A stretch of DNA of 64,000 bases from Halobaculum sp. XH14 (GTDB taxonomy: Archaea; Halobacteriota; Halobacteria; Halobacteriales; Haloferacaceae), in the NCBI RefSeq assembly GCF_032116555.1, contig NZ_CP134949.1, positions 682,001 through 746,000 of the forward strand, in the 5' to 3' direction. The position numbers and the translations under genes are program-made. Positions 1-64,000 of the stretch are shown here, in pieces (the stretch's first letter is position 1; each line of letters begins with the position of its first letter). The notes beneath the pieces are model-generated. The model saw nothing but the letters and a program-made list of their open reading frames with translations. It was not told the DNA's origin and made no database searches.

Positions 1-75
1 CCGGAGCCGACCGGCGAGCGCTTCTGCATCAACTCGGTCGCGCTGGACTTCGAACCGGACGGGAGCGAGGAGTAG
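1..75 (+). CDS. C-terminal end of an unidentified chromosomal protein (partial)
   Basis: An open frame runs from the left edge to a TAG at 73-75 and encodes the last 24 residues of a protein, ending FEPDGSEE. The acidic tail and GC-rich third positions fit a haloarchaeal gene. Too little is present to name a family. Confidence 0.6.
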   Translation, partial: PEPTGERFCINSVALDFEPDGSEE

Positions 76-99
76 CGGGCTCGGTCGGTCCGGGCCGAA

Positions 100-345
100 T
101 CAGTGCGTCAACACGAGCAGCCGCTCGGCCGTCCGCGCGAGACAGATGGGCCCGCCCGGCGCGCCCTCGAACGTCACCTCGTCGTCGTCGGTGACGAACA
201 GGCGCTCGAACGGCCGGTCGCAGGCGGGACACGCCAGCCCGTCCCGGTTGTCGAGCGTCATCGACCCGGCGTCCTGCCGCCGCAGTTTCAGCTTCGCGCG
301 GTAGTCGTGGACGTCGAAGCCGTCCGAGAGGTCGAGCCGGTCCAT
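100..345 (-). CDS. Small CxxC protein, DUF7385-like
   Basis: An 81-residue protein. The N-terminal helix (VHDYRAKLKLRRQD) is followed by GLACPACDRPFERL, a CxxC pair that may bind a metal, and a tail ending ERLLVLTH. This layout matches a small haloarchaeal family sometimes annotated as a flagella cluster protein; I recognise it from memory of the family and no flagellar gene is nearby. It converges on the partial gene at the left edge. Confidence 0.65.
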   Translation of the reverse strand: MDRLDLSDGFDVHDYRAKLKLRRQDAGSMTLDNRDGLACPACDRPFERLFVTDDDEVTFEGAPGGPICLARTAERLLVLTH

Positions 346-446
346 ACCGGTCGCTGCCGGGCGGCGTTGAAATACGTGGCGGGCCGGGAGTCAGCGGTGA
401 GAACGAGCGACCGAGCGCCGGGAACCGAACCGCGATACGACCCGGA

Positions 447-1061
447 TCAGGCCGGTCGAGCGAACGCGAGCGTGCCCGAGACGTTGTGGACGTAGGCGTT
501 CACCACGTCGCCCTCCTGTGCGCCCGAGACGAACACGGTGAACTTCCCCTTCTCCGCGACGCCGTCGCCCTTCCGCCCGGTGCCGGTGATCTTCAGTTCG
601 TACGTCTTCCCCTCCTCGATGTCGGGGCCGGCCGCCTGGCGCGACGCCGACCCGGAGCGCTTCTCGACCGGCCGGAACGCGCCACAGGCCTGACAGCGGA
701 GCATGTCGATGCCGTCCTCGGTCTTGAGCACGGTGTCGGGCAGGCCACACTCCGAGCAGGTGACGAACTCGGCGACGTACTCGTCGATGGCGGCCTCGAA
801 GTCGGCGACCGAGAACGAGCCGTTGTAGCGGGCGACGCCGTTCTCGAACTGGCCGTTCGTCCCCAGGTCGCGCTGGATGGAGCGGTGGACGTGCTCGGCG
901 TCACGCGAGAGCGCGTCGGCGATGGCGTCGAGGTTGGTGAGGCGGGTGAACGCCCCGTCCGTCTGGCCCTCGGGATCCGGCACGTCGAGCCGGTCCCCGC
1001 CCTCGGCGGGCGATTCGGGCAGCGACTCGTAGGCTCGGTCGAGCGCAGAATCGTAGTTCAT
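447..1061 (-). CDS. Translation initiation factor aIF2, beta subunit, with C-terminal TRAM domain
   Basis: 204 residues. The beta subunit of archaeal IF2 helps the heterotrimer deliver initiator tRNA to the small ribosomal subunit. The central alpha-beta core (GQFENGVARYNGSF) is followed by a four-cysteine zinc ribbon (CSECG ... CQACG, about residues 102-126). Residues from about 148 form a TRAM-like RNA-binding domain (GKTYELKITGTGRKGDGVAE), an extension known in haloarchaeal copies and absent from the short archaeal form. The ATG at 1061 is the natural start. It is divergent from the GTPase gene at 1330. Confidence 0.93.
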   Translation of the reverse strand: MNYDSALDRAYESLPESPAEGGDRLDVPDPEGQTDGAFTRLTNLDAIADALSRDAEHVHRSIQRDLGTNGQFENGVARYNGSFSVADFEAAIDEYVAEFVTCSECGLPDTVLKTEDGIDMLRCQACGAFRPVEKRSGSASRQAAGPDIEEGKTYELKITGTGRKGDGVAEKGKFTVFVSGAQEGDVVNAYVHNVSGTLAFARPA

Positions 1062-1329
1062 GCACGGGGTAAGGGAGTTCCCGCGTAAATGGATTCCGAG
1101 ACAGGCGTCAACATGGTCCGAGCGGTTCCGGGACCGTCCGTATCCACGAGCCGAAGCCGACGGCCGGAACCGGCGGCAGAAGCCGACGACCAGCGGTCGA
1201 AGCCGACGCTCGAATCCGGCAGCCGGACAGATCGCTCGAATCGAGCGCCAGTGTCGAGCGGTGTGTCACCGACGACCACGCCGCGGTCGGGTAGAAATCC
1301 TTTCCACAGACGGCCGCCGAGTGCGGTCA

Positions 1330-2529
1330 ATGAGCTACAAGGTCGGCCTCGTGGGGAAGCCCTCGGTGGGGAAATCCAGCTTCTTCAACGCGGCCACGAT
1401 GAACGACGTGCCCGAGGGGGCCTACCCGTTCACGACCATCGACCCGAGCGTGGGGGAAGCGTACGTCGGCATCGACTGTGCGGCCCCGGAGTTCGACGAG
1501 GAGTGCGAGCCGAACCACGGCTTCTGTACCGGCGACACGCGGTTCGTGCCCGTCAAACTCGTCGACGTCGCCGGGCTCATCCCCGGCGCACACGAGGGGA
1601 AGGGGCTGGGCAACCAGTTCCTCACCGACCTGAACGAGGCGGACGTGCTCGTCCACGTCGTCGACTTCTCGGGCACGACGGACATCGAGGGCGAGCCGAC
1701 CGAGGGCCACGACCCGCGCGAAGACGTCGACTTCCTCGCGGACGAACTCGACCAGTGGTACCTGGGAATCCTGGAGAAGGGTATCGAGAAGTACGGCTCC
1801 ATGTACGAGGGGCCGAACCCGGGGGACGAGATCAAACTCGAGGAGGTGCTCGCGGAGCAGTTGAGCGCGTTCAGGACGAACAAGGACGAGATCAAGCAGG
1901 TCGTGCTCTCGCTCGGTCTCGAACTCGACCCCGAAGGCTGGGACGACGACGACCGGTTCGAGCTCGCGCGGGAGCTGCGAACGCGGACGAAACCGATGAT
2001 CGTCGCGGCGAACAAGATGGACACGCCCGAGGCGCGGGCGAACTACGAGGCGATCACCGCCGACCCCGAGTACGACCACCTCACGGTGATTCCGACCAGC
2101 GCCCACGCCGAGCGGTCGCTGAAGAACGCGGCCGAGTCCGGCGTCGTGGAGTACACCCAGGGAGAAAGCGAGTTCGACGTCGTCGGCGACGTCTCCGAGG
2201 AGCAGGCCGCCGGCCTGGAGGCCATCCGCGAGTTCGTGACCGAGTTCGGCGGCACGGGCGTCCAGGCGGCCATCGAGACCGCGCTGTTCGAGGAGCTCGA
2301 CGCGAAGGCCGTCTTCCCGGGCACCGCGAACGGCGACTGGTCGAAGGGACCGTTCCGCGACTGCTTCATCCTTCCCGGCCACGCGACCGCCGAGGAGTTC
2401 GCGTACCACCTCCACTCGGACATCGGGGACGGCTTCCTCCACGGCATCGACTGCCGGAGCCGGCGGCAGGTCGGCGCGGACGCGGAGCTCGATCACCGTG
2501 CCGTCCTCGAGGTCGTGACGACCGGGTGA
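1330..2529 (+). CDS. ychF: YchF/OBG-family P-loop NTPase
   Basis: 399 residues, normal for archaeal YchF. The P-loop is GKPSVGKSS at residues 8-16, the G3 region is DVAGLIPGAHEGKGLGN, the base-recognition motif is ANKMD, and a TGS-like domain closes the protein. Family members bind ATP or GTP and associate with ribosomes; the NKMD motif would allow GTP. The frame is open upstream to about 1060, but the ATG at 1330 begins exactly at the conserved MSYKVGLVGKP, so the longer reading is rejected. Confidence 0.95.
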   Translation: MSYKVGLVGKPSVGKSSFFNAATMNDVPEGAYPFTTIDPSVGEAYVGIDCAAPEFDEECEPNHGFCTGDTRFVPVKLVDVAGLIPGAHEGKGLGNQFLTDLNEADVLVHVVDFSGTTDIEGEPTEGHDPREDVDFLADELDQWYLGILEKGIEKYGSMYEGPNPGDEIKLEEVLAEQLSAFRTNKDEIKQVVLSLGLELDPEGWDDDDRFELARELRTRTKPMIVAANKMDTPEARANYEAITADPEYDHLTVIPTSAHAERSLKNAAESGVVEYTQGESEFDVVGDVSEEQAAGLEAIREFVTEFGGTGVQAAIETALFEELDAKAVFPGTANGDWSKGPFRDCFILPGHATAEEFAYHLHSDIGDGFLHGIDCRSRRQVGADAELDHRAVLEVVTTG

Positions 2530-2654
2530 GCCCGGCCGTGTGGGGCCGGAAGCCGTGTCCCGGCCACGGGCTTCATTACACAGTGAGCCGTAGTCGCCTC
2601 CAGTGGGTCACTCGCTAGCGACGCGATAGGACGGTCGCTGGCACGCTTCCAGGA

Positions 2655-3390
2655 ATGACAGGTTCGATCCGGGTGCTCTACGTCGACGGCGATGGGGACG
2701 CGGCCGAGACGGCGTCCGAGTCTCTCGAACGCGAGTCCGGGGAGTGTTCCGTCCGGACGCGGGCAACGGCCGCGGACGCGCTCGCCGCCGCCCTCGAGCG
2801 GCCGCCCGACTGTCTCGTCACGGACGCCGAACTGCCCGACTGCGACGGGCTGTCGTTGCTCGAACGGGTTCGGCGCGAGGTCGGCGACGTGCCGGGCATC
2901 CTCTTCACGGACGATGCCCCCGAGGCCGTCGTCCGGACGGCGCTCGGGGCGGAGGGAACGGATTTCGTCTCGCGGTCCGGGCCCGCGGCGATGCCAGCCC
3001 TGGCGGACCGGATCGAGGGGCTGGGGGAAACTCGGCGGACGATGGCGGGGTTACAGCAACGGGAGGCACACGCTCGGGCGCTGACCGAGGCCGCCTCGGA
3101 CGTGATCGTCACGATCGACGAGGGGAGCGAGATCACGTCCGTCAACCGGGCCGGGCCGTCGAGGACGTGTTCGGCTACGAGCCGGCGGAGCTGGTCGGAA
3201 GCCAGCTCACCCGACTGATGTCGGACGAACTCGCCGAGCGACACCTCGAGGCGGTCGGTCGCTACCTCCTCACGGGCCAGCGGACGGTCGACTGGGAGTA
3301 CGTCGAGCTTCCCGGCCAGCACAGGGACGGCCACGGGGTGCCCCTGGCCGTCTCCTTCGGCGAGTTCGAACACGGGGGCGAGCCGTCGCG
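2655..3390 (+). pseudogene. Frameshifted and truncated receiver-PAS signalling protein
   Basis: The first frame (2655 to about 3160) encodes a receiver-like domain (IRVLYVDGDGDAAE ... DCLVTDAELPDCDGLSLLERV) and the start of a PAS domain (VIVTIDEGSEITSVN). The PAS domain continues in another frame (AVEDVFGYEPAELVGSQLTRL ... LPLAVSFGEFE-like text) until about 3390, where similarity stops at the end of the convergent gene. A one-base loss near 3155-3165 explains the frame change. The missing C-terminus, normally a kinase or HTH output domain, indicates a decayed gene. Confidence 0.75.
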
Positions 3391-3394
3391 CCGA

Positions 3395-3856
3395 TCAGTC
3401 CGTCGGTGCGACCGGCACCAAGTACTCGAATTCGGTGTCGGGCTCGCCGTCGTACCCCTCGCCGTATCGCTCGAACTCCGGCCCCTCCGCCCGGTCGTAC
3501 GCCGCGCCGGGCAGCCACTCCCCGTGGATCTCGTCGATCCGTGCCCGGAGGTCGGCGAGGGTGATCGAAAACACGGCGTACCGGCGCGCCGGCAGGTCCA
3601 CCGACGCCATCCCGTCGGGGACCTCGGCGTCGGCATCGGCGGCCACGCCGGCCAGATACGTCACCCTCCCCGACGACTCCTCGAACGCGGTACAGACGCC
3701 GAAGAACTCCTCCGCGTCGGCCAGCGCCGCGAACTCGCCGGTCCACCCGTCGAGCGCGTCCCAGAGCTCCCCGATCTCGCCGTCCTCGACGGCTCCCTCG
3801 TACTGGTGTCCGACGACGGTGAACGCGTCCTTCGACTCGATCGCTGGGTCGTCCAT
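3395..3856 (-). CDS. GyrI-like small-molecule-binding domain protein
   Basis: 153 residues from the ATG at 3856 (MDDPAIESKDAFTVVGHQYEG). The pattern fits the GyrI/AraC-effector-binding fold: a lead strand with FTVVGHQYEG, a central FFGVCTAF strand, a VPDGMASVDLPARRYAVFSI segment, and a C-terminal DIHGEWLP-like loop with a FEYLVPV strand. Such domains bind small hydrophobic ligands. No DNA-binding domain is attached. A start 33 codons further up exists but adds only basic, low-complexity residues. Confidence 0.75.
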   Translation of the reverse strand: MDDPAIESKDAFTVVGHQYEGAVEDGEIGELWDALDGWTGEFAALADAEEFFGVCTAFEESSGRVTYLAGVAADADAEVPDGMASVDLPARRYAVFSITLADLRARIDEIHGEWLPGAAYDRAEGPEFERYGEGYDGEPDTEFEYLVPVAPTD

Positions 3857-3951
3857 GTGGACGAGTCGCGCGGGGGGGACAAGAGCCTCCGCCAGCCGGG
3901 GTGAAACTGAACGCGGCGACCTGGCCGCCCGGTTCGGTCGACCGTGAACCG

Positions 3952-4140
3952 TCATTCGTCGCGGGTCCCGCCGGCCAGGTAGTGCCGGGTCCGGTCCCGC
4001 GTGGACTCGGCGACCTTGACGAATTCGACGACGCGGGACCCGCCCTCGCCACGGTCGACCGCCGTCTCGAGCGTCAGCGACTGCCCCTCGAGGTGCTCGA
4101 GCAGCGCGTCGACGGTGAGCGGCGTCCGATCAGCCTTTAC
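3952..4140 (-). CDS. Small hypothetical protein without a standard start codon
   Basis: An open frame of about 62 codons reads KADRTPLTVDALLEHLEGQS ... and ends HYLAGGTRDE. Composition and codon use look coding. There is no ATG, GTG or TTG between the upstream stop and the conserved-looking N-terminus; the best-placed codon is GTA at 4140. Either the start is unusual, or a point change destroyed a GTG start. It is divergent from the methyltransferase gene at 4152. Confidence 0.45.
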   Translation of the reverse strand, partial: VKADRTPLTVDALLEHLEGQSLTLETAVDRGEGGSRVVEFVKVAESTRDRTRHYLAGGTRDE

Positions 4141-4151
4141 GCGTCACGGAC

Positions 4152-4787
4152 GTGAGTGCACCCGTGAATTCTCACGAGGTCCGTCGCCAGTGGGCCGACC
4201 GGTCCGGCGAGTACTCGCCGGCGTACTACGCTCACTACGGGCCGGACGGCTCGAGCGAGTCGGTTCGGGCGACGCTCGCTCGGTTCCTGGACCGGGACGC
4301 GTCGATCCTCGAACTCGGCTGCAGTTCCGGCCGTCACCTCTCGCACCTGTACGACCACGGGTTCGAGAACCTGACCGGAATCGAGGTCAACGACGCCGCC
4401 TTCGAGGTGATGCGGGAGACCTACCCGGAGGTCGCCGCGGCGGGGACGTTCTTCCCGGAAGCCATCGAGGACGTCGTCGGCGAGTTCGAGGACGGGCGGT
4501 TCGACGCCGTCTACTCCGTGGAGACGCTCCAGCACATCCACCCGGACGCCGAGTGGGTGTTCGCGGAACTGGCCCGGATCACCGACGACCTCGTCGTCAC
4601 GGTCGAAAACGAGGGCGACCGCGAGCGAGACGGGAACGGCGACCCCGAGGTGAACTACGTCAACGACGAGTTCCCCCTGTACTACCGCGACTGGAACCGC
4701 GTCTTCACCGACCTGGGCCTCGTCGAGGTCGACGTCTCGCAGGGGTCGAGAGACACCGCCCGGACGTTCCGGCAGTCGCGGGACTGA
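4152..4787 (+). CDS. Class I SAM-dependent methyltransferase
   Basis: 211 residues from the GTG at 4152 (a second GTG lies at 4164). Motif I is ILELGCSSGRHLSHL (about residues 52-66), followed by the acidic strand end TGIEVNDAAFEVM and motif IV-like FDAVYSVETLQHIHPD. These are the S-adenosylmethionine-binding elements of Rossmann-fold methyltransferases. The substrate cannot be told. It is the last clearly chromosomal gene before the change in base composition. Confidence 0.88.
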   Translation: MSAPVNSHEVRRQWADRSGEYSPAYYAHYGPDGSSESVRATLARFLDRDASILELGCSSGRHLSHLYDHGFENLTGIEVNDAAFEVMRETYPEVAAAGTFFPEAIEDVVGEFEDGRFDAVYSVETLQHIHPDAEWVFAELARITDDLVVTVENEGDRERDGNGDPEVNYVNDEFPLYYRDWNRVFTDLGLVEVDVSQGSRDTARTFRQSRD

Positions 4788-5185
4788 TTCGGTCGCCGAT
4801 TGTCACGGCCGCTGGGGCGTCTCGATCGTCCTCGAAAACTTGGCCCTTCGTCTTTCGGTTGGAACGTGGCCTCGGTGCTTTCGGCGACTCCGGCCGGCAC
4901 GAAGGAAGTTCACGGCGCTGCTGGGAACTCGGGGGATGAAACAGTTCGTCCGCCGGTACAGCCGTGGGGACGTACCGAGCGAGCCGATGGACGTCTCACC
5001 GACGTCGAACGGAGCCCAGCGGGAGGAACCCGCGGACTGCATGTGGCCACTGGCTCGTACGAGCACACGCCTCCGGGCCGTCAGATCACCGATGCAGCAA
5101 CTGCGTGGACATCGTGAGGGTGAACGTCCTCCACTGTCTCTTTCAGTAGTTCTATTGACGTCGAATTGTAACCGATCTGTTACTG
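4788..5185. other. Gene-free junction between chromosome and integrated element
   Basis: About 400 bases without a convincing gene. The left part keeps chromosomal GC content, and AT content rises after about 5120. Open frames here are arginine- and serine-rich artefacts of GC-rich DNA. I see no tRNA gene or obvious attachment repeat, although an integrase lies 2.1 kb downstream, so the exact left end of the element is unresolved. Confidence 0.5.
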
Positions 5186-6577
5186 ATGAGACGGCGAAAT
5201 TTCCTTCGGACCGGGTTCGCTGTCGGGTTGGCAGCGACGTTGGCGGGCTGTTCGAACAACTCAGGAGACGGTGCTGGAACAGGTACGCCAACCGGGACGG
5301 AACATGATGGTGCCACGGAGATAGATTCACCGGACGACGACACAACGACTGCAGAGGAAACAGAGGGCGACCCGGAAGTCGACAGACCGGCCAACTACCG
5401 ATGGGATATGAACCCGGCCCGGAACGAGGAGATCCGAAGCCGACTGGGTCAGTACGTCGAGGGAAGCGTTGGCAGCGTCGTACAGGATCATCCGGCTTTC
5501 GAGTTTTCCACTGATAGAGAAGCAGATGACCAGGCTGTCGACTTTGAAGGCTTGAAACTGTACCGAGACGCCACGTTCGACCTGATGGCAGAAGAGGGAC
5601 TTAATAGAATCATTGACGATGATGGCGGTAGGCCTGTCCCTCTTGAAGAAAGGGTGCAAGCCTTCGTCGATGAAGATCTATTCACAGATGCCAAAACAGG
5701 TCAATACTTCGTACAGCACGATTTAGAAGCACCTTCGCAGTATGATGCGGAGGGATGGTTGAATGCGGAAACAGTAGCGGACTCACTTGACTACGGACAC
5801 AACCTTCTAGTGACCGTTGTAGATGAACCTGGTAAGCGGACTCCTGATACTGTGCAAAATAACGCGGTTGCGATAAGAGAAGCGTACAAGCGGCATCACG
5901 ACTTCGATGTTCTCGCCTGGGGCACAATGATGGGTAGCGCTACTAGAGAAGGCATCGTCGACCCTACGGGGCTTCTGTATTCTCCCGATGACGATACTCT
6001 CAGGAACTTCAACTTCGATACATTCGAAGGTAATGGAGAAGACTCCCTACAGATGCATGCACCTATCGAGGAGTGGGAGGTCTTAAACGGTGAAAGTCGC
6101 TGGTCTGAGAGTCCTGGCGGCGATCAACGGTACCATCCCTTACTCTTCCATCAGGGATGGGCTGTAAGCGGTCAGGCATCAGACTTTGGGGAGGCAAAAG
6201 GCGTAGCTGCAGGAGCAATAAGAAGTATAGCAACTGGCCCTACCAGAGAAAGTCTTATAGAAGGTGAAGGAAGTAATTATTCGATGACGACCGGGATGAC
6301 TGAGCAGTTAAGTCGGACTTTGTTCGAGTACAATAGTAATGATGCTGAGTTTGAATATGTGTGGAATCTTGCAAGCGTAATTGAAACTGTAAACCGGAAG
6401 GATGGGAACTACATCTTCGATACCGCTGATCAGGATGATGATTACAGCGGCTTCTTTGATGGTGGCTTCGCAGTCTACGAAGTAGAAGACGACTCACTGG
6501 TCAACGAGGTCTGGCAAGACGAAGCAGGTCAGTACGACAACTTCGGCCAGGTCTATGACAAAGTCGAGGCTGCCTGA
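5186..6577 (+). CDS. Tat-exported lipoprotein, unknown function
   Basis: 463 residues. The N-terminus RRRNFLRTGFAVGLAATLAGC has the twin-arginine motif and a lipobox with Cys22 as the likely lipidated residue. A low-complexity linker rich in T, G, D and E (residues 23-66) precedes a long acidic domain that I do not recognise. Expected location is the outer face of the membrane. It is the first gene with the lower GC content of the element. Confidence 0.82.
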   Translation: MRRRNFLRTGFAVGLAATLAGCSNNSGDGAGTGTPTGTEHDGATEIDSPDDDTTTAEETEGDPEVDRPANYRWDMNPARNEEIRSRLGQYVEGSVGSVVQDHPAFEFSTDREADDQAVDFEGLKLYRDATFDLMAEEGLNRIIDDDGGRPVPLEERVQAFVDEDLFTDAKTGQYFVQHDLEAPSQYDAEGWLNAETVADSLDYGHNLLVTVVDEPGKRTPDTVQNNAVAIREAYKRHHDFDVLAWGTMMGSATREGIVDPTGLLYSPDDDTLRNFNFDTFEGNGEDSLQMHAPIEEWEVLNGESRWSESPGGDQRYHPLLFHQGWAVSGQASDFGEAKGVAAGAIRSIATGPTRESLIEGEGSNYSMTTGMTEQLSRTLFEYNSNDAEFEYVWNLASVIETVNRKDGNYIFDTADQDDDYSGFFDGGFAVYEVEDDSLVNEVWQDEAGQYDNFGQVYDKVEAA

Positions 6578-6657
6578 AGGGCCCGGTCACTGCGACAGTA
6601 TTGGACATTCAACCGGAAAATAATATTGCAGACACCTCTAATTCGATTACCGGACGT

Positions 6658-6681
6658 TATAGGACGAATAGTGGTCCTATA
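6658..6681. repeat. Perfect 8-bp inverted repeat upstream of the integrase operon
   Basis: TATAGGAC (6658-6665) and GTCCTATA (6674-6681) flank an 8-base spacer, with weaker symmetry continuing outward for several bases. It lies about 100 bases before the ribbon-helix-helix/integrase gene pair. It could be an operator for the small DNA-binding protein, an integrase arm site or a hairpin. Confidence 0.6.
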
Positions 6682-6780
6682 GTCGTCGGCCTCGGCACTC
6701 ATACAGTGTCGAAGTATCACCAAACGAATAAAAGGTTTTGAGCCGGTTATAGATACATGGCGGTGCGGAGGCGATGAATC

Positions 6781-7281
6781 ATGACGGACAATGACGAGTA
6801 TGCGAAACTTTCTGAAGACCGGTGCGCGGTAAAGATCTACCCCGAGAAAGAGGTCGCGGAGCAGTGGAGTGACGAGGCAGACAACCAGGATATCTCCCTA
6901 TCCCGTTACCTGCAGAACCTGATCCACGAGGCACGGTCCTACCGACAACACGGACTGGTGCAGACTGACGGAAGCCAGAGGCGTGTTCAGGAACTGGAGG
7001 AAGAGGTCGAAGCTCTTCGCAACCGGTTGGAGCAGAAGGAAGCTGAATCTGCGGAAGCAGTCAGCTTTGACCCGGAGACGTTGAAGCGGGAAGTCCTGAC
7101 GGACCAGTACCAGTCCTTAGAGGAGGTTCTACAGACGATCGTAGAGTCCGGGATCCTGAATGATGTTTTGCTGGGGCCTGTGGAAAACCAGCTGTACTTC
7201 CTCGCGGCTCAAAACGAGGTACAGTACGAGCGTGGCTGGGGATGGAAACTCTCTGAAGAAGAATCCGGGGGTGCTGCATAG
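6781..7281 (+). CDS. Ribbon-helix-helix-like protein with coiled coil, integrase partner
   Basis: 166 residues. The N-terminus (CAVKIYPEKEVAEQW ... ISLSRYLQNLIHEA) has the strand-helix-helix pattern of RHH DNA-binding proteins, and residues about 68-95 form a coiled coil (VQELEEEVEALRNRLEQKEA). The stop at 7281 directly abuts the integrase ATG at 7282, so the two are co-translated. A role as regulator or recombination directionality partner is inferred from this position only. Confidence 0.75.
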   Translation: MTDNDEYAKLSEDRCAVKIYPEKEVAEQWSDEADNQDISLSRYLQNLIHEARSYRQHGLVQTDGSQRRVQELEEEVEALRNRLEQKEAESAEAVSFDPETLKREVLTDQYQSLEEVLQTIVESGILNDVLLGPVENQLYFLAAQNEVQYERGWGWKLSEEESGGAA

Positions 7282-8283
7282 ATGGCCTCTGGCAAGTACG
7301 ATGTCCTGCTGGACGCAGATGAGTGGGAGAGGAGGGTCTTCGAGAACAAGCACAAGTGCATCAATGACTGGCTTCGCAGCAAAGACTCTACGAACAAGTC
7401 GAGTTCACGTCGAACGCTGAACTCGTATAGCAGGACTGCGGCCAGGTTCTTCCACGAGTTCTTCCCGGAGGTGCATCCTTCCGATGTGACGGTTGGGGAC
7501 GTCGAGGAATACGTTCTGGACTTGAACGATAGGGATGTAGCGCAGAACACGAAGAGGAGGTACATCGAATCGTTGTCTGCGTTCTATACCTGGGCGATGA
7601 AGCGGCCACGGTTCGAAGATATCACAGGTAATCCTGCAGCTGTGGTGTTAGAGGAGATTCCGAAGAAGAAACGGCCTCGTCCGGAGACCGCGACATGGGA
7701 GAACGGCCGTGAGATTATCCGGAATATCCCTGATCCCAGGGACAAGGCTGCGGCTATCCTGATGGCGAAGACCGGTGCCCGTGTCCGTGAAGTCCTGACT
7801 GTGAAGGAAGAGGACTTGATGCTTGAAGACGGGTTCATACGGTTCACCGACAGGAAGGGCGGTCATGAAACCGTAAATCCGTTAGACGGTGAAAGCATTC
7901 AGGCCATCCGCCGGTTGCAAGCGGTCTCCTCGGATGACTCGGTGTACCTGTTCACAGGTATCCACGGAGGCAGGGTGAAACGAGAACGGATTAGACGTGA
8001 GATACGCCGAGCAGCAGTGAAAGCGGGAGTCATGGAGCATGAGGAGGAGGATCGGTGGCACCACAAGTTCACGCCGCACTACTACAGGACGATCTTCACG
8101 TCCTTAATGCGGAATAACGGGATGCCGGACCATTTCACCCGGTATCTCCGTGGCGACGGTGACCGGGAAGTCATGGATCTGTATACGAAGATTCCCAGGG
8201 ACCAAGTCCGGGACGAATACTTGGATCTCATCAAACCACTCAACCTGTACGCCAGGACTGACGGAGGTGAGAATCACAGCTGA
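7282..8283 (+). CDS. Tyrosine recombinase (integrase)
   Basis: 333 residues. An N-terminal SAM-like core-binding domain (about 40-110) precedes the catalytic domain. The active-site residues appear as Arg167 in KTGARVREVL, a basic beta-hairpin at RKGG (191-194), His266-x-x-Arg269 in TPHYYRT and Tyr301 in VMDLYTKI. The enzyme would integrate and excise the element by site-specific recombination. It follows the RHH-like gene with no gap, and its stop overlaps the next small ORF. Confidence 0.93.
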   Translation: MASGKYDVLLDADEWERRVFENKHKCINDWLRSKDSTNKSSSRRTLNSYSRTAARFFHEFFPEVHPSDVTVGDVEEYVLDLNDRDVAQNTKRRYIESLSAFYTWAMKRPRFEDITGNPAAVVLEEIPKKKRPRPETATWENGREIIRNIPDPRDKAAAILMAKTGARVREVLTVKEEDLMLEDGFIRFTDRKGGHETVNPLDGESIQAIRRLQAVSSDDSVYLFTGIHGGRVKRERIRREIRRAAVKAGVMEHEEEDRWHHKFTPHYYRTIFTSLMRNNGMPDHFTRYLRGDGDREVMDLYTKIPRDQVRDEYLDLIKPLNLYARTDGGENHS

Positions 8284-8411
8284 CGAAGCACGAGATCTCA
8301 GAATTTACGGATCAAACCGGGGAACTGGTAGGAGCTACACTTCTGCTTTCCCCGGAAGAGACTCGGGAGCTGAAGGAAGAAGGCACGGTAGAGATCGAGT
8401 TGGATCAGTGA
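8280..8411 (+). CDS. Small acidic protein with probable CTG start
   Basis: 43 residues (TKHEISEFTDQTGELVGATL ... ending TVEIELDQ), with clear coding composition. There is no ATG, GTG or TTG at the front of the frame. A CTG at 8280 overlaps the integrase stop (CTGA) and lies exactly 9 nt after the Shine-Dalgarno GGAGGTGA (8263-8270), the spacing used by several GTG-started genes of this element. CTG initiation is an inference from that geometry. Confidence 0.65.
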   Translation: MTKHEISEFTDQTGELVGATLLLSPEETRELKEEGTVEIELDQ

Positions 8412-8420
8412 AGCCCTGGT

Positions 8421-9353
8421 TTAGATGATTTTGGGGCCGGTGTGACCGTCGACGTGAAGCCGTCCGTCCTTGATTCCGAAGGTATGCTCACCTGGTTCAG
8501 AGATATCGTAAGGGAAGACGGCGAACCGGATTCTGTAAAGTTGGACATCCTCGGTGTCGCCGAAGATGTGTGTATCGAGGTCGGGCTTGATGTACGGGTT
8601 GCGGACCGGTAGAAGCCGGGCCTCTGCAGATCTTCTTGCTGCGTTGATGGTGAGGCTTTGGATCAGTATGAGATCCAGGTTCAGGTAGTCGCCGGGATTT
8701 TCTCTTAGTTCCTTCAGCGTCAGGTGGTAGTAGGTATCGTCGCCAGCGGCCAGGAAGCTGTGGGTTCCGACGACCGCTACGTTGTATTGAAGCGGGTCTT
8801 CTCTTGTCTCCAGTTGGCTGGATGCTCCTCGAAGGGTGCTGCGGATCTTGTTCTGGATCAGTTCCTGGCCGTAGAAATCTGGGCTGAACTGGATGCGTGC
8901 GGCGCTGCCGGGTGCAGATGGTAGACGGGTGACCTCTGCCCGCATGTCTTGAGGAGACTTGTAGAGGATGTCGTAGGCGGCATTGTGGGAACTGTCCTTG
9001 ATGGATTCGTAGAACTCCTCGACCTTGTCGTGGGCTGTTGGGAAGAATCCGTCTGAGTCGTAGAAGTTCTTGGCCTTGACCTGGAGTTGGTAGGTCTTTT
9101 CCTCGTACTCTACGAGGATGTCGACGTCGCCACTGTCGACGTCTGGTTCGATCTCGATATCCCCTGGGTCTACGACTCCTTGGTCGACGATGGCCTTCGC
9201 TGTCCTTAGCTGGGACTCGAAACCGACCTTCTGCCCTCTGTCGCCGTGTTCGATTGCGTGGTTGATTAGGCCTTGACCCTGTTCGGAGAACTGGACTCCC
9301 CTCTCCTCGAGAGTGCTTTTCAACCGCTGGATTTCGAGGGAAGAGGGGATCAC
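8421..9353 (-). CDS. Putative PD-(D/E)XK-type nuclease
   Basis: 310 residues. Around residues 46-93 there is a nuclease-like arrangement: Glu46 in a helix, Asp78 in GDVDILV and Gln91-Val-Lys93 in YQLQVKAK, equivalent to the E...D...(E/Q)xK core of restriction-endonuclease-fold enzymes. The rest is not recognised. It converges on the integrase gene. A stand-alone restriction-like or recombination nuclease is plausible; the fold is inferred from this motif alone. Confidence 0.6.
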   Translation of the reverse strand: MIPSSLEIQRLKSTLEERGVQFSEQGQGLINHAIEHGDRGQKVGFESQLRTAKAIVDQGVVDPGDIEIEPDVDSGDVDILVEYEEKTYQLQVKAKNFYDSDGFFPTAHDKVEEFYESIKDSSHNAAYDILYKSPQDMRAEVTRLPSAPGSAARIQFSPDFYGQELIQNKIRSTLRGASSQLETREDPLQYNVAVVGTHSFLAAGDDTYYHLTLKELRENPGDYLNLDLILIQSLTINAARRSAEARLLPVRNPYIKPDLDTHIFGDTEDVQLYRIRFAVFPYDISEPGEHTFGIKDGRLHVDGHTGPKII

Positions 9354-9449
9354 TGATTCTCTCTATTACCTTCGGTCAAATAAGAGAACTGCAGATAGGG
9401 TAGACGAACAGGCAACGTTTGAAGGAGACGGCCTGAGTTGGCCAGTGAT

Positions 9450-9818
9450 ATGAGAGTCCGAGAGTTCTACTGCGATACCTGTGATTTCTGGATGCCTGGT
9501 GGTTTCGGGGAGTATCGGTATGTCATCACGGACGACGGGGAGCGGGAGAAGCTGCTGCATCCCGGTGAGGGTTTGCAGATCCGGAAGGTGTTGGGAGAGG
9601 ACGCCTCTGACGAGTTGATTGAGGAGCGGACGGGTTACATGGTGTACTATGCTTGCAGGGATTGTGCTGCTGTCTTCGAGCTGGAGCGGGAGGAAGATGA
9701 GGAGCTCTGCCCGGAGTGTGGCAGTGGGGACGTGACCTCGGAAAACGACCTGGTTGGCGAGTCTTGTCCAAGCTGTGGAGAGGGAACCTTTGTCGACGAG
9801 ACTACCGGTATAGCTTGA
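9450..9818 (+). CDS. Zinc-ribbon protein
   Basis: 122 residues from the ATG at 9450. Four CxxC knuckles are visible: CDTC near the N-terminus, CRDC in the middle, and CPECG and CPSCG near the end, enough for two zinc ribbons. The last two knuckles resemble rubredoxin-like zinc ribbons. The rest is acidic. Function unknown; protein or nucleic-acid binding is the usual role of such ribbons. Confidence 0.72.
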   Translation: MRVREFYCDTCDFWMPGGFGEYRYVITDDGEREKLLHPGEGLQIRKVLGEDASDELIEERTGYMVYYACRDCAAVFELEREEDEELCPECGSGDVTSENDLVGESCPSCGEGTFVDETTGIA

Positions 9819-10183
9819 GGAGTAGGATTGCTGGTCGTGCTCGAATCTGGAAAACCGTGGAGCCAGCCTCGGAACTGGACGCCTTATGACAACTGTTTTA
9901 CAACCGGAGAAACTCGATTCTTTATAAAGGGTTTAATCTGGTTCAAGACGGTCGTAATGAAGGGAGATACCTGGCCGTACGTAGAGAGATGTCCTCGAAC
10001 CGTATTGATTCCGGAAGTTCGGGTCTGGCGATCTCTCGCTTCAGAGGGGTTTCGTTATATTCTGTGTGAAGTTAGCGGTGTTTGTGCCGCGCGACCCTAG
10101 GGGTGAAGCTGGAAATTCCCCTCCGCTACATTTGTCAAACGGGTTAAACTTTATCGTCCTCCAGGCCCTGTACCTTTCTCGGC
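9819..10183. other. Intergenic region with promoter-like AT-rich stretches
   Basis: 365 bases without a supported gene. AT-rich TATA-like elements lie near 9911-9925 (TTTATAAAGG) and near 10143-10152 (GTTAAACTTTA); the second is at a plausible distance for the gene beginning at 10184. The one open frame here has composition unlike its neighbours. Confidence 0.4.
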
Positions 10184-10912
10184 ATGACCGCCAACTACCG
10201 AACGGAGGCAGTCGGTGATAGCTTCGTAGAAGCGTATGCAGATGCATCTGACCTGTGGCTCCGGCACCGGCCACAATCCCTGACAGTGCGAGTAACCGAC
10301 CCTGTTTCAGAATGGAGTGCTGTTCCCAGCGACCGAGATACCCAGCTCGATACCTGGCGGCAGGCACTCCGACTCGGTGACCAGTTCAGCACTATCGAGG
10401 ATGTCTCACTCAGCAAGACGTCGCCGCTTACCGGCGGTGACACCGTAGCCCACTGGGTCGAGGATCGTGTGATCGAGCAACTGGACGGAGGATACTGGGG
10501 GCAGAGCGGGGAAGCGATCGAAGAGTGCATCGACCAGGGCCTGAAGGGATATCCCGGTAATCGAAGGAACGCTCTAATCGCCAATCTGTTCGATGAAAGC
10601 GACCGGCAGAAAGCGATGAAGGCACCGAAGGTGAAGGGACTGCCCTGCGTCAGCCACCTACAGTTCACGACGGACTTCGGGACGCTCGGCCTCTGCACGA
10701 CACTCCGCAGCCAGTACTTCGGCCTGAAAGGGCTGGGGAACCTCGTGGCATCAGGTGCTCTCCTGGCATACGCTGCACGGCAGGCTGACTACGAGGTAGG
10801 CGAGGTACGCGAAGAGATCCACAACGTCACGACTCACGACGAGGAGAACGTCCGGAAGATCTACCGAAAGCTCCAGGATGCTGAGCAGGAGGATGAACTT
10901 GTCGAGGCTTGA
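10184..10912 (+). CDS. Thymidylate-synthase-like protein
   Basis: 242 residues. The C-terminal half follows the thymidylate synthase pattern: catalytic-type Cys155 in GLPCVSHLQF, an LRSQYFGLKGLGN segment that matches the RSxDxxLGLPFN block (Arg175, Ser176, Asn186), then ASGALLAYAARQ and EVGEVREEIHNVTTH. TS-family enzymes methylate or hydroxymethylate dUMP or dCMP. The fully conserved RSxD aspartate is absent and the FN motif is one residue shorter, so the substrate may differ. Viral members often make modified pyrimidines. Confidence 0.72.
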   Translation: MTANYRTEAVGDSFVEAYADASDLWLRHRPQSLTVRVTDPVSEWSAVPSDRDTQLDTWRQALRLGDQFSTIEDVSLSKTSPLTGGDTVAHWVEDRVIEQLDGGYWGQSGEAIEECIDQGLKGYPGNRRNALIANLFDESDRQKAMKAPKVKGLPCVSHLQFTTDFGTLGLCTTLRSQYFGLKGLGNLVASGALLAYAARQADYEVGEVREEIHNVTTHDEENVRKIYRKLQDAEQEDELVEA

Positions 10913-10949
10913 CCTTGAAAAAGGTCGCCTCCCTCAATAGAAGGTAGGA

Positions 10950-11672
10950 ATGGAACTGGGCCTGATCTCGGACGTTCACGCGAACCTGCCGGCGTTGGAA
11001 GCAGTATTCGAGGATATGCCGGAGAGTGTAGACGAAGTCGCTTGTCTCGGTGACGTCGTCGGATACAATCCCTACCCTGTGGAGTGCGTGGACCAGGTCC
11101 AGGAAGAATGTAGCTACGTGCTGCAGGGGAACCATGACCGAGAGATCAGGAACCCAAGTTACGGCAGTAATCAGCAAGCGGTGAAAGGTTTGCAGCTGGC
11201 CGAGGATAGGATGGAAGAAGAGGATATCGAGTATCTATTGGAGTTGCCGGAGACGCAAGAACTCGCGGACGGGGATATCTTGGCGGCTCACAGCCACCCA
11301 GAGAACACTGACGAGTACGTGTTCCCCAGCGGTTTCTCCGATATCGAGAGATATCTGGACAGCTACGATGCTGTGGTCCTTGGGCATACCCATCTACAAG
11401 CCGTGGAACAGTTCGAGGAAGGCGTGGTCTTGAATCCGGGTAGTGTCGGGCAGCCACGGGACGAGGCCACGGCGGCCTACGCTGTATTGGATACTGAGTC
11501 GTGGGAGACTGAGCTTGGCCGGACGAGTTACGATATCTGGAGGGTAGTCGAGGAGATCGAGAAGACTGGTTTGCCGCCGGGGACTGGTGACAGGCTTCTT
11601 CCTGAGAGCCGTGGACAGTCCCAGGGCCGAGGCGGCGGTAATCCTTGGAGTACTGGTGGACGTCGACGCTGA
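10950..11672 (+). CDS. Calcineurin-like metallophosphoesterase (YfcE/MJ0936 type)
   Basis: 240 residues. Metal-binding motifs appear in order: SDVHAN (residues 7-12), LGDVVG, GNHDRE and GHTHLQ, followed by the NPGSVGQPRD signature of the YfcE/MJ0936-type phosphodiesterases. A purine-rich GAAGGTAGGA lies just before the ATG. The last about 30 residues are basic and glycine-rich and look less conserved. The likely activity is hydrolysis of phosphodiesters; the natural substrate is unknown. Confidence 0.9.
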   Translation: MELGLISDVHANLPALEAVFEDMPESVDEVACLGDVVGYNPYPVECVDQVQEECSYVLQGNHDREIRNPSYGSNQQAVKGLQLAEDRMEEEDIEYLLELPETQELADGDILAAHSHPENTDEYVFPSGFSDIERYLDSYDAVVLGHTHLQAVEQFEEGVVLNPGSVGQPRDEATAAYAVLDTESWETELGRTSYDIWRVVEEIEKTGLPPGTGDRLLPESRGQSQGRGGGNPWSTGGRRR

Positions 11673-11684
11673 ACCCTGGTACTT

Positions 11685-11855
11685 CTACACCTTGTCGGGC
11701 ATCGGGTTCCCGGTTTCTCGACACCAGCGGACGCGGCATTCCAGGCTGCAGAAGAAGAGCTGTTCCCCACTGACGATTGCATAATACCAGTGAGCTTTGT
11801 CCAAGTCTCGTCTCTGGCCGCACCACTGGCAGTCACTAATTGTCTCGTCCTTCAC
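11685..11855 (-). CDS. Small zinc-finger protein
   Basis: 56 residues from a GTG at 11855 (KDETISDCQWCGQRRDLDKA ...). A CxxC pair (CQWC) and a later CSLEC pair would form a treble-clef-like zinc site, as in small FCS/MYM-type or HNH-less fingers. It ends NPMPDKV and converges on the phosphoesterase gene. Too small for automatic calling, but composition and the Cys spacing support it. Confidence 0.62.
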   Translation of the reverse strand: MKDETISDCQWCGQRRDLDKAHWYYAIVSGEQLFFCSLECRVRWCRETGNPMPDKV

Positions 11856-11899
11856 ATCGCAGTAAACGGTTTATTGGAGCAAAAGGTTAACTACAGGCT

Positions 11900-12085
11900 A
11901 TGAGTGATGCTGAGGCACTGGAGGAGTTGGCGGCAGCGATATATCATGTTCAGAAAGCAGAGAGCAAGGCTGAGACAGAGTTAGTGGCTAATATGCTGGA
12001 GAACTCGCTGGATGACCTGGATGATCAGGCCCGAGAGATCCTAACGGTAATCGGTGAACAGGAGTACCAGAAAGGGAGGCTGTAA
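11900..12085 (+). CDS. Small acidic helical protein
   Basis: 61 residues, mostly predicted alpha-helix (AEALEELAAAIYHVQKAESK ...), strongly acidic, no recognised family. An AT-rich promoter-like stretch lies just upstream (GGTTTATTGGAGCAAAAGG). Confidence 0.6.
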   Translation: MSDAEALEELAAAIYHVQKAESKAETELVANMLENSLDDLDDQAREILTVIGEQEYQKGRL

Positions 12086-12087
12086 GG

Positions 12088-12207
12088 ATGGGTCGTTTAG
12101 CTTGTAAAGTCGTGGAGGCTGTACTCGAGGAGTGTGAGAGGCGGGGAATCGAACTGAGCGATCTGCCTCTTTCTGAAGATGTTGAGGATGATTTGGATTC
12201 TTCTTAA
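12088..12207 (+). CDS. Very small acidic protein
   Basis: 39 residues (GRLACKVVEAVLEECERRGI ...), ATG at 12088, two bases after the stop of the preceding small gene, with the purine-rich GGGAGG just before. Helix followed by an acidic tail (SEDVEDDLDSS). Function unknown; co-translated with the 61-residue gene. Confidence 0.55.
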   Translation: MGRLACKVVEAVLEECERRGIELSDLPLSEDVEDDLDSS

Positions 12208-12408
12208 AAAGTTCTGAGCCGCATTACAGCTCGCGGTGGTAGCTGAATCGATTTACGAGAAGCTCAACGACTCCAATATTGCTGTAGTACGGGTCGCGTC
12301 CCATTTGCTGTAGAAGCGTTCGAGGCTGGGTTTCTTCCGGGAAATCGTGAGGACAGCAGTTACCAGCTTACGGAGGAGCATACGAACGTCGACCTGCCCT
12401 CTGGATTC

Positions 12409-13161
12409 ATGGATAATGATTACGAGGACCCGGATCTGGACAGGTTGCTTGAGAAGTTCCATGAACGGGAGCCACGAGTCGCGGTGATCGGAGACGCCTA
12501 CACCAGGGAAGAGGCGGAGAAGTACCAAGATACCATCGACGACCTCGCTGACGAGTACCCGTACCGGCGTTTCATCGTTGCGCCAAAGTGCGAGGCAGCT
12601 TTCGAGGTCCTGGATGCCGAGACTACGACTCTGGGTTATGCGAACGGGAAGAGTTCGGTGCAGGCAGAAGACTTGGGGCCAGTGAAGTTCCGTGGATGGA
12701 ACGTACATATCCTGGGCGGCAATCCTATCGACGCTTATGAGGCTATGCAGTCATTGACTCAGCCAACTCTGGACGGTCGAGAGCCGGCGAACATCGTTGG
12801 ATATGACTGGAATGGGCCGCTGCGGATGGCCTACTGGGAGTATTGGACGCCAGATGGTTGGCAGGACAACGGGCACTTGACACCTCGGGAAACAGCCCGT
12901 AGATCGTACCAGGAAATCAAGCAGTACCTGCAGGAGAAAGATGTGTGGCCGGAGACTGAGCCTCGGGAACTGTACGGTGAGGCTGTAGAGGAACCGGACT
13001 TTGACATCTTCATGGACAAGGGTGGAGACCCGATTCCGTCGCGTGAAGCCTTGGAGACTTCGTACGTCCGTGAGTACGAGGAGAAAGGCACGCTGGCGTT
13101 TGAGTCAGAGTCGCAGATGAAGTTTATCGAGTACCGGGAAGGCTTGACACCGGTCGGCTGA
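12409..13161 (+). CDS. Hypothetical protein with a distant TGT/DUF6610-like core
   Basis: 250 residues. A first half with RVAVIGDAYTREEAEKYQD and RRFIVAPKCEAAFEVL is followed by WNVHILGGNPIDAYEAMQSL and NIVGYDWNGPLRMAYWEYW. The block HILGG...P......VGYDWN resembles haloarchaeal DUF6610 proteins and, more distantly, tRNA-guanine-transglycosylase-like barrels. This is a memory-based likeness and weak. The C-terminus (from about 195) is acidic and not recognised. Confidence 0.6.
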   Translation: MDNDYEDPDLDRLLEKFHEREPRVAVIGDAYTREEAEKYQDTIDDLADEYPYRRFIVAPKCEAAFEVLDAETTTLGYANGKSSVQAEDLGPVKFRGWNVHILGGNPIDAYEAMQSLTQPTLDGREPANIVGYDWNGPLRMAYWEYWTPDGWQDNGHLTPRETARRSYQEIKQYLQEKDVWPETEPRELYGEAVEEPDFDIFMDKGGDPIPSREALETSYVREYEEKGTLAFESESQMKFIEYREGLTPVG

Positions 13162-13196
13162 ACTGTTTTAAACACGGGATTCGGATATTTTCTACA

Positions 13197-13580
13197 ATGG
13201 CGCTGAACGAGTTCGACCAAGACCAAATGGAACACTTCGAGTGGATCAGCGACGAGCTGTATGATTCACTGGAGTCAGGGGAGGATGTGGAGATCCGTGT
13301 CCGCCCTGGTTACGATGATGCGCCGCGTCAGTACGACCTGCAGAGGATTCTCGATCCGAGGATGGAACGGTTCCAGGAGTCCAGCAGTGAAGCTGTCGAC
13401 GACCTGTACGAGTTTGTCGACGACTTCTTTGGCGAGACTCAGTACGTGGACTGGACGACTGTAGCGTTCGATGAGTTGGAGCAGAGAGGCGAGGAGTTTT
13501 TCGAGTACGATGACGGCAGCGAGCTACATATTGAGGTATATGAGCCAAGAGAAGACGGCCATGATATTCTACGTCTCTAG
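13197..13580 (+). CDS. Acidic hypothetical protein
   Basis: 127 residues, very rich in D and E, with aromatic clusters (MEHFEWISDELYDSLE, YEFVDDFFGETQYVDW). No recognised domain. It overlaps the end of the convergent 97-residue gene by 12 bases. Confidence 0.6.
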   Translation: MALNEFDQDQMEHFEWISDELYDSLESGEDVEIRVRPGYDDAPRQYDLQRILDPRMERFQESSSEAVDDLYEFVDDFFGETQYVDWTTVAFDELEQRGEEFFEYDDGSELHIEVYEPREDGHDILRL

Positions 13581-13862
13581 TTTCTTTTCTGCGTGGATTT
13601 TCATGAGATCCCAGTTGTTCTTCAGGTAGTCGTAGAGTTCGTCGTCGCCATCGTTCAGTGCTTGATGGGTTGCTTCTTCGATGTTCCGCCAGACCTCGTA
13701 GAAATACTCAGTGTCATCTCTCTGGTGCTGTGCTTCCGCGATCTCCTCAAGGATCTGTTTCCGGGCTTCTTTGATTTCGTCTTCACTGGATTCAGGGGCG
13801 AAGATTGTGGTATACGGGGGACGCATTTTTCTCCGTGTCTGCTTATCGAGCCTATTGACCAA
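13569..13862 (-). CDS. Hypothetical helical protein
   Basis: 97 residues. Basic N-terminus (VNRLDKQTRRKMRPPY) followed by long charged helices (EIKEARKQILEEIAEAQHQR). No family recognised. An AT-rich stretch precedes the start on this strand. It could be a small regulator, but nothing shows this directly. Confidence 0.6.
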   Translation of the reverse strand: MVNRLDKQTRRKMRPPYTTIFAPESSEDEIKEARKQILEEIAEAQHQRDDTEYFYEVWRNIEEATHQALNDGDDELYDYLKNNWDLMKIHAEKKLET

Positions 13863-13909
13863 AATAGTTATTGTAGTATATGGTTTACTGTGCTATTGGC
13901 GATACTGGT

Positions 13910-14350
13910 ATGAACGGTAGTTTGCCTGAGGCCGGTCGAGAAGGTATCGAGCAACTGGAGAACGGGAACGTGGTTCAGGCGCGGAATGAGTTTGCCCGTC
14001 TCCACGTCAAGGCAGGGATGAAGAAGCAGGGTGTACTGAAGACGGATACTGATGAGAGTTACTGGGAACGAGTGGAGGACTTGGCGGAGGAGGCTACACA
14101 GATTCTCCACAACGTGGGAGACGCTGCGGAGGCGTTGAAACGGTTGGAGGAGTTGTTTGAGGGCCGTGTTTTCGACAGTTCTGCGATCACCTACCAGGGC
14201 GGTGTCGGTGAGGCGGAGAAGACTGTCTCGGAGTCTGATACGGATGAGGTGGTGCAGGATCGTATCGAGTTCTTGGAGGAGGAGATTAAGCGGTCGCAGG
14301 AGGACTTGATGGAGTTGAAGGAGGAGCTCGACGAACTCCGTGACGAGTGA
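13910..14350 (+). CDS. Helical protein, first of a tandem paralogous pair
   Basis: 146 residues from the ATG at 13910. Helical bundle-like N-terminus (AGREGIEQLENGNVVQARNE), a YWERVEDLAEEATQIL segment and a C-terminal coiled coil (IEFLEEEIKRSQEDLMELKE). The next gene repeats this layout with clear residue matches, so the two arose by duplication. The role is unknown; scaffold-like proteins often look like this. Confidence 0.7.
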   Translation: MNGSLPEAGREGIEQLENGNVVQARNEFARLHVKAGMKKQGVLKTDTDESYWERVEDLAEEATQILHNVGDAAEALKRLEELFEGRVFDSSAITYQGGVGEAEKTVSESDTDEVVQDRIEFLEEEIKRSQEDLMELKEELDELRDE

Positions 14351-14353
14351 GTG

Positions 14354-14800
14354 ATGCGGGGTTCTTCGCCTGAGCCGCTGCGTAGTGCTGTGGAGAAACT
14401 GGAGGAAGGTGATTTTCAAGGGGCGAAGGAGGAGTTTGAGCAGGTCCGGCAGCAAGCTGAATTGAAAAACGAGGGAGTGTTGGAGAGAAGGTCGGGGGAG
14501 GAGTACTGGAGAGGTATTGGTGAAGCAGCTGAGGAAGCTGTCCGTGTCATCGAGGTCTTAGGAAGCTCTGAGGAGGCGTTGAACCGGTTAGAGAATGTTG
14601 TTAGGAGTGCGGACCCTGATTCCGGTGTTTCCTACAAGCCAGGTGTAGGTGAGGAGGAGAGGACGTTGGATCATCAGTCTACGGACGAGGTTATCCAGAA
14701 TCGTATCGAGTTCCTCGAGGAGGAGATTGAGAACTCTGACGAGGAATTACCGGGGTTACGCCGGGAGTTAGATGAGCTTCGAGACTACCAAGAAGAGTGA
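14354..14800 (+). CDS. Helical protein, second of a tandem paralogous pair
   Basis: 148 residues. It aligns with the preceding gene over its full length: LRSAVEKLEEGDFQGAKEEF, EEYWRGIGEAAEEAVRVI, VSYKPGVGEEERTL and a shared DEVIQNRIEFLEEEI coiled coil. The start is the ATG at 14354 or the GTG at 14351, in a TGA-GTG-ATG junction with the upstream stop, so it is translationally coupled. Confidence 0.7.
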   Translation: MRGSSPEPLRSAVEKLEEGDFQGAKEEFEQVRQQAELKNEGVLERRSGEEYWRGIGEAAEEAVRVIEVLGSSEEALNRLENVVRSADPDSGVSYKPGVGEEERTLDHQSTDEVIQNRIEFLEEEIENSDEELPGLRRELDELRDYQEE

Positions 14801-14812
14801 AATCGACGGGTT

Positions 14813-15133
14813 CTATTCGGTCTCCAGTAGTTCATCGATCTCCCAGAAGTCCATTGTCTCGTCCTGTTCTTCGTCGTAGAGTGCGACTGCTTTCACGCCT
14901 TCTTCCGGCTTCGTGTAGAGCAGGTCATATCGTTCATCGTTGCCGGTGTCGATGGAGAAGTAGGGCATGGTGCTGCCTTTGACTTCGTGACTGTAATCGC
15001 CGGCTTGGTCTTCAAGGATGGATCTGACTTTTTCGAGCGGCAGATTCACGGGGAAGATGTAGTCGCCGTCGTTGAGTTTGATAGAGCCGCCGAGTGGCTC
15101 GCTCAGGGTTTTGTCGTATTCTACACGTCCTAT
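14813..15133 (-). CDS. Hypothetical protein with ATA start, short paralogue of the 52-kb gene
   Basis: 106 residues from an ATA at 15133. The standard-start reading begins only at a GTG at 15049 and would lose EPLGGSIKLNDGDYIFP, which matches ALGGSILLDDGDYVLP in the protein at 51958-52911, so the upstream reading is real. The ATA lies 6 nt after GGTGA (15140-15144), the same spacing as for GTG starts in this operon. Last gene of the leftward small-gene operon. Confidence 0.65.
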   Translation of the reverse strand: MGRVEYDKTLSEPLGGSIKLNDGDYIFPVNLPLEKVRSILEDQAGDYSHEVKGSTMPYFSIDTGNDERYDLLYTKPEEGVKAVALYDEEQDETMDFWEIDELLETE

Positions 15134-15170
15134 ACACAGTCACCTATCCGGGTTCTTCTCAATGGTATTT

Positions 15171-15263
15171 TTATTCAATTTGGTCGAAGTCGCGGTTTCC
15201 GCATTTGGGACAGATACCCATGTCGTCCGGTTCTTTGTTGCCGCATTCGCTGCACTCCTTCAT
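15171..15263 (-). CDS. Thirty-residue zinc-ribbon miniprotein
   Basis: MKECSECGNKEPDDMGICPK is followed by CGNRDFDQIE: two CxxC knuckles, the minimum for a zinc ribbon. The ATG at 15263 follows GGAGGGAGATGATTTCAG, a good Shine-Dalgarno. It lies in the leftward operon between another miniprotein and the ATA-started gene. Such single ribbons often act as protein- or nucleic-acid-binding adaptors. Confidence 0.65.
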   Translation of the reverse strand: MKECSECGNKEPDDMGICPKCGNRDFDQIE

Positions 15264-15305
15264 CTGAAATCATCTCCCTCCACGAAGTCGATAAACCTGG
15301 CTCGT

Positions 15306-15398
15306 TCACCTGGACCGGATCAGGTCGTCTCCCCTGCAGGAGTTGCACAAGCCGAACATTGTAACGTTGTCACAGCCTTTCCGGACGCATTCCCGCAT
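15306..15398 (-). CDS. Thirty-residue cysteine-pair miniprotein
   Basis: MRECVRKGCDNVTMFGLCNS continues CRGDDLIRSR. The spacing CxxxxC ... CxxC suits a zinc site. The ATG at 15398 lies two bases after the stop of the DUF6884 gene and is preceded by GGAAGGTGG, so it is coupled to it. Confidence 0.58.
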   Translation of the reverse strand: MRECVRKGCDNVTMFGLCNSCRGDDLIRSR

Positions 15399-15400
15399 CT

Positions 15401-16099
15401 CTAACCACCTTCCAGCCAGTCGTTCCAGTCTGATTGTCCGTCGACGTCCGGTACATCCAGGTCCGGTTCTCTGTAGGAACGTACTGAGGATTGCCGTGAC
15501 TCAGTATCTTGGTTCCGGGTTTCTTCGTAGAACTCGGCCTCTTCCTTCAACCAGGCCATTTGCTCCCCGATTCCGGAGAAGTCCTGCTCCTGGAATGGGA
15601 ACCGGGTTTCCCAGGGAAACGGTTCGAACACATCGTTCTCTTTGAGAGGGTCGACGTAGTCGTCGCCGGCGAGTACGATTAATCGGCGGCAGTGCGGATT
15701 CTCTTCGGGAAACCCTGATTTCATGCCGAGCCAGGAAGCGAGTCCGTAGTGAACGCGGCGGGTCCAGAAGTCGAGCCGGTCGTTGTAGAGTGGTTCGTCC
15801 CAGGGATAGCTGGTGTGTTGGTAGGCTTCTGGTTCGACTGGTGCTGGTTCTCCTTCCAGGTCTCCTATGGTGGTGTTGTAGGGTTCTGTTTCGAGGCTGG
15901 GCCAGAGTACGTCGTGTTCGGCGGAGAGTATCGCCCAAGGCGTGGTCCCTTCCGGGGCGTCTTCCCCGATTTGTGACCGGGCCTCTGCGTATCGCTTCTT
16001 CAGCTGGAAGTACGTCGACGTGTAGAGATCCTCGGCAGGTACGGGTTCATTCTGTTTCTGCTGGCCGCAGCCAACCAAGACGTAGGTGCCGTCCTCGAT
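15401..16099 (-). CDS. DUF6884 family protein, probable ATC start
   Basis: 232 residues. YVLVGCGQQKQNEPVPAEDL followed by LYTSTYFQLKKRYAEA and WAILSAEHDVLWP is the DUF6884 signature. The first standard codon, TTG at 16078, falls inside the first strand of the domain; reading from the ATC at 16099 adds EDGTYV and restores it. That ATC follows the upstream TAG directly and is 7 nt after GGTGA (16107-16111). The biochemical role of DUF6884 is not settled; it is common in phage and defence contexts. Confidence 0.75.
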   Translation of the reverse strand: MEDGTYVLVGCGQQKQNEPVPAEDLYTSTYFQLKKRYAEARSQIGEDAPEGTTPWAILSAEHDVLWPSLETEPYNTTIGDLEGEPAPVEPEAYQHTSYPWDEPLYNDRLDFWTRRVHYGLASWLGMKSGFPEENPHCRRLIVLAGDDYVDPLKENDVFEPFPWETRFPFQEQDFSGIGEQMAWLKEEAEFYEETRNQDTESRQSSVRSYREPDLDVPDVDGQSDWNDWLEGG

Positions 16100-16327
16100 C
16101 TACGAATCACCTTCTCCGGGTTCGAGTGCTTCCCCAGCTTCTTCGATCGTGGCCGGGAAGATCATCAGATCCGGGTTTTCCTCCAAGGCGGTGTCGATAC
16201 AGTCCTCGTGGCTTTGGATGTAGTCGGGGACTCCAGAGTAGACGAATTTCAGGACTGGTTCTTCAAGATCTGTACCGGTGTAGAGTTCTGCGATGTAGTA
16301 GCCGTCGACCTCTCTGCCGTCTACTAT
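16100..16327 (-). CDS. Small hypothetical protein, non-canonical start
   Basis: About 75 residues (VDGREVDGYYIAELYTGTDL ... PDLMIFPATIEEAGEAL ...). The frame has no ATG, GTG or TTG near its front. Candidate starts are GTC at 16330 (9 nt after GGTGA), ATA at 16327 or GTA at 16324, which overlaps the preceding TAG. Clear coding composition and its fit between coupled genes make it real even though the start is uncertain. Confidence 0.6.
   Translation of the reverse strand: MVDGREVDGYYIAELYTGTDLEEPVLKFVYSGVPDYIQSHEDCIDTALEENPDLMIFPATIEEAGEALEPGEGDS
16107..16111 (-). promoter_or_regulatory. Shine-Dalgarno core deciding the ATC start of the DUF6884 gene
   Basis: GGAGAAGGTGA precedes the ATC at 16099 by 7 nt. 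GGTGA pairs with the 3-prime end of archaeal 16S rRNA. The only standard start, TTG at 16078, is 28 nt away, too far for this site. Confidence 0.6.
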
Positions 16328-16431
16328 GACCGGTGATTCTCACCTTGATTGAGTAAATGTAACCCGAAGAGAGTCGCCGCGACTCCTCCAAAATATGCCA
16401 GTAAAACCACATCCATACAGCTGAACGTCAC
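16324..16431 (-). CDS. Small single-pass membrane protein
   Basis: 35 residues from a GTG at 16431: TFSCMDVVLLAYFGGVAATL then FGLHLLNQGENHRS. One transmembrane helix spans about residues 6-26. The GTG lies 6 nt after GGTGA, and the gene overlaps the end of the 116-residue gene upstream, so it is translationally coupled. Confidence 0.62.
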   Translation of the reverse strand: MTFSCMDVVLLAYFGGVAATLFGLHLLNQGENHRS

Positions 16432-16778
16432 TCTGTATCACCTTCCAGTATCTCCGACACTGGCTCCAGGTCGGCCTCTTCCCGTGCCCGGTCGACGTTT
16501 TCCAAACTCGTTGACGGTCCGGCGGAGAGGAAGACTGCTTTCTTCGCTTCGAAGTACAGATCCTCCGGGATGTCGTAGTCGTCGAGGATGTCCTCGATCA
16601 GTTCTTCCTGCTTGTCCTCGTGGAGATAATGCCGTAGGTAGGTTGGCGGATCGTCTCTGACTGCGTCACCTGGGTCCAGGCTGCTGTAGTCGAGGCCGGG
16701 AGTGGCTTCTTCGTAGAGTGTGTCGAGTATTTCAAAGTAGGCGTCTTCCCATTCATCCTGTACGTCGTCGAGGTTCAC
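16428..16778 (-). CDS. Acidic hypothetical protein
   Basis: 116 residues from a GTG at 16778 (NLDDVQDEWEDAYFEILDTL ...). The GTG is 9 nt after GGTGA and overlaps the stop of the gene before it (GTGA). Mostly helical and acidic, no recognised family. Confidence 0.65.
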   Translation of the reverse strand: MNLDDVQDEWEDAYFEILDTLYEEATPGLDYSSLDPGDAVRDDPPTYLRHYLHEDKQEELIEDILDDYDIPEDLYFEAKKAVFLSAGPSTSLENVDRAREEADLEPVSEILEGDTE

Positions 16779-17269
16779 AGGGAAGGATCACCTTCGCCTT
16801 TCTGGGGTATGTAGTAGGGTTCGTTGCCGCTGAACTTCTCGACACGCTCCAGGTCAACCTCTTCCTCGACGTACTGGTCGATGGCTTCCTCCGCTGCTTC
16901 CAATGTGATCGCTCCTGATCTGCCGCCGAGTTGCTCTGGGTCCGTCCTGTAGAGTGCGTCGAGGCATGGCCCGTAGCCGTACTTGTTCATGATTCCGGCG
17001 CGGCTGCTCCACGGACCTTTCAGAGTGACTTCTTCTCCGTCGACGGTTTCGATCTCGTAGTGGCGTCCGTTGTACCCGTCTTGTTGGCCACCGTCCCAGG
17101 CGAAGAACTGGACGTAACCCGAGTCGTGTTCAGCGTACCATAGCCCCTGTTCCTCGCTGCCTTCAAACTCGAGGTCGCTGGTGTCGGGGATTTCGTCGAC
17201 GTATAGTATGAGTCGTGGGTCGTTTCCGAAGTCTTCCTTCCAGTCGATTTCAGCGTCTTCTAACTCGAT
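16775..17269 (-). CDS. Hypothetical protein with ATC start
   Basis: 164 residues. The first ATG (16990) is preceded in frame by 93 codons of convincing protein, including YAEHDSGYVQFFAWDGGQQD and YEIETVDGEEVTLKGPWSSR. The frame opens after a TGA inside the Shine-Dalgarno GGTGA, and the codon 6 nt later is ATC (17269); the GTG-started genes at 18396 and 16431 have exactly this geometry. The first domain looks beta-rich; function unknown. Confidence 0.68.
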   Translation of the reverse strand: MELEDAEIDWKEDFGNDPRLILYVDEIPDTSDLEFEGSEEQGLWYAEHDSGYVQFFAWDGGQQDGYNGRHYEIETVDGEEVTLKGPWSSRAGIMNKYGYGPCLDALYRTDPEQLGGRSGAITLEAAEEAIDQYVEEEVDLERVEKFSGNEPYYIPQKGEGDPSL

Positions 17270-17275
17270 TGTGTA

Positions 17276-17280
17276 TCACC
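17276..17280 (-). promoter_or_regulatory. Shine-Dalgarno core 6 nt before an ATC start
   Basis: AAGGTGA followed by TACACA and then ATC (17269). The gene at 18396 has AGGTGA, TACAGA, GTG: the same context with a normal start codon. This pair is the cleanest internal comparison for ATC acting as a start. Confidence 0.6.
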
Positions 17281-17652
17281 TTAGAGAGTTTTTGGTTGCA
17301 GATTTGTCTCGTCAGCTTTTACGACAATCACTCCCGTTGCTATTCTGGGTGCTGTATAGTATGTGGGCAAAACCCGGAAATTTACCTGCTCTCCCTCTTC
17401 AAAGTCATCAGGGTTCTGAGTCAAGACTATATACACCTTAGAATAACCGAAAATCCAGTCTGGAGTGCCTCTGATAAGTCTCTTTTTCCAAAGTGAATCT
17501 GGTTCTGCATCTACTATAACCCTAATCGCAGACCAGTCAGTATCATGCAAGCACTGAGTAGCCGGATAGTGAATAACCTCCTTGTTTTCTATGACTTGGC
17601 CGATCTTACCTTCTATCTCTTTGATCCCAACTCCTTTAGTCAGATCTACCAC
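17281..17652 (-). CDS. Hypothetical protein
   Basis: About 123 residues. The C-terminal part is clear (VIVDAEPDSLWKKRLIRGTP, FGYSKVYIVLTQNPDDFEEG). The GTG at 17652 overlaps the previous gene by 17 bases and has a weak ribosome site. An ATC at 17625, after AAAGGAG and just past the upstream stop, is an alternative start of the kind seen elsewhere in this operon. Family not recognised. Confidence 0.55.
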   Translation of the reverse strand: MVDLTKGVGIKEIEGKIGQVIENKEVIHYPATQCLHDTDWSAIRVIVDAEPDSLWKKRLIRGTPDWIFGYSKVYIVLTQNPDDFEEGEQVNFRVLPTYYTAPRIATGVIVVKADETNLQPKTL

Positions 17653-18160
17653 CTTCTGATTCAAGTTCTTCCTGTAGGATTTGCCGTCCGTGTGTACCGA
17701 GGTTGAACGCGGCCTGCTCCACCAGCTTCCGAGCTCCCTCGTCCTCATCGCTATTGTCAAAGTCGAGTTCTTTCTTGAGGTCGGCCAGCCAGAGATGGAA
17801 CTCCGGCTTGGTCACGAGGTCGGAGGTGCTGAGGATTTCTAGGTCTTCGTCGAGCTGGGTGTCGTCCTCGTTGTAGCTGAGAACGGTTTCTCTCCCGTTT
17901 GCAGGTGTGTAGACGGTGTGTTCGTAGGCCGTGACCTGCAGCCAGACTTCTTCTTCCGGCTCCGGTTCTTCCGTTGGGTCTGCCTGGATATCTTCCGGGA
18001 CTGATAGTTTGATGTATTCGGTGACGTCGAAGTCGGACTTGTCTTGGAAGAACTGAATGTCTTCCCTGCACTCCTTGCAGAAGTCGTCGTCGGAGCAGGA
18101 CTGGCACATATCCACCATCCTGGCTACGACTGATTTCGTCTCTTCCTCCATCGTCATCAC
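17636..18160 (-). CDS. Acidic protein with an N-terminal cysteine cluster
   Basis: 174 residues from a GTG at 18160, 9 nt after GGTGA. CQSC and CKEC near residues 20-32 suggest a zinc site, followed by a long acidic region with EEPEPEEEVWLQVTAYEHTV. Function unknown. It overlaps the preceding stop by four bases. Confidence 0.65.
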   Translation of the reverse strand: MMTMEEETKSVVARMVDMCQSCSDDDFCKECREDIQFFQDKSDFDVTEYIKLSVPEDIQADPTEEPEPEEEVWLQVTAYEHTVYTPANGRETVLSYNEDDTQLDEDLEILSTSDLVTKPEFHLWLADLKKELDFDNSDEDEGARKLVEQAAFNLGTHGRQILQEELESEGGRSD

Positions 18161-18396
18161 TGGTCGTTCTCACCTGCGGTGACTTCCTCGGCTTTCTCAA
18201 GAATATCTTCGAGTTCTTCTCGATCTATACCGATGATATCGTCCGGTATGAACTCGTTGTCACCAGTCTTCGGTCCCTGGTGTATCTGGATGTTGCCGTC
18301 GCCATAGATCAGGGCTCTGGTGATCATAGGTTCCCCTTGGAAATTTCCCTCAAACGCTATCGCTTGCTCGTAGTCGTCGTAGTCGCCTTCGCTCAC
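18157..18396 (-). CDS. Small hypothetical protein
   Basis: 79 residues from a GTG at 18396, 6 nt after GGTGA. Beta-rich first half (AIAFEGNFQGEPMITRALIY) and acidic helical end. It overlaps the next gene by GTGA, showing coupling. Not recognised. Confidence 0.62.
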   Translation of the reverse strand: MSEGDYDDYEQAIAFEGNFQGEPMITRALIYGDGNIQIHQGPKTGDNEFIPDDIIGIDREELEDILEKAEEVTAGENDQ

Positions 18397-18402
18397 TCTG
18401 TA

Positions 18403-18714
18403 TCACCTGTTGTCCTCCTCGTTCCCTACGACGTACATTATCCGTCCGAGTGCCTCGGGAAGTGGTGAGGAGGTGTCTTGGTTCAGCTGCCAGTGGTCTA
18501 CTTCGGATTCTACCTCGGCTTTCTCTATGAGGCCGCCTTTGACCAGGGTATCCCACCGGTCGTAGAGTGCGTCTTTGGAGACTCCGGCTTTCTCTGCCAG
18601 CGTGGTCTTGTTGTACTTGATTTTCGGGTTTTCAAGCAGTAGTTTTGCGATTTTCAGCGTCACCGAGTCCAGTATGTCGTCGGCATCTACACGTTCTTGA
18701 GTCTCTTCTGTCAT
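18403..18714 (-). CDS. Winged-helix transcription regulator leading the small-gene operon
   Basis: 103 residues. The segment KIAKLLLENPKIKYNKTTLA followed by EKAGVSKDALYDRWDTLVKG and LIEKAEV is a winged helix of the MarR/ArsR type. Upstream on this strand, ATATTAAAAAG is placed for a leaderless transcript starting at the ATG. As first gene of the leftward operon it may control the operon and the divergent gene at 18833; that is inferred from position. Confidence 0.75.
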   Translation of the reverse strand: MTEETQERVDADDILDSVTLKIAKLLLENPKIKYNKTTLAEKAGVSKDALYDRWDTLVKGGLIEKAEVESEVDHWQLNQDTSSPLPEALGRIMYVVGNEEDNR

Positions 18715-18832
18715 ATACTACTACCTGCGAAAACGACTTTTTAATATCTAATCCACAACCGAATCCAGACGATAGAATCTGCCCAAAGCTTATGCGGGAA
18801 CCCGGAAAACGTCAGCAGTAAGACCGGAAAGA

Positions 18833-19207
18833 ATGTCTGGAAGCTTGCCCGAAGACCTCTGGCAAACCGGGAAGTTCGCTGTTGGATACTACCGAGGAGA
18901 CAAAACCAGCCTGATCTCCCGGGGGATCGACGCCGTATCTCCCCTACTGCTAATCCTGGTTGTGGCCTTCGGTATAGGGCACTATCACGGGATTGTATCT
19001 GCAGCTGACCTCCTCCGTGTTCTCGGAGTCACCGCACTAATCGGGGCAATCGACCTGACCTTGATCCTCGATCTTTCGATCATTCTCGACTTCCTTATCG
19101 GCGACATCTTCGGCCTGGTCGGCCTTAGAAATCTGCTGACCGGTTTGGCGGCTCTAGGGCTTGGAGGTCCTGTGGTGAACTACTTCCGGGCTCTGCGTAA
19201 CCAGTAA
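18833..19207 (+). CDS. Multi-pass membrane protein
   Basis: 124 residues with about three hydrophobic segments: SPLLLILVVAFGIGHYHGIV, LGVTALIGAIDLTLILDLSI, and LLTGLAALGLGGPVV. The cytoplasmic N-terminus carries GYYRGDKTSLISRGIDAV. No family recognised. It is divergent from the winged-helix gene. Confidence 0.68.
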   Translation: MSGSLPEDLWQTGKFAVGYYRGDKTSLISRGIDAVSPLLLILVVAFGIGHYHGIVSAADLLRVLGVTALIGAIDLTLILDLSIILDFLIGDIFGLVGLRNLLTGLAALGLGGPVVNYFRALRNQ

Positions 19208-19261
19208 CGCGGTCTTTTCTGACCCAAACAGTTTCACGGCTCTACACAAGGGATTAGCTGT

Positions 19262-20158
19262 ATGCATAGGCGCACGTTCCTCAAGGGGGCATTATCGGCC
19301 TTTGCTATCCCGAGTCTTTCTCTCAGTGTTGCTGCCGAGCCCTCCACTCCGAGCATCAGTCAGACCGATCTCTCTCAGTATGGATGGAAAGTCACGGATC
19401 CGACCCCGACCATTCCTTCGTTCAGCGATAGTGGTCGCAAGGAGGATGTTCAGAAGACATCGTGGGGCCTGAATGCATTTCACGGAACCAATCTCCCCGG
19501 TAAGATAGAAGAGGCAACTCCGTTGGAAGATGTGGATCCTCTCAAGCACATCTGGACCACTCACGTTACAACAACGGATGAGGATACGAAGCAGGTGTGG
19601 ACGGGAAGTGAATCAGGGGAAGCAGCCGCCAGTATCGACGGGACGACGGAAGCTGCATTCGAGAAGTACGTTACTGAGTCGGTTCTTCAGGGAGAGATGG
19701 AGTTCCGTGGAGAGTTCCACCGTAAAGCAGCTAAACAGGGAACGACGGGGCTCCTTGGTCAAATCCCGACCTTTGGCCCTCTAATCGCCCAGTTGACGTC
19801 CTGGGTTTGGGATATGAAGACTTCAGTAACGACAGCTACCGAGGATACAGCACATATCTCGCAGTACTACTTCAGTGTCCCACTAACTGCGATCTCATCT
19901 GATGCGGAGAGCAAAGTTGACGAGGAGGTTTCACTGGATTACCGAGGAATCTACATCGACTGGTTCACAGATGATAACGAGTTCTACGCAGCTGGCGGAG
20001 TCTATCCTCAGAGCATGGAACACATGAACGTGCGATTGTCTGAGGCATTCGATTCTGGCATGGTCGATATCGATCTCGGGATTGACCCGGAAATCCAGAT
20101 GGAGACGAGTAGAGGATTTGAGAAGGAGGTTCTTGATCTTCTAAGGAAGGTTGGTTGA
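19262..20158 (+). CDS. Tat-secreted protein of unknown function
   Basis: 298 residues. MHRRTFLKGALSAFAIPSLS with a following SVAAEPS is a twin-arginine signal, probably cleaved after the AA; no lipobox cysteine. The mature domain has a small amphipathic stretch (GTTGLLGQIPTFGPLIAQLT) in the middle and a DYRGIYIDWFTDDNEFYAAG motif. Function unknown; probably a surface or secreted factor. Confidence 0.75.
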   Translation: MHRRTFLKGALSAFAIPSLSLSVAAEPSTPSISQTDLSQYGWKVTDPTPTIPSFSDSGRKEDVQKTSWGLNAFHGTNLPGKIEEATPLEDVDPLKHIWTTHVTTTDEDTKQVWTGSESGEAAASIDGTTEAAFEKYVTESVLQGEMEFRGEFHRKAAKQGTTGLLGQIPTFGPLIAQLTSWVWDMKTSVTTATEDTAHISQYYFSVPLTAISSDAESKVDEEVSLDYRGIYIDWFTDDNEFYAAGGVYPQSMEHMNVRLSEAFDSGMVDIDLGIDPEIQMETSRGFEKEVLDLLRKVG

Positions 20159-20173
20159 TCAGGATAAGACCAG

Positions 20174-21283
20174 CTAAGGGAGATACACTGAGTGGTCCTC
20201 CGGGTCGGTTGATTCGAGATCGTAGGATGGGAGACCGTCGAAAAACTCTTCGATAACTGGGATTAGGTGGTGGAAGTCAGTTATCAGAGTGTGCATCATT
20301 TCGTTCGGATCCTGGTTCTCGACTTCGTATCCCCAGAAGTCCTCAGGCGGGATATCGAATTTGCCCACTGACTGGTGGGTGATCGTCATGTCGAAGTCGC
20401 TGATGTAGTTGTCTTCGACCTCGAACGTGTAGCTTCGGTGGCTGCTAATCCCGGTAGAAAATTTGAAATCAGGGGTGTCGTCCGTTGTCCGGTAGTCTAT
20501 GCAGCTCCATCTGTTGATATCGGAGCTGTCGTCAATCTTGAACGTGACTCTCAACCCGTTACTGTCTTCCTCTGAGTTTCCGCTGGCAGCCTTCACAGTT
20601 TGAACCTTCCACGGATGATCCTCGTATTCCTGCAGACGAGCCTTCAGATCAGGTACAGAATCCAGTGCTTCTCGGTACTCGGAATGCGTGGTATAGTACT
20701 GGCTGAAGAACCCGTCATCTTCGTCCGGGTCGTAGTCGTCTGGTTTGAGACCGTCGGGCTGCCAGTCCTCCAGTAACTGCTCTACTTCGTCGTCAAAACT
20801 GGGCTCATCCGACATCTCCTCAAGAAGTTTTTCTACCGACGGTACAGTTCCGCCGCCCGATTCAGGCGTGGTAGATCCGCCGGTATCGTCGCTGAACTCT
20901 TCTCGAAGCTCTTTGACCCGGGACTGATACTGACCCCTGTAGTCCTCCGTAAGATCGAGGATTGTCTCAATGTCATCCGTTGTGAGATCCGGACCTGCGA
21001 CCTCTCGGAGATCATCGAAGTCAAGGTCTGAAGCATCTCCTTGAGGCCCGGAGTTTTCTGTCCAGTGCAGATCGACGTCGAAGAGCGTCCAAGTCAGGTG
21101 CTTGGGAACATTGACACCGCCGTCATCCCCTGGTTTTATCGGTTCATATCCCAGTTCTCGATAGATCTCTTCCGTCACTTCGGGTGTCTGTAACGGGAGA
21201 GGGTGACTTAAGCCGGAGACGTGTGCATGGACGTAGTAACCGTCTTTGTCGTTGGAATCAGCATATTCCTTTAGAACCGGCAT
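20174..21283 (-). CDS. Large acidic hypothetical protein
   Basis: 369 residues. A first folded part (YYVHAHVSGLSHPLPLQTPE) is followed by an acidic helical linker (about 100-200) and a beta-rich C-terminal domain with RSYTFEVEDNYISDFDMTIT and LITDFHHLIPVIEEFFDGLP. No recognised family. It lies with the DUF4238 and HEPN genes on the same strand, so a role in the same island is possible but unproven. Confidence 0.6.
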   Translation of the reverse strand: MPVLKEYADSNDKDGYYVHAHVSGLSHPLPLQTPEVTEEIYRELGYEPIKPGDDGGVNVPKHLTWTLFDVDLHWTENSGPQGDASDLDFDDLREVAGPDLTTDDIETILDLTEDYRGQYQSRVKELREEFSDDTGGSTTPESGGGTVPSVEKLLEEMSDEPSFDDEVEQLLEDWQPDGLKPDDYDPDEDDGFFSQYYTTHSEYREALDSVPDLKARLQEYEDHPWKVQTVKAASGNSEEDSNGLRVTFKIDDSSDINRWSCIDYRTTDDTPDFKFSTGISSHRSYTFEVEDNYISDFDMTITHQSVGKFDIPPEDFWGYEVENQDPNEMMHTLITDFHHLIPVIEEFFDGLPSYDLESTDPEDHSVYLP

Positions 21284-21395
21284 AAGAAGCTGTTGTCAGG
21301 ACCCATCATATAGTCCTCGTTCTCATCAAACAGAGATTGAGATTTTAGGGAGGACGGGTATCTTATATCGGCTAAACCGGTTCCACAGCAGGTTT

Positions 21396-22535
21396 CTATA
21401 GGTCCAGGGTTTCTTCGAGGAGCCTGATGCAGTAGATCACGGCGACATCAGACGCCCAGTTCACCTCGTTGAAGATGCTGTGAACGAGTTGACGGCCCTT
21501 CTCTAATTCAGATGCTGGACGCCGCTCCGTATACCTGACTCCGTCAATCGTCGTGCAGCTGGGAAGACTGGGCGAGGTCTTGGGAACCTGGTAGGCCGGT
21601 GCCTCCTCCATCTCGAACTCGCCCATGTTCTCGGTTTCCTGTGTCGTCGTGATTTCTTCTCTCTGCCGGACCTCGTCGATCCGGTCGTACAGGTCCAGGA
21701 TGTAGTCTTCGCTGCTGTCGTTGAACATGACGACGCTCTCGGCGTTGTGGAACTGCAGTAGGTTCAGGTCGTCAATGACCTCCTCGTCTTTGATCAGGAC
21801 TTGCCTCTTGGAGTTGTGGTCGAACCTGTAGACATCCCAGTCGTAGAGGAGCAGGATATGGTTCTGGTCGATAGGGCAGTAGATCTGGAGGCCGCGGTTG
21901 CCCATGCCTGCAGGAACCAGACCGAGTTGGTGTTTGTACTGGGGGATGTCGAGGACCATCGGGGCGTCGGAGATGATGAACTCCTGGTCGGTGACGTTGC
22001 ACAGCATCACTCCATGGAGGTCTTTGATCCCGATGTAGCCGAAGATACCCTGGGCGATTAGGAAGTGGTGTACGCCGAGGAGCTGATGTTCAACCAGTTT
22101 CTCTTTCTTCTCTTCCTCATTGAACTCGTCTTCCCACTCGATCCGGTCCTCGTACCTGCCGGCTTCCATGTCGTCTTCGACGGCGTCTTTCAGGAAGTCG
22201 TAGCCCTGTTTGATATCCTCCTTTGTCGCCCGGCTTCTGGTTCTTTGAGTGGTGATGAAGGAGAGCAAGAGGTCGATACGTTGCTGGGAGAGATCAGTCA
22301 AGTCGTCTCCATCTCGGAGCTCGTTGAATGGATGTGCGTGGTGGCCGTCGAGGTTTGCCAGCTCGTCTTCTACGACGGGAGGGTTTCCGTAGAAGTAGTT
22401 TCGGGAGCAGACGTTGTCAGTGGTATCTGGAAATATATTTCCGGCAGATAGCGGTAGAACGTTGAGTTTTCCGTCTGTGGCCCAGGCACGGAGGTAGTGC
22501 TTGGGGACGTAGTGCTGGTTTTTCCTCTCCGGCAT
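21396..22535 (-). CDS. DUF4238 family protein
   Basis: 379 residues. The N-terminal KNQHYVPKHYLRAWATDGKL and the later ISDAPMVLD-type strand are the marks of DUF4238, a family of unknown biochemistry frequent near phage-defence genes and on mobile elements. The DUF4238 core covers about residues 5-290. It lies next to the HEPN-protein gene on the same strand with a gap of about 40 bases, so they may be one operon. Confidence 0.82.
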   Translation of the reverse strand: MPERKNQHYVPKHYLRAWATDGKLNVLPLSAGNIFPDTTDNVCSRNYFYGNPPVVEDELANLDGHHAHPFNELRDGDDLTDLSQQRIDLLLSFITTQRTRSRATKEDIKQGYDFLKDAVEDDMEAGRYEDRIEWEDEFNEEEKKEKLVEHQLLGVHHFLIAQGIFGYIGIKDLHGVMLCNVTDQEFIISDAPMVLDIPQYKHQLGLVPAGMGNRGLQIYCPIDQNHILLLYDWDVYRFDHNSKRQVLIKDEEVIDDLNLLQFHNAESVVMFNDSSEDYILDLYDRIDEVRQREEITTTQETENMGEFEMEEAPAYQVPKTSPSLPSCTTIDGVRYTERRPASELEKGRQLVHSIFNEVNWASDVAVIYCIRLLEETLDL

Positions 22536-22576
22536 CCTCTTACGTCCCAGGTAGCGATTCGGGCGTTAAAGAGGTT

Positions 22577-23860
22577 TCAACGGGAGACGAAGTCGTTCGG
22601 TTCGAGATCCGTCATCCCGTGTAGGCTTTCGGTGTTGCCTTCAAGCAGGATTTCTCGTAGAAGTCGTTGGAGGAGTATGAGGAGGGCGTTGTAGTCCCGG
22701 CTGATCTCTGTAGTGGTGACGCTGGATCCTCCGTGGATGACGTGGTTCCGGGCAGGGCACCAGAAGTATTCTGGGGTGATGTCGTCGCGTCCGTAGATGT
22801 CGTCTCCATATTTGGTTATGAGGCTGCCGTTTTCCGGGATCAGGTCCTGGTACTCTACTCCGACTCCATTAACCAGGCCGCTTATCATGTCGGCAGTAGC
22901 GCCTGGGTCTTGCTCTAGGTACCTGTCGGCAAGCATCTCGACTGCTATACAGAGGTTTGTGAACTTGACGTCGACCGGCCGGTTCGGATCGAGTGAGTCG
23001 GCGTAGAAGCCGTGGATTTTCTTGAGTTCGAGGGATTCCTGTTTTTCTCGGAAGTGGTCGTAGGCCCGGTCCAGGAATAAGGGGAGTTCTTGCCCCACCA
23101 TGAGCAGAAGATTCCCTGATTTGCAGCATCCTCCGACGTTGCCGTGTAGGCTGCGGATCCTGACGTAGCCCGGCTGATTTGAGTTTTCTTCCCTGATTTC
23201 GAGCTTCGAGTGGGAGGGCAGCGTTCCCTGTATGTAGGTGGAAAGCCAGGTGACTTCGTTCAGTAGCCCTTCGGTGACCGTGCCAACTCGGTCCAGGCCT
23301 CCGTAGATTCCGCTGATAGATACATCAAGTTGAACGGTGCGGACCAGGTTCTGGTAGTTCTGGATAGAGTTGACCCGAGTAGTATAGTCGGGTAGGGGTC
23401 TAACGGAAATGCTCCAGTCTGCTGTGTTTCCGCTTCCGGCCCGCCATCCCGTTCTTTCGATGAGGTCAACTCTGTCGTCAGGATCGGAAAAGCGAGGAGT
23501 ACCCTTGTACTGGAATCCGAGGACGTCAGCTGTAAGATTTACTTCTTCCCCTTCGATGACCCGGTCTTCACTACTGCAGATTTCGACGACAGAGGGGTTC
23601 AGGGAGAGTAGTTCGTCTGCGAAGCAGAACAGGTCGCTGACGATTACTTGTTCGCCTTGTTCAGTGGTTCCCGTGACCTCTGGGTAGATTCCTGTTTCCA
23701 GTCCTTCCGTTTCTAAGCCCATTCTGGAGGTTTCGAGGTTGAGTTGGCCACCTTCGGATAGGGAGATCTCAACAGGCAGGGTCTCGTCTTCAACCTCTAA
23801 TTCGGCCTGTCGTTGGAAGATTATCGCATGGTTGTCGACGAAATCCTGGGACGGTTCCAT
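22577..23860 (-). CDS. ApeA-like HEPN-domain protein, probable abortive-infection RNase
   Basis: 427 residues. A long beta-rich N-terminal domain is followed by a helical C-terminal domain with CPARNHVIHGG, an R-x4-H motif (Arg371, His376) typical of HEPN ribonucleases. The overall layout, sensor-like N-domain plus HEPN, matches ApeA-type abortive-infection proteins, which cut RNA after sensing phage. Family placement is by motif and layout only. Confidence 0.7.
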   Translation of the reverse strand: MEPSQDFVDNHAIIFQRQAELEVEDETLPVEISLSEGGQLNLETSRMGLETEGLETGIYPEVTGTTEQGEQVIVSDLFCFADELLSLNPSVVEICSSEDRVIEGEEVNLTADVLGFQYKGTPRFSDPDDRVDLIERTGWRAGSGNTADWSISVRPLPDYTTRVNSIQNYQNLVRTVQLDVSISGIYGGLDRVGTVTEGLLNEVTWLSTYIQGTLPSHSKLEIREENSNQPGYVRIRSLHGNVGGCCKSGNLLLMVGQELPLFLDRAYDHFREKQESLELKKIHGFYADSLDPNRPVDVKFTNLCIAVEMLADRYLEQDPGATADMISGLVNGVGVEYQDLIPENGSLITKYGDDIYGRDDITPEYFWCPARNHVIHGGSSVTTTEISRDYNALLILLQRLLREILLEGNTESLHGMTDLEPNDFVSR

Positions 23861-23923
23861 TCTATATACTGGTGCGATAGATGGACATGGGTGAAGACTC
23901 TTCGGTAGATTAGGCTTCGATGG

Positions 23924-24331
23924 TCATTTGTCTCCGAACCATTCTTCGTTGTTTTCGTGGATGCGGTCGTTGACCTCTCGGATTTCCTCGTTGTGGTCCT
24001 CAATTTGCTCAGCTGCGTTCATCATCTCCTCGAACGCTTTCCTTGGGTCGTCGCGGATCTCCTCGGGGTCGTGGAACACCCAGTCTCCAAACTCGGAGAA
24101 ATCCTCGGCGCTCAACTCCTCCAAGTCTCTTTGACTGGGTTCTATGCTCTCGAGAAATTCCTCGATGTCGACTGTGGGCAGCGGCCCGTCTCCTCCTGGT
24201 GACTGGATTTCTTGCCGGAGTTCGAGGACGGTTTTCTCAGATTCTTCGAGCTCCTGCTGGAGGAACTGGATGCGGTCATGCAGGTAGTCAATGTACTCCT
24301 TGGTTTCCTGGTCGAGATCTTCTTCACTCAT
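23924..24331 (-). CDS. Coiled-coil protein
   Basis: 135 residues. Coiled coil at residues 9-43 (YIDYLHDRIQFLQQELEESE), an acidic middle with EDFSEFGDWVFHDPEE and a final helix (IEDHNEEIREVNDRIHENNE). Overlaps the upstream 71-residue gene by ATGA. Not recognised. Confidence 0.6.
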   Translation of the reverse strand: MSEEDLDQETKEYIDYLHDRIQFLQQELEESEKTVLELRQEIQSPGGDGPLPTVDIEEFLESIEPSQRDLEELSAEDFSEFGDWVFHDPEEIRDDPRKAFEEMMNAAEQIEDHNEEIREVNDRIHENNEEWFGDK

Positions 24332-24543
24332 TCTCTGAGTTGGCTGTGTAGTTCTTCGAGGCCGCCGTCTTCCTCTTGGAGCCGTTTGATCATGTCCAGT
24401 AATTCGGTACGGGAGTACATTTCATCGCGCTCCCCTTCGAACTGGTATTCCATGCCGTGACCGGTCAACTGGACGTATCGAAGTTCTTTGTCTTCCTGTT
24501 TTTCCACGTCGGCTGCTGGTTCCAGCTTTGAGTCGGAGCCCAT
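24328..24543 (-). CDS. Small acidic protein
   Basis: 71 residues, ATG at 24543. A short strand pair (ELRYVQLTGHGMEYQFEGER) and a C-terminal helix (ELLDMIKRLQEEDGGLEELH). First gene of a two-gene operon with the coiled-coil protein. Not recognised. Confidence 0.58.
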   Translation of the reverse strand: MGSDSKLEPAADVEKQEDKELRYVQLTGHGMEYQFEGERDEMYSRTELLDMIKRLQEEDGGLEELHSQLRE

Positions 24544-24663
24544 ATATTCGCCATATGGTACACTGTTCTAAAGGGTTTATCCTCGCTTACCCTGAGGGTT
24601 TCCTTAGGGTGTCGAAGGCTTCTACTGGCAGGCTTTTTCTGGAGACCATGTCAATCGCCGAGT

Positions 24664-24846
24664 ATGGCTAAGTGTCCGTATTGCGGGGAAGATGCTGATA
24701 GAGGTGATTTCTTCCAACCGGTTAATGCGTGGGACGTCGATGAACGGTATGACACGGATGCTGGAAGCTTTTTCCTGGTGTGTTGCCCCAGTTGTGACTC
24801 TGTTCTCGGTGGCTCCCACGACGCAGTGGACGACAGCTACCTCTGA
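24664..24846 (+). CDS. Small zinc-ribbon protein
   Basis: 60 residues. CPYCGED near the N-terminus and CCPSCDSVLGG near the C-terminus give two CxxC knuckles, 35 residues apart. Between them lies FFQPVNAWDVDERYDTDAGS. It converges on the ArsR-like gene, overlapping it by 10 bases. Confidence 0.65.
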   Translation: MAKCPYCGEDADRGDFFQPVNAWDVDERYDTDAGSFFLVCCPSCDSVLGGSHDAVDDSYL

Positions 24847-25292
24847 TCTTGGAGTTCTTCCCAGGCTTCTGCTCGGAGCTTGTTCTCCAGTTCTTTGGTG
24901 TCCACGCCGGCATCTTCCATCCGCTGCAAGGTTTCCTCTTCTTCCTCTTCCAGTTCGGCCAGTCGGTCCTGGAAGTCTTCAAGAACCTGGTCCACGTGCT
25001 GCTTCTCCTCGCGGACTTCGTTGACGAAGAACTCCCCCAGGACAGTCAGTTCGTAGGTTTGATCGGAGTCGGTAGGCCGGTAGACGAGTCCGGCGTCGAT
25101 CAACCGTTCAATGTTTTTCTGGAGGCCGGACCGTGTCATCCCGAGTTCGTCGGTGAGCTGGGAGACAGACTCGCCTTCGTCAAGTTGTAGAATAACAGCT
25201 AACCGTGCCTCGTTGCCGAGGGATTTGTAGACTTCAGCTAAGTCCTCCCAGGTAGCCTTGTCGCGTTCGCTCACTGCCTCGAAACTATCCAC
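24837..25292 (-). CDS. ArsR-like winged-helix regulator with coiled-coil tail
   Basis: 151 residues. VYKSLGNEARLAVILQLDEG, SVSQLTDELGMTRSGLQKNI and ERLIDAGLVYRP form a typical ArsR-type helix-turn-helix and wing. The rest is a long acidic coiled coil (about 95-145). It is divergent from the coiled-coil gene at 25406, with AT-rich DNA between them, so local or autoregulation is likely. Confidence 0.8.
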   Translation of the reverse strand: MDSFEAVSERDKATWEDLAEVYKSLGNEARLAVILQLDEGESVSQLTDELGMTRSGLQKNIERLIDAGLVYRPTDSDQTYELTVLGEFFVNEVREEKQHVDQVLEDFQDRLAELEEEEEETLQRMEDAGVDTKELENKLRAEAWEELQDQR

Positions 25293-25405
25293 GACTCCTA
25301 TTTATAAAGTAGGGCTCTGAGAGTGGTTGAGTAGATAGTTAACTACGCCAAAACGCTTATTGTATCGTGGAGTAAATAACCGGGTTAGAGGCGACTGGAA
25401 AAGCC

Positions 25406-26095
25406 ATGCTCGAAAAAATTGGCCACGCCCTCGGCCTGTCCCACGAGAAGCGGCACGGCGAGAACGAAGTGGAGAAATGGAAACGCCTGAAGGATGAAGA
25501 ATCCGACTTCTTCGACGCCCACTGGGACTCGGAAATGCTGGACACCCAGTACGAACGAGAAACAGTCAAAGAAGACATCAGGCACCGTAAACACGACCTG
25601 AAAAAACTGAAAACCCAGATCCGGAACCACTGGCGGACCTACCAGGACCGGTTGGAAACAGCCCGTGACAGCGACGAAGGTATCGACGAGCTGGAGGCGA
25701 AGACGAAGGCAAAACAGGCGAAGAAAGCTGCCAAGGACAAGGAACAGCTGTACAAACTGCTGTGGATGGAGCTGTCGGCGTTGAAGAACGCACTGCGGAA
25801 GGACGGCCAGATCCGTATCCTTGGTGGGGACACCTACAAGGTCGCGTTCTCCGACGTCGACAACGCAGCGGTTGAGCAGATGGCGGAGGAGCATCGTTCC
25901 CTTCTTCGTCGGCGGAGGATGAAGGTGGAAGAGTTCAAGGAAGGTATCGACCGGACTGAAGCTGAAGACGTGCACATCGACTTCAGCGACATCGAGAAGG
26001 ATGCTGCTGAACTCGAGATGGAGGACATGGACGTGGATATCTTCGTCGAGTCCGAGACCCCGGAGATAGAAGCAGGAGAAACCGAGTGGGATTGA
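25406..26095 (+). CDS. Coiled-coil protein
   Basis: 229 residues. N-terminal MLEKIGHALGLSHEKRHGEN is followed by two long charged helices (about 60-115) and a helix-rich middle with RRRRMKVEEFKEGIDR, then an acidic tail. The fold resembles a helical hairpin scaffold, but I cannot assign a family. First gene of a rightward operon with a CxxC protein and a phosphatase. Confidence 0.62.
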   Translation: MLEKIGHALGLSHEKRHGENEVEKWKRLKDEESDFFDAHWDSEMLDTQYERETVKEDIRHRKHDLKKLKTQIRNHWRTYQDRLETARDSDEGIDELEAKTKAKQAKKAAKDKEQLYKLLWMELSALKNALRKDGQIRILGGDTYKVAFSDVDNAAVEQMAEEHRSLLRRRRMKVEEFKEGIDRTEAEDVHIDFSDIEKDAAELEMEDMDVDIFVESETPEIEAGETEWD

Positions 26096-26104
26096 AGCAA
26101 AGCC

Positions 26105-26311
26105 ATGAGTGATGACGTGAGCGAGTTATCTGAGGCGGAGTTGGCGGAGAAGATCCTGGAGTCAGCTGAGGCATCGGATGAGATGACTGCCCGTGTTCCG
26201 TGCCGGGAGTGCGGCCATACATTCGAGTTCGACATGGAGAACGTGTTCGAGTACGTCCTACGGAAGAAGTACGGGATGCGATCGAAGGACCTGGAGAAGA
26301 GGAGGGAGTGA
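26105..26311 (+). CDS. Small CxxC protein
   Basis: 68 residues. VPCRECGHTFEFDMENVF holds one CxxC pair. Acidic helix before it and a basic tail (RKKYGMRSKDLEKRRE) after it. The stop overlaps the ATG of the phosphatase gene (GTGATGG). Confidence 0.6.
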   Translation: MSDDVSELSEAELAEKILESAEASDEMTARVPCRECGHTFEFDMENVFEYVLRKKYGMRSKDLEKRRE

Positions 26312-26745
26312 TGGACCGGGTTCGAGACAACCTGTTTTTCGGAGATATCTACGACGCGGCTGACCACGAGTACTATCGGGAGAACGAGATCGACGCGGTG
26401 GTGAAGCTTTGTGGCATTAACCCTGTTCCAGAGTATCCGGACCATGTCGAGGTCGTGGATATGCGGATGCCGGACAGTGAGGAGAACGAGTTGGAGGAGG
26501 TTGCCAAGGCGGTTGATCTTATCGTGAAGAAGTTGGAGCGTGGGCAGACGGTTTTCGTTCACTGTGCTGCAGGTCAGAGTCGTTCAGTCACCGTTGCGGC
26601 TGCTGTTCATGCTATCTTGGAGAAAACTGGTTTTGACCAGGGTTTGGATAGGATTCGGGAGCTCCGGGATGTGCAGCCCCACCCGAAACTGCAGGAAAAT
26701 GGCGTCAGCATTGTCCAGGTCTTCAACGGGGAAACGGATTCTTAG
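26311..26745 (+). CDS. Dual-specificity protein phosphatase
   Basis: 144 residues from the ATG at 26311, which follows GGAGGGA. The phosphate-binding loop VHCAAGQSRSVTVAAA has the CX5R(S) signature, and the general-acid region VVDMRMPDSEEN carries the aspartate. N-terminus MDRVRDNLFFGDIYDAAD matches the family. It would remove phosphate from Ser/Thr/Tyr residues or from other phosphorylated molecules. It shares its end with the convergent ATPase gene. Confidence 0.9.
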   Translation: MDRVRDNLFFGDIYDAADHEYYRENEIDAVVKLCGINPVPEYPDHVEVVDMRMPDSEENELEEVAKAVDLIVKKLERGQTVFVHCAAGQSRSVTVAAAVHAILEKTGFDQGLDRIRELRDVQPHPKLQENGVSIVQVFNGETDS

Positions 26746-28142
26746 ATGTATTCTGCGAGGCTGGAGTCGCCGGAGCTGCTACTGGAATTGCTGAAATCCT
26801 TGCCTTGGCTCAACGTGTAGTCCAGGCTCTTCCATTTCTCGGATTGGTGCTTCTTCAGGTCGTTGTCACTGACCTCTTTTTCGACGTCATAGTAGTTGAG
26901 GTCGACGGGCACTGGTTTCCGGTTGCCGTGCTGGACCACGGCTTGACCGACGTCCAGGTTCTGGATGTACCGTTTCTGGATCTCGGTCAGCTTCATCGAC
27001 TCCGCTATCGATTTGAACTGCTTCCAGTCTTTCATCGGGAGCAGCATCTTGGTCCCAGTGTTGGCCTTCAGTGAGTCAGTGAGCTTGGTGGCTTCCTGGT
27101 CAGCGGCCATGATCCCGAGTCCGAACTCTCGTGCCCGCGCAGTCAGGTCGTCAATCTCCGGGATGCCAGCTGCGTCTGATTGTTCTTTCTTGTAACTGAA
27201 CGCTTGCTTCGCCTCGTCCCAGATCAGGAGTAGCTGGAGCTGGCCGTTCCGAGACCCGTTTTGGAACATGTATTCGTAGAGCCAGGCGAACAGGATTTCC
27301 TGGATGAAGTTCTGGATATCACGGTTCAAGCCGCCGAACTCAAAGACGACCACGTTCCGCTTCATGAGTTCGGGAAGGCTGTATCCTTGGCTGCAGTCGA
27401 AGATCGGTCCGGTTACCGTGGTCATCGGCTCCAACCTGTTGAGGACGGTGTCGCGGTAGTTCGACTCTTTTCGTACGAAGTTGACCTTGTCTGATTTGAT
27501 GAGGGCTTCCAGGTCGTGGAGACTTGGGTACGGCGGGGATCTGTCTCTGAATAGGTCGTATTCTTTGTAGAGTTCGGTGACATGGCTGAGGATGTAGTTC
27601 TTTGACCCTGAGAGTAGGTCTCCTGCGTGGCTGTAGATCTCGCTGAATACCATTGCCCACCGCAGCAGTCCGACGTTTTCCGGTGGCTGCAATGGGTTGA
27701 ACCTGAGTTTGTTCCAGGGGATTACGAGGACGTCCGTGGTTTCGTGGATGAGGTGGCGGTAGTCTCTTTTCCGGTCGAAGATCCAGCAGGGGGTGGAGAT
27801 CTGGTCGAGGATGTTGTAGTGGTTCGTGGTTTTCCCGGTTCCCGTGGCTCCTACTGTGAGCAGGTGCCGGGTGAGTTCGTCTTCCTTGATGGCGTACGTA
27901 CGTCCTTCACCCACTGTCTCTCCAAGGATCACGGGGCGGTCAGTGTAGGAGACGTTGGGTGTCTCGCCGTTGAACGGGTATTCCTGGTAGCTCTGGATGA
28001 ATACGTGAAGCCTCTGCTTGACCGCTTTCTTGACCCGGGGATTCTCTGCTACTGTGGCTTTCTGCAGCAGTTGCTTTGCCTTCGGATGATCCTGGATCCC
28101 AAGTCTTTCCAATTGCTGCTCAAGTGTTGAGAGGTCTTTCAT
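26742..28142 (-). CDS. VirB4/HerA-like ATPase
   Basis: 466 residues. The Walker A motif is GATGTGKTTN (about residues 99-108) after VILGETVGEGRTYAIKEDEL, and the Walker B is LLLIWDEAK. A helical insertion lies between them, and the C-terminal part (DLTARAREFGLGIMAADQEA) resembles VirB4/TraC and DUF87 motors. Such ATPases drive DNA transfer, DNA packaging or secretion. No relaxase, terminase or channel gene is nearby to decide between these. Confidence 0.85.
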   Translation of the reverse strand: MKDLSTLEQQLERLGIQDHPKAKQLLQKATVAENPRVKKAVKQRLHVFIQSYQEYPFNGETPNVSYTDRPVILGETVGEGRTYAIKEDELTRHLLTVGATGTGKTTNHYNILDQISTPCWIFDRKRDYRHLIHETTDVLVIPWNKLRFNPLQPPENVGLLRWAMVFSEIYSHAGDLLSGSKNYILSHVTELYKEYDLFRDRSPPYPSLHDLEALIKSDKVNFVRKESNYRDTVLNRLEPMTTVTGPIFDCSQGYSLPELMKRNVVVFEFGGLNRDIQNFIQEILFAWLYEYMFQNGSRNGQLQLLLIWDEAKQAFSYKKEQSDAAGIPEIDDLTARAREFGLGIMAADQEATKLTDSLKANTGTKMLLPMKDWKQFKSIAESMKLTEIQKRYIQNLDVGQAVVQHGNRKPVPVDLNYYDVEKEVSDNDLKKHQSEKWKSLDYTLSQGKDFSNSSSSSGDSSLAEYI

Positions 28143-28214
28143 CGAGAATCAGCTGCCGGGATAGAGTGGATTCTCGCAGGGAGATTTATCAATATAAGTT
28201 CAACAAGCTGCAGT

Positions 28215-28373
28215 GTGGAGCAGGGTTTCGATCGAGGCGACTACGGCAAGGTATTGAAGGCGATTAAGAAGAAGCACATCTGCCCGATATGCAGCAAGGC
28301 TTGGGACAGTCAGAAGAAGGCAGTGGAGAAGTTCTTTGAGAATCACAGTGTCGACGAACTCGAGTCCAGATAA
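28215..28373 (+). CDS. Small zinc-finger protein
   Basis: 52 residues from the GTG at 28215. HICPICSKAWDSQKKAVEKF then FENHSVDE gives a C2H2-like finger (CxxC with a later His). A TATA-like ATATAAG at about 28191-28197 lies at the usual distance for a leaderless transcript. It overlaps the convergent gene by about 30 bases. Confidence 0.62.
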   Translation: MEQGFDRGDYGKVLKAIKKKHICPICSKAWDSQKKAVEKFFENHSVDELESR

Positions 28374-28669
28374 TCTTCTGAGAACCGATCGACAAGCGCG
28401 TCGTAGCCTTCGTCTTCCAGTATCTCTATGGCTGTCTCTTTGTGCCAGATCGGGTTGTAAGGCTCTTCTATCCTGTATTGTGGGCCGTAGTGGTCGCTGA
28501 TGTAGAGGCCGAATGGGACGTCTTCGTGGTTGTCGAGGTATTCGTGGTCGCAGATGTACCTCTCGTGGATATTGTATTGGTCGCGGTCGATCCAGTCGTT
28601 CCAAACTATGTCATCGATCAGCTGTTCTTCGAGGGTGCGGCCGAACTCGTCGGTGTGGTCTTCCCCAAT
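28343..28669 (-). CDS. Hypothetical protein with ATT start and no ATG, GTG or TTG in the whole frame
   Basis: 108 residues, GEDHTDEFGRTLEEQLIDDI ... IEEPYNPIWHKETAIEILED ... The 109-codon frame has no standard start codon anywhere, yet composition is typical of its neighbours. It begins with ATT at 28669, 7 nt after the GGTGA (28677-28681) that also holds the upstream TGA, so it is the coupled last gene of the three-gene operon from 30291. The function is unknown. Confidence 0.68.
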   Translation of the reverse strand: MGEDHTDEFGRTLEEQLIDDIVWNDWIDRDQYNIHERYICDHEYLDNHEDVPFGLYISDHYGPQYRIEEPYNPIWHKETAIEILEDEGYDALVDRFSEDYLDSSSSTL

Positions 28670-28676
28670 TCCAGGA

Positions 28677-28681
28677 TCACC
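28677..28681 (-). promoter_or_regulatory. Shine-Dalgarno core overlapping a stop codon, before an ATT start
   Basis: TGGTGATCC: the TGA that ends the upstream gene is part of GGTGA, a perfect match to the anti-Shine-Dalgarno, and ATT follows 7 nt later at 28669. The layout is that of a translationally coupled pair. Confidence 0.6.
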
Positions 28682-29279
28682 ATTCTATCTGGTCGGCTGA
28701 CTCCGCGAGTTCGGTCATGTCGTGGCTGTACCCCTCGGGTAGAGTGTATCCTCCGTCAGGAGCGAATTGATCAAGGCCAGACTGCTCTGTTTTGACTTCG
28801 ACCCCTTCCATCTCCTTTGCGTCGAGTTTGATCTTGTACAGGCCGGCGCTTTCGTATCGGTCCTGTTCTTCGGGATTGCTCTCCATGAGGTTCTCCATCA
28901 TCCTCTCGGCTTCTTCCATGGAGTCGTGGGCGATGTCGGCGGAATCGCCGTTCACCATCTTGTCGGAGATATAGTTCCCGTTCTCGTCTCTCCAAGCCCA
29001 GAAGTATTTCCGCGGTCGGCCTCCGTCAGTCATCAGATCGGTTTCTTCGAGATCTCCAAGTTCATCTTCCAGTTCCTCTATCCGGAGATCGTAGTGAGCG
29101 AGAGGAGCGTAGTTGAACAGGCCGTACTTCATCTCACCGTCTCGGGAAGCGTCGAGGAATAGCCAGTGTGGTTTCCTGAACTCGACGTATTCCTCGGTCT
29201 CGATTTTCTCCTGCTCCAGTTCTTGGATTTCCTGCTCGATTTCCAGTTCCTCAGTAAATGGTTCTGAAGCGTCTGAAAT
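28677..29279 (-). CDS. Hypothetical protein with ATT start
   Basis: 200 residues. The first ATG is at 29132, but 49 upstream codons read as convincing protein (ASEPFTEELEIEQEIQELEQ ... EFRKPHWLFLDASRDGE). The frame begins with ATT at 29279, directly after an in-frame TAG and 8 nt after GGTGA (29288-29292). A coiled coil is followed by a region with GRPRKYFWAWRDENGNYISD. Not recognised. Confidence 0.68.
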   Translation of the reverse strand: MSDASEPFTEELEIEQEIQELEQEKIETEEYVEFRKPHWLFLDASRDGEMKYGLFNYAPLAHYDLRIEELEDELGDLEETDLMTDGGRPRKYFWAWRDENGNYISDKMVNGDSADIAHDSMEEAERMMENLMESNPEEQDRYESAGLYKIKLDAKEMEGVEVKTEQSGLDQFAPDGGYTLPEGYSHDMTELAESADQIEW

Positions 29280-29292
29280 CTATGAGATCACC

Positions 29293-30291
29293 CTACGCCT
29301 CGATCTCGTATTCCTGCATGAGTTCTCGGACGGTTTCGCGTTCTCCTTCCCAGTACTCCTCGGCGTCAGGATCCTCGATCAGTTCGTTGGCACGGCTACG
29401 TACTGCGTTTTCTCCGAGGATGTCTGGATGGGGTATGCCTTCTCCGTATTCCAGGATTCCAGCTGCCTGCTCAAATCCTGTATCCAGCTGGTACTGCGGG
29501 ATGTCGTCTTCTGCGAGATGTGTTAGAGCGTAGGTTGCTGCGTTGTAGGTCTCGTACAGGGACGGATTCTCTGGGTCGTCGACTTCCTCCTGGACAGCAG
29601 TAATCAGGTCCGGTGTCGGGTTCTCCAGGTAACGATCTATCCCGGTGTCTTGCAGAACCAGCAGGGCTTCATCCTGGTTCATCAGGGTCCGGTCCTGTGC
29701 CTGTTCGAGCCTATTTTCGACTTCATCGATTCCCTCGATCGCAGAATCTACTGCGTGTATTGCCAGTCCTGGTTGGAACTCCTCCTCGTGAGTCTGTTCG
29801 TAGGTCTGATCAGCTACGAACGCCATCATACCGTTGCTGCAGACCTGCCGCATCGCCCCGTTCTCGTACTTGACGCCGTGGAAACCACTGTGACCGGACC
29901 GTACTCGGAGATCTGTTTCGATTACGTCGCCGGGCTGTGGCTCTACAGTCTGGTCGAGCCCAATCCGGGCGCTCATCTTGTGAACGGTCGGGGATAGGTT
30001 GACTCTGCCGCTGGGTTCGATATCTTCCTCCCTTTGTTCGATCCCGGTTCTGACGGCGTCGAGTATGTCGCCGTACTGGATTACGTTGTAGAAGTCTTCG
30101 TTGCTGGAGACGATGCCTGTTAGTCGGCCGTCGTCGGTCCAGAGACTGTCTCGGTAGGATGCTTCTTGCCATTCATCGAGGTCTTCGTGGTGTCCGAAGA
30201 CTTTCTGGCGTTCTACTTCGGGTATTTCGTCTTCTATGAGTTTTTCAAGTTCGTAGGAGTCGTCAAATCTGAGTGTGTCGCCTCTTGGAAT
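29293..30291 (-). CDS. DUF932-like mobile-element protein with ATT start
   Basis: 332 residues. The block SGFHGVKYENGAMRQVCSNG then MMAFVADQ is characteristic of DUF932, a family frequent on plasmids and phages and of unknown activity. The usual reading (ATG 29976) lacks the 105 N-terminal residues, which include TLRFDDSYELEKLIEDEIPE and TGIVSSNEDFYNVIQYGDIL. The first codon is ATT at 30291, 6 nt after GGTGA. A TATA-like CTTATAAAAA upstream (about 30330-30339) gives a short leader with this ribosome site. Confidence 0.72.
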   Translation of the reverse strand: MPRGDTLRFDDSYELEKLIEDEIPEVERQKVFGHHEDLDEWQEASYRDSLWTDDGRLTGIVSSNEDFYNVIQYGDILDAVRTGIEQREEDIEPSGRVNLSPTVHKMSARIGLDQTVEPQPGDVIETDLRVRSGHSGFHGVKYENGAMRQVCSNGMMAFVADQTYEQTHEEEFQPGLAIHAVDSAIEGIDEVENRLEQAQDRTLMNQDEALLVLQDTGIDRYLENPTPDLITAVQEEVDDPENPSLYETYNAATYALTHLAEDDIPQYQLDTGFEQAAGILEYGEGIPHPDILGENAVRSRANELIEDPDAEEYWEGERETVRELMQEYEIEA

Positions 30292-30297
30292 AGAGAT

Positions 30298-30302
30298 TCA
30301 CC
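30298..30302 (-). promoter_or_regulatory. Shine-Dalgarno core 6 nt before the ATT start of the DUF932-like gene
   Basis: AGGTGA, then ATCTCT, then ATT at 30291. The TGA within the site is the in-frame stop that closes the reading frame upstream, so no further upstream start is possible. Confidence 0.62.
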
Positions 30303-30330
30303 TGCTAACTCCTGTTTTCTCTGTGTCATT

Positions 30331-30340
30331 TTTATAAGTA
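30331..30340. promoter_or_regulatory. Shared TATA region between divergent genes
   Basis: TTTATAAGTA reads as a TATA box in both directions. Rightward, the centre is about 26 bases before the ATG at 30361, suiting a leaderless message. Leftward, it would start a message with a short leader carrying the GGTGA site at 30298. Confidence 0.5.
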
Positions 30341-30360
30341 GGTTTTCCACAATGCGTGTT

Positions 30361-31482
30361 ATGGTCCACCGGAGGATACTGGATTTTCTAAGCGATCACA
30401 AGTACCTGTCCGCAGGAGGCGGATTTCTCATTGTTCTACTGGTTCTCGCCGGACTCTCTGTATTCTACACTCAAGGAAGCGTAGTCGGATCTACTCCTCT
30501 GGTATTCGATGAGTGCCCGGTCAACCAGGAATACGATATTTCTGGTTGCTCTGCTTCTACCACCAACTGGCTTGACGACTCCAAGATAAACGATCCTACG
30601 CAGGTGTTCTGGGTCAAAGTCGATGACGTGGACTACAAAGGCGAATTGATGACGCCGTACGTCCCTCTTCTCTACTACAATGGTTTCAGGACGGAGACTG
30701 AGGACAGGATAAGCGATATCGGGATTGATGAAGTCGACAGCTCTCCTGCAGTGCTCTCGGGTTTGAGGAAAGGCTCTACCTGTGAATTAACAGCTGACCT
30801 TGCCCCGAGTGATGGAGGGAATGTCAAGTACCGTAGTCCGTCCGGCGAAGTGACTTGGGCAGAATATCAGGAGGACTACGAGGACATGGATTCCGACGAT
30901 GTTCATACGAGCAAGATGATGAGCCGTGCCACTGTTTCAGCTGAAGCAATCAAAGTCACTGAAGGCGATGTCTTCTGCGCCTTCAACGCCAGTGAACTAA
31001 TCGAATCAGGGTTGAACGTGGACGGAGAGTTCCTCGAGTACGGCGGCGATCCACTGGACTGGCATCACGCCAGTATCGCCGTAGATTTCGAGGTCGACAA
31101 AGATGGAGACGGCGTAATCCAGGATCAATGTCCGAACACACCAGGATTGAAGTCGAAGAACGGTTGTCCGAACGAGGAAGTCGTCGTTGATTCTATTGAG
31201 GGTCCTCGAAACATTACAGTCGGAAAATCAGTCAACTACACTGTCAACTTGGTGAACCCGGATAACGACGACCTCAGTATATCTTGGAGCAACGGCGAAT
31301 CCGGGAGATATGCAATTTACCGGTTCAATTCTACCGGTGAGAGAACTGTCACGGTTTCGGTCAGCGACGGCTTCACATCTGTCTCTGAATCAGTCCAGGT
31401 CAACGTGAGGAAGAAGTCAATCATCGAGTCGATTCTCGGGTTCTTCGATGGTCTATGGAGCATCCTTCTCTACGGAGGTTGA
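30361..31482 (+). CDS. Membrane-anchored surface protein with thrombospondin-type-3 and PKD-like domains
   Basis: 373 residues from the ATG at 30361. An N-terminal anchor (GGGFLIVLLVLAGLSVFY, about 20-38) leads to an extracellular region with several cysteines, a calcium-binding type-3 repeat (DKDGDGVIQDQCPNTPG) and a PKD/Ig-like domain (about 280-350, ending TVTVSVSDGF). The C-terminus is amphipathic (IESILGFFDGLWSILLYG). It probably projects from the cell or particle surface. The next small gene is coupled to it. Confidence 0.8.
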   Translation: MVHRRILDFLSDHKYLSAGGGFLIVLLVLAGLSVFYTQGSVVGSTPLVFDECPVNQEYDISGCSASTTNWLDDSKINDPTQVFWVKVDDVDYKGELMTPYVPLLYYNGFRTETEDRISDIGIDEVDSSPAVLSGLRKGSTCELTADLAPSDGGNVKYRSPSGEVTWAEYQEDYEDMDSDDVHTSKMMSRATVSAEAIKVTEGDVFCAFNASELIESGLNVDGEFLEYGGDPLDWHHASIAVDFEVDKDGDGVIQDQCPNTPGLKSKNGCPNEEVVVDSIEGPRNITVGKSVNYTVNLVNPDNDDLSISWSNGESGRYAIYRFNSTGERTVTVSVSDGFTSVSESVQVNVRKKSIIESILGFFDGLWSILLYGG

Positions 31483-31489
31483 AGGAACA

Positions 31490-31612
31490 GTGATTGAGGT
31501 TTTCCAGCAGCACCAGGCTTTCTGGCTACTGGTTTTCTTTGTCCTGTTTCTCGTCACCGCGTTCTACGTCGTACAGGGATTGAAGAAGATAGGAGCGGCT
31601 CTGTTCGGTTAA
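31490..31612 (+). CDS. Forty-residue single-pass membrane protein
   Basis: IEVFQQHQAFWLLVFFVLFL then VTAFYVVQGLKKIGAALFG. One transmembrane helix (about 10-30) and a short basic tail. The GTG at 31490 follows GGAGGTTGA, which includes the stop of the surface-protein gene. It converges on the HerA-like ATPase gene with a four-base overlap. Confidence 0.65.
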   Translation: MIEVFQQHQAFWLLVFFVLFLVTAFYVVQGLKKIGAALFG

Positions 31613-33156
31613 ACCGGGCTGTAGACCTGGCTCTCATTCCCGTAACGCTCCACAGTCTCTTTCTGCAGAATGTTTGTCTCCAGTAGTTGGTCGAGGACGC
31701 GCTGGGTCTTACTGGATCCAAACGGTGCGTCATCTTCCCGGTAGCATTTCGACTTGGATGGTCTCTCGTCGTTTTCCTCTATGTACCGGCGGATGAACTC
31801 CAGTAACTGCTGCTCGTCACTGGACAAATCGCTGCCCTGGTCCTCTGTTTCTGGCTCGGAGTTTTCTTCGACTGTATCGACTTCTTTGAGATCTGGTGTG
31901 GAGGCGGTAAATCGGTCCTGTAACCGGTCGATCTGGTTCTGTGTCGGCGCGGTTGGCAGGGTGAATGCTTGACGGACTTCGACGCGGAGCTTCGGATAGT
32001 CTCGGGACTGGATGATTGCCTCGCCGGTAGCCAGGTCCTGGATCTCTCTTCCGTCGTCGAGGAACTTGGAGGCGTAGTCGAAGTACTCGCCGTGAAGGAA
32101 CACGGACACCGTGTTTTCCCGGACGTGCTTGTGGTTCCGGTTGAAGTCCATCGGGCTCTGGGAGACGATGACGACGTGGACTCCGAACTTCCGGGCTTCG
32201 CGTACCAGGTCTTGGATGGCGTCGGCGGCAGCTCCTTTTGTGAAATTGTGTGCCTCTTCCAGGAAGACGAACAAGGGGGTATCTCGTCGGTCGATCTTGG
32301 CGAGCTCGGTGAACACCTTGTTGACGAACTCTTGCTTCTCATCGTCGTCCAGGTCTTTCAGCGTGGCTGCGTTCACCCCGGAGAACAATTCGTGGATGTC
32401 GTCCGGCTTGTCGAGCAGCTGGTCGCCGCCGATCCAGTACTGGTCAGCTGCAAGTCCTACGCCTTCGTCGTGATCCGGGTTCGGCAGGGAAACACCGACT
32501 TCCTCAGTGTCTGATGGCGAGATCGAGAGGACGTCGTAACCGAGTGACGCGATATTTTCCAGGAGAACCCGCTTCAGGTAGCTCTTTCCAGAACCAGTTT
32601 CTCCGGTGATGTAGTAGTGCGGCAGCTCTGCCGGATCGAATCCGACGACCTGGTTAGTCCCGGTCAGGGTGCCGATCATCGGCCCTGTGTTCGGAACCTC
32701 TTCTGCGTACGCCACGGTCTCGGCTTTCAATCCTTGAAGCACGGAGCTGACCGCGCGTGCCGGAGTCGCCTTCGACCGTTCAACCGTGGACTCCCCGACC
32801 TCGACGTCCCGCAACGCAACCGCCATGTACTGCTCGGCAGAACTCCGGCGAAGATCCTTCAACGACTCCCCGAGGTCGTCGTCGACCTGATCCAATAGTT
32901 GCTCGAAGCCATCCGGGTTCAACAAGCCGGTATGCTCTAACCGGTTGAAGACTCGTGGCTCCTCGAGTTCCTCGACGTGCAACTTGAACTTCGGACCCTG
33001 CAGGACTTGCTTCACCTTCCTCCGATGCAGGTCGAAGACTTCGTCGACGTGCCTCTCCGCTGCCTCACCGACCCGGTCTTCCGGGATGACTTCGGGATCG
33101 GTGGAGAACTGGAACAGGTAGGCCAGTGAGACACCGTTAGCCCGCCACTGCTCCAC
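31609..33156 (-). CDS. HerA/DUF87-like ATPase (main frame)
   Basis: 515 residues in this frame. Walker A is ITGETGSGKSYLKR (about 178-191), Walker B LFVFLEEAHNF, followed by GVHVVIVSQSPMDF and a C-terminal winged-helix-like region (about 455-515, KTQRVLDQLLETNILQKE). HerA-type rings translocate DNA or drive secretion. The true N-terminus lies further upstream in another frame: coiled-coil residues VRGELQQAESRLQQILETLE sit in frame before the nominal GTG start. Last gene of the operon from 36386. Confidence 0.85.
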   Translation of the reverse strand: MEQWRANGVSLAYLFQFSTDPEVIPEDRVGEAAERHVDEVFDLHRRKVKQVLQGPKFKLHVEELEEPRVFNRLEHTGLLNPDGFEQLLDQVDDDLGESLKDLRRSSAEQYMAVALRDVEVGESTVERSKATPARAVSSVLQGLKAETVAYAEEVPNTGPMIGTLTGTNQVVGFDPAELPHYYITGETGSGKSYLKRVLLENIASLGYDVLSISPSDTEEVGVSLPNPDHDEGVGLAADQYWIGGDQLLDKPDDIHELFSGVNAATLKDLDDDEKQEFVNKVFTELAKIDRRDTPLFVFLEEAHNFTKGAAADAIQDLVREARKFGVHVVIVSQSPMDFNRNHKHVRENTVSVFLHGEYFDYASKFLDDGREIQDLATGEAIIQSRDYPKLRVEVRQAFTLPTAPTQNQIDRLQDRFTASTPDLKEVDTVEENSEPETEDQGSDLSSDEQQLLEFIRRYIEENDERPSKSKCYREDDAPFGSSKTQRVLDQLLETNILQKETVERYGNESQVYSPV

Positions 33157-33229
33157 GGCCTGTTTCTTCTCCTCCAGCGTCTCCAGGATCTGCTGAAGCC
33201 GGCTCTCGGCCTGCTGAAGCTCTCCTCGG

Positions 33230-33656
33230 ACCTCGTCCTGTTCTGCTGCATCACCGCTTCCAAACTACTTACAGAGTTCCTGACCGCGACCGAGACCGAC
33301 TCCTGCCGGTCCCGAAGCTCCTGTGCCTGTCGCTGCAGACGTCCGGCCTCTGCCAGGAGTTCAGCTACTTCGTCGTGCTCGTCGAGGACTTGGACCGAGG
33401 TCGTGTCGCAGTAGTCGACGCTGAGGGAGAAGCTGGGGAACGTGTTGGCGAGGTACTTGTTGAGTTTGCCGAGGTTGCGGTCCCACATCTCCTGGCCTTC
33501 CTCGTCCTGCTTCACCAAGCGGTACGTCTTCGATGCCCGGACCAGGAACCGGTCCTCTACCAGGTGCGTGACCTCTACCGTGGCCTGGTTGTCCGTATCC
33601 CAGAAAAACTCGGTGCAGGGTTCGACCTCTGTACTGCCGATTTTAACAAGTTCCAT
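33230..33656 (-). CDS. N-terminal part of the HerA-like ATPase in a different frame
   Basis: From the ATG at 33656 this frame encodes a beta-rich domain (STEVEPCTEFFWDTDNQATV, FSLSVDYCDTTSVQVLDE) and the start of a coiled coil (LLAEAGRLQRQAQELRDRQE). At about 33235-33290 the coiled coil passes to the frame of the ATPase by a -1 shift. The frame stays open to 33012, but its residues beyond the switch are arginine/serine/tryptophan-rich noise. I see no classic slippery heptamer, so an indel is the simplest reading. Confidence 0.6.
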
Positions 33657-33662
33657 GGCTTT

Positions 33663-34055
33663 TCACAGGTCGTCTCTCTGGAACCGGCGGGGACTGTATG
33701 GACAGCCATCCCGAGGAACGCCACCAGGCTTCCACGTCCTCTTCCCGCTACTCCACTCCTTGATGCCTTTAATCGGACCGCTGCACACCGGTTTCTGCTT
33801 GCCGTCCTCCGGGTCAGGCCGCTTGAACAGGACACACGCATAGTGGACGACCTGGTCGCCCAGCATAGCGTGTTTCGAGCACGGGCACTTGATCGCCGCC
33901 CGGTCCTCATCGAGAAGGAACTGGCCTTCCTTGATGGCTTTCTTTGCCACGTCCTTCTTCGACATGTCCGAAACGTCTACTTCGTTGACGTCGCTGTCCG
34001 TGTCATCGTCGCTGATCAGGTCTTCGAGGTCGATGTCGATTTCTTCAAGTCCCAT
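33663..34055 (-). CDS. Cysteine-cluster protein
   Basis: 130 residues. Acidic N-terminus (EIDIDLEDLISDDDTDSDVN) and a compact C-terminal half with CPCSKHAMLGDQVVHYACVL, KQKPVCSGPIKG and PRDGCPYSPRRF: five cysteines and two histidines able to bind zinc. It lies seven bases before the ATPase N-terminal part and is probably co-translated. Confidence 0.62.
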   Translation of the reverse strand: MGLEEIDIDLEDLISDDDTDSDVNEVDVSDMSKKDVAKKAIKEGQFLLDEDRAAIKCPCSKHAMLGDQVVHYACVLFKRPDPEDGKQKPVCSGPIKGIKEWSSGKRTWKPGGVPRDGCPYSPRRFQRDDL

Positions 34056-34064
34056 AGTTCCGAG

Positions 34065-34853
34065 TCACTCCTTGAGTTGGTCGTCAATCTCGTTCTCTGT
34101 CTCTTCCAACCAGTCAGGGCCGCTGACCGAGCCGCTGCTGTCGCTGAAGGTGCTGCCTTCATCCAGCAAGCCCTCGCCGCCGAAGAACCCGTCCTGGTCG
34201 TTGTCTTCGTCGCTGTCGTCACTGCTTTGCAGCGTATCCAGCAGCTGGATTACTACCTTCCAGTCCTGCCGGATCTGGTCGCGTTGCTGCTTCGCCTCCT
34301 GGAGCTGCAGCTTCTTCTCCTGCTTCTCCTCCTTCAACTCGTACTCCAGTTCATCCATTTCCTCGCTGTGCCGGAGCTCCCGCTTCTCGATCCCCCGATC
34401 GAACTCCACGTCTTCATCGACGTCGACGAGGCAGTCCCCGCAGTACGTGCCGTCCTTCAATCCGTGGCCGGTCGTACAACTGGGGCAGAGCAGCGTGCCG
34501 CAGGCATCACACCGTGACTGGCAGCGGTGACACGTCTCCGTTCCGCAGACGGAGCACGTTCCTGAGAGCTGGTTGGGTTCGTCAGCTTCAGCAAGTACGT
34601 GCTGGCATGACGGGCATTCCGGGCGTTTCTGGACTGTGACGGAGAACTGGCTGCCGTCTTCCAGGACGAAGTTGTGCGTCTCGTCTTTTACGAAGCCGTC
34701 GCCGGGTTTGAACGGTTTGACGACGGTCGCTTCCTTCGTCTCCATGTCGAGACGGGAGCCGTCGCTGGCTTCCAGGTCTGGTTCGACTGGCTCCAGATCT
34801 ATGTCGAGGTCGACGCCGAACTCGTCGGCCAGGTCTTCGAGGTTCGAGCTCAC
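34065..34853 (-). CDS. Multi-zinc-finger protein with coiled coil
   Basis: 262 residues. Acidic N-terminus; a small beta domain; then five or more zinc knuckles in a row (CPSC, CSVCGTETCHRC, CDACG, CPSC, CGDC, about residues 90-150); then a long coiled coil (MDELEYELKEEKQEKKLQLQ) and an acidic tail. It looks like a RING- or B-box-like protein-interaction hub. The GTG at 34853 is 6 nt after the GGAGGTGA at the end of the upstream gene. Confidence 0.68.
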   Translation of the reverse strand: MSSNLEDLADEFGVDLDIDLEPVEPDLEASDGSRLDMETKEATVVKPFKPGDGFVKDETHNFVLEDGSQFSVTVQKRPECPSCQHVLAEADEPNQLSGTCSVCGTETCHRCQSRCDACGTLLCPSCTTGHGLKDGTYCGDCLVDVDEDVEFDRGIEKRELRHSEEMDELEYELKEEKQEKKLQLQEAKQQRDQIRQDWKVVIQLLDTLQSSDDSDEDNDQDGFFGGEGLLDEGSTFSDSSGSVSGPDWLEETENEIDDQLKE

Positions 34854-35581
34854 AGAGCATCACCTCCTGCGCTTCCGCCGATGCCGCCGTCACCGGCACC
34901 GCCGCTGCTTCCTCCGCTGCCAGACCCGCCGGAGCCTCCTGCATCTCCACCGGAGCTGCCGCCGTCCATGCCGTAGCCGGAGGGACCGGTAGGTCCGAGA
35001 TCACCGGCATCTGCCGTAGAGACGTCACCGCTGTACGCTGCGGCGTCGGAAGCTGCTTCAGCCGCAGAACTACCTGAAGCACCGTTACCGTCTCCACTGT
35101 CGCCGGCAGGAGAGACGTTCCCGTCAGCGTCGGCCTCTAAGCCGTGGGCTTCCACAGCGTCACTCATTTTCGCCCAGCCAGGGTTCTGCTCCGCAATCTT
35201 GGCAACGGCCTCAGTCTCTCCGCTGGCGTCGACCAGACCCGGGTCGTTGAGGACGTCGGAGAAGATGTAGGGATTGTCTGAGGACCTGTTTGCGATCTTC
35301 TCCGGTGACTGGCCTTTGTACGAGGACTGTCGGGCAAGCTTCGACACGTCGTCCCCACGCGCCAATTTTCTCTTCCGGTGACTGAACTTCCGCTCCTCTT
35401 TCTCCTCTTCCGGCAACCCGTCGAAGTCGACGAGTTCGGGTCCGTCGCCGGTCAGCAGGAGGTATCGTTCTCCGACCGCTCGGACTAGGTTCTTCCCGGC
35501 GTCCATCAGCTGCCGCAGAGCGTCGATGACGCCGTCGACCTCCAGGTCGTCACGGGTTTCAGGGTGTTCTGGGTTCACCAT
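34850..35581 (-). CDS. Glycine-rich low-complexity protein
   Basis: 243 residues. The N-terminal half is helical and charged (DALRQLMDAGKNLVRAVGER). The last about 90 residues are mostly G, S, A and D (GGSSGGDAGGSGGSGSGGSS), a flexible tail. Disordered tails of this kind suit structural or scaffolding roles. Its stop is overlapped by the next gene. Confidence 0.65.
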   Translation of the reverse strand: MVNPEHPETRDDLEVDGVIDALRQLMDAGKNLVRAVGERYLLLTGDGPELVDFDGLPEEEKEERKFSHRKRKLARGDDVSKLARQSSYKGQSPEKIANRSSDNPYIFSDVLNDPGLVDASGETEAVAKIAEQNPGWAKMSDAVEAHGLEADADGNVSPAGDSGDGNGASGSSAAEAASDAAAYSGDVSTADAGDLGPTGPSGYGMDGGSSGGDAGGSGGSGSGGSSGGAGDGGIGGSAGGDAL

Positions 35582-35585
35582 GGTT

Positions 35586-36386
35586 TCACATACTTTCGGC
35601 TATCGCGTCAGCAACCTCATCCAGCTGGTCGAAGAACCCCTTCTTCCGCCTACGGCTCGAAGATGACTTTGAACTCGCCGTCTTCTTTTTCTGGACGGAG
35701 AAGCCCTGGCTATGGCTGGTCTTGGAATCCACCATCCACTTTTCCATGATGTTGTGCCAGCTCCAGCCGCTGCTGGTCTCCTTGATGTAGTCACCGGTCA
35801 AACTGGAGCGATCCCCGACGTAACTGCTCCACTCTGCATCCGCGATAAGGTACGGATCTCCGTTGATCCGTGTCCATGCCATCTTGCCAGGTCGCCAGCC
35901 AAACAATTCGTCGTATGCTTCCCGGAGCCGGTCTGTTCCTGTGTCAGTGTCTTCGGGGATCCGGACCTGGGGGAGCAGATGGCAATTCTTGTCGCCCATG
36001 TGTTCAACGAGGATGATCCTGACGTCGAACCCAGCTGCTACGAACAGGTTGGAGAGGAGAACGGTCTGATCTTCACAGTCGCCGCTTAGACGGTCCAGCA
36101 TCTCCGACGCCAGAGGCACCGAACTCCCGCTTCTGTGGTAGTCGACTTCGTCGGCTACGAGCTTGTGTAGGACAGCGACGTATTTCGTCCAGTTTGGCTG
36201 GGTGGTGGAGAAGCGGTTGTCGATGTCCTCGGTGATGTACTGGTATTCGCCTTTCCTGATTTTCCGGGTATAGTCCTTCATCGTGCTGGGTTCGTTGGTT
36301 TCGCGGTTGGTTCGCCTGTGGCTGGACGGTCTGTTGTTGTCGACGTTGTCGAGCAGTTGCGTCAATTTTCTTCGGTCGTTGGGCAC
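35586..36386 (-). CDS. Transglutaminase-like cysteine protease-fold protein
   Basis: 266 residues. LDRLSGDCEDQTVLLSNLFV has the catalytic-type Cys of the transglutaminase-like fold, followed by AGFDVRIILVEHMGDKNCHL with the His and DPYLIADAEW with a likely Asp. The GTG at 36386 follows GAGGTGGA by 7-8 nt; an earlier in-frame GTG at 36398 overlaps that site and is less likely. Archaeal members are mainly thought to be proteases or amidases. First gene of the five-gene operon ending at 31609. Confidence 0.78.
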   Translation of the reverse strand: MPNDRRKLTQLLDNVDNNRPSSHRRTNRETNEPSTMKDYTRKIRKGEYQYITEDIDNRFSTTQPNWTKYVAVLHKLVADEVDYHRSGSSVPLASEMLDRLSGDCEDQTVLLSNLFVAAGFDVRIILVEHMGDKNCHLLPQVRIPEDTDTGTDRLREAYDELFGWRPGKMAWTRINGDPYLIADAEWSSYVGDRSSLTGDYIKETSSGWSWHNIMEKWMVDSKTSHSQGFSVQKKKTASSKSSSSRRRKKGFFDQLDEVADAIAESM

Positions 36387-36431
36387 GGGTTGATCCACCT
36401 CTCGGATTGTCGGTTGCTACGTGGCTTCGTC

Positions 36432-36467
36432 GGTTAACTTTTTGGTTAACTGTACCTATAGGTTAAT
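36432..36467. repeat. GGTTAAC repeats between divergent operons
   Basis: Three copies of GGTTAA(C/T) start at 36432, 36444 and 36461, in the AT-rich region between the transglutaminase operon and the gene at 36564. Each of the first two is a GTTAAC palindrome, a plausible operator half-site array. The regulator is unknown. Confidence 0.45.
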
Positions 36468-36563
36468 GGAGCAGTGTCTATCTGTCTTGTAGCGAAACTT
36501 TATCGCCGAGACGGTGATAATCGCTGTCAGGAGCCAGCTAAGGAATAAAGACAGATTTCCTAT

Positions 36564-37544
36564 ATGAAACAGAAACGAGTCTCTCCAACCCGTGTAGAAG
36601 TCCGGGAACCTGAGAAACGATCCGGCGGTGAATACTACCCCTTGCCACTGCCTGATGAAATCGAGTTACTGGAAATCGACCAAGGGGACACGGTTGTACT
36701 GGAACTGGTCGAAGAAGAGGTCCAGGGCAAATCCATCCGGTACATCCAAGGACACAGTGGGGAGGCTCCTCGGAACCAAATGACTGTTAGACGGCAGTCT
36801 GGATGTTCTCCGGAGCTGTTCATACAGTGTCCTGCCGCTTTCTCCGGTGAACACGGGTCACCGCCGTTCAACGAACTAGGGAAAGGTGATCGGCTTGTTG
36901 TCGAGGTCCTTGTCGATGAGGGAGAGTTCCGGATTTACGGCTACGACGATTACCGATATCGGTTCCAACAGCTTTCAGAGGATGATGGTCCGCCACCGGA
37001 GCTGCCGCTGGCAATTCCTTTGATCGCCTCTAACAACGACGGATACACGGATTTGTCCGGTGAGAAAGAGGGCCAGGAGTTCGAGATCGTGCCTTTCCAC
37101 GGCCAAGATGAGGTTTTTGTGGAGCTTGGGGAGGAGATGGGTAAACAGGATTTGATGCGCGGCAATCGGTTTCGCGGTATCCCTAATCTGCTTCGGGCAG
37201 CTGGAGAACGGACGGGAATACCTGAAAGATCTGTCGACAAGATCGAGATATACTGGGACTCAGAAGACGTTTCGATGAATCCTGACGGCGAGAAAATCTA
37301 CGAGGAACATGACACAGATTCTGCGAAAGTGGTGCTTCCGGAGCAGGGTTCGTATTTGATTATAGTTGAAGCCGGTGAGGACTCAGGGAGTCATTGGCTT
37401 GCAGCGGACCCAAATATTGCGCTGACTGATCCAATCAGAGACAAATGGAGTGCTTTCCTGTTCGAGGACTCGGAAGAGTTGCAGGCTCCGAAGATCTACA
37501 TCCCAGTTCCGAGAACGGGTAAAGGTCACTGGGATACTTACTGA
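36564..37544 (+). CDS. Beta-rich hypothetical protein
   Basis: 326 residues. The first third reads as an AbrB- or OB-like small beta domain (GDTVVLELVEEEVQGKSIRY), and similar strands recur later (GDRLVVEVLVDEGEFRIYGY, QEFEIVPFHGQDEVFVELGE). No family recognised. It is the first gene rightward of the GGTTAAC repeats. Confidence 0.62.
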   Translation: MKQKRVSPTRVEVREPEKRSGGEYYPLPLPDEIELLEIDQGDTVVLELVEEEVQGKSIRYIQGHSGEAPRNQMTVRRQSGCSPELFIQCPAAFSGEHGSPPFNELGKGDRLVVEVLVDEGEFRIYGYDDYRYRFQQLSEDDGPPPELPLAIPLIASNNDGYTDLSGEKEGQEFEIVPFHGQDEVFVELGEEMGKQDLMRGNRFRGIPNLLRAAGERTGIPERSVDKIEIYWDSEDVSMNPDGEKIYEEHDTDSAKVVLPEQGSYLIIVEAGEDSGSHWLAADPNIALTDPIRDKWSAFLFEDSEELQAPKIYIPVPRTGKGHWDTY

Positions 37545-37570
37545 ATTAGTCTTCCCCAGTGGAAATCAGA

Positions 37571-37607
37571 GGGTGTTCTATCTCTGGTTCACCTGGGCAG
37601 AACACCC
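37571..37607. repeat. Inverted repeat with 9-bp arms after the 326-residue gene
   Basis: GGGTGTTCT (37571-37579) and AGAACACCC (37599-37607) are perfect complements with a 19-base loop. The following 190 bases up to the convergent gene contain no supported gene. The repeat could be a transcription end or a small structured RNA. Confidence 0.45.
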
Positions 37608-37795
37608 CGTGGTTCACCCCTGTATCAGTCCGGGCAGCATACCGTGCGTGAATCACGGGACGGCGGCAGGTTTCAGGTTAGAGCACCCCCACGGGAAAAT
37701 TGGGTCAGGCAGGGGAGAAAAGGTAGGTCGTAACTGAGAGAAAAGAGCAGCTGAGTTGAAGAAAAAAGAGAGGGAAAATGTGGGCGCGGAGAAAG

Positions 37796-38629
37796 TCAGC
37801 GGTGCGGCTGACGATACATCTCTAATTTCCGCTGGTACTCATCCCAGTCGCTTTCCTGAATCAATTCCTCGTCCTCATCCTCGTACTCCACATCTTCCTC
37901 GTAGCTTCCCCATCCGAAACTGGAGTAGACTGAGTCGCTTCGGTCGGTGACTATCTGAGGTTCCATGTGGAACTGGTCGGCTTTCTTGATTTTCTGGTCG
38001 ATCTGGTAGACGGTTTCTTCCTCGGGTTCGCTGTATCTGAGGTTCTCCCATCCAAATGCTGAGTCCAGGCGGTGTCCTACAGTTGCTCCCGCGAGTTCTC
38101 CTGTGTCTTTGATCCGGGCAAATTGGAATCTGCTGCCATCTCTGAAGTAGTAGAGGTCGCCTTTGTAGTCGTATAGGAAGACTGAGACGCTGCCAGAGGT
38201 GTTCTTCAAGGAGTTTTGAACCGCGTTCACTGTATCGCGGTCTTTCCGTTTGTAGATGTCTCTCAGGAGTTGGTAGCTGTCGGCTCTCCCATCCTTGAAG
38301 TGGTTTTCCGGTGTGACTGAGCCGTTATGGACGAGAACGTTCTCCCGGTGCTTGAACGGGTGACTGTTCTTGAAGCAGACCGCGCCTTGAGTCGCTAAAC
38401 GAAGGTGTAGGACGATAAAACGGCTGTCCTTGTATCTCTCCACGATTTCTTCGATGTCCTCGAAGCCGAGTTGTTCTTCGCTCTTGTAGACTTCTCTGTC
38501 TTCATTGAATACTCCGAATCCGTCGCTGTTTCTCGGCGCGGCTTCATGGACGGCGACGTGGAGCAGTCGGATTAGGTTGGAGGTTTTGATTGTTCCTGTG
38601 GGGTTGTGTAGGAAGAAGATTTCACACAT
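37796..38629 (-). CDS. Class II glutamine amidotransferase (Ntn hydrolase)
   Basis: 277 residues. The N-terminus MCEIFFLHN exposes Cys2 as the nucleophile after Met removal. Further marks are RNSDGFGVFNEDREVY, LHLRLATQGAVCFKNSHPFK and VLVHNGSVTPEN, the glutamine-site and oxyanion elements of GATase II. The enzyme frees ammonia from glutamine for a partner. It overlaps the amidoligase gene by eight bases, so the likely acceptor reaction is that of the amidoligase. Confidence 0.88.
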   Translation of the reverse strand: MCEIFFLHNPTGTIKTSNLIRLLHVAVHEAAPRNSDGFGVFNEDREVYKSEEQLGFEDIEEIVERYKDSRFIVLHLRLATQGAVCFKNSHPFKHRENVLVHNGSVTPENHFKDGRADSYQLLRDIYKRKDRDTVNAVQNSLKNTSGSVSVFLYDYKGDLYYFRDGSRFQFARIKDTGELAGATVGHRLDSAFGWENLRYSEPEEETVYQIDQKIKKADQFHMEPQIVTDRSDSVYSSFGWGSYEEDVEYEDEDEELIQESDWDEYQRKLEMYRQPHR

Positions 38630-39365
38630 TGTAGTTCACCTGTTCTTGAATTGTAGAGTTGTAGCTGGTTTCTGAGCTGTTTTGAATTGATTCTGCTGTA
38701 AGTTCGGCTTCTAAAGTGTCGTTGTAGAGTCCTTGACGTAGGTATGAGTTGATCGATGTCGTCACTATATTGACCGCGTTCATCACGTCTTCTGCTGACT
38801 GCATGGCGGGGAATAGCCGGAACTCGATGGTGTCGTATTTCCCTTTCATAAACGTGATTCTCCGGTATTTCTGCCTCCGGCTCTTTAGCTGACTGTCTAT
38901 CATCCAGCTATTCTCTAACGGGCGGCAGTAGTACCCGTAAGTGGAATCCGGGTCAAATGGATGGAGGTCTTCGTTTCTCACCCGTTTTCTGAGTCGTGGA
39001 CAGGTGTCCCAGAGGTCTGAGTCCTTGAGGCGGTCGATAAACCAGTTATGGAACTTGAGGGATGCGAGTCGGTAGTAATCTCGGTCGTTGTTCAATGAGA
39101 CGTGGATATGCAGTCCCATTGAGGCGTTTATCTCCGAGATTATCTCGTATAACTGGTTTAGAGAGCCTTCGAGCCTGTTTTGCCCGTCTGGGTAACTGAG
39201 CGGTTCGGAGACGTATTCGATGCGTTTTGCGTGGGGTTTTTCGGTTCTTAGAGAGCCGTCGTGTACGGAGTTGAAGTAGGGTATTGCCCGTTCTGTCGGG
39301 GTTGTGCGGTCGTCAATGCCGCACTCTACTTCTACTCCTATTTGGTCTATCCATAGTCCTGAAAT
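38622..39365 (-). CDS. Amidoligase (COOH-NH2 ligase family) with ATT start
   Basis: 247 residues. IDQIGVEVECGI (N-terminal strand with two Glu), HDGSL, RIEYVSEPLS, NASMGLHIHVSLNND and TIEFRLFPAM are the ordered motifs of amidoligase/glutamate-cysteine-ligase-like enzymes. The first ATG (39119) would remove 82 residues including IGVEVE. The frame starts with ATT at 39365, 6 nt after GGTGA, and is closed upstream by TGA. Amidoligases are known to occur beside class II amidotransferases, as here, and are thought to form amide bonds on peptides or proteins. Confidence 0.83.
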   Translation of the reverse strand: MSGLWIDQIGVEVECGIDDRTTPTERAIPYFNSVHDGSLRTEKPHAKRIEYVSEPLSYPDGQNRLEGSLNQLYEIISEINASMGLHIHVSLNNDRDYYRLASLKFHNWFIDRLKDSDLWDTCPRLRKRVRNEDLHPFDPDSTYGYYCRPLENSWMIDSQLKSRRQKYRRITFMKGKYDTIEFRLFPAMQSAEDVMNAVNIVTTSINSYLRQGLYNDTLEAELTAESIQNSSETSYNSTIQEQVNYNV

Positions 39366-39371
39366 CGTTTG

Positions 39372-39376
39372 TCACC
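39372..39376 (-). promoter_or_regulatory. Shine-Dalgarno core 6 nt before the ATT start of the amidoligase
   Basis: AGGTGA, CAAACG, ATT. A TATA-like TTTTTTAAAG (about 39397-39406) lies upstream on the same strand, so the message has a short leader carrying this site. Confidence 0.65.
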
Positions 39377-39448
39377 TATACCAACACTGTGATGTTATCT
39401 TTAAAAAAGTATAATCATAGTGACTATTTGAGGTGAAACAACCGTACA

Positions 39449-39928
39449 ATGCCCGACACACTACAACAATACCGGGAAACTGAGATGGATGAGGACGGGA
39501 TATTCCGCGCCCTTGTCCAGCGACAAAAATCAGGGAAACTCAAACTCTACATAGAAGGATCAGAAGAACTCGAAGACTTCTTCCAGACCGAAGAAACCGA
39601 GCAATCCAGTCAATGGAAGAGCGGAGACAGTTACCACGATTATTACCTTCGACAGTACGAGAGAAACGGTGAATCCGACCTTGCCGAGTATTTCAGCGAC
39701 AAGCACGACAAGTTCGGCAGTGACTACGTGCAGAGCGGGAAGATAAACGTTGGACTGCTACGCACCGTTGGACTGAGCGAAGGAGTTGTTTTCCAGATTC
39801 CAGAAACGTACTCCGAGGAGACCCTCAAGGAGTCGGTAGAATCCTTGAAGACTGTTATCGAAGAGATTTATGAGGAGTTCATCAGACCGATGAACGTCAC
39901 CACTCAGATTTCCATTCAGGAGTTCTAA
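39449..39928 (+). CDS. Hypothetical protein
   Basis: 159 residues, ATG at 39449. Charged and mainly helical (YRETEMDEDGIFRALVQRQK; ESVESLKTVIEEIYEEFIRP). It is divergent from the amidoligase gene, whose promoter region it shares. No family recognised. Confidence 0.62.
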   Translation: MPDTLQQYRETEMDEDGIFRALVQRQKSGKLKLYIEGSEELEDFFQTEETEQSSQWKSGDSYHDYYLRQYERNGESDLAEYFSDKHDKFGSDYVQSGKINVGLLRTVGLSEGVVFQIPETYSEETLKESVESLKTVIEEIYEEFIRPMNVTTQISIQEF

Positions 39929-39932
39929 CTGC

Positions 39933-39984
39933 ACCCCTTCCCATTTTCCCCTCTTTCTTTCTCTTTTTCGCGCCCTATTTTTTC
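39933..39984 (+). terminator. Pyrimidine-rich tract after the 159-residue gene
   Basis: About 50 bases of almost only C and T, with runs such as TTTTCCCC, TCTTTCTTTC and ATTTTTT. Archaeal transcription often ends in T-rich tracts, so this is a likely end for the upstream message. About 170 further bases to 40156 carry no gene but contain a TATA-like GCATATAAAG near 40112. Confidence 0.45.
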
Positions 39985-40144
39985 TGAACCGCCGTACTTG
40001 TTGCCGCCCCTGTTTTCCCCGGAGAGTTTGTTCCTGTTTGAGCCTTTGCGCGTATCCGCGTACACGCACCCGTGAGAAGGTCGCCGGAATCACGCACCGC
40101 ATCAGCATAATGCATATAAAGATAATTCGGTCAACCCTTTCCCA

Positions 40145-40149
40145 GGTGA
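40145..40149 (+). promoter_or_regulatory. Shine-Dalgarno core 7 nt before an ATT start
   Basis: CAGGTGA, ACTACCA, ATT at 40157. The TATA-like element near 40112-40120 would give a message starting just before this site. Confidence 0.6.
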
Positions 40150-40156
40150 ACTACCA

Positions 40157-40471
40157 ATTACATCCGAACAAGAACGCGAGATCGAATCTATACTCAAGAA
40201 ATTCCCATTCCACGGCAGAGACACAGACCGCCAAGTCACCGTGCTATCCTCATACCTGGTAGAGGCACTCGGCAACAACAAGACCGACACAGCCGAAGAA
40301 CTCGAGGTGGATAGGAACACGGTGAACAAGATCGAAAAATCTTGGAACAGTCTGTCCCTATCTGAGAAATTGAAGCTGATCGACTTCCTCCGCAGGGAGG
40401 TTGCCGAGAGACACTTCACAGATCTAGAGGCAGTGTCCGTTGATTCGGGGACCGGCGGCCAGACCGCATAA
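40157..40471 (+). CDS. Helix-turn-helix protein with ATT start
   Basis: 104 residues: TSEQEREIESILKKFPFHGR, then VTVLSSYLVEALGNN and KTDTAEELEVDRNTVNKIEK, the last a helix-turn-helix of the sigma/Xre-like type. The first standard codon (GTG 40241) would lose 28 residues of the first helices. The ATT at 40157 has GGTGA 7 nt before it. Likely a regulator of the small-gene run that follows. Confidence 0.68.
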   Translation: MTSEQEREIESILKKFPFHGRDTDRQVTVLSSYLVEALGNNKTDTAEELEVDRNTVNKIEKSWNSLSLSEKLKLIDFLRREVAERHFTDLEAVSVDSGTGGQTA

Positions 40472-40539
40472 CTATCATTATTAATTATGTGGTAATATAG
40501 ACAACACTTATTTAAAAGAAAGTTGTCATATATACCACT

Positions 40540-40749
40540 GTGGAAACCATGAGTACAACAAGCTCAGACGCAACTGGAGTGGCGAACCGAAGCGCCGTAG
40601 ACGAATCTAAAGGAAAACCAGAAGTAGAACCTGGCAACCGGGATATTCAACCAGTAATAGACGAAAACCAGGACAACCACGTCAACGAGGAAGCCGTCAT
40701 CCAAAAAGCCAGCAGAACACTCGGATTCATCCGATACCCTCGTAGGTGA
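40540..40749 (+). CDS. Small hydrophilic protein
   Basis: 69 residues. A TATA-like TTTAAAAG (40511-40518) is about 26 bases before the GTG at 40540, suiting a leaderless start; an ATG at 40549 is the alternative. The sequence is polar and probably disordered (SDATGVANRSAVDESKGKPE). Its stop is part of the GGTGA for the next gene. Confidence 0.58.
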   Translation: METMSTTSSDATGVANRSAVDESKGKPEVEPGNRDIQPVIDENQDNHVNEEAVIQKASRTLGFIRYPRR

Positions 40750-40758
40750 GAATCAGTA

Positions 40759-41040
40759 GTGGATGAGGTCAACGAGATACTGGAAGGCCCAGCTAAACAC
40801 GAGGACAAAGGAATCGCGGCACGGCTAACCTACGACCAGGAGACAGACTCCTACAGAGTCGAATACAGCCCGCTTCTGGAGAACGGAGAAATCACCGAGG
40901 AGTGGATCGTATTCGGCGGCACTGTCGGATACAACGACTCTGTCTACAGTAGTGAAGAAGCGGCCCACGAGTTCTATGATCAGCTGGAAAACCTGGGACA
41001 AGACGAGATCCTGGACGAGCTCGCAGTAGGTGAAGAGTAG
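40759..41040 (+). CDS. Small acidic protein
   Basis: 93 residues from a GTG 9 nt after GGTGA, overlapping no standard frame upstream. YRVEYSPLLENGEITEEWIV and YSSEEAAHEFYDQLENLGQD suggest a small alpha-beta fold. Not recognised. Second in the rightward small-gene run from 40540 to 42892. Confidence 0.62.
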   Translation: MDEVNEILEGPAKHEDKGIAARLTYDQETDSYRVEYSPLLENGEITEEWIVFGGTVGYNDSVYSSEEAAHEFYDQLENLGQDEILDELAVGEE

Positions 41041-41406
41041 ATGGAAGCAGTACGCGAGATTCTCGAAGCCGAAGGCACCAGCGTAGAGGAAATGGACATC
41101 AACGAGTCCTACAGCTACGACGGCGGAGAAGCCTTCAACGACCTGGCCATCGAGAAAGTCTACGACAACGTTCTCAGCGTCGAACAGCACTACACGCAGC
41201 GGATGGACCGTATGAGCGACCCAGAAGTCAGGTTCGACGTATCCGATCCGGAGGACTGGACGCCGATAGAATATACTCAGCACCCGGCAATTTACCAGAG
41301 AGACGAGGACGGGCTCGAGATGGACGACTTCCTACGGAAGTGGGACAAGAATCTACAAAACCAATTCCCAGCTGACGAAGTCACAGAAGGAGGCGGTAGA
41401 CAGTGA
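41041..41406 (+). CDS. Acidic hypothetical protein
   Basis: 121 residues. The ATG directly follows the previous TAG and is 7 nt after GGTGA. Helical and acidic; not recognised. It ends in a four-base overlap with the next gene. Confidence 0.62.
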   Translation: MEAVREILEAEGTSVEEMDINESYSYDGGEAFNDLAIEKVYDNVLSVEQHYTQRMDRMSDPEVRFDVSDPEDWTPIEYTQHPAIYQRDEDGLEMDDFLRKWDKNLQNQFPADEVTEGGGRQ

Positions 41407-41651
41407 GTGAAGACGGCTATCTAAGAGTTGGATGCAAGAACCACGGAATCATAGACACAGAGATCAGGGATGAGGAGAAGGCCAAAAAAATCCGAGAAGA
41501 ACACGTCGAGGAAAACGACTGCTTTGATTCGGAGGTACAGATACAGGATTTAGGATTCTACGACCACTCAAAGAGAAAACCGGATGATGGCAGTGCTGAA
41601 GAAGCAGAGGAAAGACTAAACGAGATTCTTGGAGAAGGTGAGAATCGGTAG
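41403..41651 (+). CDS. Small hypothetical protein
   Basis: 82 residues from a GTG at 41403 (GTGA overlap). YLRVGCKNHGIIDTEIRDEE and CFDSEVQIQDLGFYDHSKRK hold two cysteines and histidines far apart. Not recognised. Confidence 0.6.
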   Translation: MSEDGYLRVGCKNHGIIDTEIRDEEKAKKIREEHVEENDCFDSEVQIQDLGFYDHSKRKPDDGSAEEAEERLNEILGEGENR

Positions 41652-42115
41652 TGGGAGAAGCTACTGTAGATTATCTTGGCTGGCATCTTGAGGACCGTGG
41701 CCCGGCTACCGAATTGTTCCACGACCTCCACGGATTCGACAACGATATCCCCGACCTTGATGCGACAGAGTTCGAGGATCTGTACCGTGAAGTCCGGGAG
41801 CTGGAGGAAGAGCCGGAGGATTTGGAGCAGCTCTGGGCGGAGTGGAATCGTGGCAGCGGCCAGGAATCACAGGAGTTCCTGGAGATGCGGTACTGCGAGC
41901 CCTGCGACACCTACCAGATCGGCAGCGACCAAGCAATTCAGCACGCCGCAGATAACCACGGATACGATCCGTTCAACGAGGTAGGTGAACCGGACTACGT
42001 CCACGGTATCCGGTCGATGTCAGTCGGTGACGTCGTCGAGATGGGCGACACGTACTACATGGCCGCCTCGATCGGCTGGGAAGAACTCGAAGTAGGAGGT
42101 GAGAATCCGGAGTGA
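41651..42115 (+). CDS. Hypothetical protein with a CxxC/H motif
   Basis: 154 residues from a GTG that overlaps the previous TAG and is 9 nt after GGTGA. YCEPCDTYQIGSDQAIQHAA followed by DNHGYD forms a C2H2-like zinc motif (CxxC, then His). A C-terminal beta segment (SVGDVVEMGDTYYMAASIGW) resembles domains in other haloarchaeal mobile-element proteins. Confidence 0.64.
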   Translation: MGEATVDYLGWHLEDRGPATELFHDLHGFDNDIPDLDATEFEDLYREVRELEEEPEDLEQLWAEWNRGSGQESQEFLEMRYCEPCDTYQIGSDQAIQHAADNHGYDPFNEVGEPDYVHGIRSMSVGDVVEMGDTYYMAASIGWEELEVGGENPE

Positions 42116-42288
42116 ACCTGACAGAGAAGGAGTGGCTATTGGACTACATAGCTGGAGTCATGGTTTTACTCGGGATTATTTACGCTGCTATTCAGAAGGA
42201 TTGGACGGTTACGCTCACCTGCGTGAATCTCCTTATGTGGATTGTAATCGCTCATCTACGTCTGCAGGAGGTGCAGCTCTATCGATGA
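42112..42288 (+). CDS. Small two-helix membrane protein
   Basis: 58 residues from a GTG at 42112, 9 nt after GGTGA. Two hydrophobic stretches: DYIAGVMVLLGIIYAAI and VTLTCVNLLMWIVIAHL. Overlaps genes on both sides by four bases. Confidence 0.62.
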   Translation: MNLTEKEWLLDYIAGVMVLLGIIYAAIQKDWTVTLTCVNLLMWIVIAHLRLQEVQLYR

Positions 42289-42662
42289 TAAGTGGTGAGG
42301 AGCAGAAAGCCGTGGAGAAGATGTTTGACCCAGATAAGTTGTTCCAGGAGCAACTGTTCTTCAAGTCATTTAGAGTCCGGACTATCAACACCCGTCACCT
42401 GGTCAAGGAGAAGCACAGAGAGGAACGGAAGTACCCGGAAGATTCGAGCGATAAAACTGTGTACACGTCGTTATGCGGCCAGGAAACCTCTACCGGGTCT
42501 ATACATTCTCTGAAGGAGTTGGCGGGCTGTGAAAACTCCACGATACGTAACCCGCAGTTCGTGAAGGTCTGCAACCGATGCAAGGAGATATTCGAGTCCA
42601 AGACGGACAGAGATCCGAGGGAAGACATAGAGAAATACAATGGAGGTGAGTCTCCGCAGTGA
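42285..42662 (+). CDS. Zinc-binding hypothetical protein
   Basis: 125 residues from the ATG at 42285 (ATGA overlap). TVYTSLCGQETSTGSIHSLK, LAGCENS and KVCNRCKEIFES give four cysteines and a histidine for a zinc site. An AGGAGGTG site precedes the start. Function unknown. Confidence 0.62.
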   Translation: MISGEEQKAVEKMFDPDKLFQEQLFFKSFRVRTINTRHLVKEKHREERKYPEDSSDKTVYTSLCGQETSTGSIHSLKELAGCENSTIRNPQFVKVCNRCKEIFESKTDRDPREDIEKYNGGESPQ

Positions 42663-42892
42663 GTCTTGTAGACGACATCCTCTCGGAGTATTCGTTGACT
42701 CGGGAGATTGCGGAGGACTACGTTGACGCGATCGTTCGGATGAATCAGAAGGATACTGCAGAAGCAGCTGGTGTGTCGAAGGAGACGATTCGGAAGTACA
42801 AGAACAAGTTCAAGGAGATGAAGGCGACTGAGAGAGCTTTTCTGATCTCCAAGTTGATGCGGGAGCGATCCCAGAAGGAGTTCGTTCGTTAG
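42659..42892 (+). CDS. Small helix-turn-helix protein
   Basis: 77 residues from a GTG at 42659, 9 nt after GGTGA. MNQKDTAEAAGVSKETIRKY is a helix-turn-helix, followed by a basic helix. Last gene of the run before the origin region; a role in controlling replication or the orc1 gene is possible but not shown. Confidence 0.65.
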   Translation: MSLVDDILSEYSLTREIAEDYVDAIVRMNQKDTAEAAGVSKETIRKYKNKFKEMKATERAFLISKLMRERSQKEFVR

Positions 42893-42951
42893 AGGGGGTA
42901 ACACCCCTTGGAGATTCTTTGATGGTTAGTTCTGGGTAGGGATTTAGGAGG

Positions 42952-42972
42952 CCCTACCCTTTCGACTGGAAA
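42952..42972 (-). repeat. ORB-like origin recognition box, left copy
   Basis: CCCTACCCTTTCGACTGGAA; its complement matches the right box at 19 of 20 positions (TTCCAGTCGAAAGGGTAGGG). The G-rich end is the halophile-specific part of the box that Orc1/Cdc6 contacts. Confidence 0.7.
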
Positions 42973-43109
42973 ACGGGATCTGGCGAGAGTTCCTGGATAT
43001 TACGCCGCTATAATTTTGACTGAGTTCGATGATGTGGGAATTGACTGATATGACCTATGTACTATACTACAATTCACTGTTATACTGAGTATGTTAGTAT
43101 ATTATAGAG

Positions 43110-43130
43110 TTCCACTCGAAAGGGTAGGGG
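43110..43130 (+). repeat. ORB-like origin recognition box, right copy
   Basis: TTCCACTCGAAAGGGTAGGG, inverted relative to the left box about 140 bases away and about 95 bases before the orc1/cdc6 start. Similar in form to known haloarchaeal ORBs (TTCCA-core plus G-string). Confidence 0.7.
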
Positions 43131-43226
43131 GCTTCCTCTTCCACTCGAACGATTCTCCACTTGAAGCACGGGAAGGGATGGGATATAAAAAAGATATTAC
43201 ATAAACCACAACCAAGGTGAAGAAAA

Positions 43227-44534
43227 GTGGGAGAAGACTCGAAAACAGAACTGAAACAGGAAGACTTCGGACTCTTCCAAGACAACAACGACAGCAAAAT
43301 CTTCGCAGACATCGATATCCTCGACCCTGATAGGATTCCTGGTCCCGACGAGTTCGTAGAGAGAAAAGAGGAGATGCAGACCATAGCGTCCGGCCTGCGT
43401 CACATGATTAACGGGAACTCCGGGAGGAACATGATGATAACCGGGGACACCGGGCTCGGGAAAACGATGTGTGCCCGGATAACCGTCAACGAACTCTCCC
43501 GGAATATGGACGAGCACCAGAACTTCCGGCACGAATACTTCAACGACCTCGAGTCGGAGAGAGACACGTTACAGAAGCTATCCCGTGCCTTGGAACTTGT
43601 TCCCGAGAAGAAGACGGAGCCATACCAAGGGACAAATCTCTCCTTCTACTACGACCTACTCGTTGAGAAATTGAAGCAGGAGGAGATCTACCTCGTCATT
43701 ACTTTCGACGAAGTCGACCGGTTGATGTCGAACAAGAAGGAGGGGAAGCCGGCGAGTCACGGGAACTCAATGCTAAAACAGCTGTTAGAGGTGAGGAAGA
43801 AATTGAAGAACTCCGATGCAGAGGCAGGGTTAACTCTGATCTGTATCACCAACGATTCCAGCGTTCCCGGAGATCTCTCGTCCAAAGTCAAGGACCGCTT
43901 CGGGAGAGAGGGACTTCACTTCTCAAGCTACAACGCCCTCCAGCTGAGGAACATCCTTGAGAAAAGGGCGGAGAAGGCTTTCCAGCCTGGTGTAGTTGAT
44001 AGCGGGGCAATCTTCGCCACGGCTTCCCTGGTGGCTCGTGATAGTGCTTCAGCCAGAAGAGCGATTGAACTCTTGCGGAAAGCAGGTGAACTGGCTGATG
44101 AGAACGGAGACGGTGAAATAAGGAAAGAGGATCACGTCGATCCGGCACACGAGGCCCTGGAAACGAACGAAATTCTGGAGGCGATCAAAAGTCTGCCGAA
44201 GCACAACAAGATCACTCTGTACGCCATTATAGCGAATTACTCTGGAGGCAAGCTCGCAACCGGCGATGTCTACGAGAATTACAAGGAGATCTGCAGGAAG
44301 CGGGCTGACCTTTCAGAGAGTGAGATGCTGTCTCAGAGATCGATCAGTGAACACATCAAGAAGATGGATATGCAAGGTATCATCCAGGCCAAGACGGTGT
44401 CCAAGGGAAGGTATGGCCGGACGCGTGAGATAACTATCAATTTCAGTGAGTCCACACGCCAAGATTTGATGGAGCATCTCCATGAGGAAAACCTGTACCT
44501 GGCTCCGGACTCGATGGCTGCAGAGCCCACCTGA
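43227..44534 (+). CDS. Orc1/Cdc6 replication initiator
   Basis: 435 residues. The AAA+ part has Walker A MMITGDTGLGKTMCA (about residues 70-84), Walker B LVITFDEVDRLMS, sensor 1 LTLICITNDSSVP and an arginine-finger-type region DRFGREGLHF; a winged helix closes the protein. The GTG at 43227 is 6 nt after AAGGTGA. It should bind the ORB boxes just upstream and start replication of the element. Confidence 0.93.
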   Translation: MGEDSKTELKQEDFGLFQDNNDSKIFADIDILDPDRIPGPDEFVERKEEMQTIASGLRHMINGNSGRNMMITGDTGLGKTMCARITVNELSRNMDEHQNFRHEYFNDLESERDTLQKLSRALELVPEKKTEPYQGTNLSFYYDLLVEKLKQEEIYLVITFDEVDRLMSNKKEGKPASHGNSMLKQLLEVRKKLKNSDAEAGLTLICITNDSSVPGDLSSKVKDRFGREGLHFSSYNALQLRNILEKRAEKAFQPGVVDSGAIFATASLVARDSASARRAIELLRKAGELADENGDGEIRKEDHVDPAHEALETNEILEAIKSLPKHNKITLYAIIANYSGGKLATGDVYENYKEICRKRADLSESEMLSQRSISEHIKKMDMQGIIQAKTVSKGRYGRTREITINFSESTRQDLMEHLHEENLYLAPDSMAAEPT

Positions 44535-44625
44535 AACAGGGGTGGGTCGGCCTTGATTTCAATTGAATCTTTAAAATCGAGTATTCCTCAACACGATTCC
44601 ATGATTAGACACGGGGTGGTATCGA

Positions 44626-46296
44626 ATCGCAAATCTGTCGGAGGTATCTGACCGACCCCACCGTGTAGATTCTATCCAGTCCTGGTTTCTGAAAGCAGTT
44701 GCAAATCGATGGTCTGCCGAGAAGATGGCCGACCATCTCACCGAATATACTGACGACGACTTCTCACCTCGAACTGTTAGACGAGCCTTGAAAGGACTCT
44801 CCGGGCAGAAACAGAACGTCCCGAAGAAGTACCACTCCGAGCAACGCTTCCTGAAGCCGATCCAGGAACACCCGGACAACGCAGTCAACTACGCCCTGAC
44901 CGACGAAGGACGGGCGGTGGTCCGGGAAGTTGACGTGCCCCTGAATCTGTCGACGGTCGGGGATGATGTCGGTGGGTTCGGTGAGGTGGAGTCGCCAGAG
45001 GTTCGTCCGCATAAGTGCTGGTGGCGTGAGGAGGTTCGCCGGAAGGAGGGGGATGCGCCTGGTGACTTGGATTGGGGTGATCGGAAGGCGATTCTCGCTG
45101 AGAAGGATATCGGCTGGGAGTCGGTGGAGAAGGAGTTGCCGCATCGGGAGCAGTCGGAGCGGGGTCAATTGGTTCACTTCAAGTCGGTGCGGTTGATCTT
45201 GTTCGAGAACTCGGTTCTGGTTCGGTACAGCTTGCCGTCAAGCGAGAGGGATGTTTTCGATGTCCTGGATGAGTGGTGGAATACTCGGCAGGAGGCGGTG
45301 GATTGGCTGGAGTCCGTGTTCCCGGTGAAGGTCAGGAGTTCTCCGTTGGATGTGTCGATGCCGTTGTCGACGCAGGAGTGGGGTGATGTCCGGAACGAGT
45401 TTGCGGAGTGGATCCAGGAGAATCCCGAGTTCCAGGACGACTCACCAAACTCCCTTTTTGAGGTGAAGAACGACGAAGGGGAGCGAGTCTTCCACGTCGA
45501 CACCAGTCCAGAAGACGGCCTGGGTAACGACGTAGCGGAGGGGGAGTTTCCGCATAGCCAGTTCGGTGCCGGGCACATCACGAATATGAAGCAGGCGGTG
45601 AAGTGGCTGGCCTGTCTCGGTGTGAAGCCCCAGGATTTTACTGCGGCTCAGTGGACCCGAAGCAACAGGGATGAACTGCAGAAGGTTGTTGAACTGGATG
45701 CAGAAGAACTTGAGAGCCGGGTCGAAGACGTCGAGGATTCTGTCGATGGTCTCCAGGACGACATCAGTTCGTTGGAGAGTCAGGTGACTCGGCTGGACGG
45801 GAAGGTCGACGGGGTATCGGAGGGTTTGCAGCAGAACCGGGAGTGGATCAGCGATGTCGAAGAACGTGTGGATGATGCTGTAGGCCGTGTCGACGGCACT
45901 CGGAGAGAGTTCTCCCAGTTGAAGGATGACGTCAACACGGACATCGAATCCCTGGAGGACAAGATCGGTGAGGAGGTTGAGTCGACACGGCAACTGGTCC
46001 GGGAGGAAGTCGGCGGTGTGGAGTCACAGGTCGAAAGTATGGAGGACGAGTTGGGGACGGTCAGAGGCACGGTCACGGATTTGACGTTGACGACGTCGGA
46101 GCTTCAGTCGGCGATTGAGAAGCGGGGAGAGCGGCTGGACAGGCAGAACCAGAAAATGATTGAAGAATTGCAGCGGCTTCGACGGCTTCAGGAGAGATCC
46201 GTTGTCGACAGGGTTCGGGATACAGCTGAAGACCTGGCAGAAGTAGGTAGATCTGCAGTCAAGTCCGCGAAGGAAGCATTGACTTCTGTTCTGTGA
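44626..46296 (+). CDS. HTH/coiled-coil protein, start uncertain
   Basis: About 556 residues if read from an ATC at 44626. The first standard start (ATG 44725) would lose ANLSEVSDRPHRVDSIQSWF and FLKAVANRWSAEKMADHLTE, which look like part of the N-terminal HTH. The ATC is 6 nt after GGTGG. A leaderless ATG at 44601, well placed after TTTAAAAT, is in another frame, so a one-base insertion in a G run is the alternative. A long coiled coil covers about 340-520. Confidence 0.68.
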   Translation: MANLSEVSDRPHRVDSIQSWFLKAVANRWSAEKMADHLTEYTDDDFSPRTVRRALKGLSGQKQNVPKKYHSEQRFLKPIQEHPDNAVNYALTDEGRAVVREVDVPLNLSTVGDDVGGFGEVESPEVRPHKCWWREEVRRKEGDAPGDLDWGDRKAILAEKDIGWESVEKELPHREQSERGQLVHFKSVRLILFENSVLVRYSLPSSERDVFDVLDEWWNTRQEAVDWLESVFPVKVRSSPLDVSMPLSTQEWGDVRNEFAEWIQENPEFQDDSPNSLFEVKNDEGERVFHVDTSPEDGLGNDVAEGEFPHSQFGAGHITNMKQAVKWLACLGVKPQDFTAAQWTRSNRDELQKVVELDAEELESRVEDVEDSVDGLQDDISSLESQVTRLDGKVDGVSEGLQQNREWISDVEERVDDAVGRVDGTRREFSQLKDDVNTDIESLEDKIGEEVESTRQLVREEVGGVESQVESMEDELGTVRGTVTDLTLTTSELQSAIEKRGERLDRQNQKMIEELQRLRRLQERSVVDRVRDTAEDLAEVGRSAVKSAKEALTSVL

Positions 46297-46297
46297 G

Positions 46298-46498
46298 CTA
46301 CGATAGACTGTCGATTATCTTGTCCCGCATTTCTGTCGTCCGTGTGGGTGCGTCCGGGTACTTTGCCCGGTAGTCCTCGACGTCGTCTACTTCGCCGGTG
46401 CAGTTCTGGCTCTGGAGGTGGCCTTTCTCGATCGTTTCGAGTTCTTCGCCGCACTCTCGACACTTGATGGGGCTGGGAGCGTATTTCGTGTCGGTCAT
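46298..46498 (-). CDS. Ros/MucR-like small zinc-finger protein
   Basis: 66 residues. IKCRECGEELETIEKGHLQS then QNCTGEVDDVEDYRAKYPDA follows the Ros/MucR pattern CxxC...HL...(H/C)...YRxxYP, with Cys replacing the final His. Probably a DNA-binding or protein-binding finger. It converges on the coiled-coil gene. Confidence 0.68.
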   Translation of the reverse strand: MTDTKYAPSPIKCRECGEELETIEKGHLQSQNCTGEVDDVEDYRAKYPDAPTRTTEMRDKIIDSLS

Positions 46499-46567
46499 CG
46501 TTCTTCTCTGGTTCTCGTGCGGGAATGATGATAAATACGCGGGTGACTCGAAGGGCTGAGAGATGGA

Positions 46568-47347
46568 TTAGTCCTGTTCTTGGTCTATAGGAATCTCTTC
46601 GTCAATCTCGGGATCCTGGTGGGCGAACTTATTTTTCAGGTAGACGAGGGTCAACCGGGTTATCGGCTCCAGTTTGTCCTTGTTGGAGATCATATCTCCT
46701 TTATCTCCGGTTACGACAGTGTCGATGAGGTACCTATCTTTCAGGTCCATTGCGTCGGTTAGGACCTCTGCGTCAGGGGAATATTCATCTTCATCGCCGT
46801 CGATTATCCTGCTCATCTGGGAGCAGGGCGTGGAGTAGTCCTTGTCGTCTCGGCGGCGACGGATTTTGACCCGTTGCCGTACCTCGTCTTTCCGGTCGAT
46901 AGCGGTGCTGTTGATCCGGTTGATGAGTTTGTTTAGAGAGTCTTCGACGTCGTCTAAGGTGCAGCTTTGATCGAGTTCTTTCTCGAAGTAGTTCTCGACC
47001 TTGTGCTTGATTTGGTCCTCTACATCGAATTTGTCGATGAAGACTTCGGAAACCGAGTCTGGATCCAGGTCCTCCTCATCCTTGGTCTTGAGCTCGAGGT
47101 AGGTGAAGCGTTTCCGTTTCCGGAGCTTCCGCTTTTCCTTGCCGATGACGCCGTCTTCCTTTGACCAGTCGAGGGGTTCGCCGTCTCTCGGTCCGTGGCC
47201 GACGTTGACGCAGTATTCGTAGAGAACAGTGTTGCCGGCGTACAGAGTGTTTTCTGACGCCATGAGGCGGCGGGTATGGTCTTGCCACCGGTTGTGCAGA
47301 AAGGTGTATCCGACAAGGACGTTCGTGTCTACGTAGTAGCTCGCCAT
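46568..47347 (-). CDS. PIN-domain protein, probable toxin nuclease
   Basis: 259 residues. YYVDTNVLVGYTF at the N-terminus, DAEVLTDAMDLKDRYLIDTV and VVTGDKGDMISNKD near the end carry the acidic metal-site residues of PIN RNases. A charged insert (about 60-185) enlarges the domain. It starts four bases after the stop of the next-listed upstream gene, forming a two-gene operon like a toxin-antitoxin pair. Confidence 0.78.
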   Translation of the reverse strand: MASYYVDTNVLVGYTFLHNRWQDHTRRLMASENTLYAGNTVLYEYCVNVGHGPRDGEPLDWSKEDGVIGKEKRKLRKRKRFTYLELKTKDEEDLDPDSVSEVFIDKFDVEDQIKHKVENYFEKELDQSCTLDDVEDSLNKLINRINSTAIDRKDEVRQRVKIRRRRDDKDYSTPCSQMSRIIDGDEDEYSPDAEVLTDAMDLKDRYLIDTVVTGDKGDMISNKDKLEPITRLTLVYLKNKFAHQDPEIDEEIPIDQEQD

Positions 47348-47350
47348 TCC

Positions 47351-48229
47351 TCAGTCTGCGTTAACCTCTGTAAAGTCCAGTTGAGACGTCATCACTGTAT
47401 CTGCTGCTTCGACTAAGTGGTCGCTCTCGTCCTCGATGTATAAGTGTTCGCGCTCCTGCTCATGGAGCTCGTTTCTAAAGTACTGCTTCCGGTTCTCCAG
47501 GTCGCCTATCCCCAGTTCTCGCTGGATTTCTTCCTTGGAGAGGCCGGTGTCGATATCGACTGCAAGTTCCAGGGTGAAGAGGGACCAGAAGATTTCGACC
47601 AGTTCTTCGATGTCTCCGAGAGTGGTTTCTGGGTCGTTGAGGCGGTTGCTGAGGAGGTCGTACCAGAGGTAGAGGTCGTTTACGTACTGCGGGTATTCGT
47701 CTTCGGGGAAGGCGTCGATGAACTCGTTGACGTATCGGTGGATTTCGTCCCGTTCAAAGCTTGTCTCGTCGTCGTCTTTCTTGTAGAGCTGCCACTGGAC
47801 GAAGTCATCCAGTTTCCGGTATTTTCTCTGGGCGTCGTATGGTGCGTCCTCCTCGTACATTCTGTCCGTGAGTCCCTCCGTCCCGATATCATCGTGGTCC
47901 TCGAGTACGTATCTGGTGGCGTCTCTGATGATGTTTTCTTGCCGTGTAGTCAGTGAGAGGTCGTCTGTTCTCTTGGAGCAGAGGACTTCTGACTCCTCCT
48001 CGTCGTATTGGATCGTGACAGGACTATTCTGGGTGACGGTCATCGTCCCGAATTTGTACCAGAAGTAGGGGAGGTCGAAGTCACATCCGAGGTCGTTGAT
48101 TTTCTTCTCGATGAAGTACGTGGTTTTGTGGAACGTCTTTGCGTCCATCGAACTGGATCTTCCAAATTCGTCGAAAAGGATGGCGGCGACGTCTCCCAGG
48201 TCAATATCACTGGGATCCTCTAAGCTCAT
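47351..48229 (-). CDS. Partner of the PIN protein, Panacea/DUF4065-like N-terminus
   Basis: 292 residues from the ATG at 48229 (the frame is open slightly further up). SSSMDAKTFHKTTYFIEKKI then LPYFWYKFGTMT resembles the SocA-like/Panacea antitoxin domain (a helix with K-x-x-YF-I-E, then a YGP-like motif). The rest is helical and acidic. Its position before a PIN gene supports an antitoxin role. The family link is tentative. Confidence 0.6.
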   Translation of the reverse strand: MSLEDPSDIDLGDVAAILFDEFGRSSSMDAKTFHKTTYFIEKKINDLGCDFDLPYFWYKFGTMTVTQNSPVTIQYDEEESEVLCSKRTDDLSLTTRQENIIRDATRYVLEDHDDIGTEGLTDRMYEEDAPYDAQRKYRKLDDFVQWQLYKKDDDETSFERDEIHRYVNEFIDAFPEDEYPQYVNDLYLWYDLLSNRLNDPETTLGDIEELVEIFWSLFTLELAVDIDTGLSKEEIQRELGIGDLENRKQYFRNELHEQEREHLYIEDESDHLVEAADTVMTSQLDFTEVNAD

Positions 48230-48342
48230 TACTGACCGCTCTGAGCGCAAATTACTTGTAGTTTGCCTACATGAGGCGGCGTTCTCTTAAAAGACCCAAA
48301 CGAACTTATCACTTCGACGCCGTTCTACGGTCAACTTCAGTA

Positions 48343-49761
48343 ATGTTTCGCAACCACGAGGGCGGGCGTGAGGCAAGCCACCATCACGGCGAACTCTACA
48401 AGGATCTTGTCCGCAGGTACTGGGAGGCCCGTGAATACAATGTTGTCGCGGACTCGAAGGACGACAGCATCACGTCCGACCTGATTATCAGGCGGGCTCA
48501 TGAACACGGGAACCAAGATCTGTGGATCGAGACGAAGGACACGAAGCTGACTCGGACCAATCCGGATTTCCTGGCCGAGTTTGCCCGGTACATGATCGAG
48601 TATCAGGAAATTTCTGCGGAACACCGGTTCGACCTGCATATTTTCGTCCGGTATCTCCGGGCTCCGGAGAAGTGGGAGCGGATTTTCAAGGTGGTCAAGC
48701 AGAAGGATGAGGCTGTAAAGGACTTCTATCAGCGGGTCCAGGATGATGCGGATCTGGACGAGGCTGAGGAAGACAAGTTCAACAGCTACCCTTACGAGGA
48801 TTTTGACCACTTCGTTACAGAGGTCACAACTGTCCATCAGATGTCGCCTGCGAAGGTCCAGCAGGCTACGGAGGAGTTGGAACGCAGTGACCGGTACGAG
48901 CACGACACCTTCACCGAGGAAAGGGAACCGATCAACAAGCGAGAGGAGCTGAGACCGAACTTCGCGGAGATAAACAGTCCGCCAGAGAACATCTATATCG
49001 GGGACGTGGACGTTCCGAACTTCTTCCAGGGAGTTACGAACCTGATTGAGGATACGGAGGCAGTCCGGTTCCGGTCGAACAAGGTATTCAGCTTGCTGCC
49101 TCCCGAGGATTTCCCGGATTACGTGGAGTCGGTCGTGGAGATGGATACGGTTTCAGCTGAGTCTTTCGAGGACTGGGCTAAGGACGAAGAGAACACAGAT
49201 CTGGCTTCGTCCTTGCTGACTCGGGAGATCTGCAGGCAGACCGTGGAGAACCACGAGTTGGACGACTGTGTGGCGTTCCGGTACCGTGGCGACTACTACC
49301 TGATGTTCGAGCACGGACCTCTAGAGAAAGAGGTCGAGAAAGTTCGGGGTCAGCAGGTTTCCCGGGTTTTCAGTGATGCCTCTTCCAGGTTTGTTCGTCA
49401 CCGGACTGCCCAGCTGAACGTCCGGCGTTTGAACGACGACTACTTCCTCTTCGTATTGATCAAGGACCACTTTACGGACAACGGAGAGCACATGACCTTG
49501 ATCAGAGGTGAGAGAAAGGGAAGTCTCCACGATAATTTCCCGCAGCACCGGTACAACAACAGTCAGACGTACAGCAGGTATAACCACTGGCGGAAGATCC
49601 TGGGAATCCACAACCGGGCGAAGGATACCAGTGGTCAGATAATCGGGTTCCGACGTATCACTGAGATCTCGATCGGGAAGCGTCCCGCCGGGACACGGGA
49701 GGCAATCGATACTCGGGACACTGATTCGGTTCAGCAGAAACTGGGTGATCACAATGACTGA
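48343..49761 (+). CDS. Nuclease-APAZ protein, partner of a short Argonaute (SPARDA-like)
   Basis: 472 residues from the ATG at 48343. Residues 17-65 show a PD-(D/E)XK core: Glu17 in HGELYKDL, Asp46 in SDLIIRR and Glu63-Thr-Lys65 in DLWIETKDT. The C-terminal half is an APAZ domain: SSRFVRHRTAQLNVRRLNDD, YFLFVLIKDHFTDNGEH and YSRYNHWRKIL. In SPARDA systems such a protein binds the short pAgo and, when activated by guide-target pairing, degrades nucleic acids indiscriminately. It overlaps the Argonaute gene by eight bases. Confidence 0.85.
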   Translation: MFRNHEGGREASHHHGELYKDLVRRYWEAREYNVVADSKDDSITSDLIIRRAHEHGNQDLWIETKDTKLTRTNPDFLAEFARYMIEYQEISAEHRFDLHIFVRYLRAPEKWERIFKVVKQKDEAVKDFYQRVQDDADLDEAEEDKFNSYPYEDFDHFVTEVTTVHQMSPAKVQQATEELERSDRYEHDTFTEEREPINKREELRPNFAEINSPPENIYIGDVDVPNFFQGVTNLIEDTEAVRFRSNKVFSLLPPEDFPDYVESVVEMDTVSAESFEDWAKDEENTDLASSLLTREICRQTVENHELDDCVAFRYRGDYYLMFEHGPLEKEVEKVRGQQVSRVFSDASSRFVRHRTAQLNVRRLNDDYFLFVLIKDHFTDNGEHMTLIRGERKGSLHDNFPQHRYNNSQTYSRYNHWRKILGIHNRAKDTSGQIIGFRRITEISIGKRPAGTREAIDTRDTDSVQQKLGDHND

Positions 49762-51175
49762 TTTCGATGCACGGTGGCTGGGCGAGCCGTCTCTGAAGTT
49801 CGGAGATGGTGAAGCGAAGGATCCTCGCGCCGGCCTGCTGAAACACGGGCCGTGGTCGCCTGGGGAAGGCAACAACCACAACGATATCTATGTCGGGTTC
49901 ATCGGGACCAGTCACTCCATCAGCGCGGTCAAGCGGTTGTTCACTGAGATGGAGACGGTGATCCCCCGGGAGGAGGAAGAACCTCAAAGGCACAAGCCTC
50001 CGTTCCCGGCCCTGGGCACCGACTCTGCCTTCCGTGCCAGCTTCACGATGCTGGACAGGTGGACGTGGGAGATGCCGCCGAGCGACGTCAAACTCGTTAC
50101 TGACGAGCCCACGACTGACCAGAGCGTAGAGACTCTGCTTGACTTAATGGAGATCTATATCAAGGATCTTTCCGGGGATGACCCGCCTCCGAACGTACTT
50201 GTTATTTCGCTGCCGGAGGAGATCGAGGAAGCCTGTACTCACCCGGACAAGAGCAAGGAGAAGATGAAAGCGGGGGACACTGACTTCCACGACCGGATTA
50301 AGACGTTCGGCCTCGAGTATGACGTCCCCACCCAGCTGATTCGACCGAGTTCTCTCCGGTTCGATGACGATGAGGGACAGGAGAAGGCCGAGGTTGCCTG
50401 GAATCTCGCCGTGGCGATGCTCTACAAGTCACGTGAGGGCCATCCCTGGAAGCTGGGGCACCTGGAGAACGACACCTGCTACGCCGGGATCTCATTCTAC
50501 CGTGTGCGGCACGGCGATAAGAGCCAGACACGGGCTTCACTCGCCCAGGTTTTCCTGGGCACCGGGGAGAGCTTCGTGCTTCGCGGCGGCCAAGCAATTA
50601 GAGACGAGTCAACAGGAAACAACCACTTGACCGAGGACAGTGCGGAGGAGATTGTCGGGCAGATCCTTGACCAGTACAAGAGGAAGCGTCGAGGAGCCGA
50701 GCCCAGCAGGTTCGTGCTTCACAAGACTTCCCGGTTCAAGCCCGGTGAACGAGAAGGGTTCAAACGAGGGGCTGGAGACATCGACAAACTGGACTTCGTC
50801 ACGGTGCGCGACGGCGACCCAGTCAGGCTGTACAGTTCAGGGAATTACCCGCCGCTTCGTGGGACAGTAGTCACTCCGAAAGGCGAGGACAAACACTACC
50901 TCTACACACAGGGCTACACTCCGGCCATTCAGACGTATCCAGGTCCTCGCATCCCGGCCCCGATCACCGTTGAGCCAGATCCGGAGGAATGCCACAGCTC
51001 GTACGACGAGATATGTGAGGAGATTCTCTCGTTCACGAAGCTGGACTGGAACACGTCCGACTTTTCGAAAAAGAAGCCGGTCACGATCCGTGTGGCGCAG
51101 GCTGTCGGCGCGATCCTTGCAGAGGCCGACAAACGGGGAATCACGGTCAAACCGCAGTACTACTATTATATGTAA
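49754..51175 (+). CDS. Short prokaryotic Argonaute (MID-PIWI)
   Basis: 473 residues from the ATG at 49754, just after GGTGATCAC. MID features: VPTQLIRPSSLRFDDDEGQE and NLAVAMLYKSREGHPWKL. PIWI features: CYAGISFYRV, SRFVLHKTSRFKPGEREGF, LYSSGNYPPLRGTVV, YTPAIQTYPGPRIPAPI and FTKLDWNTSDFS. The catalytic Asp expected in the first PIWI strand is missing (AGISF), so it should be slicer-inactive, as short pAgos are. It would use small guides to detect invading nucleic acid and activate its nuclease partner. Confidence 0.93.
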   Translation: MTDFDARWLGEPSLKFGDGEAKDPRAGLLKHGPWSPGEGNNHNDIYVGFIGTSHSISAVKRLFTEMETVIPREEEEPQRHKPPFPALGTDSAFRASFTMLDRWTWEMPPSDVKLVTDEPTTDQSVETLLDLMEIYIKDLSGDDPPPNVLVISLPEEIEEACTHPDKSKEKMKAGDTDFHDRIKTFGLEYDVPTQLIRPSSLRFDDDEGQEKAEVAWNLAVAMLYKSREGHPWKLGHLENDTCYAGISFYRVRHGDKSQTRASLAQVFLGTGESFVLRGGQAIRDESTGNNHLTEDSAEEIVGQILDQYKRKRRGAEPSRFVLHKTSRFKPGEREGFKRGAGDIDKLDFVTVRDGDPVRLYSSGNYPPLRGTVVTPKGEDKHYLYTQGYTPAIQTYPGPRIPAPITVEPDPEECHSSYDEICEEILSFTKLDWNTSDFSKKKPVTIRVAQAVGAILAEADKRGITVKPQYYYYM

Positions 51176-51233
51176 CGTCCCGGGCGGTTACTGTGCATGA
51201 ACCTTTACCACGTCTACCTGTCTCAGAGCAGTT

Positions 51234-51941
51234 ATGCAACTGACGCCGGATAATGTTCAGAAGTTCGTTGATGGTGTGATGGAGTATTACGGTGAGAAGA
51301 CGCTTCTTGGAGACGCCACGTATGTCGACGATTACGGTTCTGCGAATATCCCTTTGGAGAGACGCCGCGTGAGTCCTAAGCTGAAGGTGAAGCAGTTCGA
51401 TCGGGGCATCGCAGCTGAGCAGGTGAAGAGGGATGTCGACGATATCACTTCCTTCGAGCAGGACAAACTGCTGAACTGGTTGGAAGCCGAGGCGGATGTG
51501 AAGGAGCAGGTGGATGGCTCAGAGTTCTCGAAGGACTTGATGAAGAAGACGTTGAAGCCGTTGAGCAGTCCTGTCCATGTGCTTCTACCTGATGAGATGG
51601 AGTACAGGTTGCGAGTGAACAACGATTCGTATATCCGAGGGAATGATAAGATCCCGATTACCTGGTTCACGTCAAGCCAGTTCGACCAGACCGGGTTCGT
51701 GTTGGATCGTGGTGCCCGGGTCCTGCAGAAAAGGCAGGGTGACGACCCAATCGTCGACAGTTCGCTGAATGTAGGTGCACTGCCGAAGGACAACAGCGGA
51801 AACGGATTGACCCTCAAGCTGCTGGACGACAAGAAAGGTGACCTGGAGGCAGTGATCCAGTCTGAGTTCACCGAGCTTCGGAAATCCGACCGGTACGATT
51901 CGGTGTGTCTCTTGGATCTTCCTTCGCTCAGTCTCCCGTAA
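51234..51941 (+). CDS. Hypothetical protein downstream of the Argonaute
   Basis: 235 residues, ATG at 51234. VHVLLPDEMEYRLRVNNDSY and PITWFTSSQFDQTGFVLDRG suggest an alpha-beta fold. No family recognised. It follows the Argonaute by 58 bases on the same strand and may belong to the same module, though SPARDA systems need only two genes. Confidence 0.62.
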   Translation: MQLTPDNVQKFVDGVMEYYGEKTLLGDATYVDDYGSANIPLERRRVSPKLKVKQFDRGIAAEQVKRDVDDITSFEQDKLLNWLEAEADVKEQVDGSEFSKDLMKKTLKPLSSPVHVLLPDEMEYRLRVNNDSYIRGNDKIPITWFTSSQFDQTGFVLDRGARVLQKRQGDDPIVDSSLNVGALPKDNSGNGLTLKLLDDKKGDLEAVIQSEFTELRKSDRYDSVCLLDLPSLSLP

Positions 51942-51957
51942 CCGGGAAGCACTGAGG

Positions 51958-52911
51958 CTAGAAGTCAGTGAGGCCGATCTGCTCCGTTTCTTCGCCGTCC
52001 TCGTCTTCCTGTTCGTCTTCTTCGAGTCCGTATTCTTTTTTGACTCGTTCCGGCATCTGCAGGACCCCAGAGTCAGGGCTGTGCTCGTTCCTGTAGACTC
52101 CGGCTTTCTGAAGTTCTTCGAATAGGCTGTGAGCGTCGATGTCCCACGTGTTCTCGAGATGGGTGACGTCGCTGGTCGTGGCCCAGGAGATCGTTCTCAA
52201 GTTGGTGTATTCGTCGATCAAGAGTTCAGCAAGAGATGAATCGACGCCGTCGACCTCGGAAAGCCGTTCGATGAAGTGGTCCTCGGCCAGGTCGTCTACG
52301 TGGAAGGTGTCGTAGACCTCTTCGCTGCCCCGGTCCAGTACGTGGATCTCGTTCAGGATCTTCGTCCCGGTTATCTCGTTGGTGCCGCGTAGCTCGGCGG
52401 TCAATTGGTATTTCTCCAGAGCGGCTTCTGGTGTGAGTTCGAGGAAGTCGGGTCGGTAGTCGACGTAGATGTCGTTCGAGTCCTCGGTTTTTGATTCGAG
52501 TATGTCCGCTGCGGTGGAGAACGGTGCCCGGAACGGAAGCACGTAGTCGCCGTCGTCGAGTAGGATGGAGCCGCCGAGTGCGTCATTCAGTCCTGGGTCG
52601 AACTCCGGGTCGGGCAGTGAGCGGTAGCCGTGGTTCTCCAGATTATCGATGACGTCTTCCCAGGGCTGCTGGTAAACGTAGTCTTGAAGCCGTGCTTTGG
52701 GGTCGCCGTGGTCCAGTCTCCAGGCATCGTCTTGCTGGAGCTGGCCTTCCTGGTCGGGGCTGGCGAGTATGACTTCTGCGTGTTCGGGTGTGTATCGGTA
52801 GAAGTGTAGGTAGCCTTGTTCTGCGTCTTTTCCAAGGAACTGGTACTCTGCGTCGTGGAACTCGACTGTTTCCGGAGCGCCAGTGTCGATTTGATGTCCA
52901 CCCTGAAGCAG
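51958..52911 (-). CDS. Hypothetical protein, N-terminus missed by standard starts
   Basis: About 317 residues. The usual reading starts at a GTG at 52542, but the frame upstream encodes convincing protein: QIDTGAPETVEFHDAEYQFL, YLHFYRYTPEHAEVILASPD and ALGGSILLDDGDYVLP, the last shared with the gene at 14813-15133. No ATG, GTG or TTG precedes it; a CTG at 52911 follows an in-frame TAA. A well-placed leaderless GTG (near 52900) is in another frame, so an early one-base indel is an alternative. Confidence 0.68.
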   Translation of the reverse strand: MLQGGHQIDTGAPETVEFHDAEYQFLGKDAEQGYLHFYRYTPEHAEVILASPDQEGQLQQDDAWRLDHGDPKARLQDYVYQQPWEDVIDNLENHGYRSLPDPEFDPGLNDALGGSILLDDGDYVLPFRAPFSTAADILESKTEDSNDIYVDYRPDFLELTPEAALEKYQLTAELRGTNEITGTKILNEIHVLDRGSEEVYDTFHVDDLAEDHFIERLSEVDGVDSSLAELLIDEYTNLRTISWATTSDVTHLENTWDIDAHSLFEELQKAGVYRNEHSPDSGVLQMPERVKKEYGLEEDEQEDEDGEETEQIGLTDF

Positions 52912-52956
52912 TATGCGGGTTTACTTTTTAAATCAGTTTGAGAAATTGATGTCTAA

Positions 52957-53238
52957 GTGGTATTATCGGTGGTACACAACGCTGAAGGCGACGATCTCGT
53001 ACAATATCTTGAAAATCGGCTAAAGAAGCTTCTTGGAGAGAGGCCAGACGGCTCTCGTCTGAAGACAGACGATTACAGCAAGCTCTGGTTTCTACCGGTC
53101 TACCATCTGAATACCAAGAAACATCGAGAAAACGGATGGTGGACTAGTAACAGCATCTCTGTTTCGACATACAGGACTGCTCGTGAACTGGAGAAGATGA
53201 TTGATCGCCTGACGGAAGGATTTCGCAACGAGGGATAA
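52957..53238 (+). CDS. Small hypothetical protein
   Basis: 93 residues from a GTG at 52957 (another GTG at 52969). EGDDLVQYLENRLKKLLGER and KLWFLPVYHLNTKKHRENGW point to a small alpha-beta protein. It is divergent from the gene at 52911 with AT-rich promoter DNA between. Confidence 0.58.
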   Translation: MVLSVVHNAEGDDLVQYLENRLKKLLGERPDGSRLKTDDYSKLWFLPVYHLNTKKHRENGWWTSNSISVSTYRTARELEKMIDRLTEGFRNEG

Positions 53239-53241
53239 TCG

Positions 53242-53499
53242 GTGAAAGACTACGAACTGGCGCAGAAACTCTACATCTTGCTCATCGGTCTTTCAGTCGG
53301 TGCAGGGAGATACATTCCATGGACCATAGAGATCCCGGTATCGTTCAGTGATTACGCGGAAGTCCCTATTGCCGAGTTCATAGGGCATCCCCTTGTACTG
53401 GTTTCCCTGGTGATCATGTACATAGTAATCGAGGCCAGAGAGCCTACCTTCGAGGAGAAACTGAGTGAGGTGATACAGGAATCTGACCTGAAGATTTGA
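53242..53499 (+). CDS. Small membrane protein
   Basis: 85 residues from a GTG at 53242. Hydrophobic segments QKLYILLIGLSVGAG and HPLVLVSLVIMYIVIEA flank a polar middle. Three bases after the preceding stop, so co-translated with it. Confidence 0.6.
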   Translation: MKDYELAQKLYILLIGLSVGAGRYIPWTIEIPVSFSDYAEVPIAEFIGHPLVLVSLVIMYIVIEAREPTFEEKLSEVIQESDLKI

Positions 53500-53584
53500 A
53501 ATAAGTGATGATACAATTCTGTGGGGGTAGGGATTCGCTTTTTAAATCACTTTCACACATTAGAAGGTAGATTGTGATGATGAG

Positions 53585-53683
53585 ATGTGCAGCGTGAGTG
53601 TGCCCGGAGAAGGACACGTGGAGGCAGAAAACCCGTCCAAGCTTCCTCTGGAGGAAGCCGAAGAAGGCAGCTTCTACCTGTGA
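53585..53683 (+). CDS. Possible 32-residue protein
   Basis: CSVSVPGEGHVEAENPSKLP then LEEAEEGSFYL. A TATA-like TTTTTAAATC (53539-53548) lies upstream. The stop TGA is followed by the GGTGA of the next gene. Composition is coding-like, but the gene is short enough to be chance. Confidence 0.42.
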   Translation: MCSVSVPGEGHVEAENPSKLPLEEAEEGSFYL

Positions 53684-53697
53684 GGTGAGGAACTGAG

Positions 53698-54012
53698 GTG
53701 ATGACGGAGCCGGTCGACGCTGCAAGAAGTCTTCTCAGGATTACTCGTCCCTCGGTGGAGGAACTAAGACAGCAGCGGGAGTTACGGGAGTATTCGAGTT
53801 CGGAGGTAGATGTTCCAGATCCTCAGAAGGTTTTACTGGAGAACTTGGACCATCTCACTGGTTCGGAGCACGTAATAGAGGAGAATGTGGAGGACGCTAT
53901 TCAACTGGTTCTGGAGTGGCCTGAGGACCAGCTGGATGAGGTCAAGGAGCGTGTCCGGGAACTGGCGAAGCCTGTAGTCACTGGAGGTGAGGAATCTGAG
54001 GAAGGAATTTAA
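53698..54012 (+). CDS. Helical hypothetical protein
   Basis: 104 residues. GTG at 53698, 9 nt after GGTGA (an ATG follows immediately). Acidic helices (EDAIQLVLEWPEDQLDEVKE). First clear gene of a rightward run of overlapping small genes ending at 55085. Confidence 0.62.
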   Translation: MMTEPVDAARSLLRITRPSVEELRQQRELREYSSSEVDVPDPQKVLLENLDHLTGSEHVIEENVEDAIQLVLEWPEDQLDEVKERVRELAKPVVTGGEESEEGI

Positions 54013-54355
54013 CGGTCAGACTTACAGTGTGTCGAACCACGCTGATTTCCGGCATACGATGCGGATTGACCCTGAAAATGGTATCTCCTACGAAGTATTG
54101 AGAGAGGCGGTCCCCTACACCTTGTCCAAGGGCTACAAGCGTGGCTTCGTGAACTTTGAGGAGGAGGTCGTGTTTCTCGTGGCCGGCGATAAGATTACTA
54201 CGACGATCCCGTTGGAGGGCTTGGAGTTTTCTGAGGACGACCCGGAGTGCCCTGAGTGTGGGACACGGATTCAGAAAACCTGTAGGAAGCCGCGGAAGTG
54301 CCGGTTCTGCAGTACGAGGATACAGACGGAGGTGGAGTATCCGAGTGCCTCCTGA
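53996..54355 (+). CDS. Zinc-ribbon protein with probable CTG start
   Basis: About 119 residues. C-terminal ribbon CPECGTRIQ ... CRFCSTRIQ with an additional Cys between. The frame also has a GTG at 53987, but that GTG lies inside the Shine-Dalgarno GGAGGTGA itself; the next in-frame codon at workable distance is CTG at 53996, 5 nt after the site. Overlaps the previous gene. Confidence 0.6.
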   Translation: MRKEFNGQTYSVSNHADFRHTMRIDPENGISYEVLREAVPYTLSKGYKRGFVNFEEEVVFLVAGDKITTTIPLEGLEFSEDDPECPECGTRIQKTCRKPRKCRFCSTRIQTEVEYPSAS

Positions 54356-54518
54356 GTGTGAGGACTGCGGCAACGACCTCCAGGTGAACTCGGTAGACAA
54401 GCCAAATATTGACTGGGTTAAGGTGGTCTGCAGTGACTGCGGCCATATCACCGAGGTATCGATGATTCGTGTCGTAGCTAAGTCGAAGACCGGAGGTGAT
54501 ACTGCGAGTGGCAGGTAG
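54345..54518 (+). CDS. Small zinc-ribbon protein
   Basis: 57 residues from a GTG at 54345, 9 nt after GGAGGTGG. PPECEDCGNDLQVNSV and VVCSDCGHITEV hold two CxxC knuckles, similar to a TFIIS- or TF2B-type ribbon. It overlaps the genes on both sides. Confidence 0.65.
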   Translation: MPPECEDCGNDLQVNSVDKPNIDWVKVVCSDCGHITEVSMIRVVAKSKTGGDTASGR

Positions 54519-54708
54519 AGAAGATCTGGATAACTTCCAGGTGTACGTGACGGTGGCTCTGTACTTCATCGCCGTGGTGACCGTTGTCCTTTCTATCGGT
54601 TACCGGGTTCCCGCAGGCGGTGTTGCTGGTTTCTCGTTGATGATCAGCTCTTACCTGTACGAACGGGTATCGATCTTCATAGAGCAAGTTGACGAGGGTG
54701 GTGCGTGA
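54508..54708 (+). CDS. Small two-helix membrane protein
   Basis: 66 residues from a GTG at 54508, 8 nt after GGTGA. VYVTVALYFIAVVTVVLSIG and GGVAGFSLMISSYLYERVSI are hydrophobic. It overlaps the next gene by GTGA. Confidence 0.62.
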   Translation: MAGREDLDNFQVYVTVALYFIAVVTVVLSIGYRVPAGGVAGFSLMISSYLYERVSIFIEQVDEGGA

Positions 54709-55085
54709 TTTCGGAGAGCTCTCCTTTCGCGGTCAACGCCGTCCAGAGAGTCGACCACTACATGGAACTGATGGACGTCGACGAGGAGGACCTGGGCCTG
54801 ATTTTGGCACCGTGGCTTCGAGAGTACGATGATATCAGGACCGGCGAGCTCCTGGACAAGGAGGACCGGTACTTCGAAATGCACGTCCACGGACGCGACG
54901 TCGACGCTCTACGAGATCCTGACGTTGACGCCAGCTACGAATTTGACGCGGTAATCGAGTTCGACTACGACGACCTGGATGTGGAGGAGTTCCTTGACGT
55001 GGAGTATCGGACGTGGATTAACGTGTTCGAGGAGGAGTTCCCGGATGCAGAGCTGTGTTATCCGGAGCCGGACGACCACTTCTGA
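54705..55085 (+). CDS. Acidic hypothetical protein
   Basis: 126 residues from a GTG at 54705. Very acidic, with YEFDAVIEFDYDDLDVEEFL. Not recognised. It ends 18 bases before the convergent stop of the large motor-protein gene. Confidence 0.6.
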   Translation: MISESSPFAVNAVQRVDHYMELMDVDEEDLGLILAPWLREYDDIRTGELLDKEDRYFEMHVHGRDVDALRDPDVDASYEFDAVIEFDYDDLDVEEFLDVEYRTWINVFEEEFPDAELCYPEPDDHF

Positions 55086-55103
55086 GGGAATACGTATCTT
55101 TGG

Positions 55104-58100
55104 CTATCTGTACTGGTTGATGAGTTCGCGGATGTCGTCGGAGTCTACGTAGAGACCTTGCAGACGGGTGGTTCTGTCTGCTTCTTTCAGCAGCATGTCG
55201 CCGTCGCCACCGAGTTCCTCGGCTCCGCCCTCGTCGATCAGGATCCGTGAGTCGGACTGCTTCGGGAGGCGGAAGGCTACCCGGGTGTCCAGGTTGGCAC
55301 GGAGATCCGTGTCGATGGCCTCGTGCGAAGGCCGCTGGGTCGAGATAACGAGGTGGACGCCTTGCGCCCGTGCGATCTGGGCGATACGCCGCACGTTGTC
55401 CTCGGTGTCGTCAGCGTCTTCTCCCAGCTGCTGGAGCAGGTCGCTGTATTCGTCGATGATGACGACGATTGGCTTCATCTGGTCGTCCGGGTTCTGCTCG
55501 TTGTACTCTCCGATGTCCCGGCAGACGCTTTCCCGCAGCAATTGTTTTCTACGCGGGATTTCTTCGTCGACCAGCCACTCGAACAGGTCGGCTGCGTCCT
55601 CCGAGTCGGTGATCACCTCACCATTGGCAAGGTTCGGCAGGGCGTCGAAGAAGATGAAGTCGGTCTCCTTCGGATCGACCAGGGCGAACTCGACGTTGTC
55701 CTCGCCTTTCTGCTCGATGAAGTTGAAGATCAGCGAGTACAGGAAGACGGTTTTCCCGCCGCCAGTGGCACCTCCGACCAGCATGTGAGGGGCTTCGGAA
55801 AGATCGGACCGGTAAACCTCCCCGTCGGGTGTGACTCCTGCGAGGTAGGGCAGTGAGGCAGTGTCGATCTCGTTGGAAGGCAGGTACTGGTCTCTGTAGT
55901 CGCGGAGGGGTACGGCGACGTTGTTCTCACGTGGGACGTCCAGGGCTACGTACTCTGTGCCTGGTAGTCGCTGGACGATGGGTTCTTTCTCGAACGCCAT
56001 TTCCCGGGCGATGTCCTCTGTTCGTTGTTCCAGAGGACTCTGTTTTTCGCCAGCTGCTAACCGGATTTTGAACCGGACGACGTTTGGTCCGACCTCGATG
56101 TCATCTGGGTCGATATCCCGGATGTTGATTTTGAAGTCGTTGAGCACCCGTTTCAGGGTCTCGACTAGCTCTGAGTACTCTTCTGGGTCGCCGAACCGCT
56201 TAGTGGGCTTCGCTTCGACTTCCGTTTCTTCCTCGTCTTCTTCGTCTGTCTCCTCGTCTTCTCCAACTTCGTCTTCGGATTCGTCGGGTTCAGTTTCTTC
56301 CTCTATTTCTTCTTCGACGTCTTCTTCGACGTCTGGCTCTTCCGTGTCCTGGTCTTGTTGCTTCTCCTCCCGGTCTTCGATTCCGCTGACGATGAGGCGT
56401 TTGATGGACTGCCGTGGAAGCCTGTCGAGTCGGATGGACTGTGCGTTCGGCGTGACTCCGTCGATGCGTTCGTCCGATGTCCCTTCATCGGTGACTTCAA
56501 CGGAGATGATTCGGGGATTGATCTCGATCTGAGCGTCTCCCTTGAACACGTCGTTGATGCGGTCAGCCCATTCCTGCTTGCCCTCCATCGCTTCAGCGGA
56601 CGTGAGTTCGTAGTACAGCTGTTCCCGGAGTGCTTCTTTCCGGGGCGAAGTAGTGATGTTGCTGTCGCCGGTGAACAAGCCGCGGATGGTGTCCGTCGTT
56701 TCGAATACCTGGTCGACGGCACTTCCCTTGATTACCGGTGTGTCCTCGTCTCGTGAGATTGTGTACGCGCTGCTGGTCTCCTCGAGTGTTTTTATCTCGA
56801 TTATATCGAGGATGAGGCCGCCATCGTCATCGAATTGGACGGTAAGGATGTCTGCCCGGCTCTCGCTGTCGCCCAGGTTCAACCATTCTCTGGTCCGCGG
56901 GTTGTCGATGGAGAAGATTAGCTTGGGATCTGCCAGTGTCTGTTGCAACCACTGGACTGCGATGATCGAGCCAAGCAGCCCTTTCGTGTTACGGGATTTT
57001 CCGCTGCCGAGGGTTTCCCGCGTGATGAGCCGGAGAAGTCCGCTTTGCTGCAGATCTGCGATTCTTTCAGCGATTTCTTCGAGGTCGGTGTCGTCGGGAG
57101 CGAGCCGGTATTCGTTGATGATGCGGCGGAGTACCCGTCGGAAGTAGTCGATGTCTTCCGAGTACGTGGCGAAGTCACGGTCACCGCGTCGTTCCCTGGA
57201 GATCAGGTTTTCCTTCCAGAACGGGTTGCCGTTCATCGGCGGGGAGGAGATCGATACCCAGATCCCGGAGTCGAGAAGTTTGTCGATGGTCTCCTTGTCG
57301 ACGTTCAGTTCGTTGATCTCAGCGTTGTGGATAGCTTGACGCTGATTGTATAGTTGGTTGATCAGGTCCTGGTACTCTGAGAAGAGCACGCCTTCCTTCG
57401 ACGGCGAGATGTTGATCTTGTCTTCGAGGAGGTCGTAGTCGAACTCCTTCGGGACGTACAGTGGATGGATGTTGGTGTCGGCGTCTCGTTCGAAGGTTTG
57501 GATGCTGAAGTTGCTCTGGTCGTTGAGCAGGATGAAGTGCTTGGGGTCGCCGGTCAGGTCCTCGGCGTACGAGTCGTAGCTGGTGTGTTCGGTCGTGACG
57601 ATTTCGAAGTTCCCGGAGTCGTTGTCCGGGCCGAACAGGTTGATGATGTCCTCTGAGGTTTGGGGTGAGACAGTTCCGTTGAGGACTGGCTTCTCCTCGT
57701 CCTCGATGAACACGAACTCGACAGTGGCACCTTGGATCTTCTCTTTGTCGGCCAGGTCAACGATGTCTTCCAGCAGGTCGATCGGGTCAAGCGGGTCGAT
57801 AACGCTGATCCGCAGCTGGCGTTGGGATGGCGGGTATGCCGATACGAACTTGTTCAGGACGTAGTCGTAGAACTTGGAGTTCGTGCCTTCTGCAGCGTTG
57901 TCTATACGGGTGTAGACTGGCAGCCGGTCGAGTTCGGCGGACTGTACGAGGTAGGTTTCTTCGCCAAGTCGGTAGTTTCCGCCGACGTGGATGCTACGGA
58001 GTACGTGGGGTTGTTCCTCGACGCTGTCGATCAGGAAGTTCCGTTCCTCTTCTGTGAGCGACTCGTGTTCGTCGTTCACTCCCCGTGCCAGTTCGGAGTA

Positions 58101-59711
58101 TTTCCAGAGGTGAAGGGGGTGGAGCGGTGACAGGACGAGTTCACGGTCGTCTTCGTATTCGAAGATGATCGTGTCGAAGAGGAGGAAGTCGGAGAGGAGT
58201 TTCGAGGATCCTTCGGAGCTTACGTTCTGGATTTCACGGTACTGCTTGTCCAGTTTGTCCTGGACTTCTCGGTATGCCTCGATGTACTCTTCTGCAGACT
58301 CAAGCAGGTCTTCGTCACCGAGTAGCCGGATCAGCGGTGCTGACAGGAGGCCGGGTAGTGCGTCGACGAGTTCGGTCCGTGCTTCTACGTACCGGTTGAT
58401 TGAGTCGACGAGGTCCTCGAATTTCCCGGTGTTTTCAGCTACCTTTCGGAGTTTTTCGAAGGCGCTGTCCTCTTCACGCGGGTTGAACTGTTCTGTTTCG
58501 AGGGCTTGGAAGTTCTTGATGGCGTCTTGCTTGTCTTCGGGGTTGTGGATGATTCCGCCGAAGGATTCCTCTGTGACGAAGTGGTCGACGAAGTAGTACA
58601 GGTCGTCGTTGACGTCGAAGGCGAGCTGTTCGTCGCCTGTGAACTCGATGTCGATCCTGTTCTCTTCGTCTTCTATGGCTTCCCGGTATTTCTCGTCGAA
58701 CTCGCTGGAAACTCGTTCCAGTTCTTCGTCCTCTCCGTCGAACACGGCTTCGACTCCGGCGGATTCACTGTCTCGACGGGTGCTGGTTGTGGATCGGCGG
58801 GAAGAGGAGGAGCCGGATGTAGAGAAGATCTCGTCGACCTCGTTGTAGGTGAGGTCGGCCAGGATATCGGAGTCTCCAGTCCGTTCGAATCTTCGGAGTT
58901 TGGCGACGGCTTCTTCTCGTTCTTCCCTGTTTGCGTCGTCGACCTTGGTGACGCTGTTTGTCAGGCGTCGTCGGTCCGTGTTCGACATGTGGGAGACCCG
59001 GAGTACGAGGTCGAGGTTGTCGGAGAGCCGGTCAGGGATTTGGTCTGGGTTGTTCAGCCCGGGGTCGTTGAAGAGTCGAAGCCGATGGAGTTCGGTTCCA
59101 AGGGCGTCGAGGGATGCCTGTTCGTTGTCCTGTAGGGTGGCGTTTGCGTAGTCTGCTATGGCAGGGATTTCGAACCTGTCGTAGAGGCTGGATCCGAGGG
59201 TTTCCCAGATTGCTTGGGCTGGGGGACTGTCGGTGAACTGGTCGTGTGCCTGCATCCGGTCAGTGATTTCCCGGGTGATCTCTGCCAGCGGCAGATCAAC
59301 CATGCCCTCGAAGTCTTTCATCGAGTTCAGCCGGGCGTGGTCGCCACGGACCAGGATTACCAGCTTCTCGGGTTCTATCCTCCCGTCCCAATCGAAATCG
59401 GTCTGCGTGCCGTTACGCCAGTTGACAGCGACACTGACCTTGTCGGTTATTCGGACTGAGGAACCGTCGGCTTGGGACTGAAGGGAGTTAACATCGGCTT
59501 CATCAATGCTCACCATTGCCAGGCCGACATCGTACCTGGTGCTACTGCAGAGTGTTTCGACGAATGCCTCGGCGTCGAACCGGGGCGGAGACTCGATGAT
59601 GACACCGATGTTCTCCTCGGTCAATTGGTCGACCGTCTCGCTGCCGATCGCTTCTCCGATTAGCTCCTCGTTGGTTTGATACGAGCCGTTCTGGGATTGG
59701 GATTCACTCAT
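55104..59711 (-). CDS. Large FtsK/HerA-like motor protein with embedded nuclease-like motif (DptH/PbeD-like)
   Basis: 1535 residues. The C-terminal third is an FtsK/HerA motor: Walker A LVGGATGGGKTVFLYS, Walker B PIVVIIDEYSDLLQQ, then GVHLVISTQRPSHEAIDTDL. Around residue 955, SRADILTVQF ... LDIIEIKTLE has the D...ExK spacing of PD-(D/E)XK nucleases. An acidic linker (about 1120-1165) separates the halves. Layout and operon match the large effector of Dnd-linked Dpt/Pbe systems. The ATG overlaps the upstream stop and follows GAGGTGG. Confidence 0.8.
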   Translation of the reverse strand: MSESQSQNGSYQTNEELIGEAIGSETVDQLTEENIGVIIESPPRFDAEAFVETLCSSTRYDVGLAMVSIDEADVNSLQSQADGSSVRITDKVSVAVNWRNGTQTDFDWDGRIEPEKLVILVRGDHARLNSMKDFEGMVDLPLAEITREITDRMQAHDQFTDSPPAQAIWETLGSSLYDRFEIPAIADYANATLQDNEQASLDALGTELHRLRLFNDPGLNNPDQIPDRLSDNLDLVLRVSHMSNTDRRRLTNSVTKVDDANREEREEAVAKLRRFERTGDSDILADLTYNEVDEIFSTSGSSSSRRSTTSTRRDSESAGVEAVFDGEDEELERVSSEFDEKYREAIEDEENRIDIEFTGDEQLAFDVNDDLYYFVDHFVTEESFGGIIHNPEDKQDAIKNFQALETEQFNPREEDSAFEKLRKVAENTGKFEDLVDSINRYVEARTELVDALPGLLSAPLIRLLGDEDLLESAEEYIEAYREVQDKLDKQYREIQNVSSEGSSKLLSDFLLFDTIIFEYEDDRELVLSPLHPLHLWKYSELARGVNDEHESLTEEERNFLIDSVEEQPHVLRSIHVGGNYRLGEETYLVQSAELDRLPVYTRIDNAAEGTNSKFYDYVLNKFVSAYPPSQRQLRISVIDPLDPIDLLEDIVDLADKEKIQGATVEFVFIEDEEKPVLNGTVSPQTSEDIINLFGPDNDSGNFEIVTTEHTSYDSYAEDLTGDPKHFILLNDQSNFSIQTFERDADTNIHPLYVPKEFDYDLLEDKINISPSKEGVLFSEYQDLINQLYNQRQAIHNAEINELNVDKETIDKLLDSGIWVSISSPPMNGNPFWKENLISRERRGDRDFATYSEDIDYFRRVLRRIINEYRLAPDDTDLEEIAERIADLQQSGLLRLITRETLGSGKSRNTKGLLGSIIAVQWLQQTLADPKLIFSIDNPRTREWLNLGDSESRADILTVQFDDDGGLILDIIEIKTLEETSSAYTISRDEDTPVIKGSAVDQVFETTDTIRGLFTGDSNITTSPRKEALREQLYYELTSAEAMEGKQEWADRINDVFKGDAQIEINPRIISVEVTDEGTSDERIDGVTPNAQSIRLDRLPRQSIKRLIVSGIEDREEKQQDQDTEEPDVEEDVEEEIEEETEPDESEDEVGEDEETDEEDEEETEVEAKPTKRFGDPEEYSELVETLKRVLNDFKINIRDIDPDDIEVGPNVVRFKIRLAAGEKQSPLEQRTEDIAREMAFEKEPIVQRLPGTEYVALDVPRENNVAVPLRDYRDQYLPSNEIDTASLPYLAGVTPDGEVYRSDLSEAPHMLVGGATGGGKTVFLYSLIFNFIEQKGEDNVEFALVDPKETDFIFFDALPNLANGEVITDSEDAADLFEWLVDEEIPRRKQLLRESVCRDIGEYNEQNPDDQMKPIVVIIDEYSDLLQQLGEDADDTEDNVRRIAQIARAQGVHLVISTQRPSHEAIDTDLRANLDTRVAFRLPKQSDSRILIDEGGAEELGGDGDMLLKEADRTTRLQGLYVDSDDIRELINQYR

Positions 59712-61210
59712 TGTTCCACCTCGGGGACAGAGACAATCGTGACGCCGTCCGCGTATTCCTCAGCGTATCCGAGGCTGGACACGGCTTCTTTGAAGCCCTC
59801 GTAGTTTTGGTTGTTCAGGGGGTCGCTTTCTGAAGCACTGGCACCGAGCCTGATGTCCCATTCGGCCAGGTGGCTTCGGTCTTCTTCGGTGCCGCCAACG
59901 ATGATTCCGTACCGCTGACGGAGTTCCTCGGACAGTTCCTGGAGAGACATCCGTTTTCCAGGTTCAATGACCGAGAGGATGATAGGTTCAAGCATCTCGG
60001 GATCGGGCTGATAGCGGCGCTTGTTTGCCCGGTTTCCACGTGGCTTGAGAAGCCCTGCACGCCAGGCGTACGCTTGCGCAGTGGCCTGCGGGGTGTAGGT
60101 GTCGAACCGGTTCGAGAAGTCGTGGATAACGTTACTGACCGCGTCCACTAACCTGTTGAACGTGGTGTCCTCCTCGGGGTCGCGGGATGCCCGGAATACC
60201 TGCTCAAACTTTTCGTAGTCCTCGTCGATTTTATCATCCTTCTTCCGGTTGAGATCCAGGAAGTTTTGGTTCTCGATTTCGCGCAGGACGTCGTCTTCGC
60301 TGTAGTCTTTGTAGCCGTCTCGGTCGAGGACCTTTTTGACGCCGAGCCGGGTAGCTAACTGGACTTCTGACCCGACGACGCGGAAGGATTCGAGGCTGGC
60401 GTCGGCAACCGGGTTGTTCCTGTTTCCGGTGTAGTTGAAGACGAGTGGGACAGGCTCATCTTTGCCTTCGTCTTCCCGGATCTCGTTGTGCCGGTTGGCC
60501 ATGTAGACGTACATCAGGAATCCGCCGAACTTGACGACTCGGCGGAGATCTCGGGCATAGTTCAGGTCGTAGTCGCCGTTGGAATCCTTGAGGTGTTTCG
60601 ACAGGGTTTCGAATCCGTCTACGAACTCTTCCGCGATTTGGCCGTCGTCGAATGCGTCACCGAGGACAGGTTCATCCCAAGGTGAGACGGTGACGGTGTC
60701 CGTCTCTCCGTCCTTTGCGAGGGGGCGGAAGAGTAGGGAGATGGCGTCGTGGTGATCGCGGAGCTGGTCCGTGAGTTTCTGCTCGATGTCGCTGTTAGAC
60801 TCCTGCATCACCGTGTAGATGAATCGAGATGGAGAGACACCGATGGTCCTGTATGCGATGAACCAGTCGCTCATCGAGGTCATGGCGGACCAATGCGGTG
60901 TGCTGGTGTACAGGGCGTTGTCGTTGTCCAGGACCTTCCGCATCCGGCGACGGAGATTGTCCAGTTGCTCGTCGCTCAGGTCACGCGATGATTCGAACAG
61001 GTCGTGGTATTTCTCGTCGAGTTCGCTGGAAGGAGAGCTTCCAGGTTTGTCGACGAACGTGATGAGGTCTTCCGACTGGTGGGTTGATCCTAAGACGTTG
61101 CTGAAGATTACCTGGGCCAGGTGAACCGGCTTTGTGGAGGTGGATGTGGCTTTGAAGCCGAAGGCGGCTATCGATGCGTCACCGTTCACGTCGTTGAGTC
61201 TCATTGGCAT
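59708..61210 (-). CDS. Defence-operon protein, third gene (PbeC/DptG-like position)
   Basis: 500 residues. MPMRLNDVNGDASIAAFGFK, LYTSTPHWSAMTSMSDWFIA and RRVVKFGGFLMYVYMANRHN are recognisable blocks of proteins found beside DptF- and DptH-like genes; I cannot give a fold. The C-terminal part (SLQELSEELRQRYGIIVGGT) looks winged-helix-like. The ATG is 6 nt after GGAGGTGA. It overlaps the motor gene by four bases, so the proteins are made together. Confidence 0.65.
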   Translation of the reverse strand: MPMRLNDVNGDASIAAFGFKATSTSTKPVHLAQVIFSNVLGSTHQSEDLITFVDKPGSSPSSELDEKYHDLFESSRDLSDEQLDNLRRRMRKVLDNDNALYTSTPHWSAMTSMSDWFIAYRTIGVSPSRFIYTVMQESNSDIEQKLTDQLRDHHDAISLLFRPLAKDGETDTVTVSPWDEPVLGDAFDDGQIAEEFVDGFETLSKHLKDSNGDYDLNYARDLRRVVKFGGFLMYVYMANRHNEIREDEGKDEPVPLVFNYTGNRNNPVADASLESFRVVGSEVQLATRLGVKKVLDRDGYKDYSEDDVLREIENQNFLDLNRKKDDKIDEDYEKFEQVFRASRDPEEDTTFNRLVDAVSNVIHDFSNRFDTYTPQATAQAYAWRAGLLKPRGNRANKRRYQPDPEMLEPIILSVIEPGKRMSLQELSEELRQRYGIIVGGTEEDRSHLAEWDIRLGASASESDPLNNQNYEGFKEAVSSLGYAEEYADGVTIVSVPEVEQ

Positions 61211-61216
61211 CGGTGG

Positions 61217-62770
61217 TCACCTCCGCTCCATCTGGTACCGGTCATCGTTGACTGTCAAGATCTCGAGGTCGCCGGTTTCAGCATCCATGATGTGAACGGT
61301 GCCGTAGTCCTCGTCGTGGCTTTCTCTGTACTCGATTTCCTCCATGAACTCCAGGAGTTGCTGTTCTTCCTCCCTGCCACGGAGGACGTAGGGAATGTTT
61401 CCTTCGAGTGCGCCCAGTGTTTCGGAGAGATCTGGGTCGATCCGGAGTCTGACCGTGGAGTTCCGGCCTTCGTATTCCAGGACGTGGTGGTCGTGGTTGT
61501 AGTCCATCGCTTCCCTGATTTCAGGGTGTAGCTCCGGGACCCGCCGGTTGAGTTCCCGTTTGGGGATCTCGGTGCGGGAGATGAGTGAGAGGGAGCTCTT
61601 CGACCGGTAGTTGTGGGAGAGCCAGACGCGGAGATCTGAGCCTTTCGAGGAGTCTGGCATGAAGTAGCCGTTGATCATCTCTATGACGTCCTCTTTCACG
61701 CTTTCATCTGGGCGTTCCCGGTTGCGTTGCTCGTGGAAGGAGTAGTTGGTTTCGTGGTAGAGATCGCGTGCGTCGAACTTCTCGATATGGGTGTCTTCGA
61801 AGTAGAACTGGCGTTTCTTCTGGATGAAGTGCTGGTCGACTTCATCTGCGGCGTCGTCGGTGTCTCCTTGTGGGATCTCTTCTTCTGCGTCGGCCCACAG
61901 CTTGCTGTCGATGAATGGGTGAGTTAGGTCGCGGGGATGGAAGTTCTCGTTGAGTAGTGTGAAGATTTTCCCGCTGCCGCTGAACGCCAGGTTGTAGTAC
62001 TTCAGTTCTTCGTTGAAGTCGGTGACGCTCCGGTCTTTTGCGCCTGTGATGCAGTACGCGAGGAAGTTGAGTAGGTCTCGGACGGTTACGTGGGCATCGA
62101 GCTTGCCGACGGACTGTAGGAGACGGACGATGTTGTCCCTGACCCGGTCGTTTCGGATCTTGTCCATGTTGTAGGAGATGTGTCCGTCAATGTCGTCGCC
62201 GTTGGGCTCTTTCAGGAACTTGGATGAGGTCAGGTTCTCGATAGCCTGGACGATGACTTTCCGGGTGAGGATGTTCCGGTTGTTGAGGTCAATGACGGTG
62301 ATGGAGTCAAAGTCTGCTTCGTCTGCTTGGCTATCGTCGTAGATAATCTGGTTCTGGAACTGGTCCCTGACTTCTTCGAGGAAGTCGTACTGGTCCGAGT
62401 GCCGGGTCGTCATCTCGTACAAGGGACCGTCGTTGATAGCGAGCACTCCGGGCCGGCCCGCGTCAAGCGCGTCTTGCCACTTGTCGAGAAGGATGGTGTA
62501 GTCGTCGTATTCAGAGGCGTCGGAGAGGTAGAAGTAGTCTGGTTCGGGATAGTCCGGTTCCATCTGAAGGATGTACTGGGTTTTCCCGTCCCCTGGGTTT
62601 CCGGTGAGTACGACCTGCTTGCCGTCGTCCAGGGCGTCTTCCAGGTATCCGTCGAGGCGTGTGGTGATGTGTATCTCGCGGCGTTGTTCTTCAGTCAGCT
62701 TCTCTGCGAATCCTCCCTGAGCGAGTTGGGAGAGGAATCGCAGATCAAGTGTCGATGCTTCGATACCCAT
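61217..62770 (-). CDS. DptF-like P-loop ATPase of the defence operon
   Basis: 517 residues. Walker A is VVLTGNPGDGKTQYIL (about residues 53-68), a likely Walker B is GVLAINDGPL, and LLNFLAYCITGAKDRS resembles the sensor/linker region of DptF-type ATPases. DptF is one of the restriction proteins acting with phosphorothioate modification. It lies between the DUF4338 gene and the third gene on one strand, with gaps under 40 bases. Confidence 0.78.
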   Translation of the reverse strand: MGIEASTLDLRFLSQLAQGGFAEKLTEEQRREIHITTRLDGYLEDALDDGKQVVLTGNPGDGKTQYILQMEPDYPEPDYFYLSDASEYDDYTILLDKWQDALDAGRPGVLAINDGPLYEMTTRHSDQYDFLEEVRDQFQNQIIYDDSQADEADFDSITVIDLNNRNILTRKVIVQAIENLTSSKFLKEPNGDDIDGHISYNMDKIRNDRVRDNIVRLLQSVGKLDAHVTVRDLLNFLAYCITGAKDRSVTDFNEELKYYNLAFSGSGKIFTLLNENFHPRDLTHPFIDSKLWADAEEEIPQGDTDDAADEVDQHFIQKKRQFYFEDTHIEKFDARDLYHETNYSFHEQRNRERPDESVKEDVIEMINGYFMPDSSKGSDLRVWLSHNYRSKSSLSLISRTEIPKRELNRRVPELHPEIREAMDYNHDHHVLEYEGRNSTVRLRIDPDLSETLGALEGNIPYVLRGREEEQQLLEFMEEIEYRESHDEDYGTVHIMDAETGDLEILTVNDDRYQMERR

Positions 62771-62808
62771 ATTTATCTTGGATGTGGTGACCGAGTATTT
62801 CCGACCTG

Positions 62809-64000
62809 TTAACTGTTGCTTATAATGAACTCCCCAAGGCTGGTCTGACGCTTGTCGAAGTCGATTTCACTGCTTAACTTGAAGTCCTGTTTGTCAAATT
62901 CATGGATGTTTTCGAGGATGTCTGTTTTCTGGGCTCGCATACTGGCCCACCGGTCGATCCAGTGCTGGTAGATTGATTGCTGCTCCTGTTCCGGATCTTC
63001 GAACGGCCAGTAGTACTCGGGGTCGTCGTCTATTCCCAATAGGTAGTCCTGGGCGTTTTCGGCGAGATCGATGCCGTAGACGATACGCCGTGATTCGTGC
63101 TTGAGCAGGTCGGTTTCCAGTCCGCAGTTCTTCAATCCTCGCCGGATCTTGCGGATGCGGGGGGAGACGCCTTCTCCAAATCTACCTCGGACGACTTTCC
63201 GACCTTCCTCAAATTGGGTGACTTGACTTAGTCGCTTCCTGGTCTTCGGCCCAAATTGGATTGAGCCGTATCCCTCAGTGTATCCGATCTGGTCGTACTC
63301 GATCCGGCCTCTCTCGGTCGGGACTCTCACCCGGTCATACTGGGCGCTTCCAATCTCGAATAGTCCGGTTGTGTCGAGGAAGACCAGCTCATTCGGCTTC
63401 GTCAACGCTTCTCCTTTCATCGAGCTGGCGATCTCGCTCTGGTTATCGCCGTATTTGTCCTGGTACATGTTGATGACCTTTGGACCGGTCAAGGCCATCG
63501 CCACGAGTTTGCCACCCAGGATACGATTGTAGGGCGGGATAGCACCGCAGACCATGATGTTCATCATACCGGCCCCGACGCGCTCCTTCTTGAGCTCTTT
63601 CAGAGCGGTTTTGATAGCCCGGCGTCCGGACTCGTTGTTCAATCCGGTGTGGATGAACTCCTCGTCGTCCTGGTCGCTGTGTTCTTGGAAGTACTTCCTG
63701 TCTCGCAGGAGTTTCTGAAGTGCGCGTGCCCGCTTCTTCCTGAACAGGGCTGTCTCGCTGCGGTCCTCCCAGGAGTCCATCTTCTCCGGGTTTTCGTCTT
63801 CCCCGTCTTCGATGGTCTGCTCGGCTTGCTGCTCGATTTCTTCCAGGATTTCGATAACCTGTTCATCAGGGTTAACGAAGCTTTCGTCGGACAGTTCCGG
63901 ATGCTCCTCGACGAAGTCGTCGTACCGGATGTTGGCGATCGCGTTCCTGATGGAGTCCACTAGAGCTTCACGTATATCGGAGCAGAACTGGCTGACCCGT
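62809..64000 (-). CDS. DUF4338 (DruA-like) protein, N-terminus possibly beyond the window
   Basis: At least 383 residues. MVCGAIPPYNRILGGKLVAM, LVFLDTTGLFEIGSAQYDRV and YTEGYGSIQFGPKTRKRL are the DUF4338 signature (also in Druantia DruA). A GTG at 63960 gives a possible start, but the frame stays open to the right edge and reads SQFCSDIREALVDSIRNAIA, a continuous helix, so the true start may lie past 64000. It is the first visible gene of the leftward defence operon. Confidence 0.8.
   Translation of the reverse strand, partial: RVSQFCSDIREALVDSIRNAIANIRYDDFVEEHPELSDESFVNPDEQVIEILEEIEQQAEQTIEDGEDENPEKMDSWEDRSETALFRKKRARALQKLLRDRKYFQEHSDQDDEEFIHTGLNNESGRRAIKTALKELKKERVGAGMMNIMVCGAIPPYNRILGGKLVAMALTGPKVINMYQDKYGDNQSEIASSMKGEALTKPNELVFLDTTGLFEIGSAQYDRVRVPTERGRIEYDQIGYTEGYGSIQFGPKTRKRLSQVTQFEEGRKVVRGRFGEGVSPRIRKIRRGLKNCGLETDLLKHESRRIVYGIDLAENAQDYLLGIDDDPEYYWPFEDPEQEQQSIYQHWIDRWASMRAQKTDILENIHEFDKQDFKLSSEIDFDKRQTSLGEFIISNS

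Follow-up and report, generated by a model that had tools for sequence, protein, structure and literature searches.

How far does the Argonaute system carried by a mobile element of Halobaculum sp. XH14 extend, and what might each of its genes contribute? From the stretch of 64,000 nucleotides analysed here (the window), a first-pass annotation had deduced a two-gene SPARDA-like system consisting of a PD-(D/E)XK-APAZ protein (REase-APAZ) and a slicer-dead short prokaryotic Argonaute (pAgo), encoded by genes overlapping by eight bases. Indeed, both reading frames share exactly 8 bp (Table 1), and an overlap of 8 or 4 bp is found at this junction in most haloarchaeal loci, and in the other intact ones no more than 4 bp separate the two genes. 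An in-frame ATG of the REase-APAZ gene is also present at 48271, yet conservation begins at 48343.

Table 1. Positions of the Argonaute locus, of further genes of the element and of the second-system operons (window coordinates unless another locus is named).
Feature	Position	Strand	Length and remarks
Tyrosine integrase	7282–8283		element gene
Orc1/Cdc6	43227–44534		element gene
Predicted PIN-domain nuclease gene	46568–47347	−	259 aa
Panacea-like partner gene	47351–48229	−	292 aa; ATG at 48229; longer TTG start at 48250
Divergent intergenic region	48230–48342	.	113 bp, common to both gene pairs
REase-APAZ gene	48343–49761	+	472 aa; PADLOC, conserved residues, APAZ matches
Slicer-dead short pAgo gene (MID-PIWI)	49754–51175	+	473 aa; alternative GTG start at 49745
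Overlap of REase-APAZ stop and pAgo start	49754–49761	+	8 bp; ORF coordinates
Second-system five-gene operon, L125	5983–11372
Second-system five-gene operon, L142	3941–9391	−
Second-system five-gene operon, L173	3990–9342	−

The whole-genome search with the Pfam Piwi profile missed the pAgo, which matched Piwi at 0.0078 when searched as a single protein; PADLOC models were used instead for this reason, and comparison with the short pAgo models resulted in a pAgo_I match at 3.3e-145, as the annotation had led to expect. In the PDB, the closest entries are SPARDA Agos (2e-66 to 1.5e-55), aligned from end to end. Instead of an intact DEDX tetrad, alignment with five haloarchaeal long-A pAgos reveals serine, threonine and glutamine at the positions of the three aspartates (D→S, D→T and D→Q), so that the statement refers to three of the four tetrad positions, the Glu-finger column being without reliable alignment. 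A lysine of the guide pocket (K183, equivalent to K187 of NbaAgo) is invariant in 25 pAgos.

The REase-APAZ protein matches the PADLOC model Aga_REase_Archaea at 5.7e-80. Its C-terminal part, with the APAZ domain at about residues 195–459, is similar to the APAZ regions of the structurally solved SPARDA partners 9qbl, 9qbq, 9qbp and 9jsb and of the HNH-APAZ protein 9om4 (4e-11 to 9e-9), corroborating the APAZ part of the annotation. The N-terminus is PD-(D/E)XK-like with residues E17, D46 and E63-x-K65; D46, E63 and K65 do not vary among 23 haloarchaeal relatives, and E17 hardly varies. For this nuclease half, however, no sequence match to DUF4365/DREN was obtained in Pfam, NCBIfam or the PDB. 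The residue plan is similar to that of the NbaSPARDA DREN domain with D41, Q60 and K62, but a glutamate (D-ExK) is present where the latter has glutamine (PMC12205087). Because of both the missing DREN/DUF4365 similarity and the D-ExK arrangement, the label DREN is not established. The SPARDA-like designation is right with respect to architecture, since NbaSPARDA and TmuRE-Ago likewise combine a short slicer-dead pAgo with an overlapping upstream nuclease-APAZ gene, and pAgo and APAZ are homologous. Both proteins had also been described as acidic, which applies in a moderate form (pI 5.2 for each versus 6.5–7.2 in four bacterial homologues).

A midpoint-rooted pAgo tree places the haloarchaeal proteins together with those of other archaea in an archaeal cluster (support 92/86; core 99/97) located beside, and apart from, the cluster of sampled bacterial pAgos (89/79), while four distant pAgos from viral contigs fall outside both; this is the placement against bacterial SPARDA that the midpoint rooting allows. 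Of the 392 genomes sampled from the order, 36 (about 9%) encode a pAgo homologue and 33 a REase-APAZ homologue. Homologues are located on Haloarcula, Natrinema, Halorubrum and other plasmids, and the pAgo versions on the Natrinema zhouii and Halopenitus persicus plasmids are 94–95% identical. Besides, both proteins directly match the components of PADLOC argonaute class I (Aga_REase_Archaea plus pAgo_I), and the archaeal APAZ group III (PMC6299218) may be the corresponding APAZ group. Carriage of the pair by an archaeal mobile element was thus correctly noted but is not new, as is evident from the PADLOC archaeal model and the plasmid homologues. Directly 3' of the pAgo gene, a gene of unknown function (51234–51941, + strand) shows 88% identity to its Halopenitus persicus counterpart; it was rejected as a part of the system because, among the loci scanned, it is common only to that one.

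When all ORFs around the haloarchaeal loci were compared, four gene families proved to be present in 22 of 22 intact loci and in all ten sequence clades. Upstream of the REase-APAZ/pAgo pair and divergent from it, a Panacea-like gene is followed in tight coupling by a PIN gene. The next neighbour family is found in 5 clades and 10 loci, and its listed members overlap genes of the module on the opposite strand. A chance neighbourhood of the PIN and Panacea-like genes is rejected by the 22 loci from 10 clades, and the extent of two genes given in the annotation was accordingly too small: both upstream genes belong to the system. An ordinary two-gene SPARDA-like system with incidental neighbours, as might be assumed from bacterial, methanogen and viral-contig loci having pAgo and partner without extra genes, is scarcely credible for the haloarchaea, where the same two neighbours recur throughout and other flanking families do not persist. 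Outside the haloarchaea, PIN and Panacea-like genes were absent around the pAgo in 8 bacterial loci, 7 loci of other archaea of the same phylum (including methanogen ones) and 7 viral-contig loci, some of them on short contigs; about half of these loci have an APAZ gene recognised by profile.

The 259-aa protein is, as judged from its sequence, a PIN-domain protein. Of 23 family members, 13 match the Pfam PIN profile (PF01850), the best at 4.2e-5, and of the acidic residues, D192 and D215 are invariant and D7 and E44 nearly so. Residues 47–190 comprise a mostly helical insertion of about 140 aa. The AF2 model (pLDDT 86.4) gave VapC/VapBC entries as the top three PDB matches in Foldseek with probabilities of 0.90–0.93, albeit at non-significant E values of at least 0.09. 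For the 292-aa protein, nothing significant was found in Pfam or NCBIfam, and the fold search gave no PDB or BFVD match at E ≤ 0.001, with a single weak and nameless BFVD match. Its profile, however, aligns with that of haloarchaeal Panacea (PF13274) proteins at an hhalign probability of 78, compared to about 5 at most for unrelated alignments and at most 0.4 for 30 column shuffles. As PF13274 is absent from the families matched by this protein family (27 members shown), the protein is designated Panacea-like, not a member of Panacea, in view of a remote profile-profile similarity. Panacea domains are antitoxin domains and proposed sensors (PMC10440598).

A wider scan across about 85,000 species genomes, restricted to relatives keeping two short motifs, returned the haloarchaeal loci and one Thermoplasmata MAG. 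The latter has a stand-alone pair (L141 5902–7235), in which the Panacea-like gene runs into a small overlapping gene matching PIN at 6e-7, with no Ago in the 8.5 kb covered; among the relatives found, no other lacks a nearby Ago gene. Like PanA/PanT and VapBC, the haloarchaeal cassette consists of two tightly coupled genes, with a VapC-like PIN fold and remote Panacea similarity. This toxin-antitoxin-like anatomy, the stand-alone pair and the plasmid location of many loci might indicate an independent addiction-type module stabilising the defence locus or the plasmid and acting outside the Ago response. A free module of that kind, however, would be expected away from Ago genes as well, and no intact strong match to the PIN or Panacea-like gene apart from an Ago locus was found in the 392 haloarchaeal genomes. 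Each of the 35 Panacea-like loci with E < 1e-15 in these genomes lies beside Ago-system genes, in 34 cases next to a REase-APAZ gene and in one (G157) next to a different Ago operon. For the PIN protein, only one strong match lies away from Ago genes, a fragment in G196 without any Ago relative in the 14 kb covered, and the two plasmid relatives lying apart from the usual pAgo are explained by splitting of one locus next to IS4 transposases and by a different Ago system in the other. Moreover, the PIN and Panacea-like trees match those of pAgo and APAZ, so that independent addiction appears unlikely. In contrast to PanA/PanT and VapBC, the cassette is fixed to Ago loci in haloarchaea and its PIN protein bears the long insertion.

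Evolution of the four genes also points to a unit. Except in a few disrupted copies, the genes keep their order, orientation and tight coupling, their four trees correlate with r = 0.88–0.96 (Mantel p = 0.001, without control for host phylogeny), and dN/dS values of 0.02–0.14 demonstrate purifying selection on all four genes. Since very similar four-gene units are found in different families of the order, for example, in G033 (f1) and G363 (f4), transfer as a unit is indicated. Broken units decay. On pHLAC01 of Halorubrum lacusprofundi, the pAgo is intact while only the last ~50 residues of REase-APAZ are left (L063 7859–9425 / L070); both upstream genes are missing, and a DUF499/methyltransferase set comes next. 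On a plasmid of strain DL31, the break falls within REase-APAZ, and the two parts of the locus (L174 6946–9123 and L175 4952–7404) lie about 283 kb from each other on the record, both with an IS4-family transposase in their vicinity.

The same cassette also fronts a second Ago system in three haloarchaea, i.e., Halegenticoccus soli, G157 and a Haloplanus rallus plasmid. These operons encode, in this order, the Panacea-like protein, the PIN protein, a 329–332-aa protein, an AfAgo-like split pAgo of the long-B type and a 438-aa protein, the latter being a probable membrane effector with apparent C-terminal transmembrane helices. The layout resembles those of AfAgo with its N-L1-L2 partner and of SiAgo-Aga1-Aga2 with its membrane effector (PMC10954474), whereas the window pAgo is on a different branch than the split long-B pAgos and has a different effector. 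Here, both cassette genes are co-directional with the Ago genes. In the SPARDA-type loci, by contrast, the divergent intergenic region is kept compact, with 82–172 bp in every locus compared. From the latter arrangement, it might be proposed that the Panacea-like protein chiefly regulates the shared divergent promoter, silencing the toxic Ago pair until infection, with the PIN protein contributing post-transcriptional control. But a divergent promoter is not essential given the co-directional second architecture, no confident HTH was found in the Panacea-like protein, and the Panacea paper argues against a role as autoregulator (PMC10440598), making this proposal quite improbable.

Occurrence of one pair in front of two Ago systems with unrelated effectors is what would be expected of a shared upstream step. 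Accordingly, the PIN protein may be a guide-making RNase converting invader or cellular transcripts to short RNAs for the pAgo, positioned or restrained by the Panacea-like protein, the cassette then being a supply module and not a toxin. Conservation of the guide-pocket lysine and the RNA guides of characterised bacterial SPARDAs would fit as well, while bacterial relatives do without the pair and the characterised ones act as two-protein complexes (PMC12205087, PMC10810196), and the stand-alone Thermoplasmata pair has no Ago in the 8.5 kb covered. Guide supply is hence possible, if on the unlikely side; as one cassette is shared by two systems whose effectors differ, it is a close rival of a role as second effector, and sequence evidence does not separate these two.

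A TA-derived, guarded second effector is nevertheless favoured, as the stand-alone pair exists and its parts resemble toxin and antitoxin. The locus is then tentatively read, with a little less than even confidence, as a four-gene SPARDA variant in which an RNA-guided, DNA-triggered collateral nuclease is coupled to a TA-derived PIN RNase, the whole being borne on a mobile element. For the core, we infer guide and target chemistry, collateral cleavage and order of events by analogy with NbaSPARDA and TmuRE-Ago (PMC12205087, PMC10810196). The short pAgo would be loaded with a small RNA guide and base-pair with invader DNA. As it cannot cut, pairing would trigger assembly of pAgo/REase-APAZ complexes and thereby switch on the PD-(D/E)XK nuclease, and indiscriminate degradation of nucleic acids might then abort the infection or remove the plasmid. 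The PIN RNase would represent a second, RNA-cutting arm, probably neutralised or gated by the Panacea-like protein, which might restrain it until tripped by the Ago response or the invader; in other words, a toxin-antitoxin module may have been recruited into an Argonaute locus. The core is supported by relatedness to the characterised SPARDA Agos and APAZ partners, the dead PIWI domain, the conserved REase core and the invariant guide-pocket lysine, the unit by its presence in all 22 loci, fixed order, matching trees and low dN/dS, and the TA-like origin by the Thermoplasmata pair, the VapC-like fold and the remote Panacea similarity. On the other side, the Panacea assignment comes from profile comparison at probability 78, systems already having a nuclease or a membrane protein have no obvious need for a second effector, and an upstream role such as guide making would equally explain a cassette in two Ago systems.

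A further difference from SPARDA is the two additional genes always present in the haloarchaeal loci, which also find no convincing match among the PADLOC models. In the open-access full texts covered, no PIN or Panacea-like partner of a short pAgo is described. The constant co-travel of a PIN nuclease and a possible antitoxin-like protein suggests that the archaeal version is a four-part system, of which defence catalogues may list only half. In a wider sense, it is an evenly balanced proposition that the PIN/Panacea-like cassette is a general Argonaute accessory module of haloarchaea with no described bacterial counterpart, serving at least two slicer-dead Ago systems either by making guides or by adding a guarded second kill switch. 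Guide source and restraint of toxic effectors are open questions for short pAgos, and a nuclease-plus-regulator pair kept with two archaeal Ago systems offers a concrete genetic handle on both, linking toxin-antitoxin-like modules to Argonaute immunity.

Two loci from outside the haloarchaea deserve mention. In a non-haloarchaeal archaeon of the phylum, an APAZ protein (L167 2755–4185) has an N-terminus that, read by eye, is Schlafen/AlbA-type-like instead of a nuclease, which would suggest effector swapping. A viral contig (L159 1630–7431) encodes a pair of REase-APAZ and pAgo that comes close to the haloarchaeal clade, with a nearby gene appearing TIR-like by eye; the stretch examined contains neither a PIN nor a Panacea-like gene.

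The window is part of a 3.32-Mb contig in a genome of 3.68 Mb, and the Argonaute locus had been ascribed to a mobile element with integrase and origin. A GC island (0.54 versus 0.70 for the chromosome) that spans window coordinates of about 5.1 kb up to 103.65 kb and the tyrosine integrase agree with this description, whereas the origin is represented by the initiator gene Orc1/Cdc6 only, with unremarkable repeats and no convincing replication-origin repeats near it. The 16-bp direct repeat GGCCTCGGCACTCATA is present beside the integrase gene (window 6688–6703) and again at the right GC edge (C1 785637–785652; window coordinate 103637), and no tRNA att site was found near either edge. Hence, the repeat is likely the att site of an integrated element of roughly 97 kb, with no tRNA involved. 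On the same element, SspH-, SspG- and SspF-like genes are located beside a DruA-like gene (window 55104–63960, − strand), predicted to constitute an SspFGH restriction set of the phosphorothioation type close to the Argonaute module.
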